Below, in pieces: positions 1-64,000 of a stretch of 64,000 nt of DNA. Positions within the stretch are counted from its first letter, which is position 1; every line of letters starts with the position of its first letter. The notes under the pieces are model-generated. The model ran no database searches, was not told where the DNA came from, and was given only the letters and a program-made list of their open reading frames with translations. The stretch is from Saccharibacillus brassicae (GTDB lineage Bacteria; Bacillota; Bacilli; Paenibacillales; Paenibacillaceae), in contig NZ_CP041217.1 of the NCBI RefSeq assembly GCF_006542275.1, forward strand, positions 1 to 64,000, written 5' to 3'. A program made the translations under genes and the position numbers.

Positions 1-3000
1 TCGCGCCCGACCGCCGCGCCGTGTCGGTCACTTTGCGCTTCAGATCGAGGTCGATCCGGGTGCGCAGCGTGTCGCCCGCGAAGCTCTGAATCTGCGGCCT
101 CGGGTAATCGAGCGGCAGGTCAAGTATCGGCAGCTCTCCGGCAAACTGTTCGTTCCAGTAGTCCGCTTGTTCCTGCGTGCCGCTGCTCAGGCTCCACTCG
201 GTGTAATCTTTGTACTGCACGCGCAGTTGTTCGAGCTCCTGATCGTCGTACAGTTGGAAAAACTCTTCAATGATCAGATCAAGCGTCGCTTCGTCGGATA
301 CGATATGAGGCATGTCGAACAAAATAAGATGCCGCCGCGGCCCGGTCTCGATCACTTTCAACCGGATCAGCGGAGCCTGGCGCAAATCGAACGGCCGGAC
401 GAAATGCCGCAGCGCGGCATCCGGCTCGATCTCGGCGCGCTCGAATTCGATTTTGGCCGAAAGATCGGTCCCGATTCGCTGCCGCCCTTCGCCGTCGCCC
501 GCTTCGAATCCGGTGCGCAAAATGTCGTGCCGTTCGACCAGCTTGCGGAACGCATGCTCGACCTGGAACACGTCCAATTCGCCGTGCGCTTCGACTCCGC
601 CGGACATATGATACGCGGTCCCCGCTTCCTGGAGGCTTTCGATTCTGTACATTCTCTGCTGGGCCGAGGACAGCGCATAACTGTCGGCCGGCTGCACCTG
701 CGGGATACCGCGATATTCGGCGGCAGGCCCCGCATGCAGAAGTTCGCTCAGTTCTTCGACCGTCGTACGTTCGAACAGCGTTCGGAGCGGCAGGCGAATA
801 CCGAGTTCTTCTTCGATCAGGTTGACGGCGCGCGCGGCGCGCAGCGAATGTCCGCCGAGTTCGAAGAACGAATCGTCGATGCTCAGTTGGTCGGCTTCCA
901 GTTCCAGCACCGCCGCGAAAATGGCAGCCAGCTTGGCCTGCGTATCGTTTTGCGGCAGCACCCGGGCCGGGCGCTGCTCGAATTGCGGCTCCGGCAGCGC
1001 GGAACGATTCAGCTTGCCATTCGAGTTGACCGGCAGATGTTCGACGACGACGATCGCCGCCGGCACCATGTAGGCAGGCAGCTGCTCACCCAGTTCATGC
1101 TTGCAGGACGAGGTGTTAAAAGAATCCGGCCGGCCGGCGACGACGTAGGCGCACACGTAAGCTTCGCCGGCCTGGTCCGTTCTCGCGATGACCGCCGCGT
1201 CTTTGACGCCCGCGCAGCCGCGGAGCAGCGCTTCGATCTCGCCAAGTTCGATCCGGTATCCGCGAATTTTGACCTGATCGTCGATCCGCCCCGAATATTC
1301 GAGCTGGCCGTCGCTTGTCCAACGGGCCAGATCGCCGGTGCGGTACATGCGGCGTCCCGGCGCGAACGGGTCCGGAACGAAGCGCGCTTCGTTCAGTTCG
1401 GGACGGTTCATATACCCGCGGGCCACCCCGTCGCCGGAAATGCACAGCTCGCCCTGGACGCCGATCGGCACCGGGCGGTCGCTGCGGTCGAGCACGTAGA
1501 TCGCGGTATTGGCGATCGGCCGGCCGATCAGCGGACGGTCCGAGACGCCGAAAGCGAACGCGCTCGACCAGACCGTCGTCTCGGTCGGGCCGTACAGATT
1601 GTAGAAGCTGCAGTCGAAACGTTCGCGCAGCTCGGCGACCAACGACTGCGGCAGCGCTTCGCCGCCGATCAAAATATGTTCCAGCGAGCGGAAAGCACTT
1701 CCGCCCCGCACGTCCAGCAGCATTTTGATACGCGACGGCGTCATCTGGATGACGTTCGCGGCCCGGGCTTCGATGGCGGCGCGAATCGCTTCCGGATCTT
1801 TTTGTTCGTCTTCGTTCAAAATGACGATGCGGAGTCCTCTGGCCAGCGCGAGCAGCGATTCGACGACGAAAATATCGAACGAAATATTCGTCGTGTTCAG
1901 GATCGTCTGTCCTTCGGCGAAAGCGACGACGTTCGCCAGTCCTTCGATCAGGTTGTGCACCGACCGATGCTCCAGCATGACGCCTTTGGGACGTCCGGTC
2001 GAACCGGACGTGAAGATGATATACGCCAGATCCGACGCCAACACGCCGTTGTCGGGATTGCGATCGTCCGCCGCGTAGGCGTCGGCCCGATCCAGATTCA
2101 GGATAGGGCCGTCGAAGCAGCGCTCTGCTTCCGGAAGGCGAACTTCGTCGGTCAGCAGCAGGACCGCCCCGCTCTCTTCCAGCATGTACCGAATCCGGTC
2201 GGCCGGAAATTCGGGATCGATCGGCACGTAGGCGCAGCCGGATTTGAGCACGGCCAAGATAGCGGCGTGCATATGCAGACCGCGGCCGACCATGATCGCC
2301 ACGGCTGTGCCGCGCGGTTCATCGGCGATTCGGCCGATGCTGCCGGCAAGGCGATTGGCGCGGCGGTTCAGTTCATCGTAAGTCAGACTCTCGCCGGTCG
2401 CATGCAGCATAAGCGCCGTGCGTTCGCCGCTGCGGGACACTTGGCGTTCGAACAGCGCCGGAAGCGTAAGCTCGCGATCGTAATAAGCTTCCGTTTCGTT
2501 GAAGCCGATGACCTGCCGGCGTTCTTCTTCCGCGCTCAGCACCCGAATACGGCCGATCGGAGTCTCGGGCTGCTGAAGGACCGCTTCCAGCACATGCAGG
2601 AAATGGTTCGCCATCCGCCGCATCGTATCTTCCCGGAACAGCCGTGTACCGTATTCCCAGTTGAGGACGTACTCTCCCCGCCTGCGCTGCACGGAGACGG
2701 TCAGATCCAGCTTCGCGCTGTCCGATTGTCCTTCGATATCGCGTACCGTCGTTCCATCCGCTTCCCACGCCGTTTCTTCGTTGTTTTGCACAATCAGCAT
2801 CACGTCGAACAGCGCGTTGCGCGACAAATCCCGCTCCAGATCCAGGCGGCCGATCAAAGCTTCGAACGGATACTCCTGATGCGCCTGGGCTTGCAGCGCC
2901 TGGTTCTTCGTCTCCCGCAGCAGCTCGGCGAACGTCTTGCCCGGCTCGGGACGGCCGCGCATCGCCAGCGTGTTAATGAAGACGCCGACCATGTTTTCGG

Positions 3001-6000
3001 TATCCTGATGCGTGCGGCCGGAGATCGGGCTGCCGATCACGATATCGTCCTGCCCGCTGTATTTGCCCAACAGCACCGTCAGCGCGGCCAACAAAATCAT
3101 GTAGTCGGTCGTACCGCTTCTGCGGCCCAGTTCCGACAACTTATGTACGAGCGAATCTTCGAGCACGAGATCAAAACTTGCGCCCGCGAAGCTCTGCGTC
3201 TGCCCGCGCGGGTAATCGAGCGGCAGGTCCAGTACCGGCGCCGCTTCTTCGAACTGCTTCAGCCAGTACTCTTCCGCCGCTCCCTGGTCGCGCAGGCGCA
3301 TCCATTCGCTGTAGTCTTTGTACTGCCGCTCCGGCCTCGGTAGGCTCTCGCCCGCGTACAGCCGGGAAAACTCGCGCGTGATCACGTTCATCGACGCCCC
3401 GTCGGCAATCAGATGATGCAGGTCGAACAGCAGCGCGCCCCGGTCCCCTCCGGTGCGGATCACTTTGAGCCGTATGAGCGGCGCCGTGTCCAGCTCGAAC
3501 GGACGCACGAAGCGGCTCAGCCACACTTCCCGGTCTTCGTCCGCTTCGCCTTCTTCGAACTCCACCACCGCTTCGACCTGCGGCTCGATCCGCTGCACCA
3601 GTTCGCCGTCTTCCAGATGGAAGCTCGTCCGCAGGCTCTCATGCCGCTCCATCAACTGTGCAAAAGCCGAGCGGATCCGCAGCAGATCCAAATCCCCTTC
3701 CAGTTCGAGCAGCCCCGGCAGGTTATAGGCCGTGCCGGCTCCTTCGAGCTGCTGGATCAGATACAGCCGCTTCTGCGCCGACGACATCGGATACGCCGGC
3801 TGCACCGGCGCGGCCGGAATCGGCACATACACGCGGTGTTCCGCTTCGTGCAGCCGCAGCGCCAGCGCCGCTGGCGTCGGCGCTTCGAAGATCGCCGTCA
3901 GCGGCAGCCGCACGCCCGTGCGCGCTTCCAGCCGGTTGATCGCCCGCGTCGCGCGCAGCGAATGGCCGCCCAGTTCGAAGAACGAAGCGTCCCGGCCCAG
4001 GCCCCGTACACCCAAAATATCCTCGAACACTTCGATCACAGCCGCTTCGCGTTCATTCTGCGGCGCGGCGTATTCCGCCGCCTGCGGCGCCGCCGGCTCC
4101 GGCAGCGCGGCACGGTCCAGCTTGCCGTTGACTGTCATCGGCAGCCGCTCCAGCCGCGTGATCGACGCCGGCACCAGATAGCCCGGCAGCCGCCGGCCCA
4201 GCTCGCGCCGGATCTCGTCGACGTCTACCGAGTCGTCGGCGGCCGCATACCCGCACAGATACGCCGCGCCGTGCTCGTCTTCGCGTACCGTCACCGCCGC
4301 GTCGCGCACGCCGCTCACGCTCTGCAGTTCGTGCTCGATCTCGCCCGGCTCGACCCGGTAGCCCCGGATCTTCACCTGCGTATCGGTCCGGCCCAAATAA
4401 TCGACCGTGCCGTCCGGCCGCCAGCGGGCCAGATCGCCCGTACGGTACCAGATGCCACCCGCTGCGTACGGATCTTCGCCGAACACCTCCGCCGTCTGCT
4501 CCGGCCGGTTGAGGTAGCCGATCGCCACCCCGTCGCCGCCGACGACCAGTTCGCCGGGCTGTCCGATGCCGCACAGCCGGCCGCCGGGATCAAGGATATA
4601 CGCCGTGCTGTTCGCGATCGGACGGCCGATCGGCAGCGGGCCGTTGACGTCTTCGATCACGTGCATGAGCGAAAACGTCGTGTTTTCGGTCGGGCCGTAG
4701 CCGTTAATGAGGCGCGGCCGCTGCGGTTGTTCGAGCAGCTTGGACACGTGACGCTGCGACAACCGTTCGCCGCCGATCAGCAGATCGTCAAGTCCCGCGA
4801 CAGACGCCGGGTCATCGTCCATATAGTGGTTGAACAGCTGCGCCGTCATCCACATCATGTTGATGTCATGCTTCCGCAGCTGCTCCGCCAAATGCGCGGC
4901 GTCCGGCACTTCGGCCGGTTCGCTCAGGTAGACGAAGCCGCCGCTGAGCAGCGGTCCCCAGATCTCGAACGTCGAGGCGTCGAACGCCAGCGCGCCGGTC
5001 TGCAGCACGCGTGCCTGCGCAAAGTCCAGCAGGCCGGTGCCCTGCACGAGCCGGGTCACGCTGCGATGGCGCACGCGGACGCCTTTGGGCCGTCCGGTCG
5101 TGCCGGACGTGAACAGCACGTACGCTTCGTCTTCGCCGCTGCCGGGGTGAGCCGGCGCGAATGCGGCATCGGACGCCGTGTCCACATGGAGCGGATCGTT
5201 GGCCGCCGGATGTACAGCGGACGCCGATGTATCCGGCGATCCCGCGGTTTCCGCCGCCGACCCATCATTCGCATCTTGCGCAGAGCCCGGAATTGCCGCC
5301 GACACGTCCAGCTCGACCAGCGGCCGCCCGCCCGCAACGCTGCGGGCGACATCACGCTGCCCCGGCAGGTGCAGCAGCGCCGACACGTCGGCGTCGCCGA
5401 GCAGCGCCGCCAGACGCTCGGCCGGATCGCCGCTCGTCAGCGGCACGTACGCGCAGCCCGCTTTGAGAATCGCCAGCAGGCCGGCGACGTAGAGCGCGCT
5501 TTTGTCGGTCAGAATGCCGACCCGTCCGCCTGCCTGGACGCCGGCGCGGCGCAGCGCGCTCAGCAGCGCTTCCGAACCGGCGTCCAGTTCGGCATACGTC
5601 AGCGCGTCGCGGCGGCTGAGTACCGCTTGGGCGTGCGGCGTGCGCAGCGCCTGCGCCGCGAACAGCGTTTGCAGCGAAGAGTCCCGCGCATACGGACGCC
5701 GCGTGTCGTTGAAGGTCTGCACGATGCGGCCCCGTTCATCCGGGCCGACCAGTGCGATCTCGTCGACTTCGATCTCCGGCCGTTCGGCCGCCTGGGACAA
5801 AATCGCGTTCAGCCGGCCGAGAATAAGCTCGATCTCTTCTTTGGCGTAGACCGAAGGATCGTACATCATCTCCAGACGCAGCACTTCGTCCAGATAGACG
5901 ACGAGCGACAGCGGGTAATGCGTCCGTTCTTCGAGCGATTCCACTTCAAAAGACAGCCCGCCGGTCTGCTGCGCTTCTTCGTCCACGTAATAGTTTTCAA

Positions 6001-7081
6001 AAGCGATCAGCGTGCGCAGCAGGTCGCTTTTGAGTTCGGTCTGTTCCTGGATTTCGGGCAGCGCGCAGTAATCGTACGCCGTGCTCTCCGCGGCCTGGTC
6101 CTGAAGCTGCCGGGCCAACCCGGCGAACGTCTCGCCGGCGGCGCGGCGAACGCGGACCGGCACCGTGTTGATAAACAGGCCGACCGTCTGCTCGATGCCG
6201 CGCAGCTCGGGACTGCGCCCCGAAACGACTTTGCCGAATACGACGTCTTCGGACGCATTGTACCGCTGCAGCAGGATGCCCCACGCCGCTTCGACGAGCG
6301 TGTTGGCGGTAACGTTCAGCTGCTGGGTCGCCGATTTGAGCAGGCGGCACGTGTGCACAGACAGCTCAAGCTGAACCTGCTCGGTCTGCCGCTCTGACCT
6401 GCCGGCGCTTCCGCAAGCTTCGATGCCCGACGAGCGCTCGACGCCCATAAGCAGCCCGTTCCAATAGCGCAGCCCGGCTTCCTTGTTTTTCGAGCCGAGC
6501 CATTTGATGTAGTGTTCGAACGTGACCGCATGCTGCGCGTCCCGTTCGATGTCCGCGCGCAGACGGGGCAGCGGCAGGCCGCCCGCCAGCTTTTCATAAT
6601 TGTGCATAAAATCGTTGACGATCAGCGCCATACACCAACCGTCCATGATGATGTGGTGAAAACTCCAGATCAGCTTGTAGCGCTCCGCCCCCGTCTTCAC
6701 GGCCGTCACCCGCATAAGCGGATCTTTTTCCAGATCGAAGCCCCGTTCCAGATCGGCCCGCTTGACCGCTTCGAACCGCGCCTGCGCTTCTTGTTCCGGC
6801 AGATGCCCGAGATCGACGTGTTCCAGCCCGAGGTCGCGCTCTTTGAGAATGATTTGGCGCGGCTGCTTGATTTTCCGGTAAAAGATCGACGTGCGCAGCA
6901 CTTCGTGCTTGCGGGTCAGCAGCAGCAGGCTGTCGCGGACGGCGGACAGGTCGAGGCTTTGGTCGAACCGGATCGTGTTTTGAACGAAATAGCTGGAAGA
7001 ATTCTCGTCGATCAGCCGATGGTACAGCATGCCTTCCTGCATGGGCGTCAGCGCGTAAATCTTTTCTACGTTGTTTGTCAT
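1..7081 (-). CDS. Non-ribosomal peptide synthetase, 5' complete, C-terminal part beyond window
   Basis: The second NRPS of the lipopeptide operon; 2,360 residues are visible and the frame is still open at base 1. The ATG at 7081 follows a GGAG site and starts 16 bp after the previous stop. Domains by residue: C about 5-440 (HHIIMDG near 142), A 460-990 ([10 protein letters not shown]), T with LGGHS near 1040, C 1090-1517 (HHLIADG near 1222), A 1527-2020 ([10 protein letters not shown]), T with LGGHS near 2078, then a C domain from 2107 cut by the edge. The N-terminal C domain directly follows the partner's epimerase, so it should accept a D-residue donor. Pocket residues read D-A-F-W-L-G-G-T-F (valine-type) and D-I-V-Q-L-G-L-V-W (close to the glycine code D-I-L-Q-L-G-L-I-W). 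The last C domain has PHIVSDE in place of HHxxxDG. Termination and release domains are not visible. Confidence 0.95.
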
Positions 7082-7097
7082 CGTTCAGCTCCGATTC

Positions 7098-10000
7098 TCA
7101 AGTGTAGCTCTTCATGATTTCCGAAAATTCGTCCATCTCCAGATCCAGATCGCCGAAGTCCGAAGCGGTATACTCCACGTTTTCTTTGGTGGCGCAGTGC
7201 TCGACGATCTCGGTCAGCGTTTGCCTGAAAATTTCCGCAAAGCCTTCCGCTTTTTCCCGCGTGTAGCGCAGCGGATGATACTGCATATCCATCATCAAGC
7301 GGCCCTGCAGGACGCTGACGTTGAGCGTAAACGGTTGAGGCGGGCGGTTCTCCGCGGCGGTGCTGTCTCCCGAAGGTTCGTTGGACAGCGCAAGCAGCCG
7401 GCCCGTCTCCTGTTCGCCGTCGAGCTGGCCGAGGTAATTGAAGCAAAATTCCGCCTGTGCCGACATCGAAGTCTCTCCGCGCAGATGCCGGATCACGCCG
7501 TAACCGAGGCCGTGATTCGGAATTTTGCGCAGCGTTTCCTTGGTCGCGCAAATATCGTGCCCGATCTCGCCGTCCGAGCGCAAAATGACAGGGAACAGAC
7601 TCGTAAACCATCCGACCGTCCGGTCGATTTCGATCGGCCGGTGTATCGCTTCGCGGCCGTGTCCTTCCAGTTCGAGCAAAATTTCCGTGCGGCCGTCCCA
7701 CCGCTTCACGCTGCGGCCAAGCGCCGTCAGCAGCAGATCGTTGATCTGCGTCTGGTATGCCTGTCCGGCTTCGTGCAGCAGTTGGCGCGTCGGTTCTTCG
7801 CTCAGGACGCAGAACGCTTCCGCGGACACGAACGGCACGGCGGCCGAATCTTCTTCGACCGCAAGCGCCAGCGACCGCTGCCCGATCTCCGTCCAATACG
7901 GAAGTTCGCGCTCCAGTTCTTCGCTGTACGCGTATTCCCGCAGCGCTTCGGCCCAGGCTGCGTACGACGCCGTTTTGGCCGGCAGTTCGACCGGCTCCGC
8001 CTGCTCGATCCGTCGGTACGCGGATTCCAGATCTTCGAGCAGAATGCGCCACGAGACGCCGTCCACGACCAGATGATGAATCGCGATCAGCAGGCGGTCG
8101 CTTTCGCCTGTGCGGAACAAGCCGGCTTTGAGCAGCGGCCCCGCGTCCAGCCGGATCGAGCTTTGCAGCAGCGAACTTTCCTGCCGGATTCGATCTTCGG
8201 CGTCCGGCAGGCCAAGATGCGACAAATCGAAGATCGACAGGTCGTACGACGGCTGCGTATCCGCGGCCCGAACCGACTGCATGCCTTCCGGCGCAAACCC
8301 CGCGCGCAGCATGTCGTGATGGCGCACGAGCGCCGTCAGCGCTTCGCCGAGCACAGTCTCGTCCAGCGGCGCGGCCGCGTGCAGCATGACCGACTGGTTA
8401 TAATGGTGCGGCTTCGCAAGCTTCCAGCCGTAGAATTCGCGCTGCACCGGAGTCAAGGCGACTTCGCCTTCGATCGGCTCCTGCGGATACCGCTGCACCG
8501 CCCCGTCCGTCGGAACGACCAGATCCGCGATCTGGCGGATCGTGCGGCCCATCATCAGGTTCCGCACGCTGAGGTCGTAACCGGACTCGCGCAGCTTGGA
8601 AACGACGCGGATCGCTTTGATCGAATCGCCGCCCAGTTCGAAGAAGTTGTCGTCCGTGCCGATCAACTGCATGCCGAGCACCTGCTCGAACACGTCGGCC
8701 AAAGCGATCTCCTTGTCGCCCTGCGGCTCCGTATACGCCTGCCTGACGGCAAACTCCGGTTCCGGCAGCGCCCGGCGATCGAGCTTGCCGTTGGCCGTGA
8801 TCGGCATTTTGTCCAGCACGCGGATCGAAGCCGGAATCATGTACGACGGCAGGTCGCGGGCGATTTGCCGTCTGACTTCGTCCGGATCGAACGCGCCGTA
8901 CTGTTCGTCGCTTACGAGGTACGCGCAGATGGCCGGGTCGCCCGCCCGGTCTTTGCGAATGATAACGGCGACGTCGCGCACCCCTTTTTGCTTCCTGAAG
9001 ATATTCTCGATCTCGCCAAGCTCGATGCGATAGCCGCGCACTTTGACCTGGTCGTCCATCCGGCCCAAATATTCGACGCTGCCGTCGGGCAGCCAGCGGC
9101 CCAGGTCGCCGGAGCGGTACATACGCTCGTCCGGCTTGTACGGATGCCGGGCGAAGCGCTGCGCCGTCAGCTCGGGGCGATTCAGGTAACCTCTCGCCAC
9201 GCCCGCTCCCGTCACGCAAATTTCGCCCCGCATGCCGATACCGCACAGCTTGCTGCCGTTCATGACATACAGGCTCAGCGTCGGCAGCGCCCGGCCGATA
9301 CTGCGCGAAGAACGTTCGATCTCCGCCCGGCCGATCGGCTGGTACGTCACATGTACGGTCGTCTCGGTAATGCCGTACATGTTGACGAGATTCATGTCCG
9401 GATAATGCTGCCGGAAGCGGTCCAGCCGGCCCGCTTCCAGCGCTTCGCCGCCGAAGATCAGATGCTTGACCGGCAGCGGTTCGGCGCCATCACCGCGCTG
9501 CGCCTGCTCGGCGTGCATCAATTCGTAGAACGAAGAAGGCACCTGGTTCAGCACGGTCACGCGTTCGCGCCGCAGGACGTCGAGCAGCACGGCGCTGTCG
9601 CGCGTCGCTTCCTTGGAGACGACGACCAGCCGGCCGCCGCGCAGCAGCGCTCCGTACATTTCCCAGACCGAGAAATCGAACGTATACAGATGGAACAGAC
9701 TCCAGACGTCATGCTCGTCGAACTCGAACGGGAACGCTTCGTTCAGCAGCAGACTGATCACGTTGCGATGCTCGACGGCCGTGCCTTTGGGATTGCCGGT
9801 CGTGCCGGACGTGTAGATGACATACAGGGCGCTGTCCGCCCGTACGGGAACCGACGGATTCTCGCCGTCACCGTCGCCGTCTGCGCTCTCCAGCATGTCT
9901 TCCAATGCCCACGCCTCGCCCGCGTATCCGTCGATCCGGTCCGCAAGCGCACGGCCGTGGATCAGCAGGCGCGTTCCGCTGTCTTCGAGCATGTACGCCA

Positions 10001-13000
10001 TACGGTCCGCCGGAGCTTCGGGGTCGATCGGCACGTAGGCCAGACCCGATTTGACCGCGCCGAGGATCGCCGCCACCATGTTGGCGCTGCGTTCCAGCAG
10101 CAGTCCCACCAGCTCCCCTTCGCCGCGAGCGGAAAAGAGCAGCTGCCGGGCTACCCGGTTGGCGCGCGCGTTCAGCTCCCGGTAAGTCAGTCTTTCTTCC
10201 CCGTCGCAAACAGCCAGGCGGTCGGGATGCAGGCGTACCTGTTCCTCGAAGCGCTCTTTGACCGTCAAGCCGGCCGGGTAGTCCGCCTGCGGCGGATTGA
10301 ATTTCTGCAGCACCTGTTCGCGCTCGGGACCGGACAACATCTCCAGTTCGCCGAGCCCGATCCGGGGTTCGGCCAGCACCGCTTCGAGCAGCTGCCCGAA
10401 ATGGCGGGCCATCCGCTCGACCGTCTCCGGACGCAGCAGCGCCGAAGCGTATTCCCAATGCAGGGCGCAGCCGTCCTCCGACGGCACGACGGTAAGCGTC
10501 AGGTCGAACTTGGCGATGCCCGTATCGGCATCCAGATCGCCAAGCCGCAACGACTCGGCGGCAAACTCCGTTTCTTCGTTGTTCTGCATGACGAACATCA
10601 AATCGAACAGCGGATTGCGTGACAAGTCGCGCTCCGCGCCCAAATGTTCGACCAGTTCCTCGAACGGGAAGCGCTGATGTTCGTACGCCTGCAGGCAGGC
10701 GGTTTTGACTTCTTCGAGAAAGGCCGTCCAGCTCTTGCCGGCTTCGGGTCTGCCGCGCAGAGCGAGCGTGTTCACGAATATGCCGGCCGTATGTTCCAGG
10801 TCGGGATGCGTGCGCCCCGAGATCGGGCTGCCGATCACGACGTCTTCCTGCATCGCATATTTGGAAGCGAGCAGCATGAACGCGCTCAGCAGCACCATGT
10901 ATTCGGTGCCCTGCGCAGCCTGGGCCGCGCGAACGACGCCGTCGTAAGCTTTGCGGCCGAGCTGCGAACGGTACACGCTCCCTTCGAAGCTGCGCACGGC
11001 GCCGCGCGGATCATCGAGCGGCAGGTCCAGCCGAGGCACTTCGTCGGCGTATAAGTCGGACCAATATTTCCGCTCCGACTCCAGATCGAGCGTACGCATC
11101 CATTCGCTGTAGTCGCGGTAAGGCGTGACGACGGCTTCGGGAATCTCCCCCTGGTAGAAGCGGGCAAAATCCCGCGCGATCAAATTGACGGTCGCGCCGT
11201 CCGACACGATATGGTGCATGTCGAACAGAATGAACCCGGCGTCGTCTCCGATGCGGACGACTTTCATACGCATAAGCGGACCTTCGGCCAAGTCGAACGG
11301 CCGCACGAATTCGCGCAGCGCAGCTTCCGGCGACACGCCGATCTCCGCATCCGCGTATTCGACCTTGGCTGACGGCGAAGCGCCGATCTCCGCGATCTGC
11401 TGCATCGGCACGCCGTCGATCAGGCGGAACGTCGTCCGCAGCGCTTCATGCCGCGCGATCAGGGCGGCCCACGCCGTTTCGATCCGCGCCGCGTCGATCC
11501 CGCCTTCGAGATGGAGCAGACCCGGCATGTTGTAGGCCGTGCCCAGATCTTCCATCTCGTGGATCAGGAACAGCCTTTTCTGGGCCGGCGACATCGGATA
11601 ATGGGTTTTGCGTTCCGCGGGCGGAATACGCAGGAACGGTTCCGCCGCTGCCTGTTCCGCCAACGCAGCGAGTTCTGCCGCGCTCGGATGCGCGAACACG
11701 TCTTTGAGGCTCAGACGGCAGCCCGTTTCTTTTTCGATCGCGTTGATCAACCGGGTCGCGCGAAGCGAATGGCCGCCGATCGCAAAAAAGTTCTCGTCGA
11801 TCCCGGCTTCGCTCAAACCGAGCACTTGCTTGAAAATGCCCAGCATCCGCTCTTCGGCCGCGTTACGCGGCGGCGTATGCACGCGCGCCGCCGTCCCCTG
11901 CGGGTGTGGCAGTGCACGCCGATCCAGCTTGCCCGTAGCGCCGAGAGGGAACACGTCCAGCCCGATAAAGTGGGCCGGCACCATATACTCGGGCAGCGTG
12001 GTGAGCAGCCATTCGCGCAGCCGCGCCGCGTCTTCCGGTTCGACGGCCGAGCCGGTGAGCACGTACGCGCACAGGCACGGATCGCCGGAAGCGTCCGCGC
12101 GGACAGCGACCGCCGCGTCCTGGACCGCGGGATGCTGCCGCAGCGCATATTCGATCTCGCCGGGCTCGATGCGGTGCCCGCGTATTTTGACCTGTTCGTC
12201 GATCCGCCCCAGACAGATCAGGTTCCCGTCCGGCTGCCAGCTGCCGAGGTCTCCGGTCCGGTACAACCGGTCGGCCGGCGCGGCGGACGCGCCGCTGCCC
12301 GCGTCCGGCGATCGATCCGCGTAAGGATCGACCGTGAACGACCGGCGGCTTCGCTTGGGATCGCCGACGTACCCGCGGCCGACGGCGATGCCGGCTACGC
12401 AGATTTCGCCGGGCACGCCGACGGGGCACAATCTTCCCTGCGCGTCGAGAATATAGATACGGATATTGGACAGCGGGCGGCCGATCGGAAGCTGAAGTCC
12501 GATTTCCGACAGGTCGCGGGTTACGTATTGGGCCACGTCGTCGGACGCTTCGGCCGGTCCGTAAGCGTTGACGACCGGCACGTCCGGCCGCAGCGACAGC
12601 CAGCGCGCCGCGAGATCCGGGCGGACCGATTCGCCGGTAATCATCAGATGCCCGAGCGTGCCGCAGAAAAATCGTTCTCCCGGTTGAGCCTGCATCAAAT
12701 CCATCAGCACGCCCAGATACGAAGGCACGACTTCAAGCAGCGTCACTTCGTCGCGGCCGATCCGGTCGAGGAAAAGGTCGGGCTGAAGCACGAGTTCGTT
12801 GGAATAGATAACCGTCGTGCCGCCAAGCACCAGCGCGCCGACCAGCTGCCAGACCGAAATGTCGAAGCAGTGTCCGGCCGTCTGCGCGAATATGAGTTCC
12901 TGGCCGAGTCCGAGCATGTCGCGTTCCGCCAAAATATGGTTGACCATGCCGGCGTGTTCGATCATGACGCCTTTCGGTTTGCCCGTCGAACCGGAAGTGA

Positions 13001-16000
13001 ACAAAATGTAGGCCAACTGGTCAAGCGCCGGAACGATGCCCGGGTTGGTGTCGTCCAAGCCCTGTAATTCGTCTGCAAAAGAATCGGTATGTAAGATGCA
13101 GCCTGCGAAACGGTCCGCGAATTCGGTATCGGCGCCGTCGCGGCAGATGACGTAGGCGCAGCCCGCTTCTTCCAGCAGGTCGAGCCGCCGGCCGAGCGGA
13201 TGTTCGGCGTCGACAGGAATGTACGCGCCGCCGGCTTTCCATACGGCCAGCATGCAGACGACCATCTCCGGGGAGCGGTCCAGCATCAGGCCGACCGGAT
13301 ATTCGCGGCCCAATCCAAGCGCGGTCAGGCGGCGGGCCAGCCGGTTCGCTTCCGCGTTCAATTCGCGGTACGAGACGCGGCGATCTTCCCAGACGACCGC
13401 CGGATGGTCCGGCGTCTGTTCCGCCCAGCGCTCGAAGCGCGGCAGCAGACCGTCGCCCGCGGCCAGATCGGCCGCGGGGCGGTTGAACGCCGTCAGAATT
13501 TCCCGGCGTTCTTCCGGCGTGACAATCTCAAGCGCGCCCATCTCCGTGCGCGGCTCGGCCAACGCCCGCCGCATCACGGCCGTCAAATGGCCCAGCACCC
13601 GTTCGACGGTCGCCGCCTTGTACAGGCCGCGCGAATATTGAAGCACGAACTGATATCCGTCCGCCCGGTCGACGACTTCGAATTCGAGGTCGAATTTGCA
13701 ATCGTCCGGCACCAGTTCCTTGTAATGGAACGAAGCGCCGCCGGAACGCAGCTTCAGCTCGTCGAATCCCTGATACGAGAACAGCACGTCGAACAGCGGA
13801 TTGCGGTTCTTGACCCGCGGCGCGCCGGACAATTCGACGATCCGGTCGAACGGCACGTCGGCATTGGCGAACGCTTCAAGCGTTCCGCGCTGAAGATCGC
13901 GCAGCAGCGATTCGAACGTCTGGCCGGCTTCGATCCGGCAGGCGAGCGGAATCGTGTTGACGAACATCCCGATCAGCGGTTCGAGCTGCGGATGGCTCCG
14001 CCCTTCGACCAGCGTGCCGACCGTCAGGTCCGGGCGTCCCGCATGCACGGACAGCACCGTATCGAGCACGGCGAGGAAGAAGACGAACGGCGTACAGCCG
14101 GCCGCCCGGCAGAGCCGCTCCACTTCGAGCTTTGTTTCAAGGCCGGTGTCGAAGCGCAGCACGCCGCCGGAGTCCGGCACGTCCGTGCGGGCAAAATCGG
14201 CGGCGATTCCGCCGGCCGGAGCCGGACTGCGCAGACGATCGCTCCAGAATCTCTCCTGCTCCAGAATCTCTTCGGACACAAGCCGCTCGCTCTGCCACGC
14301 GACGAAGTCTTTGTATTGGCAGCGCAGCGGGGCAAGTTCCCGGTTCTCGTACAAGTCCATCAGCTCGCGCGCAAATACGAGCGAACTCGCTCCGTCGAAC
14401 ACGATATGGTGAAAATCGAGCAGCAGCCAGTTCCGAGCCGGTCCGCCGTCCACCGCAGCCGCCCGAATCAGCGGGCCTTCGTTGAGGTCGAACGGACGGA
14501 CGAAAGACCGGCCGAGTGTGCCCAGAATATCCTCGGCCGCTTCGCCCTGCTTCGCCGTAATCCGCGGCACTTCGAGATTCAGGGCCGGTCGAATGACCTG
14601 TACGATCTCGCCGTCTTTCTCCGCGAACACGGTGCGCAGATTCTCATGCCGGTCGATCAGACCGTTCAGCGCCCGCACGAACGCATCAAAGTCGAAGTCT
14701 CCTTCGATTTCGATCAGCGCCGGCATATTGTAGTTGAGGCTGTCCGGATTCATGCCGTGCAAAATGTACATCCGCTGCTGGGCGGACGACGCCGCGTAAT
14801 GTTCCGCTTCCGCGACGCGCGGAATGTCCAGACCGGCGCGCTCTACGCTATCCGATCCGCCGAGATCCGCCCAAGCGTCGATCTTGGCCGCGACGGCGCG
14901 CAGCGTCAGCGAGTCCGCCAGTTCATTCAGCGGAATTCTTGCGCCGCGGCTGCCCTGCACTTCCGCGACCAGCCGCAGCAGGCCAAGCGATTGCAGCCCG
15001 AGCGAGATCAGATTGTCGTCCGGGGCAAAGCCCGAATGGCCGAGCAGCCGGCCGACAATGCCGTGCAGCCACTGCTCCGTGCCGGTCATATGCGACGTAC
15101 CGGCTTGAAGGTGCAGCAGACTCGGCTCGGTGCCCGGCTGCCTGCGGCAAAAGCGGACCGGAATGACCGCTCTCGGCAAGCGCTCCAGACTCCACCGGAT
15201 CAACTCTTCCGCGGTCAATCCGGCTTGGTCGCTATAGAACTCGGCGGAAATTTCTCCGCTCGCCGTATCCCGCGTCACACACACGTCGCTCAAGTGCGGA
15301 TGGGCGTTCAGGCACTCGGCGATCCGCCACGGGCTGTACAGGCTGCCGCTTTCGAAGAAGCAGTCGTCGGCCGGTCCGGCCAGATCCAGGCGGCCGCTTG
15401 GTTCGATCCGCGCCAGCCAGTTCGACGTGTACCGCTCCGCCCGGTCGGGCCCGAGGCTCAAATAGCCGTAGCTGCCCGTAACGGCGGGAAGCGCTTCTTC
15501 GCTTACGATGCGCGCCGTTATGCGCCCTGCTTCAATAGCGTAATCGGCCGGATCGAACTTCGTTTGCGATAGCAGCGCCTCGTACCCGAACGCTTCCGCC
15601 GCTCCGGCCGCCAAGTGCTCGTCCGCCGCGGAATACGCGCTCAGCGTATGCAGCGGCTGGCCGGGATGCTGGCACAGCTGCCCGATCAGCGACAGATACA
15701 GGTCGAACCAACGCTCGATCGTGCCGGACGTGTACAAATCGCGGTCGTAGTCGAGATCGAATACTAATTCCCCGTCGTATTCGACGATATTGACGAACAG
15801 TTCGTACATGACGCCGTCCATCGGCAGCGGAAGCATGCGCAGCGTCGTGCCGGCAAAAGATTGGGTCTGCGGCATACGGTCCATGTTGAACATGACGTTC
15901 ACGGTCCGGGCTGGTTCGTCTCCGCTGTGCGCCGCGCGAATCCGTTCGGCCGCCTGGCCCAGCACCTCGCGGTTGCCGGCAGCGAGCGAGCCGAGCGTCG

Positions 16001-19000
16001 TATCGCGCTCGAAATCGACGGGTACCGGCAGAATCGACGCGCAGTTGCCCATCAGCGCCCGGGGCAGGAAAGCCTGCTGCCCCGCGACCGGCACGCCGAC
16101 CGCAAAGCGCCGCTGCCCCGTAATGGTCCGCAGCGCGATCTGATACGCCGACAAGAAGAACAGGAACGGGCTGCATTTGGCGGCCGCCGAAGCTTTGCGC
16201 ACTTTGCGCAGCAAAGCTTCATCGGCGCGGCGCGTCAATCTCTCGCCCCGCCCGGAAGACCGGACGCTGCGCGAATCGCTCCGCGGCAGGCGTACGCGGG
16301 TGTCCGCGGCATGCCGGCGGTCGCCGGGCGAATCGCCGGAACCGTCCGCCGCCGCGAAAGTGGCCGCAGGCGGCAGCGTCTCCGCGTAGGCGCCGTAGGC
16401 CACGACTTCGGGTAGCACGGCGGCCGTCCCTTCGGCCAGCGCGTTGTAGACGGCGATCCATTCTTCGCAGAACAGCGAGACGGACCAGCCGTCCAGCGCC
16501 AAATGATGCGCGGTGAACAGCAGTTCGACGCGCGAATCGTCGCCTTCGATCCGCAGCAGGGCGATCCGGTGCAGCGGTCCGCGCCGCAGATCGAACGGAA
16601 TCCGCGCGAGCTGCGCCGCTTCTGCCTCCGCCTGCTCCGCAGGTACGGTGCGCTGCGCAAGGTCTGTCCGGACCTGATCCGTTACGCGCAGCTCCGCCTG
16701 GTCGTCCGCCAATACGCAGCGCAGCGCTTCATGCCGCTCCGCGACGATATCGGCCGCCCGGCCCAGACGCGCGGCATCGACCTCGCCGCCGATTCCCATG
16801 CGCACCGATTGGTGAAAAGCGCTCGTCCCGGGATTCAGCGCTTCGAACGCCAACATTTTGTGCTGCTCCGCCGTCAGCGAGATCGCCGTACGTCGCAGCG
16901 CCGGTACCGCTTTTTCTTTTGTCCCGAAAAAGACCCCTTTCATTCGCAAACAGGTCTTCTCCACCGCTTCGATCACGCGATCGATATCGTCGTCCGTATG
17001 GGCGGCGGACAAGAAGCAGTTGCGTCCTTCCCAGATGTACACGCCTTGATCGAGCAGATGGTAATAGAACATTTCCAGATTGCCGCGCAGCATAAAGCGA
17101 AAAAGCGAACCGCAGTAGACGATATGGATCGGCACTTCGTTCGCTTCGAAAAACGTATTCAAACGCTCCGCCAAAAACCGCGTGCGGCGGTTGATCGGCT
17201 CGTAAAGGGTGTCCGCTTCGTCTTTGATACGAAGCAGGACCGCTTTGGCCGCGGCCATGGCCAGCGGATGATGGCAGAACGTGCCGCCGGCAAACGTGCG
17301 CCGGTCTTCGTCCGGCGGCACCGAATCGTCGCCGTAGTTCCATACGCCGCCGTCGATACCGTTCATGACGTCGGATCGGCCCGCGACGATGCCGATCGGC
17401 ATGCCGCCGCCGGCGATCTTGCCGTACGTGACGAGGTCCGCCTGCACGCCGAAGAACGCCTGGGCGCCGCCGGGTCCCATCCGGAAACCGAGAATCATCT
17501 CGTCGAAGATCAATTTGATGTCCGCCTGCCGGGTCAGGTCGCGCAGCTTGTGCAGGAAAGCCCGCGGCTGCAGGTCCGGCCGCCGGCTCTGCACCGGTTC
17601 GACCAGCACGGCCGCGATCTCGCCGGCATGCCGCTCGATAAAGGCAAGCGATTCGGGATCGTCGTAATCCAGCACGAACAAATCGTTCACGTAAGACTGC
17701 GGAATGCCGCCGGCGATCGGCGAAGCGGCGCCCGCGCCTTTGTGCAGCGGATGCATGCCGAGAACGCCGTCGAACGTGCCGTGGTACGCGCCGGAGAACA
17801 GGACGATTTTGTCCCGTCCCGTAGCGGCGCGCGCCAGTCGCATGGCGACCATGACCGCTTCGGTGCCCGAGTTAAAGAACGAGACGCGTTCGTTGCCCGT
17901 GAACTCGCAGATCAGTTCCGCCACTTCGCCGGACAGGTCCGTGATCAGGCTCAGCGGGAAGCCTTTGTCCATCTCTTCGGCAATCGCTTCCTTGATAAAC
18001 GCTTCGTTATGCCCGAACAGGCTCGCGCCGAAATCCATCGTCAAATCGATATAATCGTTGCCGTCGATATCGGTAATATGCGAACCGCGGCTGTGCTTGA
18101 ATACGAGCTGGTAGACCATTTCCTTGATCGCCGGGCGAAAGCCGGAAATGTTGCGCCAATCGGCGTAAGGCAGACGGGAAGCCGCGGCAAAAGCTTTCGA
18201 TTGCTGCGTCTTGGCCGTGTACCGCTCCATCAGTTCGGCGATATGGCGGTCTTGTACTTCGGTCAGCTTTTTTTTGTGCGTATCGATCGGTTTGTGCGCC
18301 ACGTAAGGCTGCGGCGAAGCTGCGGCCTGGCCCGGACGGGCAGCTTCGGACACGCCGGGAGCGCTGCCTGGGCGGTCGGCTGCGGGAGGTGCGACAGCCG
18401 CGGCGGAAGCGGAGATTCCGGCAGGGACGGCGGCACTTGGCGCGGCCGTCTTCGTCGGCGACATGCCCGGGGCGGCGGCGCCCGCGAGCATCTGAATCTG
18501 ATTATGTATAATGTCGAGCTGCCGCGCGAACAGGTCGGTCAATCCGGTCTCGACGGCCGGCAGTCCGGGCGGATGCGGCGAAAAAGACGTCGGCGGCAGC
18601 GGCTGATATTGGAGCGGGGACAGGGAAAAAGGTTGATGCGGCGTGTAGACAGGCGGCAGGCTCTCCTGCGCCGCCGGAGCGGCGGCCGGAAGCGATTCCG
18701 CTGCCGAAAGCGATTCTGCTGCCGAAACGAACGCCGGGCTCTCCGGGATTGCCGGGATCGCCAAGTTCCCTTCGTAGCGCGGCTCGATATAAGCGGCGAT
18801 CTCCGCGATCGAAGTCAGTTCTTCAAAAAACAGCGTCAGCGGAATATCGACGCGAAATTCTTCGCGAATATAGCTGTTCACGTCGGTCAAAATAATCGAA
18901 TCCGCGCCGAGTTCGATCAGGTTCTCGCGGGTGTCCAGCGTGTGCGGTTCCATTCTCGCCGTTTTGGCGATCAGTTGAATCAAACGTTCCTCGATCATCT

Positions 19001-19022
19001 GGTACTGTGCGGTTCCGTTCAT
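7098..19022 (-). CDS. Hybrid ACP-aminotransferase-NRPS, 3,974 aa
   Basis: Converts a carrier-bound beta-keto fatty acyl group to a beta-amino acyl group and begins peptide assembly. Domains by residue: ACP with LGADS (Ser near 41), Ala/Pro-rich linker 80-245, class-III PLP aminotransferase about 250-697 (PLP Lys in YGKIAGGG near 535), C 707-1120 (HHLALDG near 839), adenylation remnant 1140-1304, T (LGLQS near 1346), C 1407-1840 (HHIVFDG), A 1844-2367, T (IGGHS near 2412), C 2467-2897 (HHIVSDG), A 2910-3417, T (LGGDS near 3465), and an epimerase 3514-3947 (HHLVVDG, EGHGRE, NYLGQLD). The second full A domain has the threonine code D-F-W-N-I-G-M-V-H; with the epimerase this predicts D-Thr or D-allo-Thr. 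The first reads D-I-W-E-M-T-A-D-D, an acidic pocket. The ATG at 19022 is chosen for its GAGGTGA site; an upstream start at 19139 would overlap the previous gene. The order resembles MycA/ItuA, but here the FAAL and KS are on a separate protein. Confidence 0.95.
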   Translation of the reverse strand: MNGTAQYQMIEERLIQLIAKTARMEPHTLDTRENLIELGADSIILTDVNSYIREEFRVDIPLTLFFEELTSIAEIAAYIEPRYEGNLAIPAIPESPAFVSAAESLSAAESLPAAAPAAQESLPPVYTPHQPFSLSPLQYQPLPPTSFSPHPPGLPAVETGLTDLFARQLDIIHNQIQMLAGAAAPGMSPTKTAAPSAAVPAGISASAAAVAPPAADRPGSAPGVSEAARPGQAAASPQPYVAHKPIDTHKKKLTEVQDRHIAELMERYTAKTQQSKAFAAASRLPYADWRNISGFRPAIKEMVYQLVFKHSRGSHITDIDGNDYIDLTMDFGASLFGHNEAFIKEAIAEEMDKGFPLSLITDLSGEVAELICEFTGNERVSFFNSGTEAVMVAMRLARAATGRDKIVLFSGAYHGTFDGVLGMHPLHKGAGAASPIAGGIPQSYVNDLFVLDYDDPESLAFIERHAGEIAAVLVEPVQSRRPDLQPRAFLHKLRDLTRQADIKLIFDEMILGFRMGPGGAQAFFGVQADLVTYGKIAGGGMPIGIVAGRSDVMNGIDGGVWNYGDDSVPPDEDRRTFAGGTFCHHPLAMAAAKAVLLRIKDEADTLYEPINRRTRFLAERLNTFFEANEVPIHIVYCGSLFRFMLRGNLEMFYYHLLDQGVYIWEGRNCFLSAAHTDDDIDRVIEAVEKTCLRMKGVFFGTKEKAVPALRRTAISLTAEQHKMLAFEALNPGTSAFHQSVRMGIGGEVDAARLGRAADIVAERHEALRCVLADDQAELRVTDQVRTDLAQRTVPAEQAEAEAAQLARIPFDLRRGPLHRIALLRIEGDDSRVELLFTAHHLALDGWSVSLFCEEWIAVYNALAEGTAAVLPEVVAYGAYAETLPPAATFAAADGSGDSPGDRRHAADTRVRLPRSDSRSVRSSGRGERLTRRADEALLRKVRKASAAAKCSPFLFFLSAYQIALRTITGQRRFAVGVPVAGQQAFLPRALMGNCASILPVPVDFERDTTLGSLAAGNREVLGQAAERIRAAHSGDEPARTVNVMFNMDRMPQTQSFAGTTLRMLPLPMDGVMYELFVNIVEYDGELVFDLDYDRDLYTSGTIERWFDLYLSLIGQLCQHPGQPLHTLSAYSAADEHLAAGAAEAFGYEALLSQTKFDPADYAIEAGRITARIVSEEALPAVTGSYGYLSLGPDRAERYTSNWLARIEPSGRLDLAGPADDCFFESGSLYSPWRIAECLNAHPHLSDVCVTRDTASGEISAEFYSDQAGLTAEELIRWSLERLPRAVIPVRFCRRQPGTEPSLLHLQAGTSHMTGTEQWLHGIVGRLLGHSGFAPDDNLISLGLQSLGLLRLVAEVQGSRGARIPLNELADSLTLRAVAAKIDAWADLGGSDSVERAGLDIPRVAEAEHYAASSAQQRMYILHGMNPDSLNYNMPALIEIEGDFDFDAFVRALNGLIDRHENLRTVFAEKDGEIVQVIRPALNLEVPRITAKQGEAAEDILGTLGRSFVRPFDLNEGPLIRAAAVDGGPARNWLLLDFHHIVFDGASSLVFARELMDLYENRELAPLRCQYKDFVAWQSERLVSEEILEQERFWSDRLRSPAPAGGIAADFARTDVPDSGGVLRFDTGLETKLEVERLCRAAGCTPFVFFLAVLDTVLSVHAGRPDLTVGTLVEGRSHPQLEPLIGMFVNTIPLACRIEAGQTFESLLRDLQRGTLEAFANADVPFDRIVELSGAPRVKNRNPLFDVLFSYQGFDELKLRSGGASFHYKELVPDDCKFDLEFEVVDRADGYQFVLQYSRGLYKAATVERVLGHLTAVMRRALAEPRTEMGALEIVTPEERREILTAFNRPAADLAAGDGLLPRFERWAEQTPDHPAVVWEDRRVSYRELNAEANRLARRLTALGLGREYPVGLMLDRSPEMVVCMLAVWKAGGAYIPVDAEHPLGRRLDLLEEAGCAYVICRDGADTEFADRFAGCILHTDSFADELQGLDDTNPGIVPALDQLAYILFTSGSTGKPKGVMIEHAGMVNHILAERDMLGLGQELIFAQTAGHCFDISVWQLVGALVLGGTTVIYSNELVLQPDLFLDRIGRDEVTLLEVVPSYLGVLMDLMQAQPGERFFCGTLGHLMITGESVRPDLAARWLSLRPDVPVVNAYGPAEASDDVAQYVTRDLSEIGLQLPIGRPLSNIRIYILDAQGRLCPVGVPGEICVAGIAVGRGYVGDPKRSRRSFTVDPYADRSPDAGSGASAAPADRLYRTGDLGSWQPDGNLICLGRIDEQVKIRGHRIEPGEIEYALRQHPAVQDAAVAVRADASGDPCLCAYVLTGSAVEPEDAARLREWLLTTLPEYMVPAHFIGLDVFPLGATGKLDRRALPHPQGTAARVHTPPRNAAEERMLGIFKQVLGLSEAGIDENFFAIGGHSLRATRLINAIEKETGCRLSLKDVFAHPSAAELAALAEQAAAEPFLRIPPAERKTHYPMSPAQKRLFLIHEMEDLGTAYNMPGLLHLEGGIDAARIETAWAALIARHEALRTTFRLIDGVPMQQIAEIGASPSAKVEYADAEIGVSPEAALREFVRPFDLAEGPLMRMKVVRIGDDAGFILFDMHHIVSDGATVNLIARDFARFYQGEIPEAVVTPYRDYSEWMRTLDLESERKYWSDLYADEVPRLDLPLDDPRGAVRSFEGSVYRSQLGRKAYDGVVRAAQAAQGTEYMVLLSAFMLLASKYAMQEDVVIGSPISGRTHPDLEHTAGIFVNTLALRGRPEAGKSWTAFLEEVKTACLQAYEHQRFPFEELVEHLGAERDLSRNPLFDLMFVMQNNEETEFAAESLRLGDLDADTGIAKFDLTLTVVPSEDGCALHWEYASALLRPETVERMARHFGQLLEAVLAEPRIGLGELEMLSGPEREQVLQKFNPPQADYPAGLTVKERFEEQVRLHPDRLAVCDGEERLTYRELNARANRVARQLLFSARGEGELVGLLLERSANMVAAILGAVKSGLAYVPIDPEAPADRMAYMLEDSGTRLLIHGRALADRIDGYAGEAWALEDMLESADGDGDGENPSVPVRADSALYVIYTSGTTGNPKGTAVEHRNVISLLLNEAFPFEFDEHDVWSLFHLYTFDFSVWEMYGALLRGGRLVVVSKEATRDSAVLLDVLRRERVTVLNQVPSSFYELMHAEQAQRGDGAEPLPVKHLIFGGEALEAGRLDRFRQHYPDMNLVNMYGITETTVHVTYQPIGRAEIERSSRSIGRALPTLSLYVMNGSKLCGIGMRGEICVTGAGVARGYLNRPELTAQRFARHPYKPDERMYRSGDLGRWLPDGSVEYLGRMDDQVKVRGYRIELGEIENIFRKQKGVRDVAVIIRKDRAGDPAICAYLVSDEQYGAFDPDEVRRQIARDLPSYMIPASIRVLDKMPITANGKLDRRALPEPEFAVRQAYTEPQGDKEIALADVFEQVLGMQLIGTDDNFFELGGDSIKAIRVVSKLRESGYDLSVRNLMMGRTIRQIADLVVPTDGAVQRYPQEPIEGEVALTPVQREFYGWKLAKPHHYNQSVMLHAAAPLDETVLGEALTALVRHHDMLRAGFAPEGMQSVRAADTQPSYDLSIFDLSHLGLPDAEDRIRQESSLLQSSIRLDAGPLLKAGLFRTGESDRLLIAIHHLVVDGVSWRILLEDLESAYRRIEQAEPVELPAKTASYAAWAEALREYAYSEELERELPYWTEIGQRSLALAVEEDSAAVPFVSAEAFCVLSEEPTRQLLHEAGQAYQTQINDLLLTALGRSVKRWDGRTEILLELEGHGREAIHRPIEIDRTVGWFTSLFPVILRSDGEIGHDICATKETLRKIPNHGLGYGVIRHLRGETSMSAQAEFCFNYLGQLDGEQETGRLLALSNEPSGDSTAAENRPPQPFTLNVSVLQGRLMMDMQYHPLRYTREKAEGFAEIFRQTLTEIVEHCATKENVEYTASDFGDLDLEMDEFSEIMKSYT
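15110..15600 (-). other. Vestigial adenylation domain inside the AMT-NRPS
   Basis: About 160 residues lie between the C domain and the T domain where about 500 are expected. They align by eye with the end of an A domain: a GYLSLGPDRAERY stretch at the A6/A7 position, YTSNWLARIEPSGR where [13 protein letters not shown] is usual, then GPADD at the A8 position. The ATP-binding TSG(S/T)TG loop, the substrate pocket and the A10 Gly-Lys are absent. The flanking C (HHLALDG) and T (LGLQS) motifs look intact. Domain identity is inferred from order and weak similarity. Confidence 0.75.
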
Positions 19023-19029
19023 TCGGGGG

Positions 19030-22000
19030 TCACCTCGTCTTCGATGTAGGGCTGGGTTCAAGCTCGAAATCCGGCCAGCACCGGCTTTGCGCAAAGGGAT
19101 AGGTCGGCAGATGGATTCTGCGCGCGTTCGCGGCTTCAAACGCCGGAAGCCAATCGGGCTGCGCGCCTTTTACGTAGTGATCGCACAAGCGGGAGACGAG
19201 CCGGTCCCGTTCTTCCGGAACATTCGTATGCGCAAGCGCAGCCGCGCAGTTCGCGCTGATCCGGCCCAGCGCTTCGGTCTCGCCGGGTTCAAGTTCTCCC
19301 CGGTCGCGCTCCGCCGCGCCGCCGCGCGTTTTGCCGGCATAGCCGACGTACTGTCCTTCGCCCGGCCGCAGCGCATAATGGAAGTTGTCCAATTTTTCCG
19401 ACAGTTCCTCCACGCTGCTCACTTTGAGCGCCAGTCGGTACTCCAGATGCTTCCGCCCCGAAGACGAGGTATGGCAGAGGTCCGCCAGCCGAAGGAATCC
19501 GCTGCCGCTGCCGCGCAAAAATTCGCCGTAGGCGCGCACGTAAGCTTCAAGCCCTTCCCGGCTCGAAGCCGACAGCGTAAACGGCCACGTCTCGCCGCCG
19601 GATTCATTTTTCGCTCCGGTCATTTCCCCGGTCATTTCGCTTGCTGGGGTCATCCCGTTTACTTCGGCGATTCCGTCCAGCCCGCTCGCTCCGTTTACTC
19701 CGGCGATTCCGTTCAGCCCGCTCGCTCCATGCCATCCCGCCATGCCGGGCGTCTCAAGCCGCGCCAAACGTTCCGGCTCGACATGTTCTTCCAGCACGAC
19801 ATGGCAGTTCGTGCCGGAGAAGCCGAAATTGCTGACCGAGCAGCGCCGGACCGACTCGCTTTCCCAATCGCGCAGGCGCGTATTGACATAGAAAGGCGAA
19901 GCGTCCCAATCGAAAGACCGGGTCGGCTCGCCGACGTTTACGGTCGCCGGTATCTTTTTGCGCTGCAGCATAAGCGAACTCTTGACGATGCCGGCCAGGC
20001 CGGACGCCGCGTACAGATGGCCGATATTCGATTTGACCGAACCGAGCGCGCATTTGGCGTCCCGGTCGCCGTCCATGCGGAACGCGCGGGCCAGCGCTTT
20101 GAGTTCGGCCGGATCGCCGACGCGGGTACCGGTCCCGTGCGCTTCCACGTAGCCGATGTCGGTCGATTCCAGACCGGCTTTGGACAGCGTCTCCCGAATC
20201 AGGGCCGTTTGGGCCTGCGGATTCGGAGCGGACAGTCCGGCCGAATGGCCGTCCTGATTCGTGTGCGAAGCGCGGATCACGCTGTAGACGGGATCGCCGT
20301 CCGCAAGCGCCTGCGCGTAAGGCTTGATCAGAATCGAGATGACGCCTTCCCCTTCGCCCGTCCCGTCCGCGTCTTCGGAGAACGGACGGGTATGGCCGTC
20401 GGCGGATTCGATCCCGACTTCTTTTTCCATAAGCGGGATCACTTTGAGCTGCACGCCGCCCACGATCGCCTGCTCGCAGTCTCCGGCGCCAAGCGCCTGG
20501 ACCGCCAGGTTCAGCGCCGACATCGACGACGAACAGGCGCTGTCGACGAGCAGGCTCGGACCGGTAAAGTCCATGAAATACGAGAACCGTCCGCCGATGT
20601 TCGCACTTAGCACGCCGGTCGCCGACTGTTCGTCGCGCGAATGCTTGAGCAGATCCTGATACTGTGCGCCGCCGAGATCGGAAATATAGCCGACGTACAC
20701 GCCGGTTCGGCTCGATCTTAGAGCTTCTCCGCCGTAGCCGGCGTCTTCGAGCGATTCGTAAGCCGTCTGCATGAACAGGCGCTGGGCCGGCGGCATCGCG
20801 ATCGCTTCTTTTTTGAGAATTCGGAAAAAGGCGGGGTCGAACTTGTCGATCCCGTGCAGGTACCCGCCGTGTTTGACTACACCGTCCGCAAGGCCGGCGC
20901 GCGCCAGATACGTCTCCAGATCGCGGCGCCGCTCCGCCGGCAGCGGCCCTACGCTCTCCATGCCGCCGCACAGATTGCTCCAGAATTCTTCGACGCCCGA
21001 AGCGCCCGGCAGTTTGAGGCCGATCCCGATAATCGCGACCGGCGAACCGAAGCCCGGACGCGCCGAAGCCGCCGCTTGGGGCAGGGCCTCTTCTTCTCCG
21101 TCGTCATCGTCGCACAGATACGCGGCCAGCCGATTGATGCTCGGATACGCGAGCAGATCTTCCGGCGCCACCGCCCCCGGCAGCCGTTCGTTCAGCGCGG
21201 CGGCCAGCTGATGCAGCGCCAGCGAATGAACGCCCTGTTCGAAAAAGTTGTCGGCGATACCGATTTCCTGCTCCGGCAGCACCTCCGCGCACAGTTCGAG
21301 CAGTGTGCGCTCCATCTGTTTGACCCGCTCACGCCCGCCCGAACGCGCGGCAAGCTCCCGCTCTTCCCGCAGCAGCAGCCGGCAGCGATCGACGATCTCG
21401 TCGAAGGTTCCCTGCTCGAAGCGGCTTTTCAGTTCGTGGCGTCTCAGCTTGCCGCTGGACGTTTTCGGAATTTGGGCGACCGGCACGATATAGTCCATCC
21501 GGATGCCGACCATACGGGCGAAATGTTCCCTGACCTTCTTTTTGAGCGGCAGAAACTGTTCCGCCTCTCCTTTATGTACGACGAAAGCAATCGTCTGCTC
21601 CGTCTGCGAATCGCGTTCGAATACCGAAGTGACGGCGATTTTGTTCAATTCCACGCCTTCGATCTCCGCGGCGAGCCGCTCCAGATCGTTGGAAAAGTAA
21701 TTCTGGCCGTTGACGATGACCATCTCCTGCGTGCGGCCGACGACGACGAGGCGGGCTTGGTAGAAAAAGCCGATATCGCCGGTCCGGAACCAGCCGTCCG
21801 GCGTGCGCGTATCGCGGTTGGCCGCTTCGCCGCCGTAATAACCGGCCGTGACGTTGCCGCCGCGAATCTGGATCAGGCCGAGCGAGCCGTCCGGCAGTTC
21901 TTCGTCGCGCTCGCCGCAGATGCGGACGCTGCACGAATCGACCGGGAATCCTTCGTCGGCATACACGATGGCATGTTCCTCGCTCTCGTCCGGCAGATGC

Positions 22001-23088
22001 AGGACAGGCGAGCCGATCTTCAGCGAATGCCGGTCGACCGTGACGCGGCCGATCCGCTCTTCGCCAAGCGGCGGGAACGTGATCGCAAGCGAAGCTTCGG
22101 CCATGCCGTAGACGGGAAACATGACGTTCGGCTTCATGCCGTAGTCAGCCATCCGCTCCAGAAACTGCTCGCAGATCCGGATCGAGATCGGCTCCGCCCC
22201 GTTGAAGATCAGCCGCACGGCCGAGAAATCGAACGCGATGCCTTTGGAGCGGCGCAGTCCCATCATGGCGTATTTCAGGCCGAAATTCGGCGAAGCGAGA
22301 ATGGTAGCGCGGTGCTGCGACGCTTTTTCGAGCCAGAGCGCGGGGCGGCGCACGAACAGCGAAGTCGTCATCGTGCACTGCGCCATATTGGCCGCCGCCA
22401 CCGCAAGATGGCAGCCGATCAAGCCCATGTCGTGCGTAAGCGGCATCCACGACACGATCACGTCCGACTCGTTCAGATCGGCGCCGCGCACGATCGCCCG
22501 GATGTTCGTCATCAGGTTGCCGTGCGTCAGGACGACGCCTTTGGGCGTGCCGGTCGACCCGGACGAGAACTGGATAAACGCCGTGTCTTCGACGCTCGCT
22601 TCGCACGGCTCGCCCGCGATCCGGTGAGCCAGCGCATGATCGATATCGAGGAAGCGGTCTTCGCGCAGCGCGGCCAGACCTTCTTTTTGCGCAAAAGCCC
22701 CGAAGCCCGTTTTCACTTTGGAACTGCCGACGACAAACGCGCCTTCCATCAGCCCGAGCACGTTGCCGAGCTTGCGGAACGATTCGTCGTTATGGTCGGC
22801 GGCGATCGGAACAGGCACGATCCCGCCCAGCACGCAGCCCCAGAACAGATGGATAAACTCGAAATTTTCGCTTAGTTGAAAAATGACGGGATCGCCTTTT
22901 TGTACGCCGTTGTCTTGCAGATAGCCGAGCACAAGCCGCGATTTGGCGTACACGTCCCGGTACGAACGAAAGATTTCTTCTTCTTTGCCGAGGATAAAAG
23001 AAATGCCCTGCACCGTTTCTTCCGCCCGGGCTTCCAGCATATGCGACAGCGTGGCAAAGCCCGCCTGTTGATCCGCGATCACCCGCAT
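19030..23088 (-). CDS. FAAL-ACP-ketosynthase loading protein, 1,352 aa
   Basis: Starts the lipopeptide. A fatty acyl-AMP ligase domain (about 1-595; SSGSTGTPKG near 174) should adenylate a fatty acid and load it on the ACP (GVHS, Ser near 621). The beta-ketoacyl synthase (about 688-1110) then extends it once with malonate; its triad is visible as DSACSSS (Cys near 850), EAHGTGT (near 982) and SNIGH (near 1022). No acyltransferase domain follows, so malonate must come from the trans AT at 25,082. The C-terminus (HLPTYPFAQSRCW) looks like a post-KS linker. An imperfect tandem repeat rich in GASGLNGIAGVNG lies near residues 1116-1145. ATG 23088 overlaps the previous TGA by one base (TGATG) behind GGGAG; GTG 23091 is an alternative. 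In MycA/ItuA the same three domains are fused to the aminotransferase and NRPS, so here the protein is split after the KS. Confidence 0.93.
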   Translation of the reverse strand: MRVIADQQAGFATLSHMLEARAEETVQGISFILGKEEEIFRSYRDVYAKSRLVLGYLQDNGVQKGDPVIFQLSENFEFIHLFWGCVLGGIVPVPIAADHNDESFRKLGNVLGLMEGAFVVGSSKVKTGFGAFAQKEGLAALREDRFLDIDHALAHRIAGEPCEASVEDTAFIQFSSGSTGTPKGVVLTHGNLMTNIRAIVRGADLNESDVIVSWMPLTHDMGLIGCHLAVAAANMAQCTMTTSLFVRRPALWLEKASQHRATILASPNFGLKYAMMGLRRSKGIAFDFSAVRLIFNGAEPISIRICEQFLERMADYGMKPNVMFPVYGMAEASLAITFPPLGEERIGRVTVDRHSLKIGSPVLHLPDESEEHAIVYADEGFPVDSCSVRICGERDEELPDGSLGLIQIRGGNVTAGYYGGEAANRDTRTPDGWFRTGDIGFFYQARLVVVGRTQEMVIVNGQNYFSNDLERLAAEIEGVELNKIAVTSVFERDSQTEQTIAFVVHKGEAEQFLPLKKKVREHFARMVGIRMDYIVPVAQIPKTSSGKLRRHELKSRFEQGTFDEIVDRCRLLLREERELAARSGGRERVKQMERTLLELCAEVLPEQEIGIADNFFEQGVHSLALHQLAAALNERLPGAVAPEDLLAYPSINRLAAYLCDDDDGEEEALPQAAASARPGFGSPVAIIGIGLKLPGASGVEEFWSNLCGGMESVGPLPAERRRDLETYLARAGLADGVVKHGGYLHGIDKFDPAFFRILKKEAIAMPPAQRLFMQTAYESLEDAGYGGEALRSSRTGVYVGYISDLGGAQYQDLLKHSRDEQSATGVLSANIGGRFSYFMDFTGPSLLVDSACSSSMSALNLAVQALGAGDCEQAIVGGVQLKVIPLMEKEVGIESADGHTRPFSEDADGTGEGEGVISILIKPYAQALADGDPVYSVIRASHTNQDGHSAGLSAPNPQAQTALIRETLSKAGLESTDIGYVEAHGTGTRVGDPAELKALARAFRMDGDRDAKCALGSVKSNIGHLYAASGLAGIVKSSLMLQRKKIPATVNVGEPTRSFDWDASPFYVNTRLRDWESESVRRCSVSNFGFSGTNCHVVLEEHVEPERLARLETPGMAGWHGASGLNGIAGVNGASGLDGIAEVNGMTPASEMTGEMTGAKNESGGETWPFTLSASSREGLEAYVRAYGEFLRGSGSGFLRLADLCHTSSSGRKHLEYRLALKVSSVEELSEKLDNFHYALRPGEGQYVGYAGKTRGGAAERDRGELEPGETEALGRISANCAAALAHTNVPEERDRLVSRLCDHYVKGAQPDWLPAFEAANARRIHLPTYPFAQSRCWPDFELEPSPTSKTR

Positions 23089-24362
23089 CACGCTCCCGCT
23101 TTCGAATGTTCGGCTATATGTTCGAGCATCGCGCCGTACAAAATGTCCAGGCCGCGGCGCAGATTGTCCGGATCGACCGTCAGCGGAGGCATGATCTTGA
23201 TCACCGAGTCGTTGCGCCCTACCCGCTCCAGAATCAAGCCCCGTTCAAAACATTCGCCGACGATTTTGAGCGACAGATCGGGATCGCCGAGACCCGCCAG
23301 ATCGACGCCCCAGATCATGCCGATGCCGCGAACCGCGATCCGGCTGCCGAATTCGGCTTCGAATCGGCCGAGCGCTTCGCGAATGATCGCTTCCTTCTCC
23401 AGCACGACGCGGTCCATGTCTATCTGCTCGCGCAGCTCAAGCGCGGCGGTCGCCGCGATAAACGCCGTCTGGTTGCCGCGGAACGTGCCGTTATGCTCGC
23501 CCGGGCTCCAAATGTCGTGCTCCGGCTTCATCAGCAGCAGCGACATGGGCAGCCCATAGCCGCTGATCGATTTGGACAGCGTGACCATGTCCGGCGCGAT
23601 ACCCGCCCGCTCGAACGAGAAGAACGTGCCGGTGCGGCCGCAGCCGACCTGGATATCGTCGCAGATCAACAAAATGTCGTGCCGCGCGCACAGATCGGCG
23701 AGCCCGCGCATCCATTCGGGCGTCACCGGCACGATCCCGCCTTCCGCCTGCACCGTCTCGAAGATAACCGCGGCCGGCTTGTCGATGCCCGAATGGTCGT
23801 CGTTGAGCACGTTTTCCATATACTGCAGCGTGTCGAACGTATCCATATAGCCGAACGGATACGGCATAAACGTCACGTGTTCGAGCGGCAGGCCCGCGCC
23901 TTCGCGGCTGCTCCGGTTGCTCGTCGCCGCAAGGCTGCCGAGCGACATCCCGTGAAAGCCGCCCATAAAAGAAAAGACCGACGATCGTTGCTTCACTTTG
24001 CGGGCCAGCTTGAGCGCCGCTTCGACGGCGTTCGTGCCCGTCGTGCCGCAAAATTGCAACTTGTATTCCAGTCCCCGGGGATTGAGGATGCCGCGGACGA
24101 ATTTGTCGATAAAGAGGCGTTTCGTATCCGTGTACATGTCCAGCCCGTGCGTGACGCCGTCCGATTCCAGGTAACGGATCAGGCACTGCTTGATGTATTC
24201 GTCGTTATGTCCGTAATTCAAAGCGCCGGCTCCCGCAAAAAAGTCGATATAAGCTTTGCCGCTTTCGGCATACATGATGTCGTTCTTCGCCGAAACAAAC
24301 ACGTCTTGAAAGCTGCGGCAGTAAGAACGTACGTTGGACTCGTGAGCGTCGAAAATCAACAT
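23088..24362 (-). CDS. Class-III aminotransferase, diaminobutyrate-2-oxoglutarate type (EctB/Dat-like), 424 aa
   Basis: PLP-dependent fold-type I aminotransferase. The N-terminus (ESNVRSYCRSF), GTTGTNAVE near 106, GYMDTFDT near 171, the Asp pair near 235 and the PLP lysine in TLSKSISGYG (Lys264) match the EctB/Dat family, which aminates aspartate semialdehyde with glutamate to give L-2,4-diaminobutyrate. No ectA or ectC lies beside it, so ectoine synthesis is unlikely and supply of diaminobutyrate as a peptide building block is inferred. ATG 24362 has an AGAGGG site and lies 6 bp after the thioesterase stop; the stop codon overlaps the FAAL-KS start. Another class-III substrate cannot be excluded. 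Confidence 0.88.
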   Translation of the reverse strand: MLIFDAHESNVRSYCRSFQDVFVSAKNDIMYAESGKAYIDFFAGAGALNYGHNDEYIKQCLIRYLESDGVTHGLDMYTDTKRLFIDKFVRGILNPRGLEYKLQFCGTTGTNAVEAALKLARKVKQRSSVFSFMGGFHGMSLGSLAATSNRSSREGAGLPLEHVTFMPYPFGYMDTFDTLQYMENVLNDDHSGIDKPAAVIFETVQAEGGIVPVTPEWMRGLADLCARHDILLICDDIQVGCGRTGTFFSFERAGIAPDMVTLSKSISGYGLPMSLLLMKPEHDIWSPGEHNGTFRGNQTAFIAATAALELREQIDMDRVVLEKEAIIREALGRFEAEFGSRIAVRGIGMIWGVDLAGLGDPDLSLKIVGECFERGLILERVGRNDSVIKIMPPLTVDPDNLRRGLDILYGAMLEHIAEHSKAGA

Positions 24363-24368
24363 ATACGG

Positions 24369-25085
24369 TCATCCCTCTCGGTGCGTAGTAGAAACGGGCG
24401 ACGGCTTCAATATCCGGTTGATGGCTTGAACGACGCGGTTTGCGTGTTCGTTAATAAAAAAGTGGCTGCCTGCGAAGGCCTGGTAGGAAGAAGGGGAAAA
24501 GGTATGGCGGTCCCACTCGTTCATGGACGAACGATCATGGTCGGACTCGCTGTTGAACAAGGTGACCGGGCAGGCAAACAGCTTTTCCCGCACCGTTGGG
24601 AGGTAATTTTCGACCGCGCCGAAATCGCTGCGCAGCAGGCGGAACAAAAAGGAAGCGAACTCCGGGTCTTCGGTCAGCTGCCGGGGAATGCCGCCCAGCT
24701 CGAACATGCGCTCCCGGAACTGTTCTTCGGGCAGCAGATGATGCCGTTTCGGCTTGTAGAGATGGGGCGGAACCATGCCGGACAAAATGACGTGCTGCGG
24801 CAGGCGCTGCCCTTCGCGCTTCAGCCGGGCATACGCTTCCGTTACGACGTAGGCGCCCATGCTGTGGCCGAACATTGCGTACGGTTCGCCGCTGTCGTCG
24901 GCCGCGATTTTGCGCGCGACGAAGTCGGCCATTTGGCCGATCGTCGGCAGCAGTTCGTCGCCGGCGCGGCCGCTTCGGCCCGGCAGCTCGATCGGACACA
25001 GTTGGATCGAAGTCTCCAGCTCTTTTTTCCACTTCAGGTATGTAAAAGAAAAACCGCCGGCGTACGGGACCGTGTACAGCTTCAT
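24369..25085 (-). CDS. Type II thioesterase, 238 aa
   Basis: Alpha/beta hydrolase of the GrsT/SrfD type. It removes wrong or stalled acyl groups from carrier domains in trans. The nucleophile motif GHSMG gives Ser75; the acid is probably Asp182 or Asp184 (SESDHD) and the base His208 (AGSHFF). The length is normal for external thioesterases. I place the start at ATG 25085, which overlaps the transacylase stop (ATGA); a longer frame upstream runs antiparallel in sense through the neighbour and is not needed. Translation is probably coupled to the gene before it. Confidence 0.93.
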   Translation of the reverse strand: MKLYTVPYAGGFSFTYLKWKKELETSIQLCPIELPGRSGRAGDELLPTIGQMADFVARKIAADDSGEPYAMFGHSMGAYVVTEAYARLKREGQRLPQHVILSGMVPPHLYKPKRHHLLPEEQFRERMFELGGIPRQLTEDPEFASFLFRLLRSDFGAVENYLPTVREKLFACPVTLFNSESDHDRSSMNEWDRHTFSPSSYQAFAGSHFFINEHANRVVQAINRILKPSPVSTTHREG

Positions 25086-26035
25086 TGCGGCACCGCTTCC
25101 CGAACCGGGAACAGCCCGGCCAGCCGGTCGCGCTCGGCTTGACGTTCGTAGCCGAATGCCCGCGCATCCGGATAAGACGCGCGCAGCATGCGGGTCAGAA
25201 TGCCGCCGCTGCCGAGTTCGACGAACGTATCGACGTTCTGTCTGAGCGCCCGTTCGATCGTTCGATGCCACTGCACAGGCGAGAGCAGCTGCGCGACCAG
25301 ATAGTCCGCGACCGTGTCGGCGGTATAACAGTTCAGGTTAACGTTCGCGATAACGGGATACTTCGGTTCGGACAGCTTCAGCGCACGCAGATGAGCGCCG
25401 AATTCAACCGACGCTTCTTGCAGCAGCGGCGTATGGAACGGCGCGTTGCCGGGCATGCGCTTGACCGACGCTCCCCGCTCCTCGGCTATCCGCTCAAGCA
25501 GGTCCAGATCGGCCCGCACGCCGGCGACGCTGAGCTGGTCGGGCGCGTTGAAGCAGCTGACCCACACGCGCTTTCCCTGCCGGCGCAGTTCGGCGCACCG
25601 TTGTTCGATGACGTTCGCGTCGGTGCGGTAGATGACGCTCATCGCGCCGTCGCAGGCGATCGCCGCTTCGTGCGCCAGTTCCGAACGAAATGTGACGGTC
25701 TTCAGCGCCTGTTCGAACGTCAGCACGCCCGCGCAGGACAGCGCCGCGTATTCGCCGAGGCTGTGGCCCGCCATCAGCGCAGGGCGCTCGGCCCGTTCCG
25801 CGGTAAAATGACGAAAAGAAGCGGTGCAGGCGGTCACGATCAGCGGCGCGCTGATTCTAATGTCCCGCAGCGTGCTCTCGTCGCCGTCAAAACAAAGCCC
25901 GGCAACGTTAAGGTGCAGCAGATCCGAAGCTTCTTCGAACGTTCTTCTTACCTCTTCGCTCTCTCGATGCAGCTCTTGCAGCATACCGATACGCTGGGAA
26001 GATTGCCCCGGAAAAACGAACGCGAATTTGATCAT
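25082..26035 (-). CDS. Trans-acting malonyl-CoA acyltransferase (FenF/ItuD/MycC-like), 317 aa
   Basis: FabD-family transacylase that moves malonyl from CoA to a carrier protein. FVFPGQSSQ lies at the N-terminus, the nucleophile motif GHSLGEY gives Ser92, and NAPFHTPL gives His201. Iturin-family clusters begin with just such a gene (ItuD, MycC), which serves the AT-less ketosynthase; this cluster has the same first gene. An AGGAGG site precedes ATG 26035 with a rather long 12-nt spacer. It is the first gene of the operon that continues past the left window edge. Confidence 0.93.
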   Translation of the reverse strand: MIKFAFVFPGQSSQRIGMLQELHRESEEVRRTFEEASDLLHLNVAGLCFDGDESTLRDIRISAPLIVTACTASFRHFTAERAERPALMAGHSLGEYAALSCAGVLTFEQALKTVTFRSELAHEAAIACDGAMSVIYRTDANVIEQRCAELRRQGKRVWVSCFNAPDQLSVAGVRADLDLLERIAEERGASVKRMPGNAPFHTPLLQEASVEFGAHLRALKLSEPKYPVIANVNLNCYTADTVADYLVAQLLSPVQWHRTIERALRQNVDTFVELGSGGILTRMLRASYPDARAFGYERQAERDRLAGLFPVREAVPQ

Positions 26036-26075
26036 GGCGGTTGCGTTCCTCCTAGATGTAAATTAAAAATGTTAA

Positions 26076-26103
26076 AAAATATGCGAAGTTTTTAATTATG
26101 TAA
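26076..26103 (-). promoter_or_regulatory. Candidate promoter of the lipopeptide operon
   Basis: The divergent intergenic region 26,036-26,269 is unusually AT-rich for this window. On the minus strand TTACAT (26103-26098) and TATTTT (26081-26076) are spaced by 16 bp, about 40 bp before the transacylase start. No other clear -35/-10 pair is seen there. The match to consensus is modest, so a regulator may be needed. Confidence 0.4.
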
Positions 26104-26269
26104 TTCTTCCTTGAAAAAAGGAACTTCATACCTCCCCCATCGTAATGAGGCAGATCCGATTCGTCAACAGATTTCTAAAAACCTACTAGAAAACCTACCT
26201 CTTCCCAATCTTCTCTGCTATGGTTAGAGCATACCTACAGTCGGCAGGCCCGAATAAGGAGAATCCCGA

Positions 26270-26986
26270 ATGAATCCAACCAAAAAAATCGTCATCGTCG
26301 AAGACGAACTGGACATTTCCCGGATCGTCACGAATTATATGGCGAAGCACGGCTACGAAGCGTCCGCGGCGTCCAACGGCGCGGACGGCCTGCGCATGAT
26401 CGAGCTGCTCGACCCCGATTACGTCATCATGGACCTGACACTGCCCGACGCGGACGGTCTGGAACTGTGCCGCCAGATTCGGGAAACCAGAGAAACGCCG
26501 ATTCTGATTCTCAGCGCCCGCGGCAGCGATACCGACAAAGTGCTGGGACTCGGCTTCGGCGCGGACGACTACATGACCAAGCCTTTTTCGCTCAGTGAAC
26601 TGCTGGCGCGCATCAATGCCCATTTCCGCCGTTACGACAAAATGAAACAGGCCGCGGAACCGGTTCGCCTGCCGGAGGAGCCCGACGCGCAGCTGCGGAT
26701 CGGCGAGCTGTCGATCGACAAAAGCGAGCATCGGGTCTCGGCCGGCGGCCGCGAGATCGCGCTGTCCGCCAAAGAATTCGACCTGCTGCTCGTGCTGGCC
26801 GAACACCGGAACCGCGTTTTTTCCAAAAGCGAACTGCTTGACCTCGTCTGGGGCTCCGACCGTTACGTCGACGAGAATACGGTCAGCGTCTACGTGCGGC
26901 GCGTCCGCGAGAAAATCGAAGAAAGCCCGTCCGATCCGCGCTATCTCAAAACGGTGTGGGGCGTAGGCTACAAACTATGCCCCTGA
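26270..26986 (+). CDS. OmpR-family response regulator, 238 aa
   Basis: Receiver domain (1-120) with acidic residues at 11-12, phosphoryl-acceptor Asp55 (VIMDLTLPD) and Lys104 (TKPF), then a winged-helix DNA-binding domain ending in VWGVGYKL. AAGGAGAA precedes ATG 26270. It overlaps the kinase gene by 10 bp, so the two form one unit. The gene is divergent from the lipopeptide operon and upstream of an ABC transporter; control of either is inferred. Candidate binding repeats lie at 28,870-28,896. Confidence 0.93.
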   Translation: MNPTKKIVIVEDELDISRIVTNYMAKHGYEASAASNGADGLRMIELLDPDYVIMDLTLPDADGLELCRQIRETRETPILILSARGSDTDKVLGLGFGADDYMTKPFSLSELLARINAHFRRYDKMKQAAEPVRLPEEPDAQLRIGELSIDKSEHRVSAGGREIALSAKEFDLLLVLAEHRNRVFSKSELLDLVWGSDRYVDENTVSVYVRRVREKIEESPSDPRYLKTVWGVGYKLCP

Positions 26987-28530
26987 ACGTCTGGATTCGC
27001 CGCAAGGCGACGACGCTCTTCGTGCTGCTGCTGCTGATTTTCGGAAGCGGTCTGTGGCTGCTGCTGGCAAGCGGCGTCCAGCATCCCGAAGCCGAACGCT
27101 ACCCGGTCAACCGGGCCCGGCTGGCCGTCAGCGGAATCCTGTTCGAGCTGGAGCGGACCGGTCTGCAAACGCTGCGCAGCGATGCCGCCGCCCGCGCCGG
27201 CCTGCTGGAACGGTGCGAGCGGATCGGCGCCGAATTGACGCTGGTCGACCTGCGCGGCATCATCGCGTTCGATACATATGCGGCGGAATCCGGCGCCGTA
27301 CCGCCGCAAGGCGCGGCTGTCGACCTGCGCAGCGCGCTCAACTACGAGGTGCACGCTTCGGCCGTGCCCGGCCGGCTCGCCGTCGCGTTTCCCGTCGTGG
27401 AGAACGGGGCGCAGACCGGAAGCGCGCTGTTCGACTTCGCGGCGGACGATCTTGCGCCTCCGGCCGAGCCGAACCGGGTCGGGGCGCCGCTGCTTGTCTT
27501 CGGCGCGCTGCTGTGCGCCGCGGCGTGGACCGTGTGGCGCTTCGGCCGCCGCCTGCGCGTGCGGACGGTGGAGCCGCTCGTTTCGCTCAAGCAGGCGGCG
27601 GAACGTATGCTGCGCGGCGAATACGAACAAAAAGCGGAGTATGCGGAGCCCGACGAAATGGGCGACCTGTATGCCGCTTTCGACCAGATGCGCCTGGAGA
27701 TCCTGCATCTGAACCGCGAACGGCTGCGCCGCGAACGCATGCAAAAAGAACTCGTGACCGATATTTCGCACGATCTCAAAACGCCGCTCACGACGCTCAA
27801 AGCTTATATCGAAGTCATCGAAGAAGGGCTGTGCGCCGACATGGACGAAGTGCTTGACTATGTCGGCGTGATGCGCGTCCATACCGACAAAATGGTGCGG
27901 CTGACCGACGACCTGCTCGTGCATGCGCTGAACGAATTGGGGCAGATCTCCATCACGCCGCGGGAAAGCTACAGCCGCGACGTGTTCGGCGAGATTCTGC
28001 GCACGGTCGAGCGCGACGTCACGTCCGCCGGCATCGCTTACCGCGGGCCGGCCGGCCTGAGCGGCGCAGCGGCGGAAGCCGCAGCCGTCCGGCCGGACGC
28101 TGCGCTCCATACGGACCCATCCGGCATCCCGAACGTGCTTATTCGGGCGGACGTCCACCGCCTCGACCAGGTCGTCTCCAATCTGGTCTCCAACGCCCTC
28201 AAGCATACGCGACCGGGCGACGCCATCTCGATCGGATTCGAACGGCTGCCCGGCTTTCTTCAAGTCAGCATCGCCGATACGGGCCAAGGCATCGATCCTG
28301 CCGATATGCCGTTTATTTTCGAGCGGGCTTACAAAGGCGGCGCCGATCCCGGGGACGCCGGCCTTGAGCCCGATGCGGCTTCGCGCGCCGCAGCCGCCAG
28401 GCGCGAAGCCGGAAGCGGCCTCGGCTTGTCGATCTGCAAGACGATCATCGAAGCGCACGGCGGAAGCCTTTCGTTCCAGAGCCGCAAAGGCAGCGGCACC
28501 GTTTTCCATTTTACGGTTCCTCTCTGCTGA
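26977..28530 (+). CDS. Sensor histidine kinase, 517 aa
   Basis: Membrane sensor paired with the preceding regulator. TM1 is about residues 11-32 and TM2 170-188, flanking an extracytoplasmic domain of about 137 residues; HAMP follows, then the H-box DISHDLKTPL (His265) and an HATPase domain with NALKH, DTGQGI and GSGLGLSI. ATG 26977 overlaps the regulator stop by 10 bp and replaces a GTG seven codons earlier. The large sensor domain fits neither the short-loop BceS type nor a known ligand domain that I recognise. Confidence 0.9.
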   Translation: MPLNVWIRRKATTLFVLLLLIFGSGLWLLLASGVQHPEAERYPVNRARLAVSGILFELERTGLQTLRSDAAARAGLLERCERIGAELTLVDLRGIIAFDTYAAESGAVPPQGAAVDLRSALNYEVHASAVPGRLAVAFPVVENGAQTGSALFDFAADDLAPPAEPNRVGAPLLVFGALLCAAAWTVWRFGRRLRVRTVEPLVSLKQAAERMLRGEYEQKAEYAEPDEMGDLYAAFDQMRLEILHLNRERLRRERMQKELVTDISHDLKTPLTTLKAYIEVIEEGLCADMDEVLDYVGVMRVHTDKMVRLTDDLLVHALNELGQISITPRESYSRDVFGEILRTVERDVTSAGIAYRGPAGLSGAAAEAAAVRPDAALHTDPSGIPNVLIRADVHRLDQVVSNLVSNALKHTRPGDAISIGFERLPGFLQVSIADTGQGIDPADMPFIFERAYKGGADPGDAGLEPDAASRAAAARREAGSGLGLSICKTIIEAHGGSLSFQSRKGSGTVFHFTVPLC

Positions 28531-28593
28531 GAGCGGTCCTTCTCTGCGGACTGCGCTCCTGCTTCACGGATTGCCCCTCTTCTTCGCTGAAAA

Positions 28594-28847
28594 GAGCGCC
28601 GACGTTTATCGTCGGCGCTCAACGTGTCGAGAAAGTCTGATTCTGAACAAAGTGAGGAGGCGGAGGGAGAAATTCAGTGTAGGAGCGCCAGCGTTCGCCT
28701 TTGAAATCAGGAAAATCCCATTTAAATTTGATCCTTTTTCCTGATTTCAACACGCGACCGGAACGAATTTCTCCCGCAGTCGACAAGCTTCTCATACGTA
28801 TAGGACTTTCTCGACAGCCTGAGCGCCGACGTTTATCGTCGGCGCTT
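28594..28847. repeat. 254-bp nested palindrome between kinase and ABC operon
   Basis: The stretch is built from inverted repeats with a common centre near 28,722. The outermost units are two copies of one 27-bp hairpin (28594-28620 and 28821-28847, stem GAGCGCCGACG, loop TTTAT). Inside are TGTCGAGAAAGTC (28625-28637) against its complement (28804-28816), GGGAGAAATTC (28665-28675) against 28765-28775, and a perfect 15-bp pair 28701-28715/28736-28750. It carries no ORF that looks real. It could be a MITE-like mobile element or a large RNA hairpin. It occupies most of the 413-bp gap 28,531-28,943. Confidence 0.85.
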
Positions 28848-28850
28848 TTT
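28821..28850 (+). terminator. Intrinsic terminator after the two-component operon
   Basis: Stem AGCGCCGACG with loop TTTAT, followed by five T residues. It is the right-hand copy of the repeated hairpin; the left-hand copy (28594-28620) has no T-tract on the plus strand but is followed by TTTT on the minus strand. Confidence 0.75.
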
Positions 28851-28869
28851 GCGCTGTAAGACTTTATTA

Positions 28870-28909
28870 AGATTTTCGTCAGATTTGCGAAAGATCGGTC
28901 TTGTATAGT
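28870..28909 (+). promoter_or_regulatory. Promoter with three 11-bp-spaced AGAT repeats before the ABC operon
   Basis: A good -10 (TATAGT, 28904-28909) lacks a good -35; the hexamer 17 bp upstream is AGATTT. AGATT, AGATT and AGATC begin at 28870, 28881 and 28892, exactly one helical turn apart, and cover the -35 position. Direct repeats with this spacing are typical sites for OmpR-family regulators, so the regulator encoded at 26,270 is the natural candidate. Confidence 0.55.
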
Positions 28910-28943
28910 GAAAAGTATGGAAGACATACGAGGAGGCCGTACG

Positions 28944-29729
28944 ATGAACAAGCATGCCATTTTGCACGCATCGAATCTGTGCAAGACCTATTCGACGGGA
29001 AGCGAACAGTTCCATGCGATCAAAAACGTGGACCTGGACATTTACGAAGGCGACTTCACGGTCATCATGGGCAATTCGGGCTCGGGCAAGTCGACGCTGC
29101 TCTACCTGCTCAGCGGACTGGACGGGATCACGACCGGCGAAGTCTATTTCCGCAGCCAACGGATCGATACATACAGCGAGAAGCAAATTTCCAATTTCCG
29201 CACGCACAAAATCGGGTATATTTATCAGAGCATCAATCTCGTGCCGGATCTGTCCGTCGTCGAGAACATTTCGCTGCCCGGCTATATCGCCGGCGGCAAA
29301 AAAAGCGACGTGCGGGCCAAAGCCGTCTCGCTGATGCGGGCGATGGATATCGAAGGCCAGAAAGACCGGCTGCCGGCCCAGACGTCGGGCGGACAGCAGC
29401 AGCGGGCGGCGATCGCCCGGGCACTGATCAACGACCCGGAAGTCGTGTTCGCCGACGAACCGACAGGCAGCCTGAACTACGAACACGGCATGGCCGTACT
29501 CGACATTCTGACCGGGATCAACCGCAAAGGCCAGTCGGTCGTCATGGTGACGCACGATATCAAAGCCGCCTGCCGCGCGGACCGGCTCGTCTATATCCAT
29601 GACGGCAAAGTCGCGGGCATTCTCGAATTCGAGAAATACGACGAAAAAACGCTGCCGGGACGCGAGGAAGCCATATTCGCTTTCGTGTCGGGGAAGGAGC
29701 AGCGCCATGTACGCCGTGTGGAAGCTTAG
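28944..29729 (+). CDS. ABC transporter ATP-binding protein (MacB/LolD type), 261 aa
   Basis: ATPase for the FtsX-type permease that follows. Walker [10 protein letters not shown] is near residue 43, the signature is [15 protein letters not shown], Walker B is [12 protein letters not shown] and the switch histidine is in MVTHD. The start is ATG 28944 with AGGAGG 7 nt upstream; an earlier in-frame ATG lacks a site. It overlaps the permease gene by 23 bp. Such pairs beside peptide antibiotic clusters usually give self-resistance or export; that role is inferred. Confidence 0.93.
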
Positions 29730-32115
29730 TCTCGCCAATCTCAAAAAAAGAAAAATCCAGAATTCGCTGATCGCCCTGCTCGTACTGCTGTCCACCCTGC
29801 TGCTGTCGACTTCGGTCATTTTGATCTCGAACACCGACAATCTGTTCACGGGCATGCACGAAAAAACGAACGGTTCCCAGGACATTTTGCGCTTGGACGG
29901 CGGTCTGCACGACCCGGAGAAGGTACATGCTTTCTGGGAAAAAGAACCCGGCGTGTCCGTGTCGAAGCTGCTTCCCTACCATACGCTGTCGGGCGTCTCG
30001 CATAACGGCAGCGACATCCCGAACCTGCTGCTGTTCATGATGGATACGCCACAGCGCCCTCTAGGCGTGGACGAACTGCTGCCCGCGCGCGGCACGCTCG
30101 GCGAGACGCCGGCAGCCGGGCAGGCGTGGATTCCGACCTCGCTCGCGTATTCGCACGATATCGCGGTCGGCGATACGCTCTCGTTCAAGACGAGCCAAGG
30201 AGCGCTGGAGCTGAACGTGTCGGCGGTCGTCGTCGATATTCCTTACGGCGGCCCGTTCTCGACCGAATCGCGCATCTGGATGAACGAAGCCGACTACGGC
30301 GGCCTGTCGGCTTCCGAAGGCGCGAAGTCTTCGTACATGATGGGTATCCGTTACGACAATTACGCCGACCGCCAAGCGCACTGGACGGCGTTCGAGCAGT
30401 TTCTCGGCACGCCGTATCTCGAATCGGTCATGACTTTTGCCGAGATCTCTTCGTTCTACCTGATCCTGAACCAGGTTATCGGCTTCGTCATGATCTTCCT
30501 CGCCGTCGTGATGATGGCGATCGCGCTGTTCACGATCGGCTTCACGATCTCGGATGCGATCCTGACGCAGTACCGGACGATCGGTGTGCTCAAGTCGCTG
30601 GGACTCACTTCCGGCAAAACGATCGGCGTGTATCTGATCCAGTACGCTTTCCTGAGCGCGATCGCGATCGTGCCGGGCTTGATTCTGAGCCGGTTCCTCT
30701 CGCGCATCATCGTCGACAGCACGCTGTCGTACCTCAAGACGGATACAGGTCAGCTTCCGCTGAGCGGTATGAACGCGGCGGCGCTGACCGGCGTGCTGAT
30801 CTTCCTGCTCGTGCTGCTCTGCGTATGGGCTTACGGCAGACGCGCCCGGCACATCGCTCCGGTACAGGCGATCCGCTACGGCATGTCCGAGAGCGACAGC
30901 CGGCGGGAATCCCGCGGCATCGGCGCTTCCGGCAAAAGCCTCGTCGGCTTCGGCAGCCTGCCGGCCGTGCTCGTCGTCGGAGCGCGCAATCTGCTCAAAA
31001 ATATCAAAACGTCCACGCTGATGCTTATTCTCGCCATGGTGACTTCGGCCGTGCTCGTGCTCGGGTACGTCGTGCTGAGCAGCGTCATGAACATTCAGCA
31101 GACGTCCCCGCAGTGGGGGTACGACAATTCCGATATTACCGTGCGGGTATTTGATCCGGCTTCGTTCTCCAAAACGGAATTCGAAGCCGGTCTGGCCGCG
31201 GACGACCGGATCAAAAACGTCTCCTGGCACAGCGGCGTCACCGGCGTGATCGAATCGCCCGAACGCGCAGCTTCGGAGAAGGCCGAGGACACGATGGGCG
31301 TCGTCGTCAGTATCGTCGAAGGCAGCTACGACGATATCGGGTTCGCCGTGCTTGAAGGCGCAAATCCCGTGAACCCGAACGAGACCGCGATCGGCGTGAA
31401 CGTGGCCAAGACGCTAAGCAAAAGTCTCGGCGACACGGTCGAGCTGTACGTGGAAGGCCAGCCGCATGTGCTGACCGTAACCGGTATCTACCAGTCGGTC
31501 GCCAACTCCTCGAACTCGGTCCGGATCAAATCCGAGACGGTTCAAGCGGACAATCCGGCGTTCAGCGCGGCGGACGTCGCCTACATCAACCTGAACGATC
31601 ACTCCCAGGCGGATACGGTCGTGCCGGAACTGAACGAACGGTATGCCGCTTCAATCAGCGCCGCTACGCAAAAGACGCTGCTTGATTCGGTGTTCCGGGA
31701 AGCGGCGACGACGCTTATTCTTCCGATGAGCTTTATGGGCGCCCTGTTTATCACGGTTACGCTGATTATTATCTACAGCATCTGCCTGATCAATATCCGC
31801 AAAGAAATCAAAACGTACGGCATCTACAAATCGATCGGCATGTCTTCGGGACAAATCCGGCGCTCCGTGGCGCTCGGCGTGTCGATCCTGGCGACGGTCG
31901 GCGCGCTCCTCGGCATCCTGCTCGGCGTGTACGCGCTGCCCGTCATTTTGGAAAGCATCCTGGCCGGATACGGCATGGTCGATCTGCCGCTCGTGTTCAA
32001 CGGCGCAAGCGTCGCCCTGATCGCCTGCCTGAGTATTCCGGCCGCGGCTGCGGGATCGTGGCTGTCTTCGGGCATTATCCGAAAAACGTCGCCGCGTATC
32101 CTCGTAGTCGAGTAA
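29707..32115 (+). CDS. ABC transporter permease with two FtsX domains, 802 aa
   Basis: TM1 is about residues 19-41, followed by an extracytoplasmic domain, a three-helix FtsX block near 250-395, a second TM near 455, a second extracytoplasmic domain and a final FtsX block near 670-795. This is the long two-FtsX form found in Gram-positive efflux systems, not the BceB layout with one very large loop. The ATG at 29707 has GGAAGGAG 7 nt upstream. Substrate unknown; the lipopeptide is the obvious candidate from position. Confidence 0.9.
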   Translation: MYAVWKLSLANLKKRKIQNSLIALLVLLSTLLLSTSVILISNTDNLFTGMHEKTNGSQDILRLDGGLHDPEKVHAFWEKEPGVSVSKLLPYHTLSGVSHNGSDIPNLLLFMMDTPQRPLGVDELLPARGTLGETPAAGQAWIPTSLAYSHDIAVGDTLSFKTSQGALELNVSAVVVDIPYGGPFSTESRIWMNEADYGGLSASEGAKSSYMMGIRYDNYADRQAHWTAFEQFLGTPYLESVMTFAEISSFYLILNQVIGFVMIFLAVVMMAIALFTIGFTISDAILTQYRTIGVLKSLGLTSGKTIGVYLIQYAFLSAIAIVPGLILSRFLSRIIVDSTLSYLKTDTGQLPLSGMNAAALTGVLIFLLVLLCVWAYGRRARHIAPVQAIRYGMSESDSRRESRGIGASGKSLVGFGSLPAVLVVGARNLLKNIKTSTLMLILAMVTSAVLVLGYVVLSSVMNIQQTSPQWGYDNSDITVRVFDPASFSKTEFEAGLAADDRIKNVSWHSGVTGVIESPERAASEKAEDTMGVVVSIVEGSYDDIGFAVLEGANPVNPNETAIGVNVAKTLSKSLGDTVELYVEGQPHVLTVTGIYQSVANSSNSVRIKSETVQADNPAFSAADVAYINLNDHSQADTVVPELNERYAASISAATQKTLLDSVFREAATTLILPMSFMGALFITVTLIIIYSICLINIRKEIKTYGIYKSIGMSSGQIRRSVALGVSILATVGALLGILLGVYALPVILESILAGYGMVDLPLVFNGASVALIACLSIPAAAAGSWLSSGIIRKTSPRILVVE

Positions 32116-32134
32116 TCTTGTTGGAGGCACGCAC

Positions 32135-32821
32135 ATGACCGTCATTCATATGGTACGCATACCGGACACCCTCGACGCGCGGCATCTGGCCGCGCTGTCC
32201 GAACGCCTATCGCCGGCCAAGCGGGCGCGTCTGCTGCGATTTCGGCAGCCGGCCGACGCGTACCGGACGCTGTACGCCGACCTGCTCGTCCGCCGCGCGC
32301 TGCTGCGGACGTTCGGGCTGCGCAGCGACGAGATCCGGTTCGAGGACGGCCCGTTCGGCAAGCCGTTCGTCCCGGACCTGCCCACATTCGAATTCAGCTT
32401 GTCGCATGCCGGCGACTGGGCGGTCTGCGCCGTCGACGACCAGCCGATCGGCGTCGACATCGAACGGATGGACCCGATCGAGTTCGAGATCGCCCGCACC
32501 TTTTTCTCCCGTGAAGAATACGACGGATTGATGCGAACCGCTCCGGAACACCGGCTGAACCGCTTCTACGAACTGTGGACGATCAAGGAAAGCTTCATTA
32601 AGATGACCGGCAAAGGACTTCAGACGCCGCTCGATTCGTTCAGCGTGCGCAAGCGCGGGGAAACGTTCGAGCTGCATCAAGCGGACGGCGTTCTCCCCTG
32701 CCGCGTCGCTTCGTATTCGGTCGGAGACGCGTACAAGCTGTCCGCATGCGGTCTTGGCGGCACGCTGCCACCCAAGCCTGTCGCCCTTGACCGAAGCGAG
32801 CTGGAACACGATTTTCTGTAA
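32135..32821 (+). CDS. sfp: Sfp-type 4'-phosphopantetheinyl transferase, 228 aa
   Basis: Attaches the phosphopantetheine arm of CoA to ACP and PCP serines. The diagnostic GVDIE (106-110) and WTIKESFIKMTGKG (148-161) motifs supply the Mg-binding Asp108, Glu110 and Glu152. TTGGAGG lies 7 nt before ATG 32135, and the gene starts 19 bp after the permease stop, so it is in the transporter operon. At least nine carrier-domain serines in the divergent lipopeptide proteins would need it; serving other pathways is also possible. Confidence 0.93.
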   Translation: MTVIHMVRIPDTLDARHLAALSERLSPAKRARLLRFRQPADAYRTLYADLLVRRALLRTFGLRSDEIRFEDGPFGKPFVPDLPTFEFSLSHAGDWAVCAVDDQPIGVDIERMDPIEFEIARTFFSREEYDGLMRTAPEHRLNRFYELWTIKESFIKMTGKGLQTPLDSFSVRKRGETFELHQADGVLPCRVASYSVGDAYKLSACGLGGTLPPKPVALDRSELEHDFL

Positions 32822-32822
32822 C

Positions 32823-32859
32823 GCCAAAAGCCGACAAGCTTAGCTTGTCGGCTTTTGGC
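32823..32859. terminator. Bidirectional terminator between sfp and hrtA
   Basis: Perfect 17-bp stem with loop TTA; an A-tract on the left arm and T-tract on the right arm let it work on both strands, as fits the convergent sfp and hrtA genes. Confidence 0.8.
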
Positions 32860-32934
32860 TGTTTGTCAGCCTCGGGCTGTTTCCGGTTTCCCTTTTCCGT
32901 TCTAAATCGGTCTTCGCTCACGTCCCGTCTCTGC

Positions 32935-33660
32935 TCACACCCGTTCTTCGCTCAGCCGGCCCTGCTCCAAGCGCAGCACGCGGTCGCAGTACGGCAGAAT
33001 CCGCTCGTCGTGCGTGACGATGATGCCCGCTTTGCCTTCGGCTTTGACCCGCTCTGCCAGCAGACGGGTCACCTCTCGGCCCCGGTCCGCGTCGAGGCTC
33101 GCCGTCGGCTCGTCGGCCAGCATGACCGACGGATCGTTCATCAGCGCCCGCGCGACCGCAACGCGCTGGCGTTCGCCCCCGGACAGCTTGTCCGGGTAAT
33201 GGCGGCGCCGCTCCGACAGGCCGAGCCGCTCCAGCAGTTCGTCCGCCCGGCGGGCCGCCTGCCCGGTGTCGATCCGGGCCAGCTTCGCCACGAAGCGGAG
33301 CTGGTCTTCCACGTTCAGGTACGGCAGCAGATTCGCTCCCTGAAAAATAAACCCGATCTCGTGCAGCCGCAGCTCGGCCAGCTGGCGAGGGCTGAGGCCG
33401 CCCAGGCTGCGGCCGCCGATCCATACTTCCCCCTGGCTTGGCGTCAACAGCGCCCCGGCGATCGACAAAAACGTGCTTTTGCCCGAGCCCGACGGCCCGA
33501 CTACCGCGACGAGTTCGCCCGCGGCGACCGAACAGGACAAGCCGTCCAGCACGGTCAGCAGCGCTTCGCCGTCTCCATAGGCGTGCGACACGCCGTTCAG
33601 CCGCAGTTTCGCGGCCGGCGCGATCCTCTTCTTCGCTTCCGTATTCATCTGCGTGTTCAT
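32935..33660 (-). CDS. hrtA: Heme efflux ABC ATPase HrtA-like, 241 aa
   Basis: Walker A GPSGSGKST, signature LSGGERQRVAVARAL, Walker B VMLADEPTASLD and the switch His in VTHDE are all present. The HrtAB family protects Gram-positive bacteria from toxic heme levels. Assignment rests on the permease and on the adjoining hssRS genes. ATG 33660 overlaps the hrtB stop by 4 bp (ATGA), with GGGAGG 8 nt upstream. Last gene of its operon. Confidence 0.85.
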   Translation of the reverse strand: MNTQMNTEAKKRIAPAAKLRLNGVSHAYGDGEALLTVLDGLSCSVAAGELVAVVGPSGSGKSTFLSIAGALLTPSQGEVWIGGRSLGGLSPRQLAELRLHEIGFIFQGANLLPYLNVEDQLRFVAKLARIDTGQAARRADELLERLGLSERRRHYPDKLSGGERQRVAVARALMNDPSVMLADEPTASLDADRGREVTRLLAERVKAEGKAGIIVTHDERILPYCDRVLRLEQGRLSEERV

Positions 33661-34775
33661 GCTCCCGCCCTCCCGATCGCGTCAAGCGCGTCCGTTCGCG
33701 CGACTTTGACGACCGAGACCAGCCCGCCGAGCAGCGCCACGCCCAGAAACAATCCGCAGCTCAGCGCAATCGTGCCGGCTCCGAGCGCAAACGGCATCGC
33801 GGCCGGCAGGATCGATTTCAGGATCAGGACCAGACCGACGCTGATCGCGAGGCTGCCCGCCGACAGCACGAACACCTGGGCGATCACGCTGCCGGCCAAA
33901 TAGCGGGTTCTGGCGCCGATCGCTTTCAAGATGCCGAACTGGCTCGTTTTCTGAATCGTGATCACGTAGAAAAATACGGCCAGCACGAACGCCGAGATCA
34001 CGTACAAAAAGGCGATCATCATCAGCAGCGAAGACTGTTCGGCTTTGTGACCCGGAATAGCCGAGATCGCCTGCGCTTTCGTGATCACTTCCGCATCGTT
34101 CACCGCCGCGCCCAGCGCTGTCGCCTGCGCGCCGGACACGCGCAGCGCGATCGCGTTGTACGCCGTGTCGGCTTCGCCGCCGCGCGCCGCCATCAGCTCC
34201 GAGCGGTACGCCGCCCAATCGCTTTCACTCATCCAGGCCGCCGGCATATGGCTGTACGACCGGCCTTCCGCGAATCCGCCCACGGTCCATTTCAGCCCCG
34301 TCGCTTCGTCGACGAGCGTATCGCCGATCTGTACGCCCGACTTTTCCAGTTCGCGATCGGCGACGATCGTGCCCGGACGCGACGCGTCCAGCTTCTGCCC
34401 CGCGACGACGTCAGGCACGACCCAACCGCCCGCCCGGACACCGAACAGCGCGACATCGATCCGCCCGGACGCTTCTTCTCGCTGCACGGTCGTCATCTGG
34501 ACGCCGAGCGGCTCCGCGCCGTCCGGTCCCGCCACCGCCTGCGCCGCTTCGACCTGCTCGCTGTGCAGCGAAGACCGCGCGAAGCGGGAATCGGACTCTT
34601 TTTGCACGATAAAATGATCCGCGGGCATCTCCCGCACGGCCGACGACGTCGCGCCGCCCAGGCCGTTCGCAAGCCCGGTCACGAACAGCACCAGAAACGA
34701 CACCATCAGCATGATAGCGACGATCAGCGCATAGCGGGTTTTGGAAAAAACGATTTCTCGCAGTGCCAAAAACAT
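33657..34775 (-). CDS. hrtB: Heme efflux ABC permease HrtB-like, 372 aa
   Basis: FtsX-family permease with one N-terminal TM (about 15-37), an extracytoplasmic domain of about 200 residues and three C-terminal helices. The opening (FLALREIVFSKTRYAL) and layout match HrtB/DevC proteins. ATG 34775 has AGGAGG 8 nt upstream; an ORF extension to 34967 would run through the hssS end and is rejected. A near-consensus HssR box precedes it. Confidence 0.85.
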   Translation of the reverse strand: MFLALREIVFSKTRYALIVAIMLMVSFLVLFVTGLANGLGGATSSAVREMPADHFIVQKESDSRFARSSLHSEQVEAAQAVAGPDGAEPLGVQMTTVQREEASGRIDVALFGVRAGGWVVPDVVAGQKLDASRPGTIVADRELEKSGVQIGDTLVDEATGLKWTVGGFAEGRSYSHMPAAWMSESDWAAYRSELMAARGGEADTAYNAIALRVSGAQATALGAAVNDAEVITKAQAISAIPGHKAEQSSLLMMIAFLYVISAFVLAVFFYVITIQKTSQFGILKAIGARTRYLAGSVIAQVFVLSAGSLAISVGLVLILKSILPAAMPFALGAGTIALSCGLFLGVALLGGLVSVVKVARTDALDAIGRAGA

Positions 34776-34866
34776 GTTCGACTCCTCCTGTTTTCCGGCC
34801 GGACCCGCGCAGCCGCCGAGCGTGCCGCACTTGTCCGATCGCCGGATTGCTCCTTGACGCTTCTTG

Positions 34867-34899
34867 AGCATAGAGTTCGAACATGAACGGAGCATGAAC
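34867..34899 (-). promoter_or_regulatory. HssR box and hrtB promoter
   Basis: On the minus strand GTTCATGCT (34899-34891), two bases, then GTTCATGTT (34888-34880): the spacing and sequence follow the S. aureus HssR site GTTCATATT-N2-GTTCATATT with 7/9 and 8/9 matches. A -10-like TATGCT follows at 34872-34867, so the box covers the -35 position, as expected for an activator. It starts 6 bp after the hssS stop, within the 130-bp gap before hrtB. Confidence 0.8.
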
Positions 34900-34905
34900 G
34901 CCAAA

Positions 34906-36312
34906 TTACAGTTTGGGCAGGCGGACGACGAAGACGGCGCCCTGCCCCGCTTCGCTCTCGGCCGCAATCGTGCCGCCGTGCAGCAGCACGATCTTTTTGG
35001 CGATCGCCAGGCCGAGCCCCGTACTGCCGCCGTCCGCCCGGGACGGATCGCCGCGGTAGAACCGGTCGAACAGCAGCGGCAGCTTCTCCGGCGGAATGCC
35101 GTCGCCCGTATCGGCGAAGCGGACGACGCATTCGGCGCCGTCCGCCTCCGCCGTCACCGAAATCGAGCGGCCGGCCGGAATATGCTTGACCGCGTTCGAC
35201 AGCAGGTTGACCCATACCTGGTCAAGCAGCGTGGCGTCGCCCATCACCGCAAGCTCGGCCGGGACAGACAAGCCCAGCGCGATTTCTTTGTCGCTGAGCT
35301 GCCATTCCAGCACGTCGACGGCGCGCCGGATCTCCGTCTTCAGCCTGAGCGGGCTGCGGATCAGCCCGTCTTCCATCCGGTCGAGCGACGAGAGCAGCAG
35401 CAGCTGGCGCGCAAGCGACGACAGTCGGCGGCTCTCGTCCCCGATGATCGAAGCGAAATGGATGCGCCGGTCTTCGGGCAGATCGGGCGCCGCCAGTTCC
35501 GAAGCGAAGCCCCGGATCGAAGTCAGCGGCGACTGGATCTCATGCGAGACGTTGGCCACGAATTCGCGGCGCGATTGTTCCGCCTGCGACAGGCTGCGGC
35601 TCATCGTCATGAAGTGGCCGGCCAACTGGCCGATCTCGTCGCCGCGCTTCGTCGGCAGTTCGATATCGTAATGGCCGTCCGCGATGCGGCGCGTCGCGCC
35701 GGTCATCCGGGTGATCGGCTTGACCAGATAGCGGGTCGCGACGAGAAACAGCGCGATGCTGAACGCGACCGTAAGCAGCCCGATCATCGCGAAAAAGCTG
35801 CGCAGTTCGCCGAACTGCAAGATGACGTCGGGCCGCAGGAACAGCGCCGCCGGACGTCCGCCGAGCGTAAGCGGAACGCCGACCGTATTGCTGAGCCGGT
35901 TGTCGAAAAAGCCTGTGATGAACAGGCGGTTCGGAAAATCGGCGACGCCGTGGTATTCGCTTCCCGCCACGACTTCGTCGATCACGTTCGGATCGAGGTC
36001 GAGTTCGCGAAAGTCCCGGCCGTAGAAAGCTTCGCTGCCCTGCCCGTCGGTCACGTACAGTTCGTAGCCGAGCCCGGCCGCGCCGCTCAGATAAGGATCG
36101 GCGTCGCCGGGCAGCCGTTCCGCCATTCGTTTGACTTCGTAGGCGATGCCGGTCAGCTTGGCGTCGTTGAACGGCTTGAGCTTCACGTGATAATGGACGT
36201 TCGAGACGACAAAGCCGAGCAGCGCGCTTGCGGCGACGACGAGCAGCGTCGTCAGGCAGACGCGTACGTACAAGCTTTTGCCGAGACGCGGAAGACGTAT
36301 TCGCCGCTTCAC
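34906..36312 (-). CDS. hssS: Heme-sensing histidine kinase HssS-like, 468 aa
   Basis: TM1 about 17-38, an extracytoplasmic sensor of about 130 residues, TM2 172-193, HAMP, H-box NVSHEIQSPL (His257) and HATPase motifs (NLLSNAVKH, DTGDGI, GLGLAI). Sensor stretches such as FITGFFDN, NTVGV and FYGRDFRE closely resemble staphylococcal HssS as I recall it. The start is GTG 36312, overlapping the hssR stop (GTGA) behind GGAGG; a frame extension to 36798 is the shadow of hssR. Confidence 0.87.
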   Translation of the reverse strand: MKRRIRLPRLGKSLYVRVCLTTLLVVAASALLGFVVSNVHYHVKLKPFNDAKLTGIAYEVKRMAERLPGDADPYLSGAAGLGYELYVTDGQGSEAFYGRDFRELDLDPNVIDEVVAGSEYHGVADFPNRLFITGFFDNRLSNTVGVPLTLGGRPAALFLRPDVILQFGELRSFFAMIGLLTVAFSIALFLVATRYLVKPITRMTGATRRIADGHYDIELPTKRGDEIGQLAGHFMTMSRSLSQAEQSRREFVANVSHEIQSPLTSIRGFASELAAPDLPEDRRIHFASIIGDESRRLSSLARQLLLLSSLDRMEDGLIRSPLRLKTEIRRAVDVLEWQLSDKEIALGLSVPAELAVMGDATLLDQVWVNLLSNAVKHIPAGRSISVTAEADGAECVVRFADTGDGIPPEKLPLLFDRFYRGDPSRADGGSTGLGLAIAKKIVLLHGGTIAAESEAGQGAVFVVRLPKL

Positions 36313-36986
36313 CTGCGCCCCACCTCCAGCTTGTATCCGATGCCCCGCACCGTGCGGATCGTAAAATCTTCCGTATGCTCGGCGAAGCGCTGGCGCAGAC
36401 GCTTGATATGGACGTCGACCGTCCGTTCGTCGCCGTCGTAGTCCGCTCCCCAGACGAGCCGGATCAGATCGCCGCGTTCGAACAGCCGACCGGGATGCCC
36501 GGCCAACTGCGCAAGCAGCTCGAATTCTTTGAGCGGCAGCAGCAGCGTCGTATGGCCGTCGGTCACTTCGTGATTTTGGCGGTCGATCACGATCCGGTTC
36601 AGCTTGATCTGCTCGCTTGAAGCCAGCGAATAGCGGCGGAACAAAGCGTTCATGCGAAACAGCAGTTCTCTCGGCTCGAACGGCTTGGTGACGTAGTCGT
36701 CCGTCCCGTGCGCATAGCCGGCTTCCTTGTCCGCCAGCTGCTCGCGCGCCGTCAGCAAAATGACCGGAATATCGTACAGGCCGCGAATTTCCGTACACAG
36801 GTCAAGCCCGTTCACGCCGGGCATCATGACGTCCAATATCGCCAGATCGACCGGCGTTTCCGCCAGCAGGCGCGACGCTGCGTCCCCGTCTTCGGCTTCG
36901 AAGACCCGGTAGCCTTCCTGCGTCAGCACCGTTCGCAGCAGCGTGCGGATATGGGCGTCATCGTCGGCGATCAGCACTTTTTTCAC
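36309..36986 (-). CDS. hssR: Response regulator HssR-like, 225 aa
   Basis: OmpR-family regulator: acidic pocket at residues 8-10, Asp52 (ILDVMMPG), Lys in TKPF, and a winged helix with WGADYDGDERTVDVHIKRLR, close to HssR. It is predicted to bind the GTTCAT repeats before hrtB. The start is GTG 36986 with GGGAGG 8 nt upstream. It lies 25 bp after a TIM-barrel gene on the same strand, so that gene may share transcription. Confidence 0.88.
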   Translation of the reverse strand: MKKVLIADDDAHIRTLLRTVLTQEGYRVFEAEDGDAASRLLAETPVDLAILDVMMPGVNGLDLCTEIRGLYDIPVILLTAREQLADKEAGYAHGTDDYVTKPFEPRELLFRMNALFRRYSLASSEQIKLNRIVIDRQNHEVTDGHTTLLLPLKEFELLAQLAGHPGRLFERGDLIRLVWGADYDGDERTVDVHIKRLRQRFAEHTEDFTIRTVRGIGYKLEVGRR

Positions 36987-37011
36987 ATCTCGTCCCTCCC
37001 GCCTGCTTCGT

Positions 37012-37794
37012 TCAAGATCCGATCCGTGCGAAAAACGCGCCGCTCTCCACCATCGGGGAACAGTCGGTATGGTCGCCGGTCAGATTGATCTCGAAAATAT
37101 AATCTTTGCCGGCCACGAACGGTTTCACCCGCTCCCAGTCGATCAACCCCGAGCCAAGCGGCAGCGAATCGTGCTTCTGCCCCATGCTGTCCACCAGATG
37201 ATAATAACGCGCGTACGGAGCCGTTCGTTCCAGCACGTCGCACAGCTTGTCGTTGTCGCCCCGGAAACCGATAAACGTATGGCTCACGTCCACGTTCAGC
37301 GGCAGCTGCAGCGGAATAATCACTTCGTCGATCAAGTACGGATTGTTGTAGCAAAACAGTCCTTCCGTCGAATCTTCCCAGAGCAGCAGCCCGCTGTCGA
37401 AGCCGGGAATGGCCGATATCGCTGCGCGCAGCGCGATCGACGCTTCGCGTTCGGCCGGCGCCTGTCCCATCCCGACGTAATGCGCGTGCAGGACGCATCT
37501 CGCGCCTTCTTCCGCGCAGATCTTCAGCAGCTCCGCCGTCGATTCCCGGTAGAACCGGTGCATGTCCGGTTCCTCGCTCAAAATGTTCAGATACGCGCCC
37601 CGGTATTTCGAAGGATGGTGCATATAGGCTCCGATCCCTCGCCGCCGCATCTCCCGGATCCGTTCCCGGATCAAGTCTGTTCGCTCCATGTCTTCTTCCG
37701 TCAAATACAGTTCCACGATCTCCGGATCGTAGTCGAGCCGATTGTGGAAACTTTTGTCGTCGATGCCGCCTTTGAGTCGTATCCCTTCCCGCAT
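37012..37794 (-). CDS. Sugar phosphate isomerase/epimerase-like TIM-barrel protein, 260 aa
   Basis: Xylose isomerase-like/AP endonuclease 2 fold. Candidate metal ligands come in family order: Glu in LLLWEDST, Asp/His in NVDVSHTF, His in HLVDSMGQKHD and Glu in FEINL. ATG 37794 is preferred because GGGAGGA lies 7 nt upstream; the GTG at 37812 overlaps that site. The substrate cannot be named. Its place directly before hssR looks accidental or regulatory rather than metabolic. Confidence 0.75.
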   Translation of the reverse strand: MREGIRLKGGIDDKSFHNRLDYDPEIVELYLTEEDMERTDLIRERIREMRRRGIGAYMHHPSKYRGAYLNILSEEPDMHRFYRESTAELLKICAEEGARCVLHAHYVGMGQAPAEREASIALRAAISAIPGFDSGLLLWEDSTEGLFCYNNPYLIDEVIIPLQLPLNVDVSHTFIGFRGDNDKLCDVLERTAPYARYYHLVDSMGQKHDSLPLGSGLIDWERVKPFVAGKDYIFEINLTGDHTDCSPMVESGAFFARIGS

Positions 37795-37914
37795 GGTTCC
37801 GTCCTCCCGCACTCTCGTGTCATTTCTCTGTAGGGTCCCGCGTTCGTGCCCGTCTTGTTATGTCGCTGTTCTTATCTTAGCGAAAAGCCGGCCCGCTGAC
37901 AAAGGCAAACGCGC

Positions 37915-37959
37915 AAAAGCCTTTTCGCCCGGGCACGGAAGTGCCGCGGGCGAAAAGGC
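37915..37959 (-). terminator. Terminator after the GH43 gene
   Basis: Long hairpin (GCCTTTTCGCCCG arm with GGAA loop) followed on the minus strand by a T-run. It ends the sugar operon transcribed from 42.4 kb. The rest of the 215-bp gap 37,795-38,009 holds a 17-bp tandem repeat and no gene. Confidence 0.75.
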
Positions 37960-37960
37960 G

Positions 37961-37994
37961 GGGCGGGGTAAAACGAGGGGCGGGGTAAAACGAG
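37961..37994. repeat. 17-bp tandem duplication
   Basis: Two perfect copies of GGGCGGGGTAAAACGAG (37961-37977 and 37978-37994), followed by a partial third, between the GH43 stop codon and its terminator. Confidence 0.9.
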
Positions 37995-38009
37995 GAGCGG
38001 GACGTCCGG

Positions 38010-38990
38010 TTACGAGCGGGCCAGCGTCTCCGCCGACGTGTCGGGTCTCGGCGTCCCGAAGTTCGGCGTCCCGTCTTCGTTCCAGTGGATGACCTGCACC
38101 CGCGTATGGCGGTTCGGGTCGTACAGCGGATCGCCGACGATGTCTTTGTAGCTGCGGCCGTGGTAGACGAGCAGGTCGAGCAGGCCGTCTTCGGACACGG
38201 TGAAGCTGTTGTGCCCCGGGCCGTACTGCCCGTTCTCTTCGCAGGTGCGGAACACCGGGTTCGGCGATTTCACCCACGATTTCGGATCGAGCAGATCGCT
38301 GTTCTCGTCGGCGGTCAGCAGACCCATGCAGTAATTGTAATCGGTCGCGCTGCCGGAGAACGTCATGAAGATTCGGCCGTTCTTCTTCAGGATAGCGGCG
38401 CCTTCGTTGACGAGGAAGCCGATTTTCTCCCAGTCGTAGTCCGGCGTGGAGATGCACACCTGTTCGCCGCGCAGCGTCCACGGGTTTTCCATTTCGGAGA
38501 TGTACAGATTGGAGTTGCCGGAGATCTCCGGGTCTTTTTGCGCCCAGACGTAATACCTTATGCCCCGGTGTTCGAACGTCGTCGCGTCCAGCGCGAACGA
38601 TTCCCATTTCGTTTTGACTTGTCCTTGTTCGACCCAATTCCCTTCCATCGGGTTATCGGAATCGTTTTCGAGAACAAACATGCGATGGTCGAACAGACCT
38701 TCCTTCGTCTCGGACGTATGGGCCGCGGCGAAGTAGACATACCATTTGCCGTCGATCGCATGAATTTCCGGTGCCCAGATATTGGCGCTCATCGGGCCGC
38801 TGTCGTGCTTGTACCAGATATTTTTGACTGTCGCTTCACGCAGGCCGGCAATCGTCTCCGATCGTCTCAGTTCGATGCGGTCGTATTCCGGCACGGAAGC
38901 GATAAAATAATAGAAGCCGTCGGTATGCTTATAGATGAAAGGATCGGCCCGCTGTTCGATAAGCGGATTAGGCAGGTTGTAGGTTGTCAT
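38010..38990 (-). CDS. Intracellular GH43 glycosidase, probable arabinan/arabino-oligosaccharide enzyme, 326 aa
   Basis: Five-bladed beta-propeller family. The general base Asp16 (RADPF), pKa modulator Asp135 (ALDATTF) and general acid Glu196 (VNEGAA) are in place. No signal peptide, so it acts on imported oligosaccharides. The QYGPGHNSF motif and length suggest arabinofuranosidase or exo-arabinanase activity, but xylosidase is possible. AGGAGC lies 8 nt before ATG 38990. It is the last gene of an operon with a sugar ABC transporter. Confidence 0.88.
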   Translation of the reverse strand: MTTYNLPNPLIEQRADPFIYKHTDGFYYFIASVPEYDRIELRRSETIAGLREATVKNIWYKHDSGPMSANIWAPEIHAIDGKWYVYFAAAHTSETKEGLFDHRMFVLENDSDNPMEGNWVEQGQVKTKWESFALDATTFEHRGIRYYVWAQKDPEISGNSNLYISEMENPWTLRGEQVCISTPDYDWEKIGFLVNEGAAILKKNGRIFMTFSGSATDYNYCMGLLTADENSDLLDPKSWVKSPNPVFRTCEENGQYGPGHNSFTVSEDGLLDLLVYHGRSYKDIVGDPLYDPNRHTRVQVIHWNEDGTPNFGTPRPDTSAETLARS

Positions 38991-39088
38991 GGTCGGTGGC
39001 TCCTATCGGACTTGATAGGGCCGCTTTCGGACCGGCCGGGCCGGCCGAATACGGCCATTCAAGTTCTTTATATTTTGGGATAAGCGGT

Positions 39089-39988
39089 TTAGCCTTTGAT
39101 GCCGGAGTTCAAATTAATGGACTGAACGAAATATTTCTGGGCAAACAGGAACAGCGCGAGCGTCGGGATGATCGCCAGAATCGCGGAGCCCATCAGCTGG
39201 CCAATCATGCGGTAGTTGCCGTAGATGTCCTGCAGCAGCAGCAGACCTGCGGTAACCGGCATTTTGTCGACGTCGGTGTACACGATGACCGGCCACAGGA
39301 AGTCGTTCCACGAACCGGTAAACGAGAACAGGGCGCAGACGATCAGGACCGGCTTGATCAGCGGCAGCATGATCGAGAAATAGATACGGAAATCGCTGGC
39401 GCCGTCGACTTTGGCGGATTCATCCAGGTCTTTCGGAATGCCAAGCATGAACTGGCGCACGAGAAAGATATTGCCCATGCCCGCAAGGCCCGGAATGATC
39501 ATCGCCCAGGACGTGTTGACCCAGCCCAAAGCGTCGATAATTTTGTACGAAGGAATCAGGTTCACGACTCCCGGGAAAAACGAGATGCCCAGCAGCGTGA
39601 AGAACAGCACGTTGCGTCCTCTGAACTGCATGCGCGAGTAGCCGTAGCCGGTCAAGGAAATGACGACGACGACGAGCAGCGTATGCGAGGTCGCGATCAC
39701 GATCGAGTTGGTCAACCAGCGCAGAATCGGCGCCGTCGACGTATTTTGTAAAATCGCGGTATAATTGTCCATAATCCAGTTAACCGGCAGCAGCCGGAAA
39801 CCGGTGCTGACCACTTCGGTCTGCGATCGGAACGAAGTCGTGATTCCGAACACGATCGGAATGATCCAGATCAGGCAGAGCAGCCCGAGGAATACATAGG
39901 CCACGATCTGCGAGACGCCGATTTTCGCGCGCTTGCGGCCGACGGCCAACGCGCTTTTATCCAAATCCATTACGGGGTTTGACATCAT
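39089..39988 (-). CDS. Sugar ABC transporter permease (MalG/AraQ type), 299 aa
   Basis: Six predicted TM helices, the first near residues 29-50. The EAA loop is DLDESAKVDGASDFRIYFSIMLP, cut here by family as EAA-type contact with the ATPase. AGGAGG precedes two adjacent ATG codons at 39988 and 39985; the second has the better spacing. It follows the partner permease by 13 bp. No ATPase gene is in the operon; Gram-positive sugar importers often share a common MsmX-type ATPase. Confidence 0.93.
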   Translation of the reverse strand: MMSNPVMDLDKSALAVGRKRAKIGVSQIVAYVFLGLLCLIWIIPIVFGITTSFRSQTEVVSTGFRLLPVNWIMDNYTAILQNTSTAPILRWLTNSIVIATSHTLLVVVVISLTGYGYSRMQFRGRNVLFFTLLGISFFPGVVNLIPSYKIIDALGWVNTSWAMIIPGLAGMGNIFLVRQFMLGIPKDLDESAKVDGASDFRIYFSIMLPLIKPVLIVCALFSFTGSWNDFLWPVIVYTDVDKMPVTAGLLLLQDIYGNYRMIGQLMGSAILAIIPTLALFLFAQKYFVQSINLNSGIKG

Positions 39989-40001
39989 GCACTCCTCCTA
40001 A

Positions 40002-40880
40002 TCAGTTTGCGTTGCGGTTCATGACATAATACTGCAGGGCCGAGATGATCAGAATAACGAGACCGAGCAGTACCGCCATCGCCGAAGCCATCCCCGCGAT
40101 CGATTCGCCGCTGCCGAACGCGAGCTGGCGAATATACATCATCAGTACCGACGTACTCTGCTGGGGACCGCCGTCGGTCATCATCAGCGGTTGGCCGAAG
40201 ACGTTGAACGCGCCGGCCGTCGTCATGACGAACGTATAGATTAACGGGAAGTTGATCGAAGGCAGCGTGATGCTGAAAAATTTGCGGATCGGACCGGCAC
40301 CGTCAAGCTCGGCGGATTCGTACAGTTCTTCCGCCACTCCGCTGATCGAAGCGCGGTAGATAATCATGTTGCCGCCGATTCCGCCCCAGATCGTCAGCAC
40401 GATAATCGTTAGCCAGGCGTAAGGCTGATGCGTCGCCCAGGCGATCGTGGAGCCGAAGATGTTGCTCGTGACGCCGAGCTGCTTGTTGAAGATCAGCGTG
40501 AAGATCAGCGCGGAAGCCGAGATGGAGATCAGGCCCGGCACGTAGAGTACGGATTGAATAAACGTTTTGCCTTTGAGCTTTTTGTGCGAAAGCGCGACCG
40601 CGATCATCAATGGAAGAACGATGAGCGGCGGTACGGTGAACAGGACGAACAATAGCGTATTTTTCAATCCGTTAAAAAACTGCGTATGGAACGTCGACGA
40701 CGTGTCGAACAGGATGGTGCTGTAGTTGGAAAACCCTACCCAGTTCGGCGAACCGGCCAGATTCCACTGCGTGAACGAAGCGTAAATGCCGTAAAGCGTC
40801 GGAATAACGATGAAGACCAGGAACAAGATCAAATGCGGTCCCACGAATAAGGCGGGCGCCAGATTCAGCTTTTTTTTCAT
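40002..40880 (-). CDS. Sugar ABC transporter permease (MalF/AraP type), 292 aa
   Basis: Six TM helices, with the first at about 14-35 and an EAA loop ELYESAELDGAGPIRKF. It pairs with the permease downstream. AGGAGA lies about 11 nt before ATG 40880. A hairpin terminator stands between this gene and the binding-protein gene, so it is probably expressed at a lower level than the binding protein. Confidence 0.93.
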   Translation of the reverse strand: MKKKLNLAPALFVGPHLILFLVFIVIPTLYGIYASFTQWNLAGSPNWVGFSNYSTILFDTSSTFHTQFFNGLKNTLLFVLFTVPPLIVLPLMIAVALSHKKLKGKTFIQSVLYVPGLISISASALIFTLIFNKQLGVTSNIFGSTIAWATHQPYAWLTIIVLTIWGGIGGNMIIYRASISGVAEELYESAELDGAGPIRKFFSITLPSINFPLIYTFVMTTAGAFNVFGQPLMMTDGGPQQSTSVLMMYIRQLAFGSGESIAGMASAMAVLLGLVILIISALQYYVMNRNAN

Positions 40881-40962
40881 AGGCTTTCAGTTCTCCTCTC
40901 AAGACTGCTGCGGATCGGCGATCCGACTTCAAGGCCGTGCGGACCATCGCCGCCGGCTGCGG

Positions 40963-40991
40963 AAAAAGCGACCTGCCGGCAAAGGCAGGTC
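40963..40991 (-). terminator. Attenuating terminator between binding-protein and permease genes
   Basis: Stem GACCTGCC/GGCAGGTC (8 bp, 6-nt loop) followed by TTTTT on the minus strand. Partial read-through would give excess binding protein over permeases. The 199-bp gap 40,881-41,079 holds no gene. Confidence 0.7.
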
Positions 40992-41079
40992 TCTTCTTCG
41001 CTTGCCTTCGGCTTGCTTGATCGGCTCGAATGTCGGCATGGCTCGCCATGCTTTGGAGCAACGTTCGGACGGCGAAAGC

Positions 41080-42339
41080 TTATTCGCCGGACTTGGCGGC
41101 GGCTCCGCCCGACTCCGCGATCTTGTCTTCGACTTCTTTTTGCATCGTCTTCAGACCTTCGTCGATATCGAGATTGCCCCGTACGAGGTCGCCGACATAC
41201 TTGTCGACCGCTTCCGCGATATACGGATAGTATTCGTACGTATAGATGTAGAGCGATTCGATCTCTTTCTCGTCCTGCGTGAAGAACGACTGCATGTATT
41301 TCGAAAATTCCGGACTGTCCACGACCTGCTTGCTCGCGGGAATCTGGCCGGCTTTGGCCCATTCGACCGAGTTCTCGCGAATGAATTCGAGGAAGGACGC
41401 GATGCCCTGCTCTTTCTCGTCAAGACGCTGTTCGTTGTTGAACATGGCGAACAAGTGGGACGAAGAACGGTTGGTGAACTTGTCCGGGCTGACGGAGTAC
41501 ACGTTCGTCACGCCGAAGTTAAGCGTCTCGACCGAAGCGTGCGACGTCGAGCTCCACGTACCGTCCGTCGAGAACAGGACGTTGCCGGATTGGAACATCA
41601 GGTAGCCGTCTTCGCCGAACGGAGTCATCAGGCCGGCGTCGTTGATCTTCTTGACGTCTTCGATCGCCGTCTTGAATTCCGGCGTGTCGACCGCGGGCTT
41701 GCCGTCTTTTTGAATATCGCCGTTCAGGTTCTGGATCTGTCCGAGCATCGCCCAGCCGAGCAGCGCGTCGTTGACGACGTAATCGCCTTCGTCCAACTTA
41801 CCCTGCAAGCTCAAAATCTCGTCGACCGTCACGTTGTTGTCGTCCAGGAAGCTCTCCGCACCGTACTTGGCCAGCAGGTCCTTGTTGTAGTACATCACGT
41901 TGGCGTGAATATCGAGCGGAATCGTGTACTGCGTACCGTCGATGTTGCCCGCTCCCCACGCTTGCGGCAGGAAGTTGTCTTCCTTCAGTTCTGGTTGCGC
42001 TTGCATAACCGCGGTCATCGCTTCGAGCTGGTTCTGCTTCACGTAGCCCGGTACGCGGTCGGCGTGGATGATTGCCAGATCGGGAACCCCTTTGCCGGAA
42101 CTCAATACGGTCGAAATCTTCGTGTACATGTCCGCGGTGACGACATGCTTCACCTTGACCGCAGGGTCCGTTTCGTTATAAGCCTTGACCAGATTGTCCA
42201 TATAAGCGCCGTCTTCGCCGGTCAGCGGTGTCCAGAACGTGATCGTGTTCGGATCGTTGGCGTTGCTGTTCCCGCATCCCGCAAGCAGCGATGCCGTCAA
42301 TGCCACGCCCGTTACCAATGCCCCCAATTTTCTGTTCAA
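41080..42339 (-). CDS. Sugar-binding lipoprotein of ABC transporter, 419 aa
   Basis: Family 1 extracellular solute-binding protein. Signal peptide with lipobox LLAGC, so Cys22 is lipidated and anchored outside the membrane. The TFWTPLTGEDGAYMD start and general layout match oligosaccharide-binding proteins. The start is TTG 42339, with AGGAGG 8 nt upstream and no suitable ATG. First gene of the operon with two permeases and GH43, under a strong promoter with a cre site. Confidence 0.93.
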   Translation of the reverse strand: MNRKLGALVTGVALTASLLAGCGNSNANDPNTITFWTPLTGEDGAYMDNLVKAYNETDPAVKVKHVVTADMYTKISTVLSSGKGVPDLAIIHADRVPGYVKQNQLEAMTAVMQAQPELKEDNFLPQAWGAGNIDGTQYTIPLDIHANVMYYNKDLLAKYGAESFLDDNNVTVDEILSLQGKLDEGDYVVNDALLGWAMLGQIQNLNGDIQKDGKPAVDTPEFKTAIEDVKKINDAGLMTPFGEDGYLMFQSGNVLFSTDGTWSSTSHASVETLNFGVTNVYSVSPDKFTNRSSSHLFAMFNNEQRLDEKEQGIASFLEFIRENSVEWAKAGQIPASKQVVDSPEFSKYMQSFFTQDEKEIESLYIYTYEYYPYIAEAVDKYVGDLVRGNLDIDEGLKTMQKEVEDKIAESGGAAAKSGE

Positions 42340-42360
42340 TATTTTCTCCTCCTGTCTATG

Positions 42361-42381
42361 TAAACCCTTAACTTGAGTTTA
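42361..42381. promoter_or_regulatory. Candidate operator at the sugar-operon transcription start
   Basis: Imperfect palindrome with arms TAAACCC and GAGTTTA (6 of 7 paired) around a 7-bp centre, directly downstream of the -10. A repressor here would block initiation; the divergent ArsR-type regulator is the nearest candidate. Confidence 0.45.
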
Positions 42382-42410
42382 GTATATCCCCAAGCTGAAA
42401 ACGGTGTCAA
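42381..42410 (-). promoter_or_regulatory. Strong sigma-A promoter of the sugar operon
   Basis: TTGACA (42410-42405) and TATACT (42386-42381) with an 18-bp spacer on the minus strand, 42 bp before the TTG start. Confidence 0.85.
42396..42409. promoter_or_regulatory. cre site (CcpA operator)
   Basis: TGAAAACGGTGTCA fits the consensus TGWAANCGNTNWCA at every position. It overlaps the -35 box of the sugar operon, so CcpA binding should block the promoter when preferred sugars are present. Confidence 0.85.
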
Positions 42411-42530
42411 TAACTTTTTAATAAACTTAAAACAATAAATATCATCTTGATTAACTTATATGTTTACTTAATTTTCGAATGTAACCGCTATTTCGGATAG
42501 AAGGTACTACATTTATTAATTTATATACAC

Positions 42531-42557
42531 GTTAATAACCTTTATGGTATTATTAAC
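42531..42557. promoter_or_regulatory. AT-rich palindrome before the ArsR-type regulator gene
   Basis: GTTAATAACC and GGTATTATTAAC form near-complementary arms 58 bp before the regulator start, overlapping a TATTAT that could be its -10. An autoregulatory site is plausible. The remainder of 42,411-42,615 is AT-rich and shows nothing else clear. Confidence 0.4.
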
Positions 42558-42615
42558 ATCACCATAGGCCCTAAAGGCTGCTTAATGAAACCAAGCGAAA
42601 GAAGTGGGATAACAG

Positions 42616-43518
42616 ATGCAGTTGGAAATCGATCACTCCTCCCTTGTCGTGTATGAAGCGCTGGCCAGCGATGTTCGAATCAAAATCATTCAGCTGCTGT
42701 CCAAAAACAAAATGAATATCAAGGAATTGGCGGCCGAACTCAAAATCAGCAGCCCGATCGTGATCAAGCACATCAAGAAACTCGAAGACGCCGGCATTAT
42801 CAAAACGGAAAAGGTGCCGGGCAAATCGGGGCTGCAGAAGCTGTCCATCCTCAAAGTCGACCATATCGAAATCAATTTCCCCAAAAAGATTTTCCATTCG
42901 TTCGATTCGTACGAGACGTCGGTGCCGGTCGGCCATTATACCGATTTCGACCTCAAGCCGACGTGCGGACTCGCTTCGGACAAAGACTTTATCGGCCCGG
43001 TCGACGAGCCGAAGTATTTTATGGACCCGAAACGGATGGACGCGGAGATTTTGTGGTTCACGCAGGGCTTCGTGCAGTACAATGTGGCGAATTTCCTCAA
43101 AAAAGAAGAAAAGCTCCAGCAGTTCGAGATCAGCATGGAGCTGTCGTCCGAATTCCCGTTCTCCAACGACGTCTGGCCGTCCGACCTGACGTTCACGCTG
43201 AACGGGATCGAACTCGGCACGTGGACGAGCCCCGGCGACTTCGCCGACACGCGCGGCAAGCTCACCCCCGACTGGTGGCCGCATAACCTCAACCAATACG
43301 GCCTGCTCAAAACGATCCGCATTACCGGCCACGGCACGTACGTCGACGGCGATCCGATGTCCGACGTCTCGATCGCCGATCTCGATACGAGCTGCGACCG
43401 CTGGACGCTGCGGATCGAAGTCAAGGAAGACGCCAAAAACGTCGGCGGCGCGACCATTTTCGGCAAAAAGTTCGGTAACCACAACCAGGACATTTTGTTC
43501 AAAATGTATTATTTGTAA
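42616..43518 (+). CDS. ArsR-type winged-helix regulator with C-terminal beta-rich domain, 300 aa
   Basis: Residues 5-80 form an ArsR-like winged helix (ALASDVRIKIIQLLSKN, then a recognition helix in SSPIVIKHIKKLEDAG). The remaining 220 residues are unlike ordinary ArsR proteins: beta-rich, with many Trp and aromatic residues (NDVWPSDLTFTLNG, TPDWWPHNL), suggesting a jelly-roll that could bind a sugar. The position divergent from the sugar operon supports control of that operon. The ribosome site is weak (GTGGGAT). No name given because the C-terminal family is not one I recognise. Confidence 0.8.
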   Translation: MQLEIDHSSLVVYEALASDVRIKIIQLLSKNKMNIKELAAELKISSPIVIKHIKKLEDAGIIKTEKVPGKSGLQKLSILKVDHIEINFPKKIFHSFDSYETSVPVGHYTDFDLKPTCGLASDKDFIGPVDEPKYFMDPKRMDAEILWFTQGFVQYNVANFLKKEEKLQQFEISMELSSEFPFSNDVWPSDLTFTLNGIELGTWTSPGDFADTRGKLTPDWWPHNLNQYGLLKTIRITGHGTYVDGDPMSDVSIADLDTSCDRWTLRIEVKEDAKNVGGATIFGKKFGNHNQDILFKMYYL

Positions 43519-43550
43519 GCAGATGCCCGGGTCCGGGCGATACGCACGCC

Positions 43551-43592
43551 AAAAGCTCCGTTTTCCCTGTCGAGGGAAAACGGAGCTTTTTT
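43551..43592 (+). terminator. Terminator after the ArsR-type gene
   Basis: An 18-bp perfect stem (AAAAGCTCCGTTTTCCCT arm), GTCG loop, then a T-run. A short palindrome at 43525-43538 precedes it. Confidence 0.85.
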
Positions 43593-43713
43593 GTTTGTTT
43601 TGATTTAATTTGCAGATTTGTCCAACTTTTGCGGCGTTCGCCGCATCTATGGAAGTAAAGCCGGGCTCCCCGCATCCCTTGATCGCAACCTTCCATGAAA
43701 AGAGGCGAACCCT

Positions 43714-45954
43714 TTGACTATTTTACGTAAAAAAAGAGCATGGCTTACTCTCGCGCTCGCTCTACTGCTGCTTGCGGCCGCCGCTTTCTGGCTGAGCGGC
43801 GTTTTCGAACGCTATCAGGCGTTTCGCACGCCGGAGCAGCAAAAAGAGTACATGCTTGAGCAGATCGAATCGGCACAGGGCGAAGACCGATTCGAGCGTA
43901 TCTTCCGCTCGGCGATCGAATCTTATGTCTACGAACCGTATACGTTCGACGTGCATGCCGGGCCGAATTCGTCGGTCCGCGGAAGCGGCGAAGATGAGTT
44001 CGGCATGCTGACGCCGCAGGAACGGCTTCCGCTGCTGGAACAATATGTGCGCGGCGCGGCGCCGGGTCCGGAGCTGATCCGGGCGGCCGGACAGCTCGCC
44101 TACGAATACGACGCGCTCGGCCGCCCGGCGGACGCCGACCGGATGCTCGCCGCAGCGGAGCCGCGTCTTGGTGAACAGTCCGCCGAGCGGCAAGATCTTC
44201 TCCTGCTGCGGGCGGAGCGCGAATTGGACCGCGGCCGGGCGGAATCGGCCGGGCCGCTGCTGGAACAGCAGCGTTCGCTGGCCGGCCTCAAGGCGGAAAT
44301 GTCGAATCGGCAGTCCGGCTGGCTCGCAAGCCGGCTCGCTTTCGCCGAGCAACAGCCGGAGCAGGCTGTTCGGGCCGCGTCCCGGACGCTCGACCTTGAC
44401 GCGAAGCTACAAGGTCAACCGGCGTCCGAAGATCCGGCATATGCGGCGTATCCGACATTGGAACCGTATCGTGCCTTGCTCGAAGCCGCGATCCGGCGCG
44501 GCGATTACGCGCCCGCTTCTTTTGCCGGTACGCTGCTGCGGTCGGACGGCAGACCGGTCTCCCGCGCCGGCGTGTTCCTGCGCAGTCCGGCCAATACCGA
44601 TTCCGGGTCGGTCCCCACACCCTATCGGGCGGTCACCGACCCGAACGGCCGCTTCGAGATTCCGTATCTCGTGCCGGGATTTTATCGGTTGGAGCTTGGC
44701 CTCGACTACGATCAGCTGAACGGCTGGGGCGTGCCGGAGAGCGAAGACGACTGGATCGAGATCCGCGGCGGCGCTTCCGTCGAACATGAACTTATGCTTC
44801 AGCCGCTGATTAAGCGGGAAGCGCCCGCGGGCGGTCAAGAACTGACCGGCGATACGGTCGAATTTCGCTGGTCTCCCGTCGAAGGCGCCGCTTATTACGA
44901 ACTGATCGGCTTGGTGCCCAACTCGGAACATAACGGCTACACCGGCACGACGATCCGCACCCATATTCCCGGGAACAAGCTGACGCTGCCGATCAGCGAT
45001 CTTCAAGCGACGCCGGGCGCGCTATCCTGGGGCGAAGACGGCAAGTGGGAGCAGACCGATCCGACCTCCCGGCTCGCCTACCTGAACCCGGACGAGCCTT
45101 TCTCGTGGGACGTGCGCGCTTACGACAAGGCCGGACGCATGCTGACCCAGGCTTACGGTTATCGCGGCGAAGCGGAAGAAGCCGGCGATTCGTTCGATTT
45201 TTACCTCAGGCAGCGCAAGTTGACGCCTGCCGATCGGCTGCTGCTGGACGGCAAGCTCCCGCAGGCGCTGGACGCGTATCGCGGCAGCGTACAAGCGAAT
45301 TCGAGCGATACCGATTCGCTGCGCATGCTGACCCGGCTGCTGGATGCCAAATTGCAGATCGAAGGAGACGAAGCGGCGCGGGCGGAGCTGATTCCGCTGC
45401 TGGAACGGTTGATCGAAGCCGATGCCGGCGCTTCGCCGCAGGAAGTGAAGCAGCTGTCCGACCTGTTGTATGCGGAGGGCGATTGGGAACGGTACGACCG
45501 GTATGACGCCCTGTATGGGAAGTTGAACGGCGGAACCGACGCGCAGAACCACTCCCGCCAGGCCGCTTCCCTGCTGTATCGGGGCCATACCGATCAAGCC
45601 ATTACCGCTTTCGAAGCCACAATGCGGTCCGATTCGAGCCATACGTTCGTCGGCTTGTATCTGGCTGCGCAGCTGATGACGCAGAAGCCGTGGGCCGACG
45701 TTCTGGAGCTGGCGCAGCGCTACCCCGACCTGGATCAAGGCGAAGAAGCTTACCGCTGGGAAAAGCTGCTGAACGATATGGACGCCGAGCGTTCGGGCCG
45801 CGCCGAAGCGTTCGATCAGCAGCTGCGAAGCTCGCTGTCCGCTCTGATGGACAGCCGCGCCGCCGGTTTGAACTCCGCGACCTCCGCTGCGCCTGCCGCA
45901 AGCGGCTTCGCTTCTATCGACGCTTATATCGAAACGGTGTCGAACGCCGAGTGA
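43714..45954 (+). CDS. Membrane-anchored protein with CnaB-like and helical repeat regions, 746 aa
   Basis: An N-terminal uncleaved helix (about 9-28) anchors it with the bulk outside. Residues about 100-270 and 505-700 are helical and TPR-like; residues about 270-360 resemble a carboxypeptidase-regulatory/CnaB beta-sandwich (GRPVSRAGVFLRSP, DPNGRFEIPYLVPGFYRLEL), and 365-490 another beta domain. Start TTG 43714 with AGAGG 8 nt upstream; the ATG at 43695 is out of frame. It stands alone between two terminators. Function unknown; a cell-surface binding or scaffold role is a guess. Confidence 0.75.
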   Translation: MTILRKKRAWLTLALALLLLAAAAFWLSGVFERYQAFRTPEQQKEYMLEQIESAQGEDRFERIFRSAIESYVYEPYTFDVHAGPNSSVRGSGEDEFGMLTPQERLPLLEQYVRGAAPGPELIRAAGQLAYEYDALGRPADADRMLAAAEPRLGEQSAERQDLLLLRAERELDRGRAESAGPLLEQQRSLAGLKAEMSNRQSGWLASRLAFAEQQPEQAVRAASRTLDLDAKLQGQPASEDPAYAAYPTLEPYRALLEAAIRRGDYAPASFAGTLLRSDGRPVSRAGVFLRSPANTDSGSVPTPYRAVTDPNGRFEIPYLVPGFYRLELGLDYDQLNGWGVPESEDDWIEIRGGASVEHELMLQPLIKREAPAGGQELTGDTVEFRWSPVEGAAYYELIGLVPNSEHNGYTGTTIRTHIPGNKLTLPISDLQATPGALSWGEDGKWEQTDPTSRLAYLNPDEPFSWDVRAYDKAGRMLTQAYGYRGEAEEAGDSFDFYLRQRKLTPADRLLLDGKLPQALDAYRGSVQANSSDTDSLRMLTRLLDAKLQIEGDEAARAELIPLLERLIEADAGASPQEVKQLSDLLYAEGDWERYDRYDALYGKLNGGTDAQNHSRQAASLLYRGHTDQAITAFEATMRSDSSHTFVGLYLAAQLMTQKPWADVLELAQRYPDLDQGEEAYRWEKLLNDMDAERSGRAEAFDQQLRSSLSALMDSRAAGLNSATSAAPAASGFASIDAYIETVSNAE

Positions 45955-45978
45955 CGAACGCCTGACCTGTAAACGTCG

Positions 45979-46013
45979 AACCGCCCGGGAACTTTTCGTT
46001 CCCGGGCGGTTTT
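45979..46013. terminator. Bidirectional terminator
   Basis: A 14-bp perfect stem AACCGCCCGGGAAC with TTTTC loop and TTTT tail. It serves the surface-protein gene and, in the other direction, the convergent AraC remnant. Confidence 0.8.
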
Positions 46014-46044
46014 GGCGTGGCGTACGGGCTCTTCGCGGCTTGTT

Positions 46045-46896
46045 TTACTTCGTGTCGTCCGTCGAATCGCCTGTCGCGAGACTTTCCTTTATCCGCTTCA
46101 TATCCCGCGCCGGCGGCAAGCCGAACAGCCGCGAGTATTCCCGGCTAAACTGCGAAGAGCTCTCATAGCCGACCCGGAACGCGGCGTCCGCTGCTTCGCC
46201 CGTCTCCGACAGCAGAAGGCGGCGCGCTTCCTGCAAACGGATTCTTTTCTGATACTGGATCGGCGTCAAGTTGGTTACTTTCTTGAAATGGGTATAGAGC
46301 GATGATTCGCTCATCCGAGCCTGCGCCGCCAATTGATCGACACGCAGCGGCTTGTCGTATTCCAGCTGCAGCCGGCGTACCACGTCCGCGATCCGCTTCG
46401 ACAGCGTGCCCGCTGCGGCAAACCGCCGCATCCGTCCGCCAAGTTCGCCCTGAAGCGTCCGGTACAGCAGCTCGCGCACAACGAGCGGCGACAGCGCCTC
46501 GATATCGTGCGGAGTATCCAGCAGCCGCACCAATCGAAGCAGCGCGTCCAACAGCTCCTCGTTCATGGCTCCAGCAGCCAGTCCGCGATCCGGTCGGGTT
46601 TCTTCTTTAGTTTGCCCTAGTCCGGATGCCTCGCCAAAAGCGACGATCTGATCCGCGGTAAAATGCAACTGCACGCTCAAGTAAGGCTGAACGCCCGAAG
46701 CTTCGATGACGCGTCCTTGAATCGGAAGCTCAACCGAGGTAGCCAGATAAGTCGACGGATCATAGGTATATGTTTCGCTGCCGAGCATGACCTGCTTCGC
46801 TCCCTGCGCAATGATGCACAGCGACGGACGATACAACGAATGCACGAGCTCGTTCGGGCGCGATTGACGAATGACATACGAACTCGGCCCGAAAGG
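46045..46896 (-). pseudogene. AraC-family regulator lacking its 5' end
   Basis: The C-terminal double HTH is complete (RVDQLAAQARMSESSLYTHF, then AADAAFRVGYESSSQFSREY), and most of the N-terminal AraC_N domain is present from YVIRQSRPNELVHS (about 46,878) onward. Family members carry about 30 further residues and a promoter upstream; here that DNA is replaced by the antisense of a dehydrogenase gene. The ATG at 46896 would begin with seven residues from that foreign DNA and has no ribosome site. Probably not expressed, though a chimeric product cannot be ruled out. Confidence 0.75.
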
Positions 46897-47110
46897 CATT
46901 ACGATCAACGCCGTTGCGCCGGGACCCGTGAACACGGAGCTTTTTGCGCAGGGCAAATCGGAGTCCCAAATCGCGGCCATCGCCGGTATGAATGCATTTG
47001 GGAGACTAGGCGAAACAGAAGACATCATCGGAACGGTGCTGTTTCTGGTAAGCGCCGAAGCACGCTGGATCACCGGGCAGACGGTGCGGATCAATGGAGG
47101 ATTCGTGTAA
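46871..47110 (+). pseudogene. 3' fragment of a short-chain dehydrogenase gene
   Basis: The 79-codon frame encodes the last third of a Rossmann-fold SDR: ELGPKGITINAVAPGPVNTE (beta-6 region), GRLGETEDIIGTVLFL and WITGQTVRINGGF at the C-terminus. The nucleotide-binding Gly motif and YxxxK catalytic motif are missing. A stop codon lies directly upstream at 46865. The true 3' end and terminator are kept. The lost 5' half and the lost AraC 5' end meet near 46,865-46,880. Confidence 0.8.
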
Positions 47111-47139
47111 AAAAAGCCTCGCTGACTTGCACGCATGCC

Positions 47140-47176
47140 AAAAAGCCGCTGTACGTTCGCGTACGGGCGGCTTTTT
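47140..47176. terminator. Terminator after the dehydrogenase remnant
   Basis: AAAAAGCCGC arm, GTACG-TTCG-CGTAC tip and GCGGCTTTTT arm with a small bulge; works on both strands, so it may also end the ECF operon arriving from the right. Confidence 0.75.
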
Positions 47177-47232
47177 GATTTCTTTTACCCGAATTCTCGT
47201 GCCTGACTTGTCCGACTCGACTCACTTCGCCG

Positions 47233-48063
47233 TTACAAAAACGGATTATAGAACCGCGATCCGTCCCAGAACGTAATCGTGAACGCGGCCGCCGAGATCA
47301 GCACGGCGCAGATCAGGACGAGAATGTCCCGGCGCGTGAGCGGACGGCTGCGGTACCAGGTGCGGCGTCGGCTGCGGCCGAAGCCGCGCAGTTCCAGCGC
47401 CGCGCTGACTTTCTCGATCCGCTCAAGCGTCGCCAGCACGAGCGGCAGCAGGATCGCGCCCATGTTTTTCAAGCGGCGGCCCAGCTTCTCTTTGCGCGAC
47501 AAGTCGATGCCGCGAGCCTGCGCCGCCGTCGAAATGTGCATGAACTCCTGCTGCACGTCGGGAATGTAGCGCATCGTGAGCGAGATCGCGTACGCGATCT
47601 TGTACGGTACGCCGACGCGATTGAGCGAAGACGCGAATTCGCTCGGCTCGGTCGCCAGCAGAAACAGCAGCGCCGGCGGAACGACCACGGCGAACTTCAA
47701 CAGCACGTTGAACTGGTAGAACAGCTGCTCGGCCGTCAGCGTATAGCGCCCGGCGATCGGCAGCAGTTCATGCCGCGTGCCGTAGATCTGCACGCCCTGC
47801 TCGGGCGCGAACAGAAAGATCGCCAGCTGGTTCATGACGGAGAAGATCAGGATCAGGTACAGCACGAACGAATACTGCTTGAACGGCACTTTGGACCCGG
47901 CGAACATGGACAGCGACAAGACGAGCAGCGCAAGCAGACAGCGCGTATCGTAGATAACCATGCCCGTGATCGAAAGCAGCAGGAACACGGACAGTTTGGT
48001 GACGCCGTTCAGCCGATGGACCGGCGATCCGGTATCGGAATAAGCCAACAATTTGACGGCCAT
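47233..48063 (-). CDS. ecfT: ECF transporter transmembrane protein EcfT, 276 aa
   Basis: Integral membrane coupling protein of an energy-coupling factor transporter. Several TM helices; the two cytoplasmic coupling motifs are recognisable as AQARGID (near 183) and ELRGFG (near 227), which contact the ATPases. The start overlaps the ATPase stop by one base (TGATG). Works with the double ATPase and S component upstream. Confidence 0.93.
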   Translation of the reverse strand: MAVKLLAYSDTGSPVHRLNGVTKLSVFLLLSITGMVIYDTRCLLALLVLSLSMFAGSKVPFKQYSFVLYLILIFSVMNQLAIFLFAPEQGVQIYGTRHELLPIAGRYTLTAEQLFYQFNVLLKFAVVVPPALLFLLATEPSEFASSLNRVGVPYKIAYAISLTMRYIPDVQQEFMHISTAAQARGIDLSRKEKLGRRLKNMGAILLPLVLATLERIEKVSAALELRGFGRSRRRTWYRSRPLTRRDILVLICAVLISAAAFTITFWDGSRFYNPFL

Positions 48064-49766
48064 CAGTTCGGTCTCCCCCTGTCCGTGCGTATGAAACGGG
48101 CGACGAATTGTTCTTCCGGACGAATGCCGACGCGCCGGGCCAGCCGGTGCAGCGACGTCTCGTGCAGATGCGCTTCCTCCATCAGGGCGGCGTCGCCGAG
48201 AATGCGGGCCGGCACGTCTTCGGCAATCTTGCGCCCTTCGGACAAAATAACCGCGCGCTGCCCGTATTCGAGCATCAGGTGCATATCGTGCGTGATCATG
48301 ATCAGCGTCATGCCCTGTGCATTCAATTCGGTCAAAAATCGCATCATATCGTTATAATGCCGGAAATCCTGACCGGCCGTCGGCTCGTCGAGAATGAGAA
48401 TCTCCGGGCGCAGCACGAGGATCGAAGCGATCGTCGCGCGCTTCTTCTGCCCGTAGCTGAGCGCGGACAGCGGCCAGCTGCGAAACGGATACAGCCCGCA
48501 GACGCGCAGCGTCTCGTGCACCCGTTCGCGGATCTCGGCTTCCGGCACTCCGCGGTTCACGAGTCCAAGCGCCACTTCGTCGTACAGCATCGGCTTCGAG
48601 AGCATATGGTTCGGATTCTGCATGACGAACCCGATCCGGTCCGCGCGCTCGCGAATCGTATCGCCCGACAGGTCGCGGCCGTCCAGACGGATCGAACCGG
48701 ACAGCGGCTTGTGGAACCCGCAGATCAGACGCGAAATGGTCGATTTGCCCGCCCCGTTGCGGCCGGCGATGCACAAGATTTCGCCCCGGCCGACGGTCAG
48801 CGAGACGTCTTCGAGCACGGGATGCTTCGCCTCGTAGCCAAAAGTCAGATGCTCGATTTCCAGCAGCGGTTCCGGGCGCGCCGGCTCAGTTACGGCCGCG
48901 TTCGCTTCGTGCCAGCGAAGAAGCGGCTCCGCCGCTTCGCCCAGGTCGATCGTGTCCACGCTGCGCGGACGGATCGCAGGCGACAGCGTGCAGCCGGCGT
49001 AGCGCAGCGCGGACAGATGCAGCGGTTCGCGAATACCGGCTTCCCGCAGCACATTCGAAGCCAGCAGTTCATCGGGCGGCAGGTCCGCAATGATGCGTCC
49101 TTCGTCGATGACGATGATCCGGTCGACCGGGCAGTGCAGCACTTCTTCCAGCCGGTGCTCGACGATCAGGATCGTCCGGCCGGATTGACGGTGCAGCCGA
49201 TCGATCAGCTCGATCGTCGCCCGGCCGGCCTGCGGATCGAGGCTGGCCAGCGGCTCGTCGAACAGCAGAATCGGCGCGCCGCCGACCAGTCCTCCGGCAA
49301 GCGTCGTCTTCTGCTTTTGCCCGCCGGACAGCTCCTGCGGCGACGCGTTCAGGAAGTCCGCGAACTCGACTTCTTCCGCCGCTTCCCGGACGCGCCGCAG
49401 CATCTCGGCATGGCCGATCCCGTCGTTTTCCAACTTAAAAGCGATATCTTCGGCAACGGTCAGCCCCACGAACTGTCCGTCCGGGTCCTGAAGCACCGTG
49501 CCGATCATATCGGACAGCTCCGCGATGCCGGAACCGGAAACGTCCCCGCCCATAATGCGGAGCGAGCCCGAATGTTCTCCCGGATAAAAATGCGGCGCCA
49601 GCCCGTTAATGCAGTGCGCAAGCGTGCTTTTGCCCGATCCGGACGGACCGACGATCAGCACTTTTTCCCCTTCGCGAATCGTCAAGCTGATCTCGTGCAG
49701 CGTCGGTTCGCTCTGCGCGCGGTATTGAAACGTAAAACGATCGAATTCGATCACCGGTTTTGTCAT
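48063..49766 (-). CDS. ECF transporter double ATPase (fused EcfA-EcfA'), 567 aa
   Basis: Two complete ABC domains in tandem. Domain 1: GPSGSGKST near 39, signature LSGGQKQK, Walker B ILLFDEPLASLD. Domain 2: GRNGAGKST near 330, signature LSYGQKKRATIA, Walker B ILILDEPTAGQD. YkoD has this fused form. ATG 49766 is the start I prefer; an ORF extension to 50267 is the antisense-frame shadow of the S-component gene. A hairpin separates it from that gene. Confidence 0.92.
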   Translation of the reverse strand: MTKPVIEFDRFTFQYRAQSEPTLHEISLTIREGEKVLIVGPSGSGKSTLAHCINGLAPHFYPGEHSGSLRIMGGDVSGSGIAELSDMIGTVLQDPDGQFVGLTVAEDIAFKLENDGIGHAEMLRRVREAAEEVEFADFLNASPQELSGGQKQKTTLAGGLVGGAPILLFDEPLASLDPQAGRATIELIDRLHRQSGRTILIVEHRLEEVLHCPVDRIIVIDEGRIIADLPPDELLASNVLREAGIREPLHLSALRYAGCTLSPAIRPRSVDTIDLGEAAEPLLRWHEANAAVTEPARPEPLLEIEHLTFGYEAKHPVLEDVSLTVGRGEILCIAGRNGAGKSTISRLICGFHKPLSGSIRLDGRDLSGDTIRERADRIGFVMQNPNHMLSKPMLYDEVALGLVNRGVPEAEIRERVHETLRVCGLYPFRSWPLSALSYGQKKRATIASILVLRPEILILDEPTAGQDFRHYNDMMRFLTELNAQGMTLIMITHDMHLMLEYGQRAVILSEGRKIAEDVPARILGDAALMEEAHLHETSLHRLARRVGIRPEEQFVARFIRTDRGRPN

Positions 49767-49817
49767 GGCTTTCCTTTCTCTGTTGCAATCTTTTCCGTCA
49801 AGCGGTTCGGACAAACG

Positions 49818-49845
49818 AAAAAGCCGGCTGCATGCACCGGCTTTT
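49818..49845 (-). terminator. Attenuating terminator inside the ECF operon
   Basis: AAAAGCCGG and CCGGCTTTT arms with a 9-nt loop, between the S-component stop and the ATPase start. Partial read-through would make the S component in excess. Confidence 0.7.
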
Positions 49846-49876
49846 CCAAGCTTGCTTCTTCTCCAATTTTCACATG

Positions 49877-50434
49877 CTAGCCTTCCCGCGTCAAGCTTCC
49901 GCGCTTCGTACGCGTTTTGGAGTAGGCGACCGCCAGCAGCGTGCCGAGAATCGCTACGATGACCATGTTCATGGCGCCCGCCGCGAGTCCCTGCGTGAAC
50001 ACTTTGTTGGCCGGCTCCGCATAGATGACGATGTCCAGTGCCGGCGCGACGAGGAACCAGCCGACCGCGTTCGCGACGATTTGCGCAATATTGAACCGCA
50101 CCATCTCTTTGCCGCCGAATTCGCCTTCGTGAATCCGGATGCCGCGCGTCAGCAGGCCGATCAGCAGACCGACCACGCCGGAAGCGATAATCCAGCTGAA
50201 CCACGGCCCGAACGACAGCAGATCTGCCACGGTGTGCCCGATCAAGCCGATCAGCAGGCCCGCCCACGGTCCGTACAGCAGCGCGAACAGCGCAAGAATC
50301 GCGTAGTTCGTCTGTAAATTGGTGTTCGGAATACCGGTCGGAATCGAACCGAACCGCGCCAATACGACGAACAAAGCCGCTCCGATCCCGATCGCGACGA
50401 TCGTTTTAACCGAAAACCGTGTTAAACCTTGCAT
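49877..50434 (-). CDS. ECF transporter S component, UPF0397 family, 185 aa
   Basis: Membrane protein with about five or six helices; [18 protein letters not shown] and [18 protein letters not shown] are typical of UPF0397 proteins, which are substrate-specific units of ECF importers. The ligand of the family is not known to me. ATG 50434 has AGAGGGG upstream; an extension to 50515 has no support. Confidence 0.9.
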
Positions 50435-50498
50435 AACTACCCCTCTTTTCTCGTATAAACATGCAAAATGATCGGCCGAATCGGCCTTCTTTGCGTTG

Positions 50499-50527
50499 AT
50501 TATACCGGGAGACAAGCCGCAAAGCTA
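50499..50527 (-). promoter_or_regulatory. Candidate promoter of the ECF operon
   Basis: Perfect -10 TATAAT (50504-50499) with a poor -35 TAGCTT (50527-50522), 17 bp apart. A GGCCGA-CGGCC hairpin (50473-50485) lies in the leader. No riboswitch fold recognised. A GATCGGCGCCGATC palindrome at 50568-50581 follows the DUF1266 stop. Confidence 0.5.
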
Positions 50528-50581
50528 CCGTTATTGAAACAAAATTTCCGGTTTTGCAACAGGAAACGATCGGCGCCGATC

Positions 50582-51253
50582 CTACTCCGGCAGCGCCGGA
50601 GGTTCGGGCAGCACGATATCCCATTCCAGCTCCCGCCACGGACTGTTTTTGCCGGTCAGCAGCCTGCGCAGCTGTTCCAGATTGAGCTCGGACCTTTCTT
50701 CGGACAAATCTTCCTCGCCGTACTGCTTACCCGCCATGTAGGCAACCGCGTAATCGGGCCAGCTTCGGTAAGAGAACCGGACGCGTACGGCATTGTGCAG
50801 CAGATACGCGTTCTCTTCGTTCTCCCCGATATGGCCGGCCAATCGCGCGCAGCGAATATGGAACGCCAACTGTCCCAGATCCCAGGCGGCGATGCCCGCG
50901 GGCGGCAGCCGGTCCATATACTGATTGACGGTATACACGAAGCGGTAGCGATCGCTGTCCGCCGGCAGACTGTCCACGTACGCGCGCCGTTCCGCGAGCG
51001 TCAGTCCGGCGAGAAGCAGACGAATCTGCTGAAACCCGGGATTGTACACGCCGGCCCAGACCCGCTCGGCCATATCCCGCACGCCGGACGCGTCGCGGAC
51101 GTTCCCCTGCGCGGCGAGCAGGCCGGCGGCGTCAAAACGGGCTTTGGCGCATTCGTACACCCCGTACGGAGGCTTCGCTTTGTATCGTTCGAATAACGGG
51201 CCGCCGAGCGCGGTCGCCCATTGCAGCGCTCTGCGATACGAATAATCGTCCAT
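50582..51253 (-). CDS. DUF1266 protein, 223 aa
   Basis: The core AWDLGQLAFHIRCARLAGH, ENEENAYLLH and the following WPDYAVAYMAGKQYG have the pattern of DUF1266, found in YbeU and YbeR beside hscC in E. coli. GGGAGG lies 8 nt before ATG 51253. It lies 85 bp after the J-TPR gene in the same direction and shares that genomic link. Function unknown; a client or regulator of the Hsp70 is inferred. Confidence 0.75.
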   Translation of the reverse strand: MDDYSYRRALQWATALGGPLFERYKAKPPYGVYECAKARFDAAGLLAAQGNVRDASGVRDMAERVWAGVYNPGFQQIRLLLAGLTLAERRAYVDSLPADSDRYRFVYTVNQYMDRLPPAGIAAWDLGQLAFHIRCARLAGHIGENEENAYLLHNAVRVRFSYRSWPDYAVAYMAGKQYGEEDLSEERSELNLEQLRRLLTGKNSPWRELEWDIVLPEPPALPE

Positions 51254-51275
51254 CTCTCTATCCTCCCGTTCTCGT

Positions 51276-51338
51276 CCAGCCTGTCTATTCTGCCTGTCTT
51301 GCTTGTCTTGATTGTCCTGCCTAACTTGCCTATTTTAC
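51276..51338. repeat. Purine-rich short repeats between J-TPR and DUF1266 genes
   Basis: On the minus strand, 7-10-nt units such as GGCAAGTTA, GGCAGGACAA and GCAAGACA follow one another from the stop of the J-TPR gene. The strand is nearly free of T and pyrimidine runs. It looks like slippage-generated simple sequence. Confidence 0.7.
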
Positions 51339-53213
51339 CTATTCGGCCTGCCGTCCCAGCTGCGCCAGGCACTCCGCCCGCGCCTGCAGGATCGCCTCGC
51401 TATCCGGCGCATAATGCAGGCGGCGATCGAAATCTTCGATCGCTTCCGCATACCGCCGCAGCCGCTGCAGCGCCAGGCCCCGCCCCGCGCTATAAGCGCT
51501 GTCCGGCTTGCTTTGCAGCGCCCGGCCGTAATGCTCGGCCGCTTGTTCGAATCGGCCGGCTTCGAACGCGCAGCGGCCCAGCGCCGCCTGCAGCTCCGGC
51601 CGATCCGGGCCGAGCGCCGCCGCGCGGCGCAGATCGCGTTCCGCTGCCGCCGCGTCCCCGGCTTCAATCCGGTACAGCCCGCGATGCAGATACGCGTCAT
51701 AGCCGCTTTGCCCCGCCGCTTCCGCCAGCTCGACCGCTTCGTCGAACCGAGCCGCGCCTTCGCCGCCGCGCCCCAGCTTCCGCAGCGCCCGGCCGAGCAG
51801 CGTCTTCATGCCGCTGCTCCAGCCGTAGAGCGGCGCTTCGGTCAGCAGCCGTTCGCATTCGGCGTACCGCGCAAGGCCAAGCAGCAGTTCTCCCGCAGCC
51901 GCGCGCGCTTCGCGGTCTCCCGGATACCGCTTCAGCACCGCAAGCTGCCGCTCCAACTGCTGCTCCTGCAGTTCCAGCAGCCGGATGCGCAGCTCGATAT
52001 CGGACGGCTCCAGCAGCAGCGCCAGCTCGCACGCCTGAACCGATTCCCCGAACCGTTCCAGCTCGCGGTAGCAGCGCGTAAGGCCAAGCAGCGCGTGCGC
52101 GTCGTTCGGCAGCAGGTCGAGCGCCTGCCGATACCGCTCCAGCGCGTCGGCGGCGCGCCCGCTCTCCAGCATCAGGTCGGCGAGGCGCATCAGGGCGTCG
52201 CGCTCGCGCGGATACCGGCCGACAAGGGACGCCCAGTCGATCTCGGCTTTGTCGTCGCGGCCCATCAGATGCAGCGTCGTCGCGCGCAGGCGCAGCAGAT
52301 CCGGATCTCCGGCGAACAAATCGAACGCCGCGTCGAAATCGTCCAGCGCTTCTTCCAGCTGGCCGGTACGCAGCCGGGCGGCTCCGCGGCTGCGCAGCCC
52401 GAGGAATCCGTCCTGGTCGAACTCCCGGCTCGCGGGCACATACGTCAGGCGCAGTTCCGACGGCTGGGCGATCGAATCCAGCACAAAAGCGGCAAAACCG
52501 GGCGGAACGAGGCGCGACAGCCCGATCTCGTCGCCGGTCCAATCGAAGATCGTATCCAGCATGCGCCAGACCGCCCGCGGCAAATACGGATGTTCCGCCA
52601 GAAAAGCGAGCAGCGGCGGCTGGCATGCCTGCCGGAACGACAGCTCGCGCAGCCGTTCATCGTGCAGCAGCTCCTGCCAGAGGTCCGGCCGTATCCGGCG
52701 GGCATAGTCGTCGTAGAGATCTTCGCACCGGCGGATCAGAGCCGCCGTCTCGGCGGCAAGCGTACCTGCTGCCGCGCCGGAGCCTGCGGGCTGCGCGCGA
52801 TCGCGAGGGTCCGCCTTCGGGCGCGGATGCGGATACGGAGGCGGCGTGCGGTGCCCGCCTGGCTGCCGGGCCGCCGCATCGCGCTCATCCTTCGCGGCTT
52901 CGGGAAGTTCCGCTTCTTCGTCGGCGCGGCGTCGGCGGGCCGAACGGTCGGCCTGCCCCCACAGCGGCGGCGCGGCGGCGGCTCCGGCAGCAGCCCCGCC
53001 GCTCCCCGCCGTCTGTTCCGGCATCTGTTGCGGCATCTGTTCCGCCGTCAGCGTCTTGGCCTGTTCCAGCGCTTCTCCGTAAGCTTCCCGCAGACGCTGG
53101 AAAGCTTCGGGATCGTCTTCCGGGTGCGTGACTTTGAGCAGCGCGGCGTAAGCGCGCTTGATCGCGCGCGCATCGTTCGTCGGCTCAATACCGAGTATCC
53201 GCCAAATGCCCAT
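51339..53213 (-). CDS. J-domain protein with TPR repeats, 624 aa
   Basis: An N-terminal J-domain-like segment (1-55; WRILGIEPTNDARAIKRAYA) carries HPEDDPE in place of the canonical HPD loop. A low-complexity Ala/Pro/charged linker runs to about 145, followed by a helical region and about ten TPR-type repeats from 270 to the end. The gene begins one base after the hscC stop, so it is the likely co-chaperone, like DjlB/DjlC for HscC in E. coli, where the J proteins are also atypical. The TPR tail may choose clients. Confidence 0.82.
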   Translation of the reverse strand: MGIWRILGIEPTNDARAIKRAYAALLKVTHPEDDPEAFQRLREAYGEALEQAKTLTAEQMPQQMPEQTAGSGGAAAGAAAAPPLWGQADRSARRRRADEEAELPEAAKDERDAAARQPGGHRTPPPYPHPRPKADPRDRAQPAGSGAAAGTLAAETAALIRRCEDLYDDYARRIRPDLWQELLHDERLRELSFRQACQPPLLAFLAEHPYLPRAVWRMLDTIFDWTGDEIGLSRLVPPGFAAFVLDSIAQPSELRLTYVPASREFDQDGFLGLRSRGAARLRTGQLEEALDDFDAAFDLFAGDPDLLRLRATTLHLMGRDDKAEIDWASLVGRYPRERDALMRLADLMLESGRAADALERYRQALDLLPNDAHALLGLTRCYRELERFGESVQACELALLLEPSDIELRIRLLELQEQQLERQLAVLKRYPGDREARAAAGELLLGLARYAECERLLTEAPLYGWSSGMKTLLGRALRKLGRGGEGAARFDEAVELAEAAGQSGYDAYLHRGLYRIEAGDAAAAERDLRRAAALGPDRPELQAALGRCAFEAGRFEQAAEHYGRALQSKPDSAYSAGRGLALQRLRRYAEAIEDFDRRLHYAPDSEAILQARAECLAQLGRQAE

Positions 53214-53214
53214 C

Positions 53215-54912
53215 TTAGCGGCTGTTCCTTCCGAATTGGTCGAGGAACTGCTCCAGCCGCTCCGCTTCCTCGCGAATCTCGCGTTCGTCCTGACGATGCA
53301 GCGCCGCTTCGAAGCGGGCGACCGCGGCTCCGATCCATTCGCGTTCGTCGCCCAGACGCTCTTCGTACAGCCGGTCGCCGCGCGCGAGCAGCAGCCGGTT
53401 CTTTTCCTGATCGCGCGGGTGCATCTTGAGGGCGGACAGTTGAAGCAGTCGGCGTTCGATCTCTTCCCGGCTCATGACGCCCGGATTTTCTTCGATCACG
53501 ATCCGGTGCACGTCGTCCGATCCGACCGTCTGCACTTCGACTTCGAGAATGCCGTTGATGTCGTATGTGTAGCGAATATCGATATCGCGGATGCCCGTCG
53601 TGCCCGGAGGAAATTCCACTTCCAGCTCCCCGAGCAGCAGATTGTTCGCCGCGAGCCGGTTTTCCCCCTGATAAATCTTGACGATGATCCGGCTCTGCTC
53701 TTCGTTGACCGTCGAGAACCGCTTCACCCGGCTCACCGGCACGAACGTGTTGCGGTCGATGATCGGGCTGAAATGCCCGCCCTCGTATTCGCCCGTCGGA
53801 TAAGCGAGCGCCACTTCGGTGCCGAGCGTATACGGGCAGACGTCCGTCATGACGACGTCCTGCAGCTCCTCGCTGCGTTCCTTCATGCCCGCCTGCACGC
53901 CCGCGCCGAGCGCGACCGTCTCGTCGGGATCGATGTTCGAAGCCGGCAGACGTCCGAACATGCGGCTCAGCATCCCGTACACGACCGGCATGCGCGAAGC
54001 GCCGCCGACCATGACGATCTCGTCGATCGATCGGGCGTCGATCGACGCATCGAGCAGCGCGCGTTCGATCGGGCGCCGCAGCCGTTCAACGAGCGGCTGA
54101 ACGAGCAGCTCGAACTGCTCGCGGTCGATACTCAGTTCCTTCATCTCCCCGTTGAGGCCCGCGCGCAGACGGATCGGCCGCTCCCGCGACAGTTCGCGCT
54201 TGCCCTGCTCCGCCTGATCGCGCAAAAAGGCCAGCGTTTTGCGTTCCAGCGCAGACAGCTGCATACCGAACGAAGACAGGAAATGCCCGACGATCACGTC
54301 GGTAAAATCTTCGCCGCCCAAATAATTGTCGCCGGCGACCGCTTTCACTTCCATGACGCCGTCGAACAGCTCCAGAATCGAGACGTCGAACGTTCCCCCG
54401 CCCAGATCGAAGACGAGAAACTGCGTTTCCGGCTTCTGCTGATGCAGCCCGTACGCGATCGCGGCCGCCGTCGGCTCGTTGAGCAGCCGCTCGACCTTGA
54501 GGCCGGCCAATTCGCCCGCCATACGGGTCGCTTTGCGCTGCGTGTCGTTAAAATACGCCGGCACGCTGATAACCGCTTCGGTCACCGGCTCGCCGAGAAA
54601 GCTCTCGGCGTCCGCTTTGAGCGCACGCAGCACGAGCGCCGACAGTTCTTCCGCGCGAAAACGGCGATCGCCGAGGCGAATCTCGCGCGCCGTGCCCATA
54701 TGCCGCTTGAACGCGGCCGTCGTCAGCAGCGGATGCGTCAGCAGCCGTTCCCGCGCGATCCGCCCGATCAATATATCGCCGTTGTCGTCCACGCCGACGA
54801 CCGACGGCGTCAACTTGTCTCCGAGCGCGTTCGGAATAAGGACGGCCTGTCCGTTTCTCCAGACGGAGACCGCGCTGTTCGTCGTGCCCAGATCGATTCC
54901 GATAATGGTCAT
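53215..54912 (-). CDS. hscC: Hsp70-family chaperone HscC-like, 565 aa
   Basis: ATPase domain with GIDLGTTNSAVSVW, the LVFDLGGGTFDVSIL phosphate loop and NEPTAAAIAYG; substrate domain 385-500; short C-terminal lid. At 565 residues it is shorter than DnaK and matches HscC, and lacks the EEVD-like tail. GGTGG lies 8 nt before ATG 54912. It heads an operon with the J-TPR and DUF1266 genes, the same trio that surrounds hscC in E. coli. Confidence 0.88.
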   Translation of the reverse strand: MTIIGIDLGTTNSAVSVWRNGQAVLIPNALGDKLTPSVVGVDDNGDILIGRIARERLLTHPLLTTAAFKRHMGTAREIRLGDRRFRAEELSALVLRALKADAESFLGEPVTEAVISVPAYFNDTQRKATRMAGELAGLKVERLLNEPTAAAIAYGLHQQKPETQFLVFDLGGGTFDVSILELFDGVMEVKAVAGDNYLGGEDFTDVIVGHFLSSFGMQLSALERKTLAFLRDQAEQGKRELSRERPIRLRAGLNGEMKELSIDREQFELLVQPLVERLRRPIERALLDASIDARSIDEIVMVGGASRMPVVYGMLSRMFGRLPASNIDPDETVALGAGVQAGMKERSEELQDVVMTDVCPYTLGTEVALAYPTGEYEGGHFSPIIDRNTFVPVSRVKRFSTVNEEQSRIIVKIYQGENRLAANNLLLGELEVEFPPGTTGIRDIDIRYTYDINGILEVEVQTVGSDDVHRIVIEENPGVMSREEIERRLLQLSALKMHPRDQEKNRLLLARGDRLYEERLGDEREWIGAAVARFEAALHRQDEREIREEAERLEQFLDQFGRNSR

Positions 54913-55205
54913 GGTTGGTTTCCACCGTTTCTTTGGTTTAGGGTATGTATAGGTAACGCTCTATCGCTTTCCTTAGTTTAACAGTGCAGGGATGCCCCGA
55001 CAAATCGCCGTCCAGCGCGTTGTGGAACGCAAGGAAGCATAAGATAGAATCGAAAATCGCGTGAATCCGGTCTACCCCGGCACTTTGGAACGCAGATTTG
55101 GCAAACCGTTAAGCTTTATGAGGTCAGGGGATCATAGCCATCGCAGGTCCACTCCTATTAAGTGCGTGAAAGCAATTGTTTGGGCCAAAAAACTGTCGAA
55201 ATTCC

Positions 55206-55339
55206 AAATAGCTGCGCAGATCCACTTATTTCGCAAAAAAAGGGCATTCCGATAACTATACGGTCTAAATAGCTGTTCCCACGCAGCTATTTAGATCAGT
55301 ATGGACAGGCAGGAAGAAATAGCTGTCTTCACGCAGCTA
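55206..55339. repeat. Cluster of TAGCTG hairpins in a 494-bp gene-free region
   Basis: A perfect 11-bp inverted repeat CTAAATAGCTG (55265-55275) / CAGCTATTTAG (55284-55294) with an 8-nt loop, a second unit TAGCTG-8 nt-CAGCTA (55320-55339) with a similar loop ending CACG, and a degenerate third copy near 55206. A further CAGCTATTTGGG is near 55,716. The rest of 54,913-55,406, upstream of hscC, shows no credible gene or clear promoter. Confidence 0.8.
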
Positions 55340-55406
55340 ATCGACGATAAGGCGTGAAAAGATGAGACTTGAGCTGTTAGCACCCGTTTATGCCGTTATA
55401 AGAGGC

Positions 55407-55610
55407 TTAGGCCTCGGAATACGGAATCTCGTTTACTTTTCCTGACTCTCCGTAAATGGCCTCCATCTTCCGGCCGTCCGGATACACGCGAATGATACGC
55501 TGCCCTTCGCTATACGTATAAAAAGTGCCGGCAGCGTGTGCACTCTGCCGAGCCGCTTCAGTTGCGAATGCAGCGGCTTGAGTCAATTCCTCAACAGAAA
55601 TCGAATTCAT
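55407..55610 (-). CDS. Small hypothetical protein, 67 aa
   Basis: AGGAGG lies 10 nt before ATG 55610, the best argument that it is real. The protein begins with an Ala-rich helix (VEELTQAAAFATEAARQSAH) and ends with a beta-rich part (GQRIIRVYPDGRKMEAIYG). No family recognised. It lies downstream of a second small ORF whose stop overlaps its start by 4 bp. Confidence 0.6.
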   Translation of the reverse strand: MNSISVEELTQAAAFATEAARQSAHAAGTFYTYSEGQRIIRVYPDGRKMEAIYGESGKVNEIPYSEA

Positions 55611-55819
55611 CTTGAATACCTCCTTTTTATGAACAATCCTTTTTTTATTATATCCGCGTCGGATAAAAAGAGAGGCCTTTTGTTCCCACCCTTGCCTGAA
55701 TCCGATCTTTCCGCAGCTATTTGGGAGTCCCTGCGGCTCGGATCCGGCTCGGCATATAGGTCTCTTTCTTTGCCGCATGTGATATTCCCTTTTCTTTTAC
55801 CCGTTCCATAATTCCGCAT
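55607..55819 (-). CDS. Possible small ORF, 70 aa
   Basis: A strong GGGAGGAG site lies 8 nt before ATG 55819 and the stop overlaps the next start (ATGA), both signs of translation. The sequence is basic and low in hydrophobic residues, and an overlapping 30-codon frame starting MERVKEKG looks equally protein-like. No similarity recognised; it may only couple translation to the next ORF. Confidence 0.3.
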   Translation of the reverse strand: MRNYGTGKRKGNITCGKERDLYAEPDPSRRDSQIAAERSDSGKGGNKRPLFLSDADIIKKGLFIKRRYSR

Positions 55820-55851
55820 GACCTTGTCTCCTCCCTGATTGTAACCGCACA

Positions 55852-55882
55852 AAAAGGGCAGCCGCTCAGCGGCTGCCCTTTT
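55852..55882 (-). terminator. Terminator after the APC antiporter gene
   Basis: AAAAGGGCAGCCGC arm with a short loop and its complement, T-run on either strand; 60 bp beyond the antiporter stop. Confidence 0.8.
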
Positions 55883-55942
55883 CCTGTCCAATGATCTTCG
55901 TACACTATTGCATTTTTTATCTGATACGCCGGTCTTTATATT

Positions 55943-57343
55943 CTATTCGTCCCGCAGCTGCCTGCGCAGCAGCGGATAGAACACGATCCCGCTCGCCAGC
56001 ATCAGCACGCCGAACAGGAACGTCTGCCAGTCGCCCATGCCGGCATAGACGACCCAGAGCGAGTAGATCGTCGCCAGCACGGCGACGAAGCCGTCCATCC
56101 GGCGTTCGCGCATGACGGTATACCCTTCGCCTGTCAGCGTCAACTTGAGCTGGTAGACCGAAGCGATCAGGTACGGCACGAGATACGCGAGCGTCGCGAC
56201 GACGATAATGAAGTCGAACGCCTGCGCGATCGAGCCGGAGATCGTCGAGAAGATCAGGAGCTGGCCGAGGCCGTTCGAGATCCACAGCGACAGCTTGGGC
56301 ATGCCTTTGTCGTTCTCGCGCCGGAACGGCTGCAGGAAGACGCGCTGCCGGGCCGCTTCGTACGGCACTTCCGCGCTGAGCAGCACCCAGCCGATCGTGG
56401 ACCCGATCAGGCTGACCAGGCCGAGCGCGGCCAGCAGGTAGCCGCCGTAAGGGCCGAGCACTTCCGTCATCGCGTCGACGAGCGGGTTCTGCGACTGCAT
56501 CAGCCGCTCTTTGGGCAGCAGGCCCATCGTCAGGATGCTGATACCGACATACAGCACGATCGCGATCCCAAGCCCGGCGACGGTGGCGCGGCTGACGTCT
56601 TTTTTGCGTTTGGCGCGCGCCGCGAAGACGGTCGCCGATTCGACGCCGATGAACGCCCACAGCGTCACGACCGCCGCCGCGTTGATCTGGGACAGCAGCG
56701 ATACGCTGCGCCCTTCATCGTCCAGATGCGCCGCGGCGAATTCGCCCATCGTGGAAGACTGGAACGCCAGCAGCGCGATGACGATAAACAGCGCGAACCC
56801 GATCACTTTGGTCGCCGTCGCGATCAGATTGATCCGTCCGGCGCCTTCCATGCCGCGCAGCGCCAAAAAGTGCGTGCCCCACAGCAGCAGCGAGCAGACG
56901 ACGAAGTTCAGCGCGTGTCCGGTCGTCAACTCGAAGCTGCCGAGCGCAAGCAGCACGCTTGCGCTGTTCAGGACCGGGAAGAACGTGGACAGGTAGCTGG
57001 CGAACGTCGTAATAACAGCGACGAAGCCCGCGATATTGCCGATCCAGTAGCCCCAGCTCGACATAAAGCCCGACAGCAGCGACAGCGACGGGCTGTTCGG
57101 AAACAGTGCTTTGGCGTAAATTTGCGGACCGCCGTTCAGGTCCGGCTTGCGCAGCGCCAGATTGCCGAACACCAGCGCCAGCATCAGCACCCCGAATCCG
57201 GTCACCGCCCAGGCGAATACCGTACCGGCCGGACTCGCCGCTTCCGCCAGCGAACGCGGCAGCATGAAGATGCCCGAACCGACCATATTGCCGACGACCA
57301 GCGCCGTCAGCACCCATAATCCCAATGGTTTTCCCTTGCTCAA
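55943..57343 (-). CDS. Amino acid antiporter, arginine/ornithine type APC family, 466 aa
   Basis: Twelve or so TM helices. The first helix carries GNMVGSGIF, the APC substrate-binding signature. SSWGYWIGNIAG and LWAFIGVESATVFAARA agree with the basic-amino-acid/polyamine antiporter subgroup (ArcD/YdgI-like). The start is TTG 57343 with AAGGGG 8 nt upstream; the ATG at 57362 is out of frame. No arginine deiminase genes are adjacent. Confidence 0.88.
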   Translation of the reverse strand: MSKGKPLGLWVLTALVVGNMVGSGIFMLPRSLAEAASPAGTVFAWAVTGFGVLMLALVFGNLALRKPDLNGGPQIYAKALFPNSPSLSLLSGFMSSWGYWIGNIAGFVAVITTFASYLSTFFPVLNSASVLLALGSFELTTGHALNFVVCSLLLWGTHFLALRGMEGAGRINLIATATKVIGFALFIVIALLAFQSSTMGEFAAAHLDDEGRSVSLLSQINAAAVVTLWAFIGVESATVFAARAKRKKDVSRATVAGLGIAIVLYVGISILTMGLLPKERLMQSQNPLVDAMTEVLGPYGGYLLAALGLVSLIGSTIGWVLLSAEVPYEAARQRVFLQPFRRENDKGMPKLSLWISNGLGQLLIFSTISGSIAQAFDFIIVVATLAYLVPYLIASVYQLKLTLTGEGYTVMRERRMDGFVAVLATIYSLWVVYAGMGDWQTFLFGVLMLASGIVFYPLLRRQLRDE

Positions 57344-57414
57344 TCGAAATACCCCTTTTCATTCATGTTCGATCTCTTGATTGAAGAGTCGCGAAAAATC
57401 TCTCCCAGCCTTAC

Positions 57415-57451
57415 AGTATACTCTTTCCTCTGGTAAAGCGAAAGAGTATAC
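57415..57451 (-). promoter_or_regulatory. Dyad operator over the antiporter promoter
   Basis: A perfect 12-bp inverted repeat, GTATACTCTTTC (57416-57427) and GAAAGAGTATAC (57440-57451), with a 12-bp spacer. On the minus strand it contains a -10 TATACT (57420-57415) and a weak -35 TTTCGC 17 bp upstream. This is the layout of a repressor site covering a promoter, 72 bp before the antiporter start. Confidence 0.6.
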
Positions 57452-57471
57452 GTCGTTTGCACGGCGGCGGA

Positions 57472-57501
57472 TTGTGCGAAACGTCTTCGCTCCTGTAGAA
57501 T
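57472..57501 (+). promoter_or_regulatory. Candidate promoter of the PH-domain gene
   Basis: TTGTGC and TAGAAT with an 18-bp spacer, 30 bp before the start codon. Modest match. Confidence 0.35.
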
Positions 57502-57531
57502 GACAGGGAGAACAATCATTCGGAGGCGGGT

Positions 57532-57963
57532 ATGAATCGATACAAAAGCGACAAAGATGCTTTTTTCTTCACGTTAAACTGGGCGAGCATGATCGTGCTG
57601 CTGATCCTCGTCTGGATGGGGCTGTCCAACGGCTCTTTCCTGTTCGTGCCGATCTGGCTCATCATCTTGATGTTCGTCGTCTCGACCTGGTATCTGACGT
57701 ATTACGAAATCAAGGACGGGCATCTGCTTGTCCGTTCGGGTCCGCTCAACTGGAAGATCCCGATCGACCGGATCGAGACGATCCGCCGCAAGAGCAGCAT
57801 GAATTCGGGACCTTCGCATTCGCGCAGCCGGCTTGAATTGGTGTATGCCGGCGGCAGCATCCAGGTTTCTCCGGTGCGCGAAGACGAATTTCTCAAGCAG
57901 CTCAAAGCCGGCAACCGCAAGATCAACATCGACGTGCCGGACGTCAAAAAAGAACTGCGTTAA
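57532..57963 (+). CDS. Bacterial PH-domain membrane protein, 143 aa
   Basis: Two adjacent TM helices (about 14-34 and 38-57) followed by a beta-rich PH-like domain (YYEIKDGHLLVRSGPLNWKI, then RLELVYAGGSIQVSP). The layout matches YyaB/bPH_6 proteins of Bacillales, whose role is not known to me. GGAGG lies 5 nt before ATG 57532. Monocistronic, ended by the terminator at 58,079. Confidence 0.78.
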   Translation: MNRYKSDKDAFFFTLNWASMIVLLILVWMGLSNGSFLFVPIWLIILMFVVSTWYLTYYEIKDGHLLVRSGPLNWKIPIDRIETIRRKSSMNSGPSHSRSRLELVYAGGSIQVSPVREDEFLKQLKAGNRKINIDVPDVKKELR

Positions 57964-58078
57964 GGCGTCGATGCAGAAACAGGCGGTTTGATGGACGGAT
58001 TCATGCACAGACGCGTGCTTCGATTCGCTGCGTCGTCGGCTGTCGGCTGTCTACCTATAGCGCAGCAAAACATGCACG

Positions 58079-58118
58079 CCAAAAACCCTTTCTCCGCACG
58101 CGGAGAAAGGGTTTTTGG
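58079..58118. terminator. Bidirectional terminator
   Basis: An 18-bp perfect stem with CACG loop, A-tract and T-tract on opposite arms, between the convergent PH-domain and Gfo/Idh/MocA genes. Confidence 0.85.
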
Positions 58119-58167
58119 TCGTCACTCTTTTTCGCTTGATCTTTTCCACACCAACAAAATCGTCCGC

Positions 58168-59337
58168 TTAGCTGTCGAATTCCCGCAGGCTGACCCAGCG
58201 CTTCTCGGCGGCGGATCGTTCTACCGCTTCGAGCACCGCCTGGCATTTGACGCCGTCCGAGAAATTCGGCACGGGCTGGCGGTCTTCCGCGATCGCCCGC
58301 ATCAGTTCGTGCACTTCGTGCGTGACCGTATGTTCGTATCCGATCGTATGGCCGGCCGGCCACCAGGCGTGCATATAATCATGCGCCGCGTCGGTCGCCA
58401 GCACGCGCCGGAAGCCCTGCACGTCTTCGGCGTCGTCCGAGAAATACACTTCCAGCTCGTTCATGCGCTCGAAATCGAAACGCACGCTGCCCTTGCTGCC
58501 GTTGATTTCGAAAAAGTTGGTGCTGCGGTGACCGTTCGCGAAGCGCGTCGCTTCGAACGTGCCGAGCGCCCCGTTGTCGAACCGGGCCATAAACATCGCC
58601 GCGTCGTCGACCGTCACTTCGCCGCGCGGACCGTCCGCGCTGCCTTTGGCCGTAAGCCCCGTCATCTCCGTCGGCATCGGCCGCTCTTTGATAAACGTCT
58701 CGGTCATGCCGACGACTTCGTCGAACTCCCCGACCAGGTAGCGGGCCAGATCGATCGTATGCGCGCCCAGATCGCCGAGCGAACCCGATCCGGCCACTTC
58801 TTTGCGCAGCCGCCAGACGAGCGGGAAGTCCGGGTCCATAATCCAATCCTGCAGAAACAGTCCGCGGAAATGGTAGATCCGGCCCAGACGCCCTTCTTCG
58901 ATCAACTTTTTGGCCAGCCGCACGGCCGGCGCGAAGCGGTAATTGAAGCCGACCATATGCTTGACGCCCGCCTGCTGCGCCGCCGCCAGCATTTCGCGCG
59001 AATCGCTCAGGTTGAGCGCCAGCGGCTTTTCGCAAAAAATATGTTTGCCGGCCGCAGCGGCCGCCAGCGCGATTTCTTTGTGCGCGTCGCTCGGCGCGTT
59101 GATATCGACCAGGTCGATATCGCTCCGCGCGATCAGTGCCCGCCAATCCGTCTCCACGCTGTCCCAGCCGAACTGCTGACCCGCCGCGCGGACTGCCTGC
59201 TCGTCCCGCCCGCAGATCGCCGTCATGCGCGGCTTCGGCACGTCCGGCAAAAACATCGGCAGCGCCCGGTAAGCGTTGCTGTGCGCCTTGCCCATAAACT
59301 TGTACCCGATCATGCCCACATTCACGAAATCATTCAA
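58168..59337 (-). CDS. Gfo/Idh/MocA-family oxidoreductase, 389 aa
   Basis: NAD(P)-dependent sugar or inositol dehydrogenase. The Rossmann motif is VGMIGYKFMGKAHSNAY, the conserved EKP (CEKPLAL) is near residue 103, and the GAHTIDLARYLVG helix supplies the usual catalytic His and Asp. The TTG at 59337 is the start most in line with the family; GGTGG stands 10 nt upstream. The C-terminus (VERSAAEKRWVSL) is typical. Substrate unknown. Confidence 0.87.
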   Translation of the reverse strand: MNDFVNVGMIGYKFMGKAHSNAYRALPMFLPDVPKPRMTAICGRDEQAVRAAGQQFGWDSVETDWRALIARSDIDLVDINAPSDAHKEIALAAAAAGKHIFCEKPLALNLSDSREMLAAAQQAGVKHMVGFNYRFAPAVRLAKKLIEEGRLGRIYHFRGLFLQDWIMDPDFPLVWRLRKEVAGSGSLGDLGAHTIDLARYLVGEFDEVVGMTETFIKERPMPTEMTGLTAKGSADGPRGEVTVDDAAMFMARFDNGALGTFEATRFANGHRSTNFFEINGSKGSVRFDFERMNELEVYFSDDAEDVQGFRRVLATDAAHDYMHAWWPAGHTIGYEHTVTHEVHELMRAIAEDRQPVPNFSDGVKCQAVLEAVERSAAEKRWVSLREFDS

Positions 59338-59422
59338 AAAAGTGTTCCACCCTTCCGGCTTCTGCCTCTTGTTGATATCGCTTTCACCAACAGTTTACCG
59401 GAAGCTTGGCCCGAATGGAAGT

Positions 59423-60397
59423 TTAGCCGCCGGCGCGGCGCACGGTCGCGGATGCGGCGGCTCGGCCCGCGGAAGCCGAATCGCCGCGGCCGCTGAGCGG
59501 AGACACGGCAAGTTCGCTGTCCGCCACGAGATCGCCGAAGATCGAAGCGAGCTGCCGGATCAGCGCCGACTGGTCCTGCCGCACGGTCACGAGCCCGGTT
59601 TGCAGCGCGAATTCGGACAATTCCCGCACGCGGACCGGCGTCAGGCGTCCGTCGCGCACTTCTTCGCGCGCGCAAACGGCCGGCAGAAATCCGATGCCGG
59701 CCCCGCGCAGGATAAGCTTTTTGGCCGTTTCCGAATTATCGACGTGAAACGCGATATCCGGCGGCGACTCCAGCGCTTCGAACGAGCGATGGATCCGCAG
59801 CCAATCCAGCGTGCCGCATTCGAAGAAGACGAGCTTGCGCCCCTGCAGCGCGTCTACCGATACCGATTCCTCGCTCGCGAAGTCATGATCCGAACGGACG
59901 TACAGATGGATCGGATCTTCGTAGAACGCGGCGGTGCGCAGCGACGGATGCATCACTTTGCGGATAAACGCCACGTCGATCTCCCCGGCAAGCAGCCGCT
60001 TGACCAGTTCTTCCGTGCCGCCGGTGCTCAGCTTGAAATGCACGCCGGGGCAGTCTTCGTGCAGGCGGGGCAGCAGCTCGGGCAGCAGGTAGTTCGAGAC
60101 CGAGATCGTGCTGCCGATCCGCAGTTCCTGCGGCAGCGTCTCCGAACGGCGCAGATGCTGACGGCCCTGCTGCAGCGTCTTGAGCATCTCCTGAGCGTAC
60201 GGCAAAAAATTGCGCCCTTCTTCCGTCAGCACGATCTGCTTGCCGATCCGGTCGAACAGCCGGCAGCCGAGTTCACGCTCCAGCGTCTGTATTCTCGCCG
60301 TGACCGAAGGCTGCGACAAAAACAGCGCTTCGGCCGTTTTGTTGAAACTTCCGTAATGGTTGATATAGACGAAAGATTCGATATTTTCGATATTCAC
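59423..60397 (-). CDS. LysR-family transcriptional regulator, 324 aa
   Basis: HTH at residues 1-60 (SFVYINHYGSFNKTAEALF, SQPSVTARIQTLERELG) and a co-inducer domain 88-295. The start is GTG 60397; an ATG upstream in another frame reads into a stop after eight codons. The C-terminus has a 25-residue Ser/Ala/Arg-rich tail beyond the usual family end. Gene order suggests either the dehydrogenase downstream or the flavin reductase upstream as a target; neither is proven. Confidence 0.9.
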   Translation of the reverse strand: MNIENIESFVYINHYGSFNKTAEALFLSQPSVTARIQTLERELGCRLFDRIGKQIVLTEEGRNFLPYAQEMLKTLQQGRQHLRRSETLPQELRIGSTISVSNYLLPELLPRLHEDCPGVHFKLSTGGTEELVKRLLAGEIDVAFIRKVMHPSLRTAAFYEDPIHLYVRSDHDFASEESVSVDALQGRKLVFFECGTLDWLRIHRSFEALESPPDIAFHVDNSETAKKLILRGAGIGFLPAVCAREEVRDGRLTPVRVRELSEFALQTGLVTVRQDQSALIRQLASIFGDLVADSELAVSPLSGRGDSASAGRAAASATVRRAGG

Positions 60398-60494
60398 CCG
60401 GCCGCCCCGCTTTCATTCATGATTTATCCGATATAATAACTCAGTTTAATGTATCATAGTGTTGGGCGGCCGGGCTGTCAATGAAAACGGTCGA

Positions 60495-60641
60495 TAGAAA
60501 AAACGAATAAGTAACGGCCGAAAAGCCGCTCCTTCCTTCGCGTCCGGCACTTCGGACGTTGAAGAAACGGGACTTTCCGGAACGTTACCCTTATCGACTT
60601 TTTCTATAAGCGTTTTTCTATCCAGCATTTTTCTATAAGCG
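60495..60641. repeat. 112-bp imperfect palindrome followed by direct repeats
   Basis: TAGAAAAA (60495-60502) pairs with 60599-60606, AATAAGTAACG with CGTTACCCTTAT (60583-60594), and CGTCCG-GCACTT-CGGACG (60541-60558) sits exactly at the centre. TTTTTCTATAAGCG occurs at 60599-60612 and again at 60628-60641, where it includes the flavin reductase stop. On the minus strand the structure ends in a T-run, so it may be a large terminator. It fills the gap 60,398-60,632; an ORF there (60446-60667) is not convincing. Confidence 0.75.
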
Positions 60642-61187
60642 ATGAATTTTGTTCTCCGCCCGTTCATCCAGAATCCGGTACGAAGCCCGTCCCATATAGA
60701 GCGGGATCGACAATTTGGACAGATCGGGCAGGCCGTCGGCGCCGAACAACGCTTCGTCCTGGTATACCTGCACGATCTCGCCCACGATCCAGTAATGGTC
60801 GCCGTAGGCGTTCATATCGACGACCCGGCATTCGTACGCCATGTAGGCGTCGCTCAGAATCGGCACGCCCGTCTTGAGGCCGGGTTCGAAGCCGAGACCC
60901 AACCGCTCCAGCTTGCCGCCTTCGTGCCCGCCGAACGTGCCCGCTCCCTGAATGGCTTCGGTCTGCGCCGCCGGCAGGAAATTGACGCCGAAGATCCCCG
61001 AAGGTCGGACAAGGCCGTACGTGAACGTCTCTTCGCGCAGCGCGATGCCGTACATGCCGGGGCTTGCGCCGATATAGGCATGCCAACCGGCCGCCATGAC
61101 GTTGCTCCGTTCTTCAAGCTGCGACGTGACCAGAGCGACCATGCCCGGGTACGCGTGCATTTTTTCGCCTTCGATCGCTTTTCTCAT
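60633..61187 (-). CDS. Flavin reductase-like FMN-binding protein, 184 aa
   Basis: Split beta-barrel of the flavin reductase family: the N-terminal VALVTSQLEERSNVMAAGWH, then PGMYGIAL and FGVNFLP, are typical FMN-contact segments. AAAGGTGG lies 7 nt before ATG 61187. It follows uvsE by 37 bp on the same strand and is likely cotranscribed. A reductase partner or substrate cannot be named. Confidence 0.83.
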   Translation of the reverse strand: MRKAIEGEKMHAYPGMVALVTSQLEERSNVMAAGWHAYIGASPGMYGIALREETFTYGLVRPSGIFGVNFLPAAQTEAIQGAGTFGGHEGGKLERLGLGFEPGLKTGVPILSDAYMAYECRVVDMNAYGDHYWIVGEIVQVYQDEALFGADGLPDLSKLSIPLYMGRASYRILDERAENKIHRL

Positions 61188-61224
61188 GACGGTTCCACCT
61201 TTCTTTTTTCCGAAAATAGTCTAT

Positions 61225-62226
61225 TCACGGCTGCACCTCGATCTTGCCTCCGCTCAGCATCTTCACGCCGTCGCCCGTGTAAGACGCAAGATCCTGCATC
61301 AGCTGCAGCAGCGCCCGGTCTTTGTGCTTCGCTTCCAGCATCACGTCCAGATGCGAAGACGTTCTCGCCGCTTCGCGCAAAAAATCGAGCAGCGGACCGG
61401 CTTCGACGCCGTCCGCGTGACTGCGCCGGTCGGTCTCGCTTCTCGGGCTGGACGCATGGATCTTCGGCGGCAGATGCTCGCCTTCCGGCACGTCCGTCCG
61501 CGCAAGCGGCGATTCCCACGTCCGGGCGACTTCGGGCCACCAGTCCGACGCCGGCTCTCCCGCGCTGTTGACCCAGTGGTGGTGAATATCGAGCACCATC
61601 GGCAGGCCGGTCCGCTGCGCGGCCGCCAGCGTCTCGCCCGCCGTAAACGTTTTGTCGTCGTTCTCAAGCGTCAGGCGGCATTGAATATCGGGATCAAGCG
61701 CCGCAAAATGGTCCACGAACCGGTCGGCCGCTTCGGGCTTGTTGCCGTAGGCGCCGCCGATATGGATATTGTTTTTGGCGCGCGCGTCGAGGCCCATCGC
61801 CTCCAGCATACGCACATGGTACCGCAGGTCGCGCACCGACGAGACCAGCACTTCCGGGCGCGGCGTGCTCAGCACCGTATAATGGTCGGGGTGAAAAGAA
61901 ACCCGCAGCTTGTGACGGCGAACGATCTCCCCGATCTCCGCGAACGGCTCGGCCAACGCGACGAACGGGTCCCAATCCGCCAGGTCGGTATGGGTCGCGA
62001 GCGGGATCAATTTGGACGAAAACCGGTACATCTCGATCCCTTCGGCGATATTGTGGCGCAGCAGCCTGATCGTGTTGCGCAGATTGGTCTCGGCGATGCG
62101 TTCCAGCTGGCGCAGTCCCGCTTCCCGGTCGGGCAGTTTGGCAAAGCGGGCCATCGTCATCGTTTTGGAAGGCGAAGAATCCTGAATCTCAAGCGACATG
62201 GCGACATATCCGAATCGAACGATCAT
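61225..62226 (-). CDS. uvsE: UV DNA damage endonuclease UvsE, 333 aa
   Basis: TIM-barrel nuclease that nicks DNA 5' to UV photoproducts. The start MIVRFGYVAMS, SSKLIPLATHTD, RVSFHPDHY, LTLENDDK and LDIHHHW segments are the family metal-site motifs. ATG 62226 has AAAGGAAG 7 nt upstream; an ORF extension to 62313 is not used. The C-terminus (about 290-333) matches the family, so the gene is complete. Confidence 0.93.
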   Translation of the reverse strand: MIVRFGYVAMSLEIQDSSPSKTMTMARFAKLPDREAGLRQLERIAETNLRNTIRLLRHNIAEGIEMYRFSSKLIPLATHTDLADWDPFVALAEPFAEIGEIVRRHKLRVSFHPDHYTVLSTPRPEVLVSSVRDLRYHVRMLEAMGLDARAKNNIHIGGAYGNKPEAADRFVDHFAALDPDIQCRLTLENDDKTFTAGETLAAAQRTGLPMVLDIHHHWVNSAGEPASDWWPEVARTWESPLARTDVPEGEHLPPKIHASSPRSETDRRSHADGVEAGPLLDFLREAARTSSHLDVMLEAKHKDRALLQLMQDLASYTGDGVKMLSGGKIEVQP

Positions 62227-62339
62227 GGGGCAGCTTCCTTTCCGGCTTTTCGTATCGAACATACCTTTACAACATACCGCAAAGCCGCGTTCCTTAATCA
62301 CCGTCCTGCGCATCGGAGCCGTCCGTTCTTTTTTTGCGC

Positions 62340-62376
62340 AAAAAAATCGCCGGCAGCGGAGAAGCCTGCCGGCGAT
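62340..62376 (-). terminator. Terminator after the YceI gene
   Basis: An 11-bp stem ATCGCCGGCAG/CTGCCGGCGAT with 9-nt loop and a run of six T on the minus strand, 13 bp after the stop. Confidence 0.85.
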
Positions 62377-62389
62377 CTGGGATTCGGAT

Positions 62390-63112
62390 TTATTTTTCGA
62401 GTGTCAGCTCAAGCCGTACGTTGATTTCGTTCTCTGTGCTGAGGACGACGGAATGCGGATTTTCCAGGCCGAAGTCTTCGAACGTGACGACCGTCGCGCC
62501 CGACAGCAGCAGCTTGCCGCCCTGGTACGATACTTTCGCGTCGAACGTGACCGGCTTTTCGATCCCTTTGACCGTCAGCGTGCCGTCCATTTTGAAATCG
62601 TAGACCTGGCCTTCCGTCCACTCCTTGGGCAGCCCGTCGAACGCGTTCGCGGTGAACGTCGCCTGCGGGAATTTGCTCATTTGAAAATAGTCGTCGCTTT
62701 TGATATGGTCGTCGCGCTGGGCGTTGCCCGAGTCGATCGCGTCAACCTCGATCGCGCCGCTGCCTTTCATCTGCGCCGCGTCGCCCACGTTGACGTCCCA
62801 TGTTCCGCTCACCTGATCGTCGACGAAGTTCACTTCTTCCTGCGACGTCGTCACGGAGAAGTACACTTTGGAGGTGTCCGCGATGTTCCATGCACCGTTC
62901 AGTTGGTCTTCGGCGATCGCCCCGCCTGCCGTGGCGGCTTCCGCCGTCGGCGTGGACGACGCTTCCGTATTCGCCGCCGCCTGGGTCGGAAGCACGCTTT
63001 CGATTTCGACGTTGTTGCCCAAATAGTTATTCATGACCGCGTAACCGCCTCCGCCGCCGATCACGACGACCGCCGCTGCTGCAATGATCCAATTCCTCGT
63101 TTTTTTATTCAT
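62390..63112 (-). CDS. YceI-family lipid-binding protein with N-terminal anchor, 240 aa
   Basis: Lipocalin-like barrel that in characterised homologues binds isoprenoid or fatty amide ligands. Here it has an N-terminal helix (about 9-28; WIIAAAAVVVIGGGGG) that may be a signal anchor, a Thr/Ala linker and a YceI domain (about 65-240) with GTWDVNVGD, FPQATFTA and DGTLTVKGIEKPV. ATG 63112 has AGGAGG 8 nt upstream. Divergent from the response regulator at the right edge, which might control it. Confidence 0.9.
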   Translation of the reverse strand: MNKKTRNWIIAAAAVVVIGGGGGYAVMNNYLGNNVEIESVLPTQAAANTEASSTPTAEAATAGGAIAEDQLNGAWNIADTSKVYFSVTTSQEEVNFVDDQVSGTWDVNVGDAAQMKGSGAIEVDAIDSGNAQRDDHIKSDDYFQMSKFPQATFTANAFDGLPKEWTEGQVYDFKMDGTLTVKGIEKPVTFDAKVSYQGGKLLLSGATVVTFEDFGLENPHSVVLSTENEINVRLELTLEK

Positions 63113-63231
63113 GGTTTTCTCCTCCTGTGACGCTGTTTTTGCTATCATAACAGCCCAATGTGTCGGGAAAGTGTCAAACCGGCCTGTGAAAAATATGTTT
63201 GTTCTTTTGACGGCAAAAGCCGCGAAAGCTC

Positions 63232-63259
63232 TTGTTCCCGCCCGTTTTGTTTGTACAAT
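63232..63259 (+). promoter_or_regulatory. Candidate promoter of the right-edge response regulator
   Basis: TTGTTC (63232-63237) and TACAAT (63254-63259) with a 16-bp spacer, 65 bp before the TTG start. On the minus strand a TTGACA (63177-63172) and TATGAT (63149-63144) face yceI but are 22 bp apart, too far for a normal promoter. Confidence 0.5.
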
Positions 63260-63323
63260 AGAAGCCATAGCCGCCTATTCGGAATCAACCAATAGAAGCG
63301 CAAGCAGCAGGGAGGCAGCGGGT

Positions 63324-64000
63324 TTGACGACCATTTTGATTATTGAAGACCAGGAAGCGATCGCGCGGGTACTCGCCGCCTATCTCAAAAAAGCCGGGTT
63401 CGACGTGGAGCGCGTCTCGGACGGACGGGACGCGCTGGGCCGGTTCGAACAGGCGCAGCCGGCGCTCGTCCTGCTTGACGTCATGCTGCCCGGCATGGAC
63501 GGCTGGGAACTGCTGGCGGAGATCCGCAAACGCGGTTCGTGCCCGGTCATCATGCTGACGGCGCTCGGCGATATCGATTACCGGCTGAACGGGCTCAACG
63601 GCGGCGCCGACGATTACATGACGAAGCCGTTCGTGCCCGAAGAAGTGGTCGCCCGGGTGAACGCGGTGCTGCGCAGGCGGCCCGCCTACAGCCACGCGGA
63701 CGCTTCCAAAAGCTTCGGCGCGCTTCTGATCGATCCGAACGCGCAGCGCGTCCTGCTCAACGGAGCCGAAGTGCCGCTGACGCCGCGCGATTTGTCGCTG
63801 CTCATGTTCCTGTCGGATTATCCGAACCGGATGTTCACGCGCGAGCAGCTGATCGAGCACGTATGGGGCATGGATTACGAAGGCAGCGACCGGGCGGTCG
63901 ACCTGTCGATCAAGCGGCTGCGCCAGGCGCTGTCGCACTGGCCGCCGGATCACGGCGAGATCCGCACTTTACGGGGAACGGGGTATCAATTTTGGACAGC
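63324..64000 (+). CDS. OmpR-family response regulator, 3' end beyond window
   Basis: Starts at TTG 63324 with GGGAGG 8 nt upstream. The receiver has EDQ at residues 8-10, acceptor Asp in LLDVMLPGMDG near residue 53, and TKPF near 103; the winged helix reaches GTGYQFW, so only a few residues are missing. A kinase gene probably follows outside the window. Confidence 0.9.
   Translation, partial: MTTILIIEDQEAIARVLAAYLKKAGFDVERVSDGRDALGRFEQAQPALVLLDVMLPGMDGWELLAEIRKRGSCPVIMLTALGDIDYRLNGLNGGADDYMTKPFVPEEVVARVNAVLRRRPAYSHADASKSFGALLIDPNAQRVLLNGAEVPLTPRDLSLLMFLSDYPNRMFTREQLIEHVWGMDYEGSDRAVDLSIKRLRQALSHWPPDHGEIRTLRGTGYQFWT

Follow-up and report, generated by a model that had tools for sequence, protein, structure and literature searches.

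The window, by which we mean the whole stretch of 64,000 nucleotides that was analyzed, holds a 254-bp segment (28594-28847) between two co-directional genes, one for a histidine kinase and one for an ABC transporter ATPase. In it, a 202-bp element stands between two copies of one hairpin, the second of which runs into TTTTT (Table 1). The genes from 23088 to 32821 of the window encode an aminotransferase, an acyltransferase, a two-component system, an ABC transporter with an FtsX/MacB-like permease and a phosphopantetheinyl transferase. Such a set of genes hints at a biosynthetic cluster that has a dedicated transporter.

A previous sequence-only reading had described the segment as a nested palindrome whose ends are two copies of one 27-bp palindrome. 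The nested palindrome is real: the outer arms are 47 nt long and 85% complementary, the inner stem is perfect over 15 nt, and the strand folds as one long imperfect hairpin. The folding check that had been proposed gave z = -9.6 for RNA and -10.2 for DNA against dinucleotide shuffles, with none of 200 shuffles folding as well in either mode. Both copies of the end palindrome are present and are identical over 26 bp (28594-28619 versus 28821-28846), but the duplicated unit proper (AGCGCCGACGTTTATCGTCGGCGCT) is 25 bp long, not 27. A scan for consensus terminators flagged neither hairpin, presumably because it took the T-tract, paired to the A-tract, for part of the stem; we regard the scan as neutral.

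Table 1 Features of the locus, in coordinates of the window
Feature	Position	Strand	Evidence
Upstream neighbor, histidine kinase gene	26956..28530	+	HATPase_c, HisKA and HAMP domains; its terminator is the target
Target hairpin, left copy (25-bp target-site duplication, foot A...T)	28595..28619	+	Identical to the right copy; other sites are organized alike but with a different hairpin
Mobile element proper (202-bp MITE)	28620..28821	+	13 genome copies at 95-100% identity; boundaries sharp at the hairpins
Left terminal inverted repeat, (T)CAACGTGTCGAGAAA	28620..28634	+	Resembles the ends TCAGAGTGTCGAGAAA / TCAGGCTGTCGAGAAA of the IS1182-family IS of the same genome
Inner structured core, three-way-junction fold	28663..28778	+	Covariance-model match of 84 bits, E 6e-22; covariation; no Rfam match
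Right terminal inverted repeat, TTTCTCGACAGCCTG(A)	28807..28821	+	18-bp match (94%) to the IS end
Target hairpin, right copy, then TTTTT; terminator of the upstream gene	28822..28846	+	Sequence identity with the left copy
Downstream neighbor, ABC transporter ATPase gene	28950..29729	+	ABC_tran domain

The same reading had suggested a MITE-type element that carries or duplicated a terminator, and had proposed to search for further copies and for empty sites. Both searches were positive. The 5.62-Mb genome contains 13 near-identical copies of the element, and more are present in relatives. At all 13 sites a hairpin stands in two copies, one on each side of the element, and the hairpin sequence differs from site to site. 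We extended the comparison to distinct copies with these IS1182-type ends in this and congener genomes (35 copies in eight genomes). Of these, 33 are flanked by a direct repeat of 20-35 bp, and the repeat is in each case a terminator hairpin particular to the site; the other two MITE copies have no duplication. The duplication is centered on the dyad of the hairpin, as the seven outermost symmetric positions pair at a rate of 0.82 in register versus 0.25-0.47 for shifts of 1-6 nt. In most cases it extends one A-T pair beyond the G+C-rich stem, to the boundary of the A-tract or T-tract. The IS1182-ended copies lie between convergent genes more often than between divergent ones (10 versus 3), an excess that is expected of terminators, and in tandem contexts they show no strand bias relative to the genes (7 versus 8). 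Collections of plasmids and phages gave no match to the element.

The empty sites tell how the second hairpin arose. For instance, at the locus of one copy (L005), the relatives G007 and G005 carry a single hairpin and no element, and the alignments of the left and right flanks have exactly 25 and 26 bp in common, respectively, which is the length of one hairpin. Other congeners likewise have one hairpin and no element at this locus. At the locus of the 254-bp segment, G013 has one terminator hairpin after the ortholog of the histidine kinase gene, between orthologous genes, and no element. Because these orthologous, element-free loci hold a single hairpin, the second one was made by the insertion, and the flanking hairpins are target-site duplications that are one hairpin long. 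Being short (202 bp) and non-coding, with terminal inverted repeats, dispersed copies, target-site duplications and empty sites, the element qualifies as a MITE, and it is one that duplicated a terminator. Insertions can also occur in series. In G002, two different MITE variants sit within one terminator (L346, G002:C33:155900-156700) in the order hairpin-element-hairpin-element-hairpin, with three hairpin copies, which indicates that each duplication supplies a new target. At another copy of the genome under study (L348, G000:C1:3936400-3937000), a stray piece of a left end (CAACGTGTCGCGAAATTCGGATTCC) comes after the second hairpin; it is probably what is left of another insertion that hit the duplicated hairpin.

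The same genome also holds a 1.57-kb insertion sequence (IS) of the IS1182 family (NCBIfam NF033551), whose ends TCAGGCTGTCGAGAAAC and TCAGAGTGTCGAGAAAC are like those of the MITE. Its C-terminal open reading frame scores 288 bits against NF033551 (cut-off 270), the N-terminal one matches the same model, and the Pfam domains are DUF772 and DDE_Tnp_1_6; these matches identify an IS1182-type DDE transposase. The two frames overlap, and an A6G slippery site is kept in five homologues, which is consistent with programmed -1 frameshifting rather than decay. When we compared IS copies from this genome, G002, G005 and G018 (L106-L109), the full-length relatives were flanked by duplicated hairpins of 29 bp in G002, 18 bp in G005 and 27 bp in G018. 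The only full IS1182-type IS of the genome under study (L106, G000:C1 about 545.4-547.0 kb) has unlike hairpins at its two ends and no duplication, suggesting, as a guess, that copies later recombined or that one duplicate was lost. For some IS1182 members, long palindromic repeats are listed in ISfinder. The MITE and these ISs share their ends and their target habit, but the IS is autonomous, with its frameshifted two-ORF transposase, and the MITE has only the terminal ~16 bp in common with it. We found nothing in common beyond this repeat, so that the MITE is not a simple internal-deletion derivative of the IS and their partnership rests on the ends and the target habit.

The interior of the element has a distribution of its own. 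The fold of the inner core (~116 bp) also occurs without IS1182 ends, both at other sites of the genome and throughout Paenibacillus, Fontibacillus and Gorillibacterium. In 38 diverse core sequences it forms a three-way junction of 27 pairs, 17 of which show compensatory changes. The covariation score is 0.55, versus 0.15 for shuffled and at most 0.20 for slid controls, and both-side cells number 201 versus 50. In 125 distinct cores the anchored inner stem continues past an invariant UUG/CAA for 12 bp of variable sequence and is equally long, and an isolated pair at the junction switches from A-U to G-C (74 and 50 cases, and one G-U). Neither the element of the window nor core copies from 16 other loci matched any family of Rfam 15 at the gathering score, and a known RNA was rejected on this ground. 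A covariance model found at least 30 core copies in the genome under study and from at least 4 to at least 140 per congener; these are lower bounds, as at most 150 candidates were scored. It found none in the ~294 genomes from other families that belong to a 299-genome sample of the phylum. The core is confined to Paenibacillaceae-type genomes, some of which have more than 100 copies.

Several unrelated types of ends flank the core (IS1182-type, TATAAGTTGAACT-type and AAGTCCGGTGAA-type). The core copies that we collected (28663-28778 in the window, and L014, L015, L017-L019, L060-L079 and L189-L306) form an order-wide repeat family. We saw the ends TATATAAGTTGAACT...AGTTCAACTTATATA at L190, L206, L250, L259, L296, L298 and L306, and the ends AAGTCCGGTGAA...TTCACCGGACTT at L215, L223, L264, L283 and L299. 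At L193, L197, L227 and L230, a different multi-hairpin block (AGCTTTCTGAAAGAAAGCTGCTTCGGAAGCATA-like) takes the place of the 5' hairpin of the core, which looks like a module swap at a junction. One locus (L347, G040:C43:254500-255700) contains three tandem 260-bp units that are 93-95% identical, each with one core and a 37-bp terminator-like hairpin. Cores also occur as inverted pairs ~160-370 bp apart (L339/L341, L340/L343, L342 and L344). G004 and G006 have one such pair at a common locus, as do G005 and G015 for another, so some core copies have been inherited in place.

The core may do more than travel. Copies without IS1182 ends (L189-L338) favor the strand of the neighboring genes in tandem contexts (72 versus 29, based on crude ORF calls), and the bias persists after clustering by neighboring genes (52 versus 24, p = 0.002). 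This bias hints at a role at the RNA level. Template switching can also preserve the pairing of hairpins in DNA. It is possible, if on balance somewhat doubtful, that the core represents a new Paenibacillaceae family of structured RNA with an RNA-level role, repeatedly captured in MITEs with unrelated ends, one of these backbones using the hairpin-duplicating IS1182-type transposase. If this is true, one folded module spreads on several transposon backbones. In any case, the core is a strongly covarying fold absent from Rfam and the most novel and least explained part of the element.

How else could the locus be read? It had also been proposed that the segment is an RNA structure between two operons, in which case it would be static, kept in place, and bounded by two ordinary terminators. 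The strong fold, the position between two co-directional genes and the RNA-like covariation of the core are all in line with this, and for the core the proposal stands in part. As an account of the whole 254 bp, however, it is refuted by the empty sites and the dispersed copies with their locus-specific duplicated hairpins; the orthologous locus of G013 lacks the element, and the IS1182-ended copies have no strand bias. A single copy kept at this locus in all relatives, the outcome named beforehand as favoring a regulatory structure, is not what we observed, and we consider a static structure very improbable. Still less credit is due to the idea that the element carries its own hairpins and that the terminators arrived with it. 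Hairpins do stand on both sides of every intact copy, but they differ from site to site while the element is 95-100% identical, and the empty sites of relatives hold the same single hairpin, which together refute it.

A secondary route deserves slightly more weight, although we judge it improbable. Here insertion beside a hairpin would itself duplicate little or nothing, and recombination or template switching between palindromes would later add the second hairpin. Palindromes invite template switching. The route is also in line with IS1272, of the same family, which makes no duplication (PMC4923244). It would, however, leave many copies with one hairpin, and we observed hairpin-long duplications at 33 of 35 MITE copies and at three full-length IS copies. 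Another candidate is a repeat of the REPIN kind, mobilized by a RAYT (Y1) transposase. On this view the core would open with a GTAG-tagged stem as bacterial REPs do, and the core motif, G(T/G/A)AG(R)AGCG...CGTTCGCC, resembles GTAG-tagged REPs. Y1 transposases (PF01797) had no match in the genome under study and none in the congeners with more than 100 core copies, being present in 1 of 16 congener genomes. The lack of this enzyme in high-copy genomes speaks against such an origin, and neither duplications of 20-35 bp nor IS1182 ends fit it; we rejected it as very improbable.

We therefore consider it very likely that the element is a non-autonomous MITE with IS1182-family ends, moved in trans by an IS1182-type transposase that reads hairpins by their structure, with duplication of the whole hairpin. 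The boundaries of the element, its copy number, the locus-specific duplication of hairpins, the empty sites, and the ends and target habit that match those of the full-length IS are direct observations. From these we infer the remaining steps. The transposase, supplied in trans, would recognize terminator hairpins via structure rather than sequence, probably as a cruciform or else as a hairpin exposed in single strands. The element ends would be joined at the two 5' feet of the hairpin, and repair would fill the resulting gaps, one hairpin long on each side, so that the whole hairpin is duplicated. A working terminator would thus be kept on both sides, the neighboring genes would be spared, and the duplicated hairpin would offer a fresh target. 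This would explain in simple terms how a safe-haven strategy can work: by landing in terminators, an element preserves termination to its left and right and renews its own target.

The closest known systems are IS1272, the best-studied IS1182 member, and TnSha1, both of the IS1182 family and from staphylococci. They share with our element the transposase family and the targeting of hairpins, as they insert into hairpins, many of them terminators, without a primary sequence preference (PMC4923244, PMC5678879). They remove all or part of the hairpin, however, and produce no target duplication (PMC4923244, PMC5678879), whereas here the stem-loop is not replaced but duplicated whole in 33 of 35 copies, over a length that depends on the hairpin. 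This difference is a point against our model, since one family must then use different chemistry, or resolve it in different ways, to delete the hairpin in IS1272 and to duplicate it here. A published model of structure-dependent transposition (PMC5678879, Fig. 13) contains a hypothetical pathway b, given without an example, in which the element is joined to the 5' feet of the stem-loop and the whole stem-loop would be duplicated. The hairpin-length duplications here are what this pathway predicts. For this branch, drawn but so far unseen, with the stem-loop duplicated and not replaced, the element and its sister copies would supply dozens of natural examples together with empty sites and a candidate autonomous partner. 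How hairpins are recognized, and what decides between duplication and deletion, can then be tested directly. In the literature searched, we found no prior report of hairpin duplication by the family, so an IS1182-type element that duplicates the terminator hairpins it targets, and does not remove them, would be a new variation on a known type.

Other comparisons are more distant. Like bacterial MITEs in general (PMC10969869), the element is short, non-coding, fold-back and multicopy and has IS-type ends. It differs from them in that its duplications are hairpin-length and variable, and in that its interior is a conserved structured module also found in elements with other ends. IS elements that target REP sequences (PMC1525189) also insert into palindromic repeats, but theirs is a specific repeat sequence, whereas the targets here are terminators of unrelated sequence.
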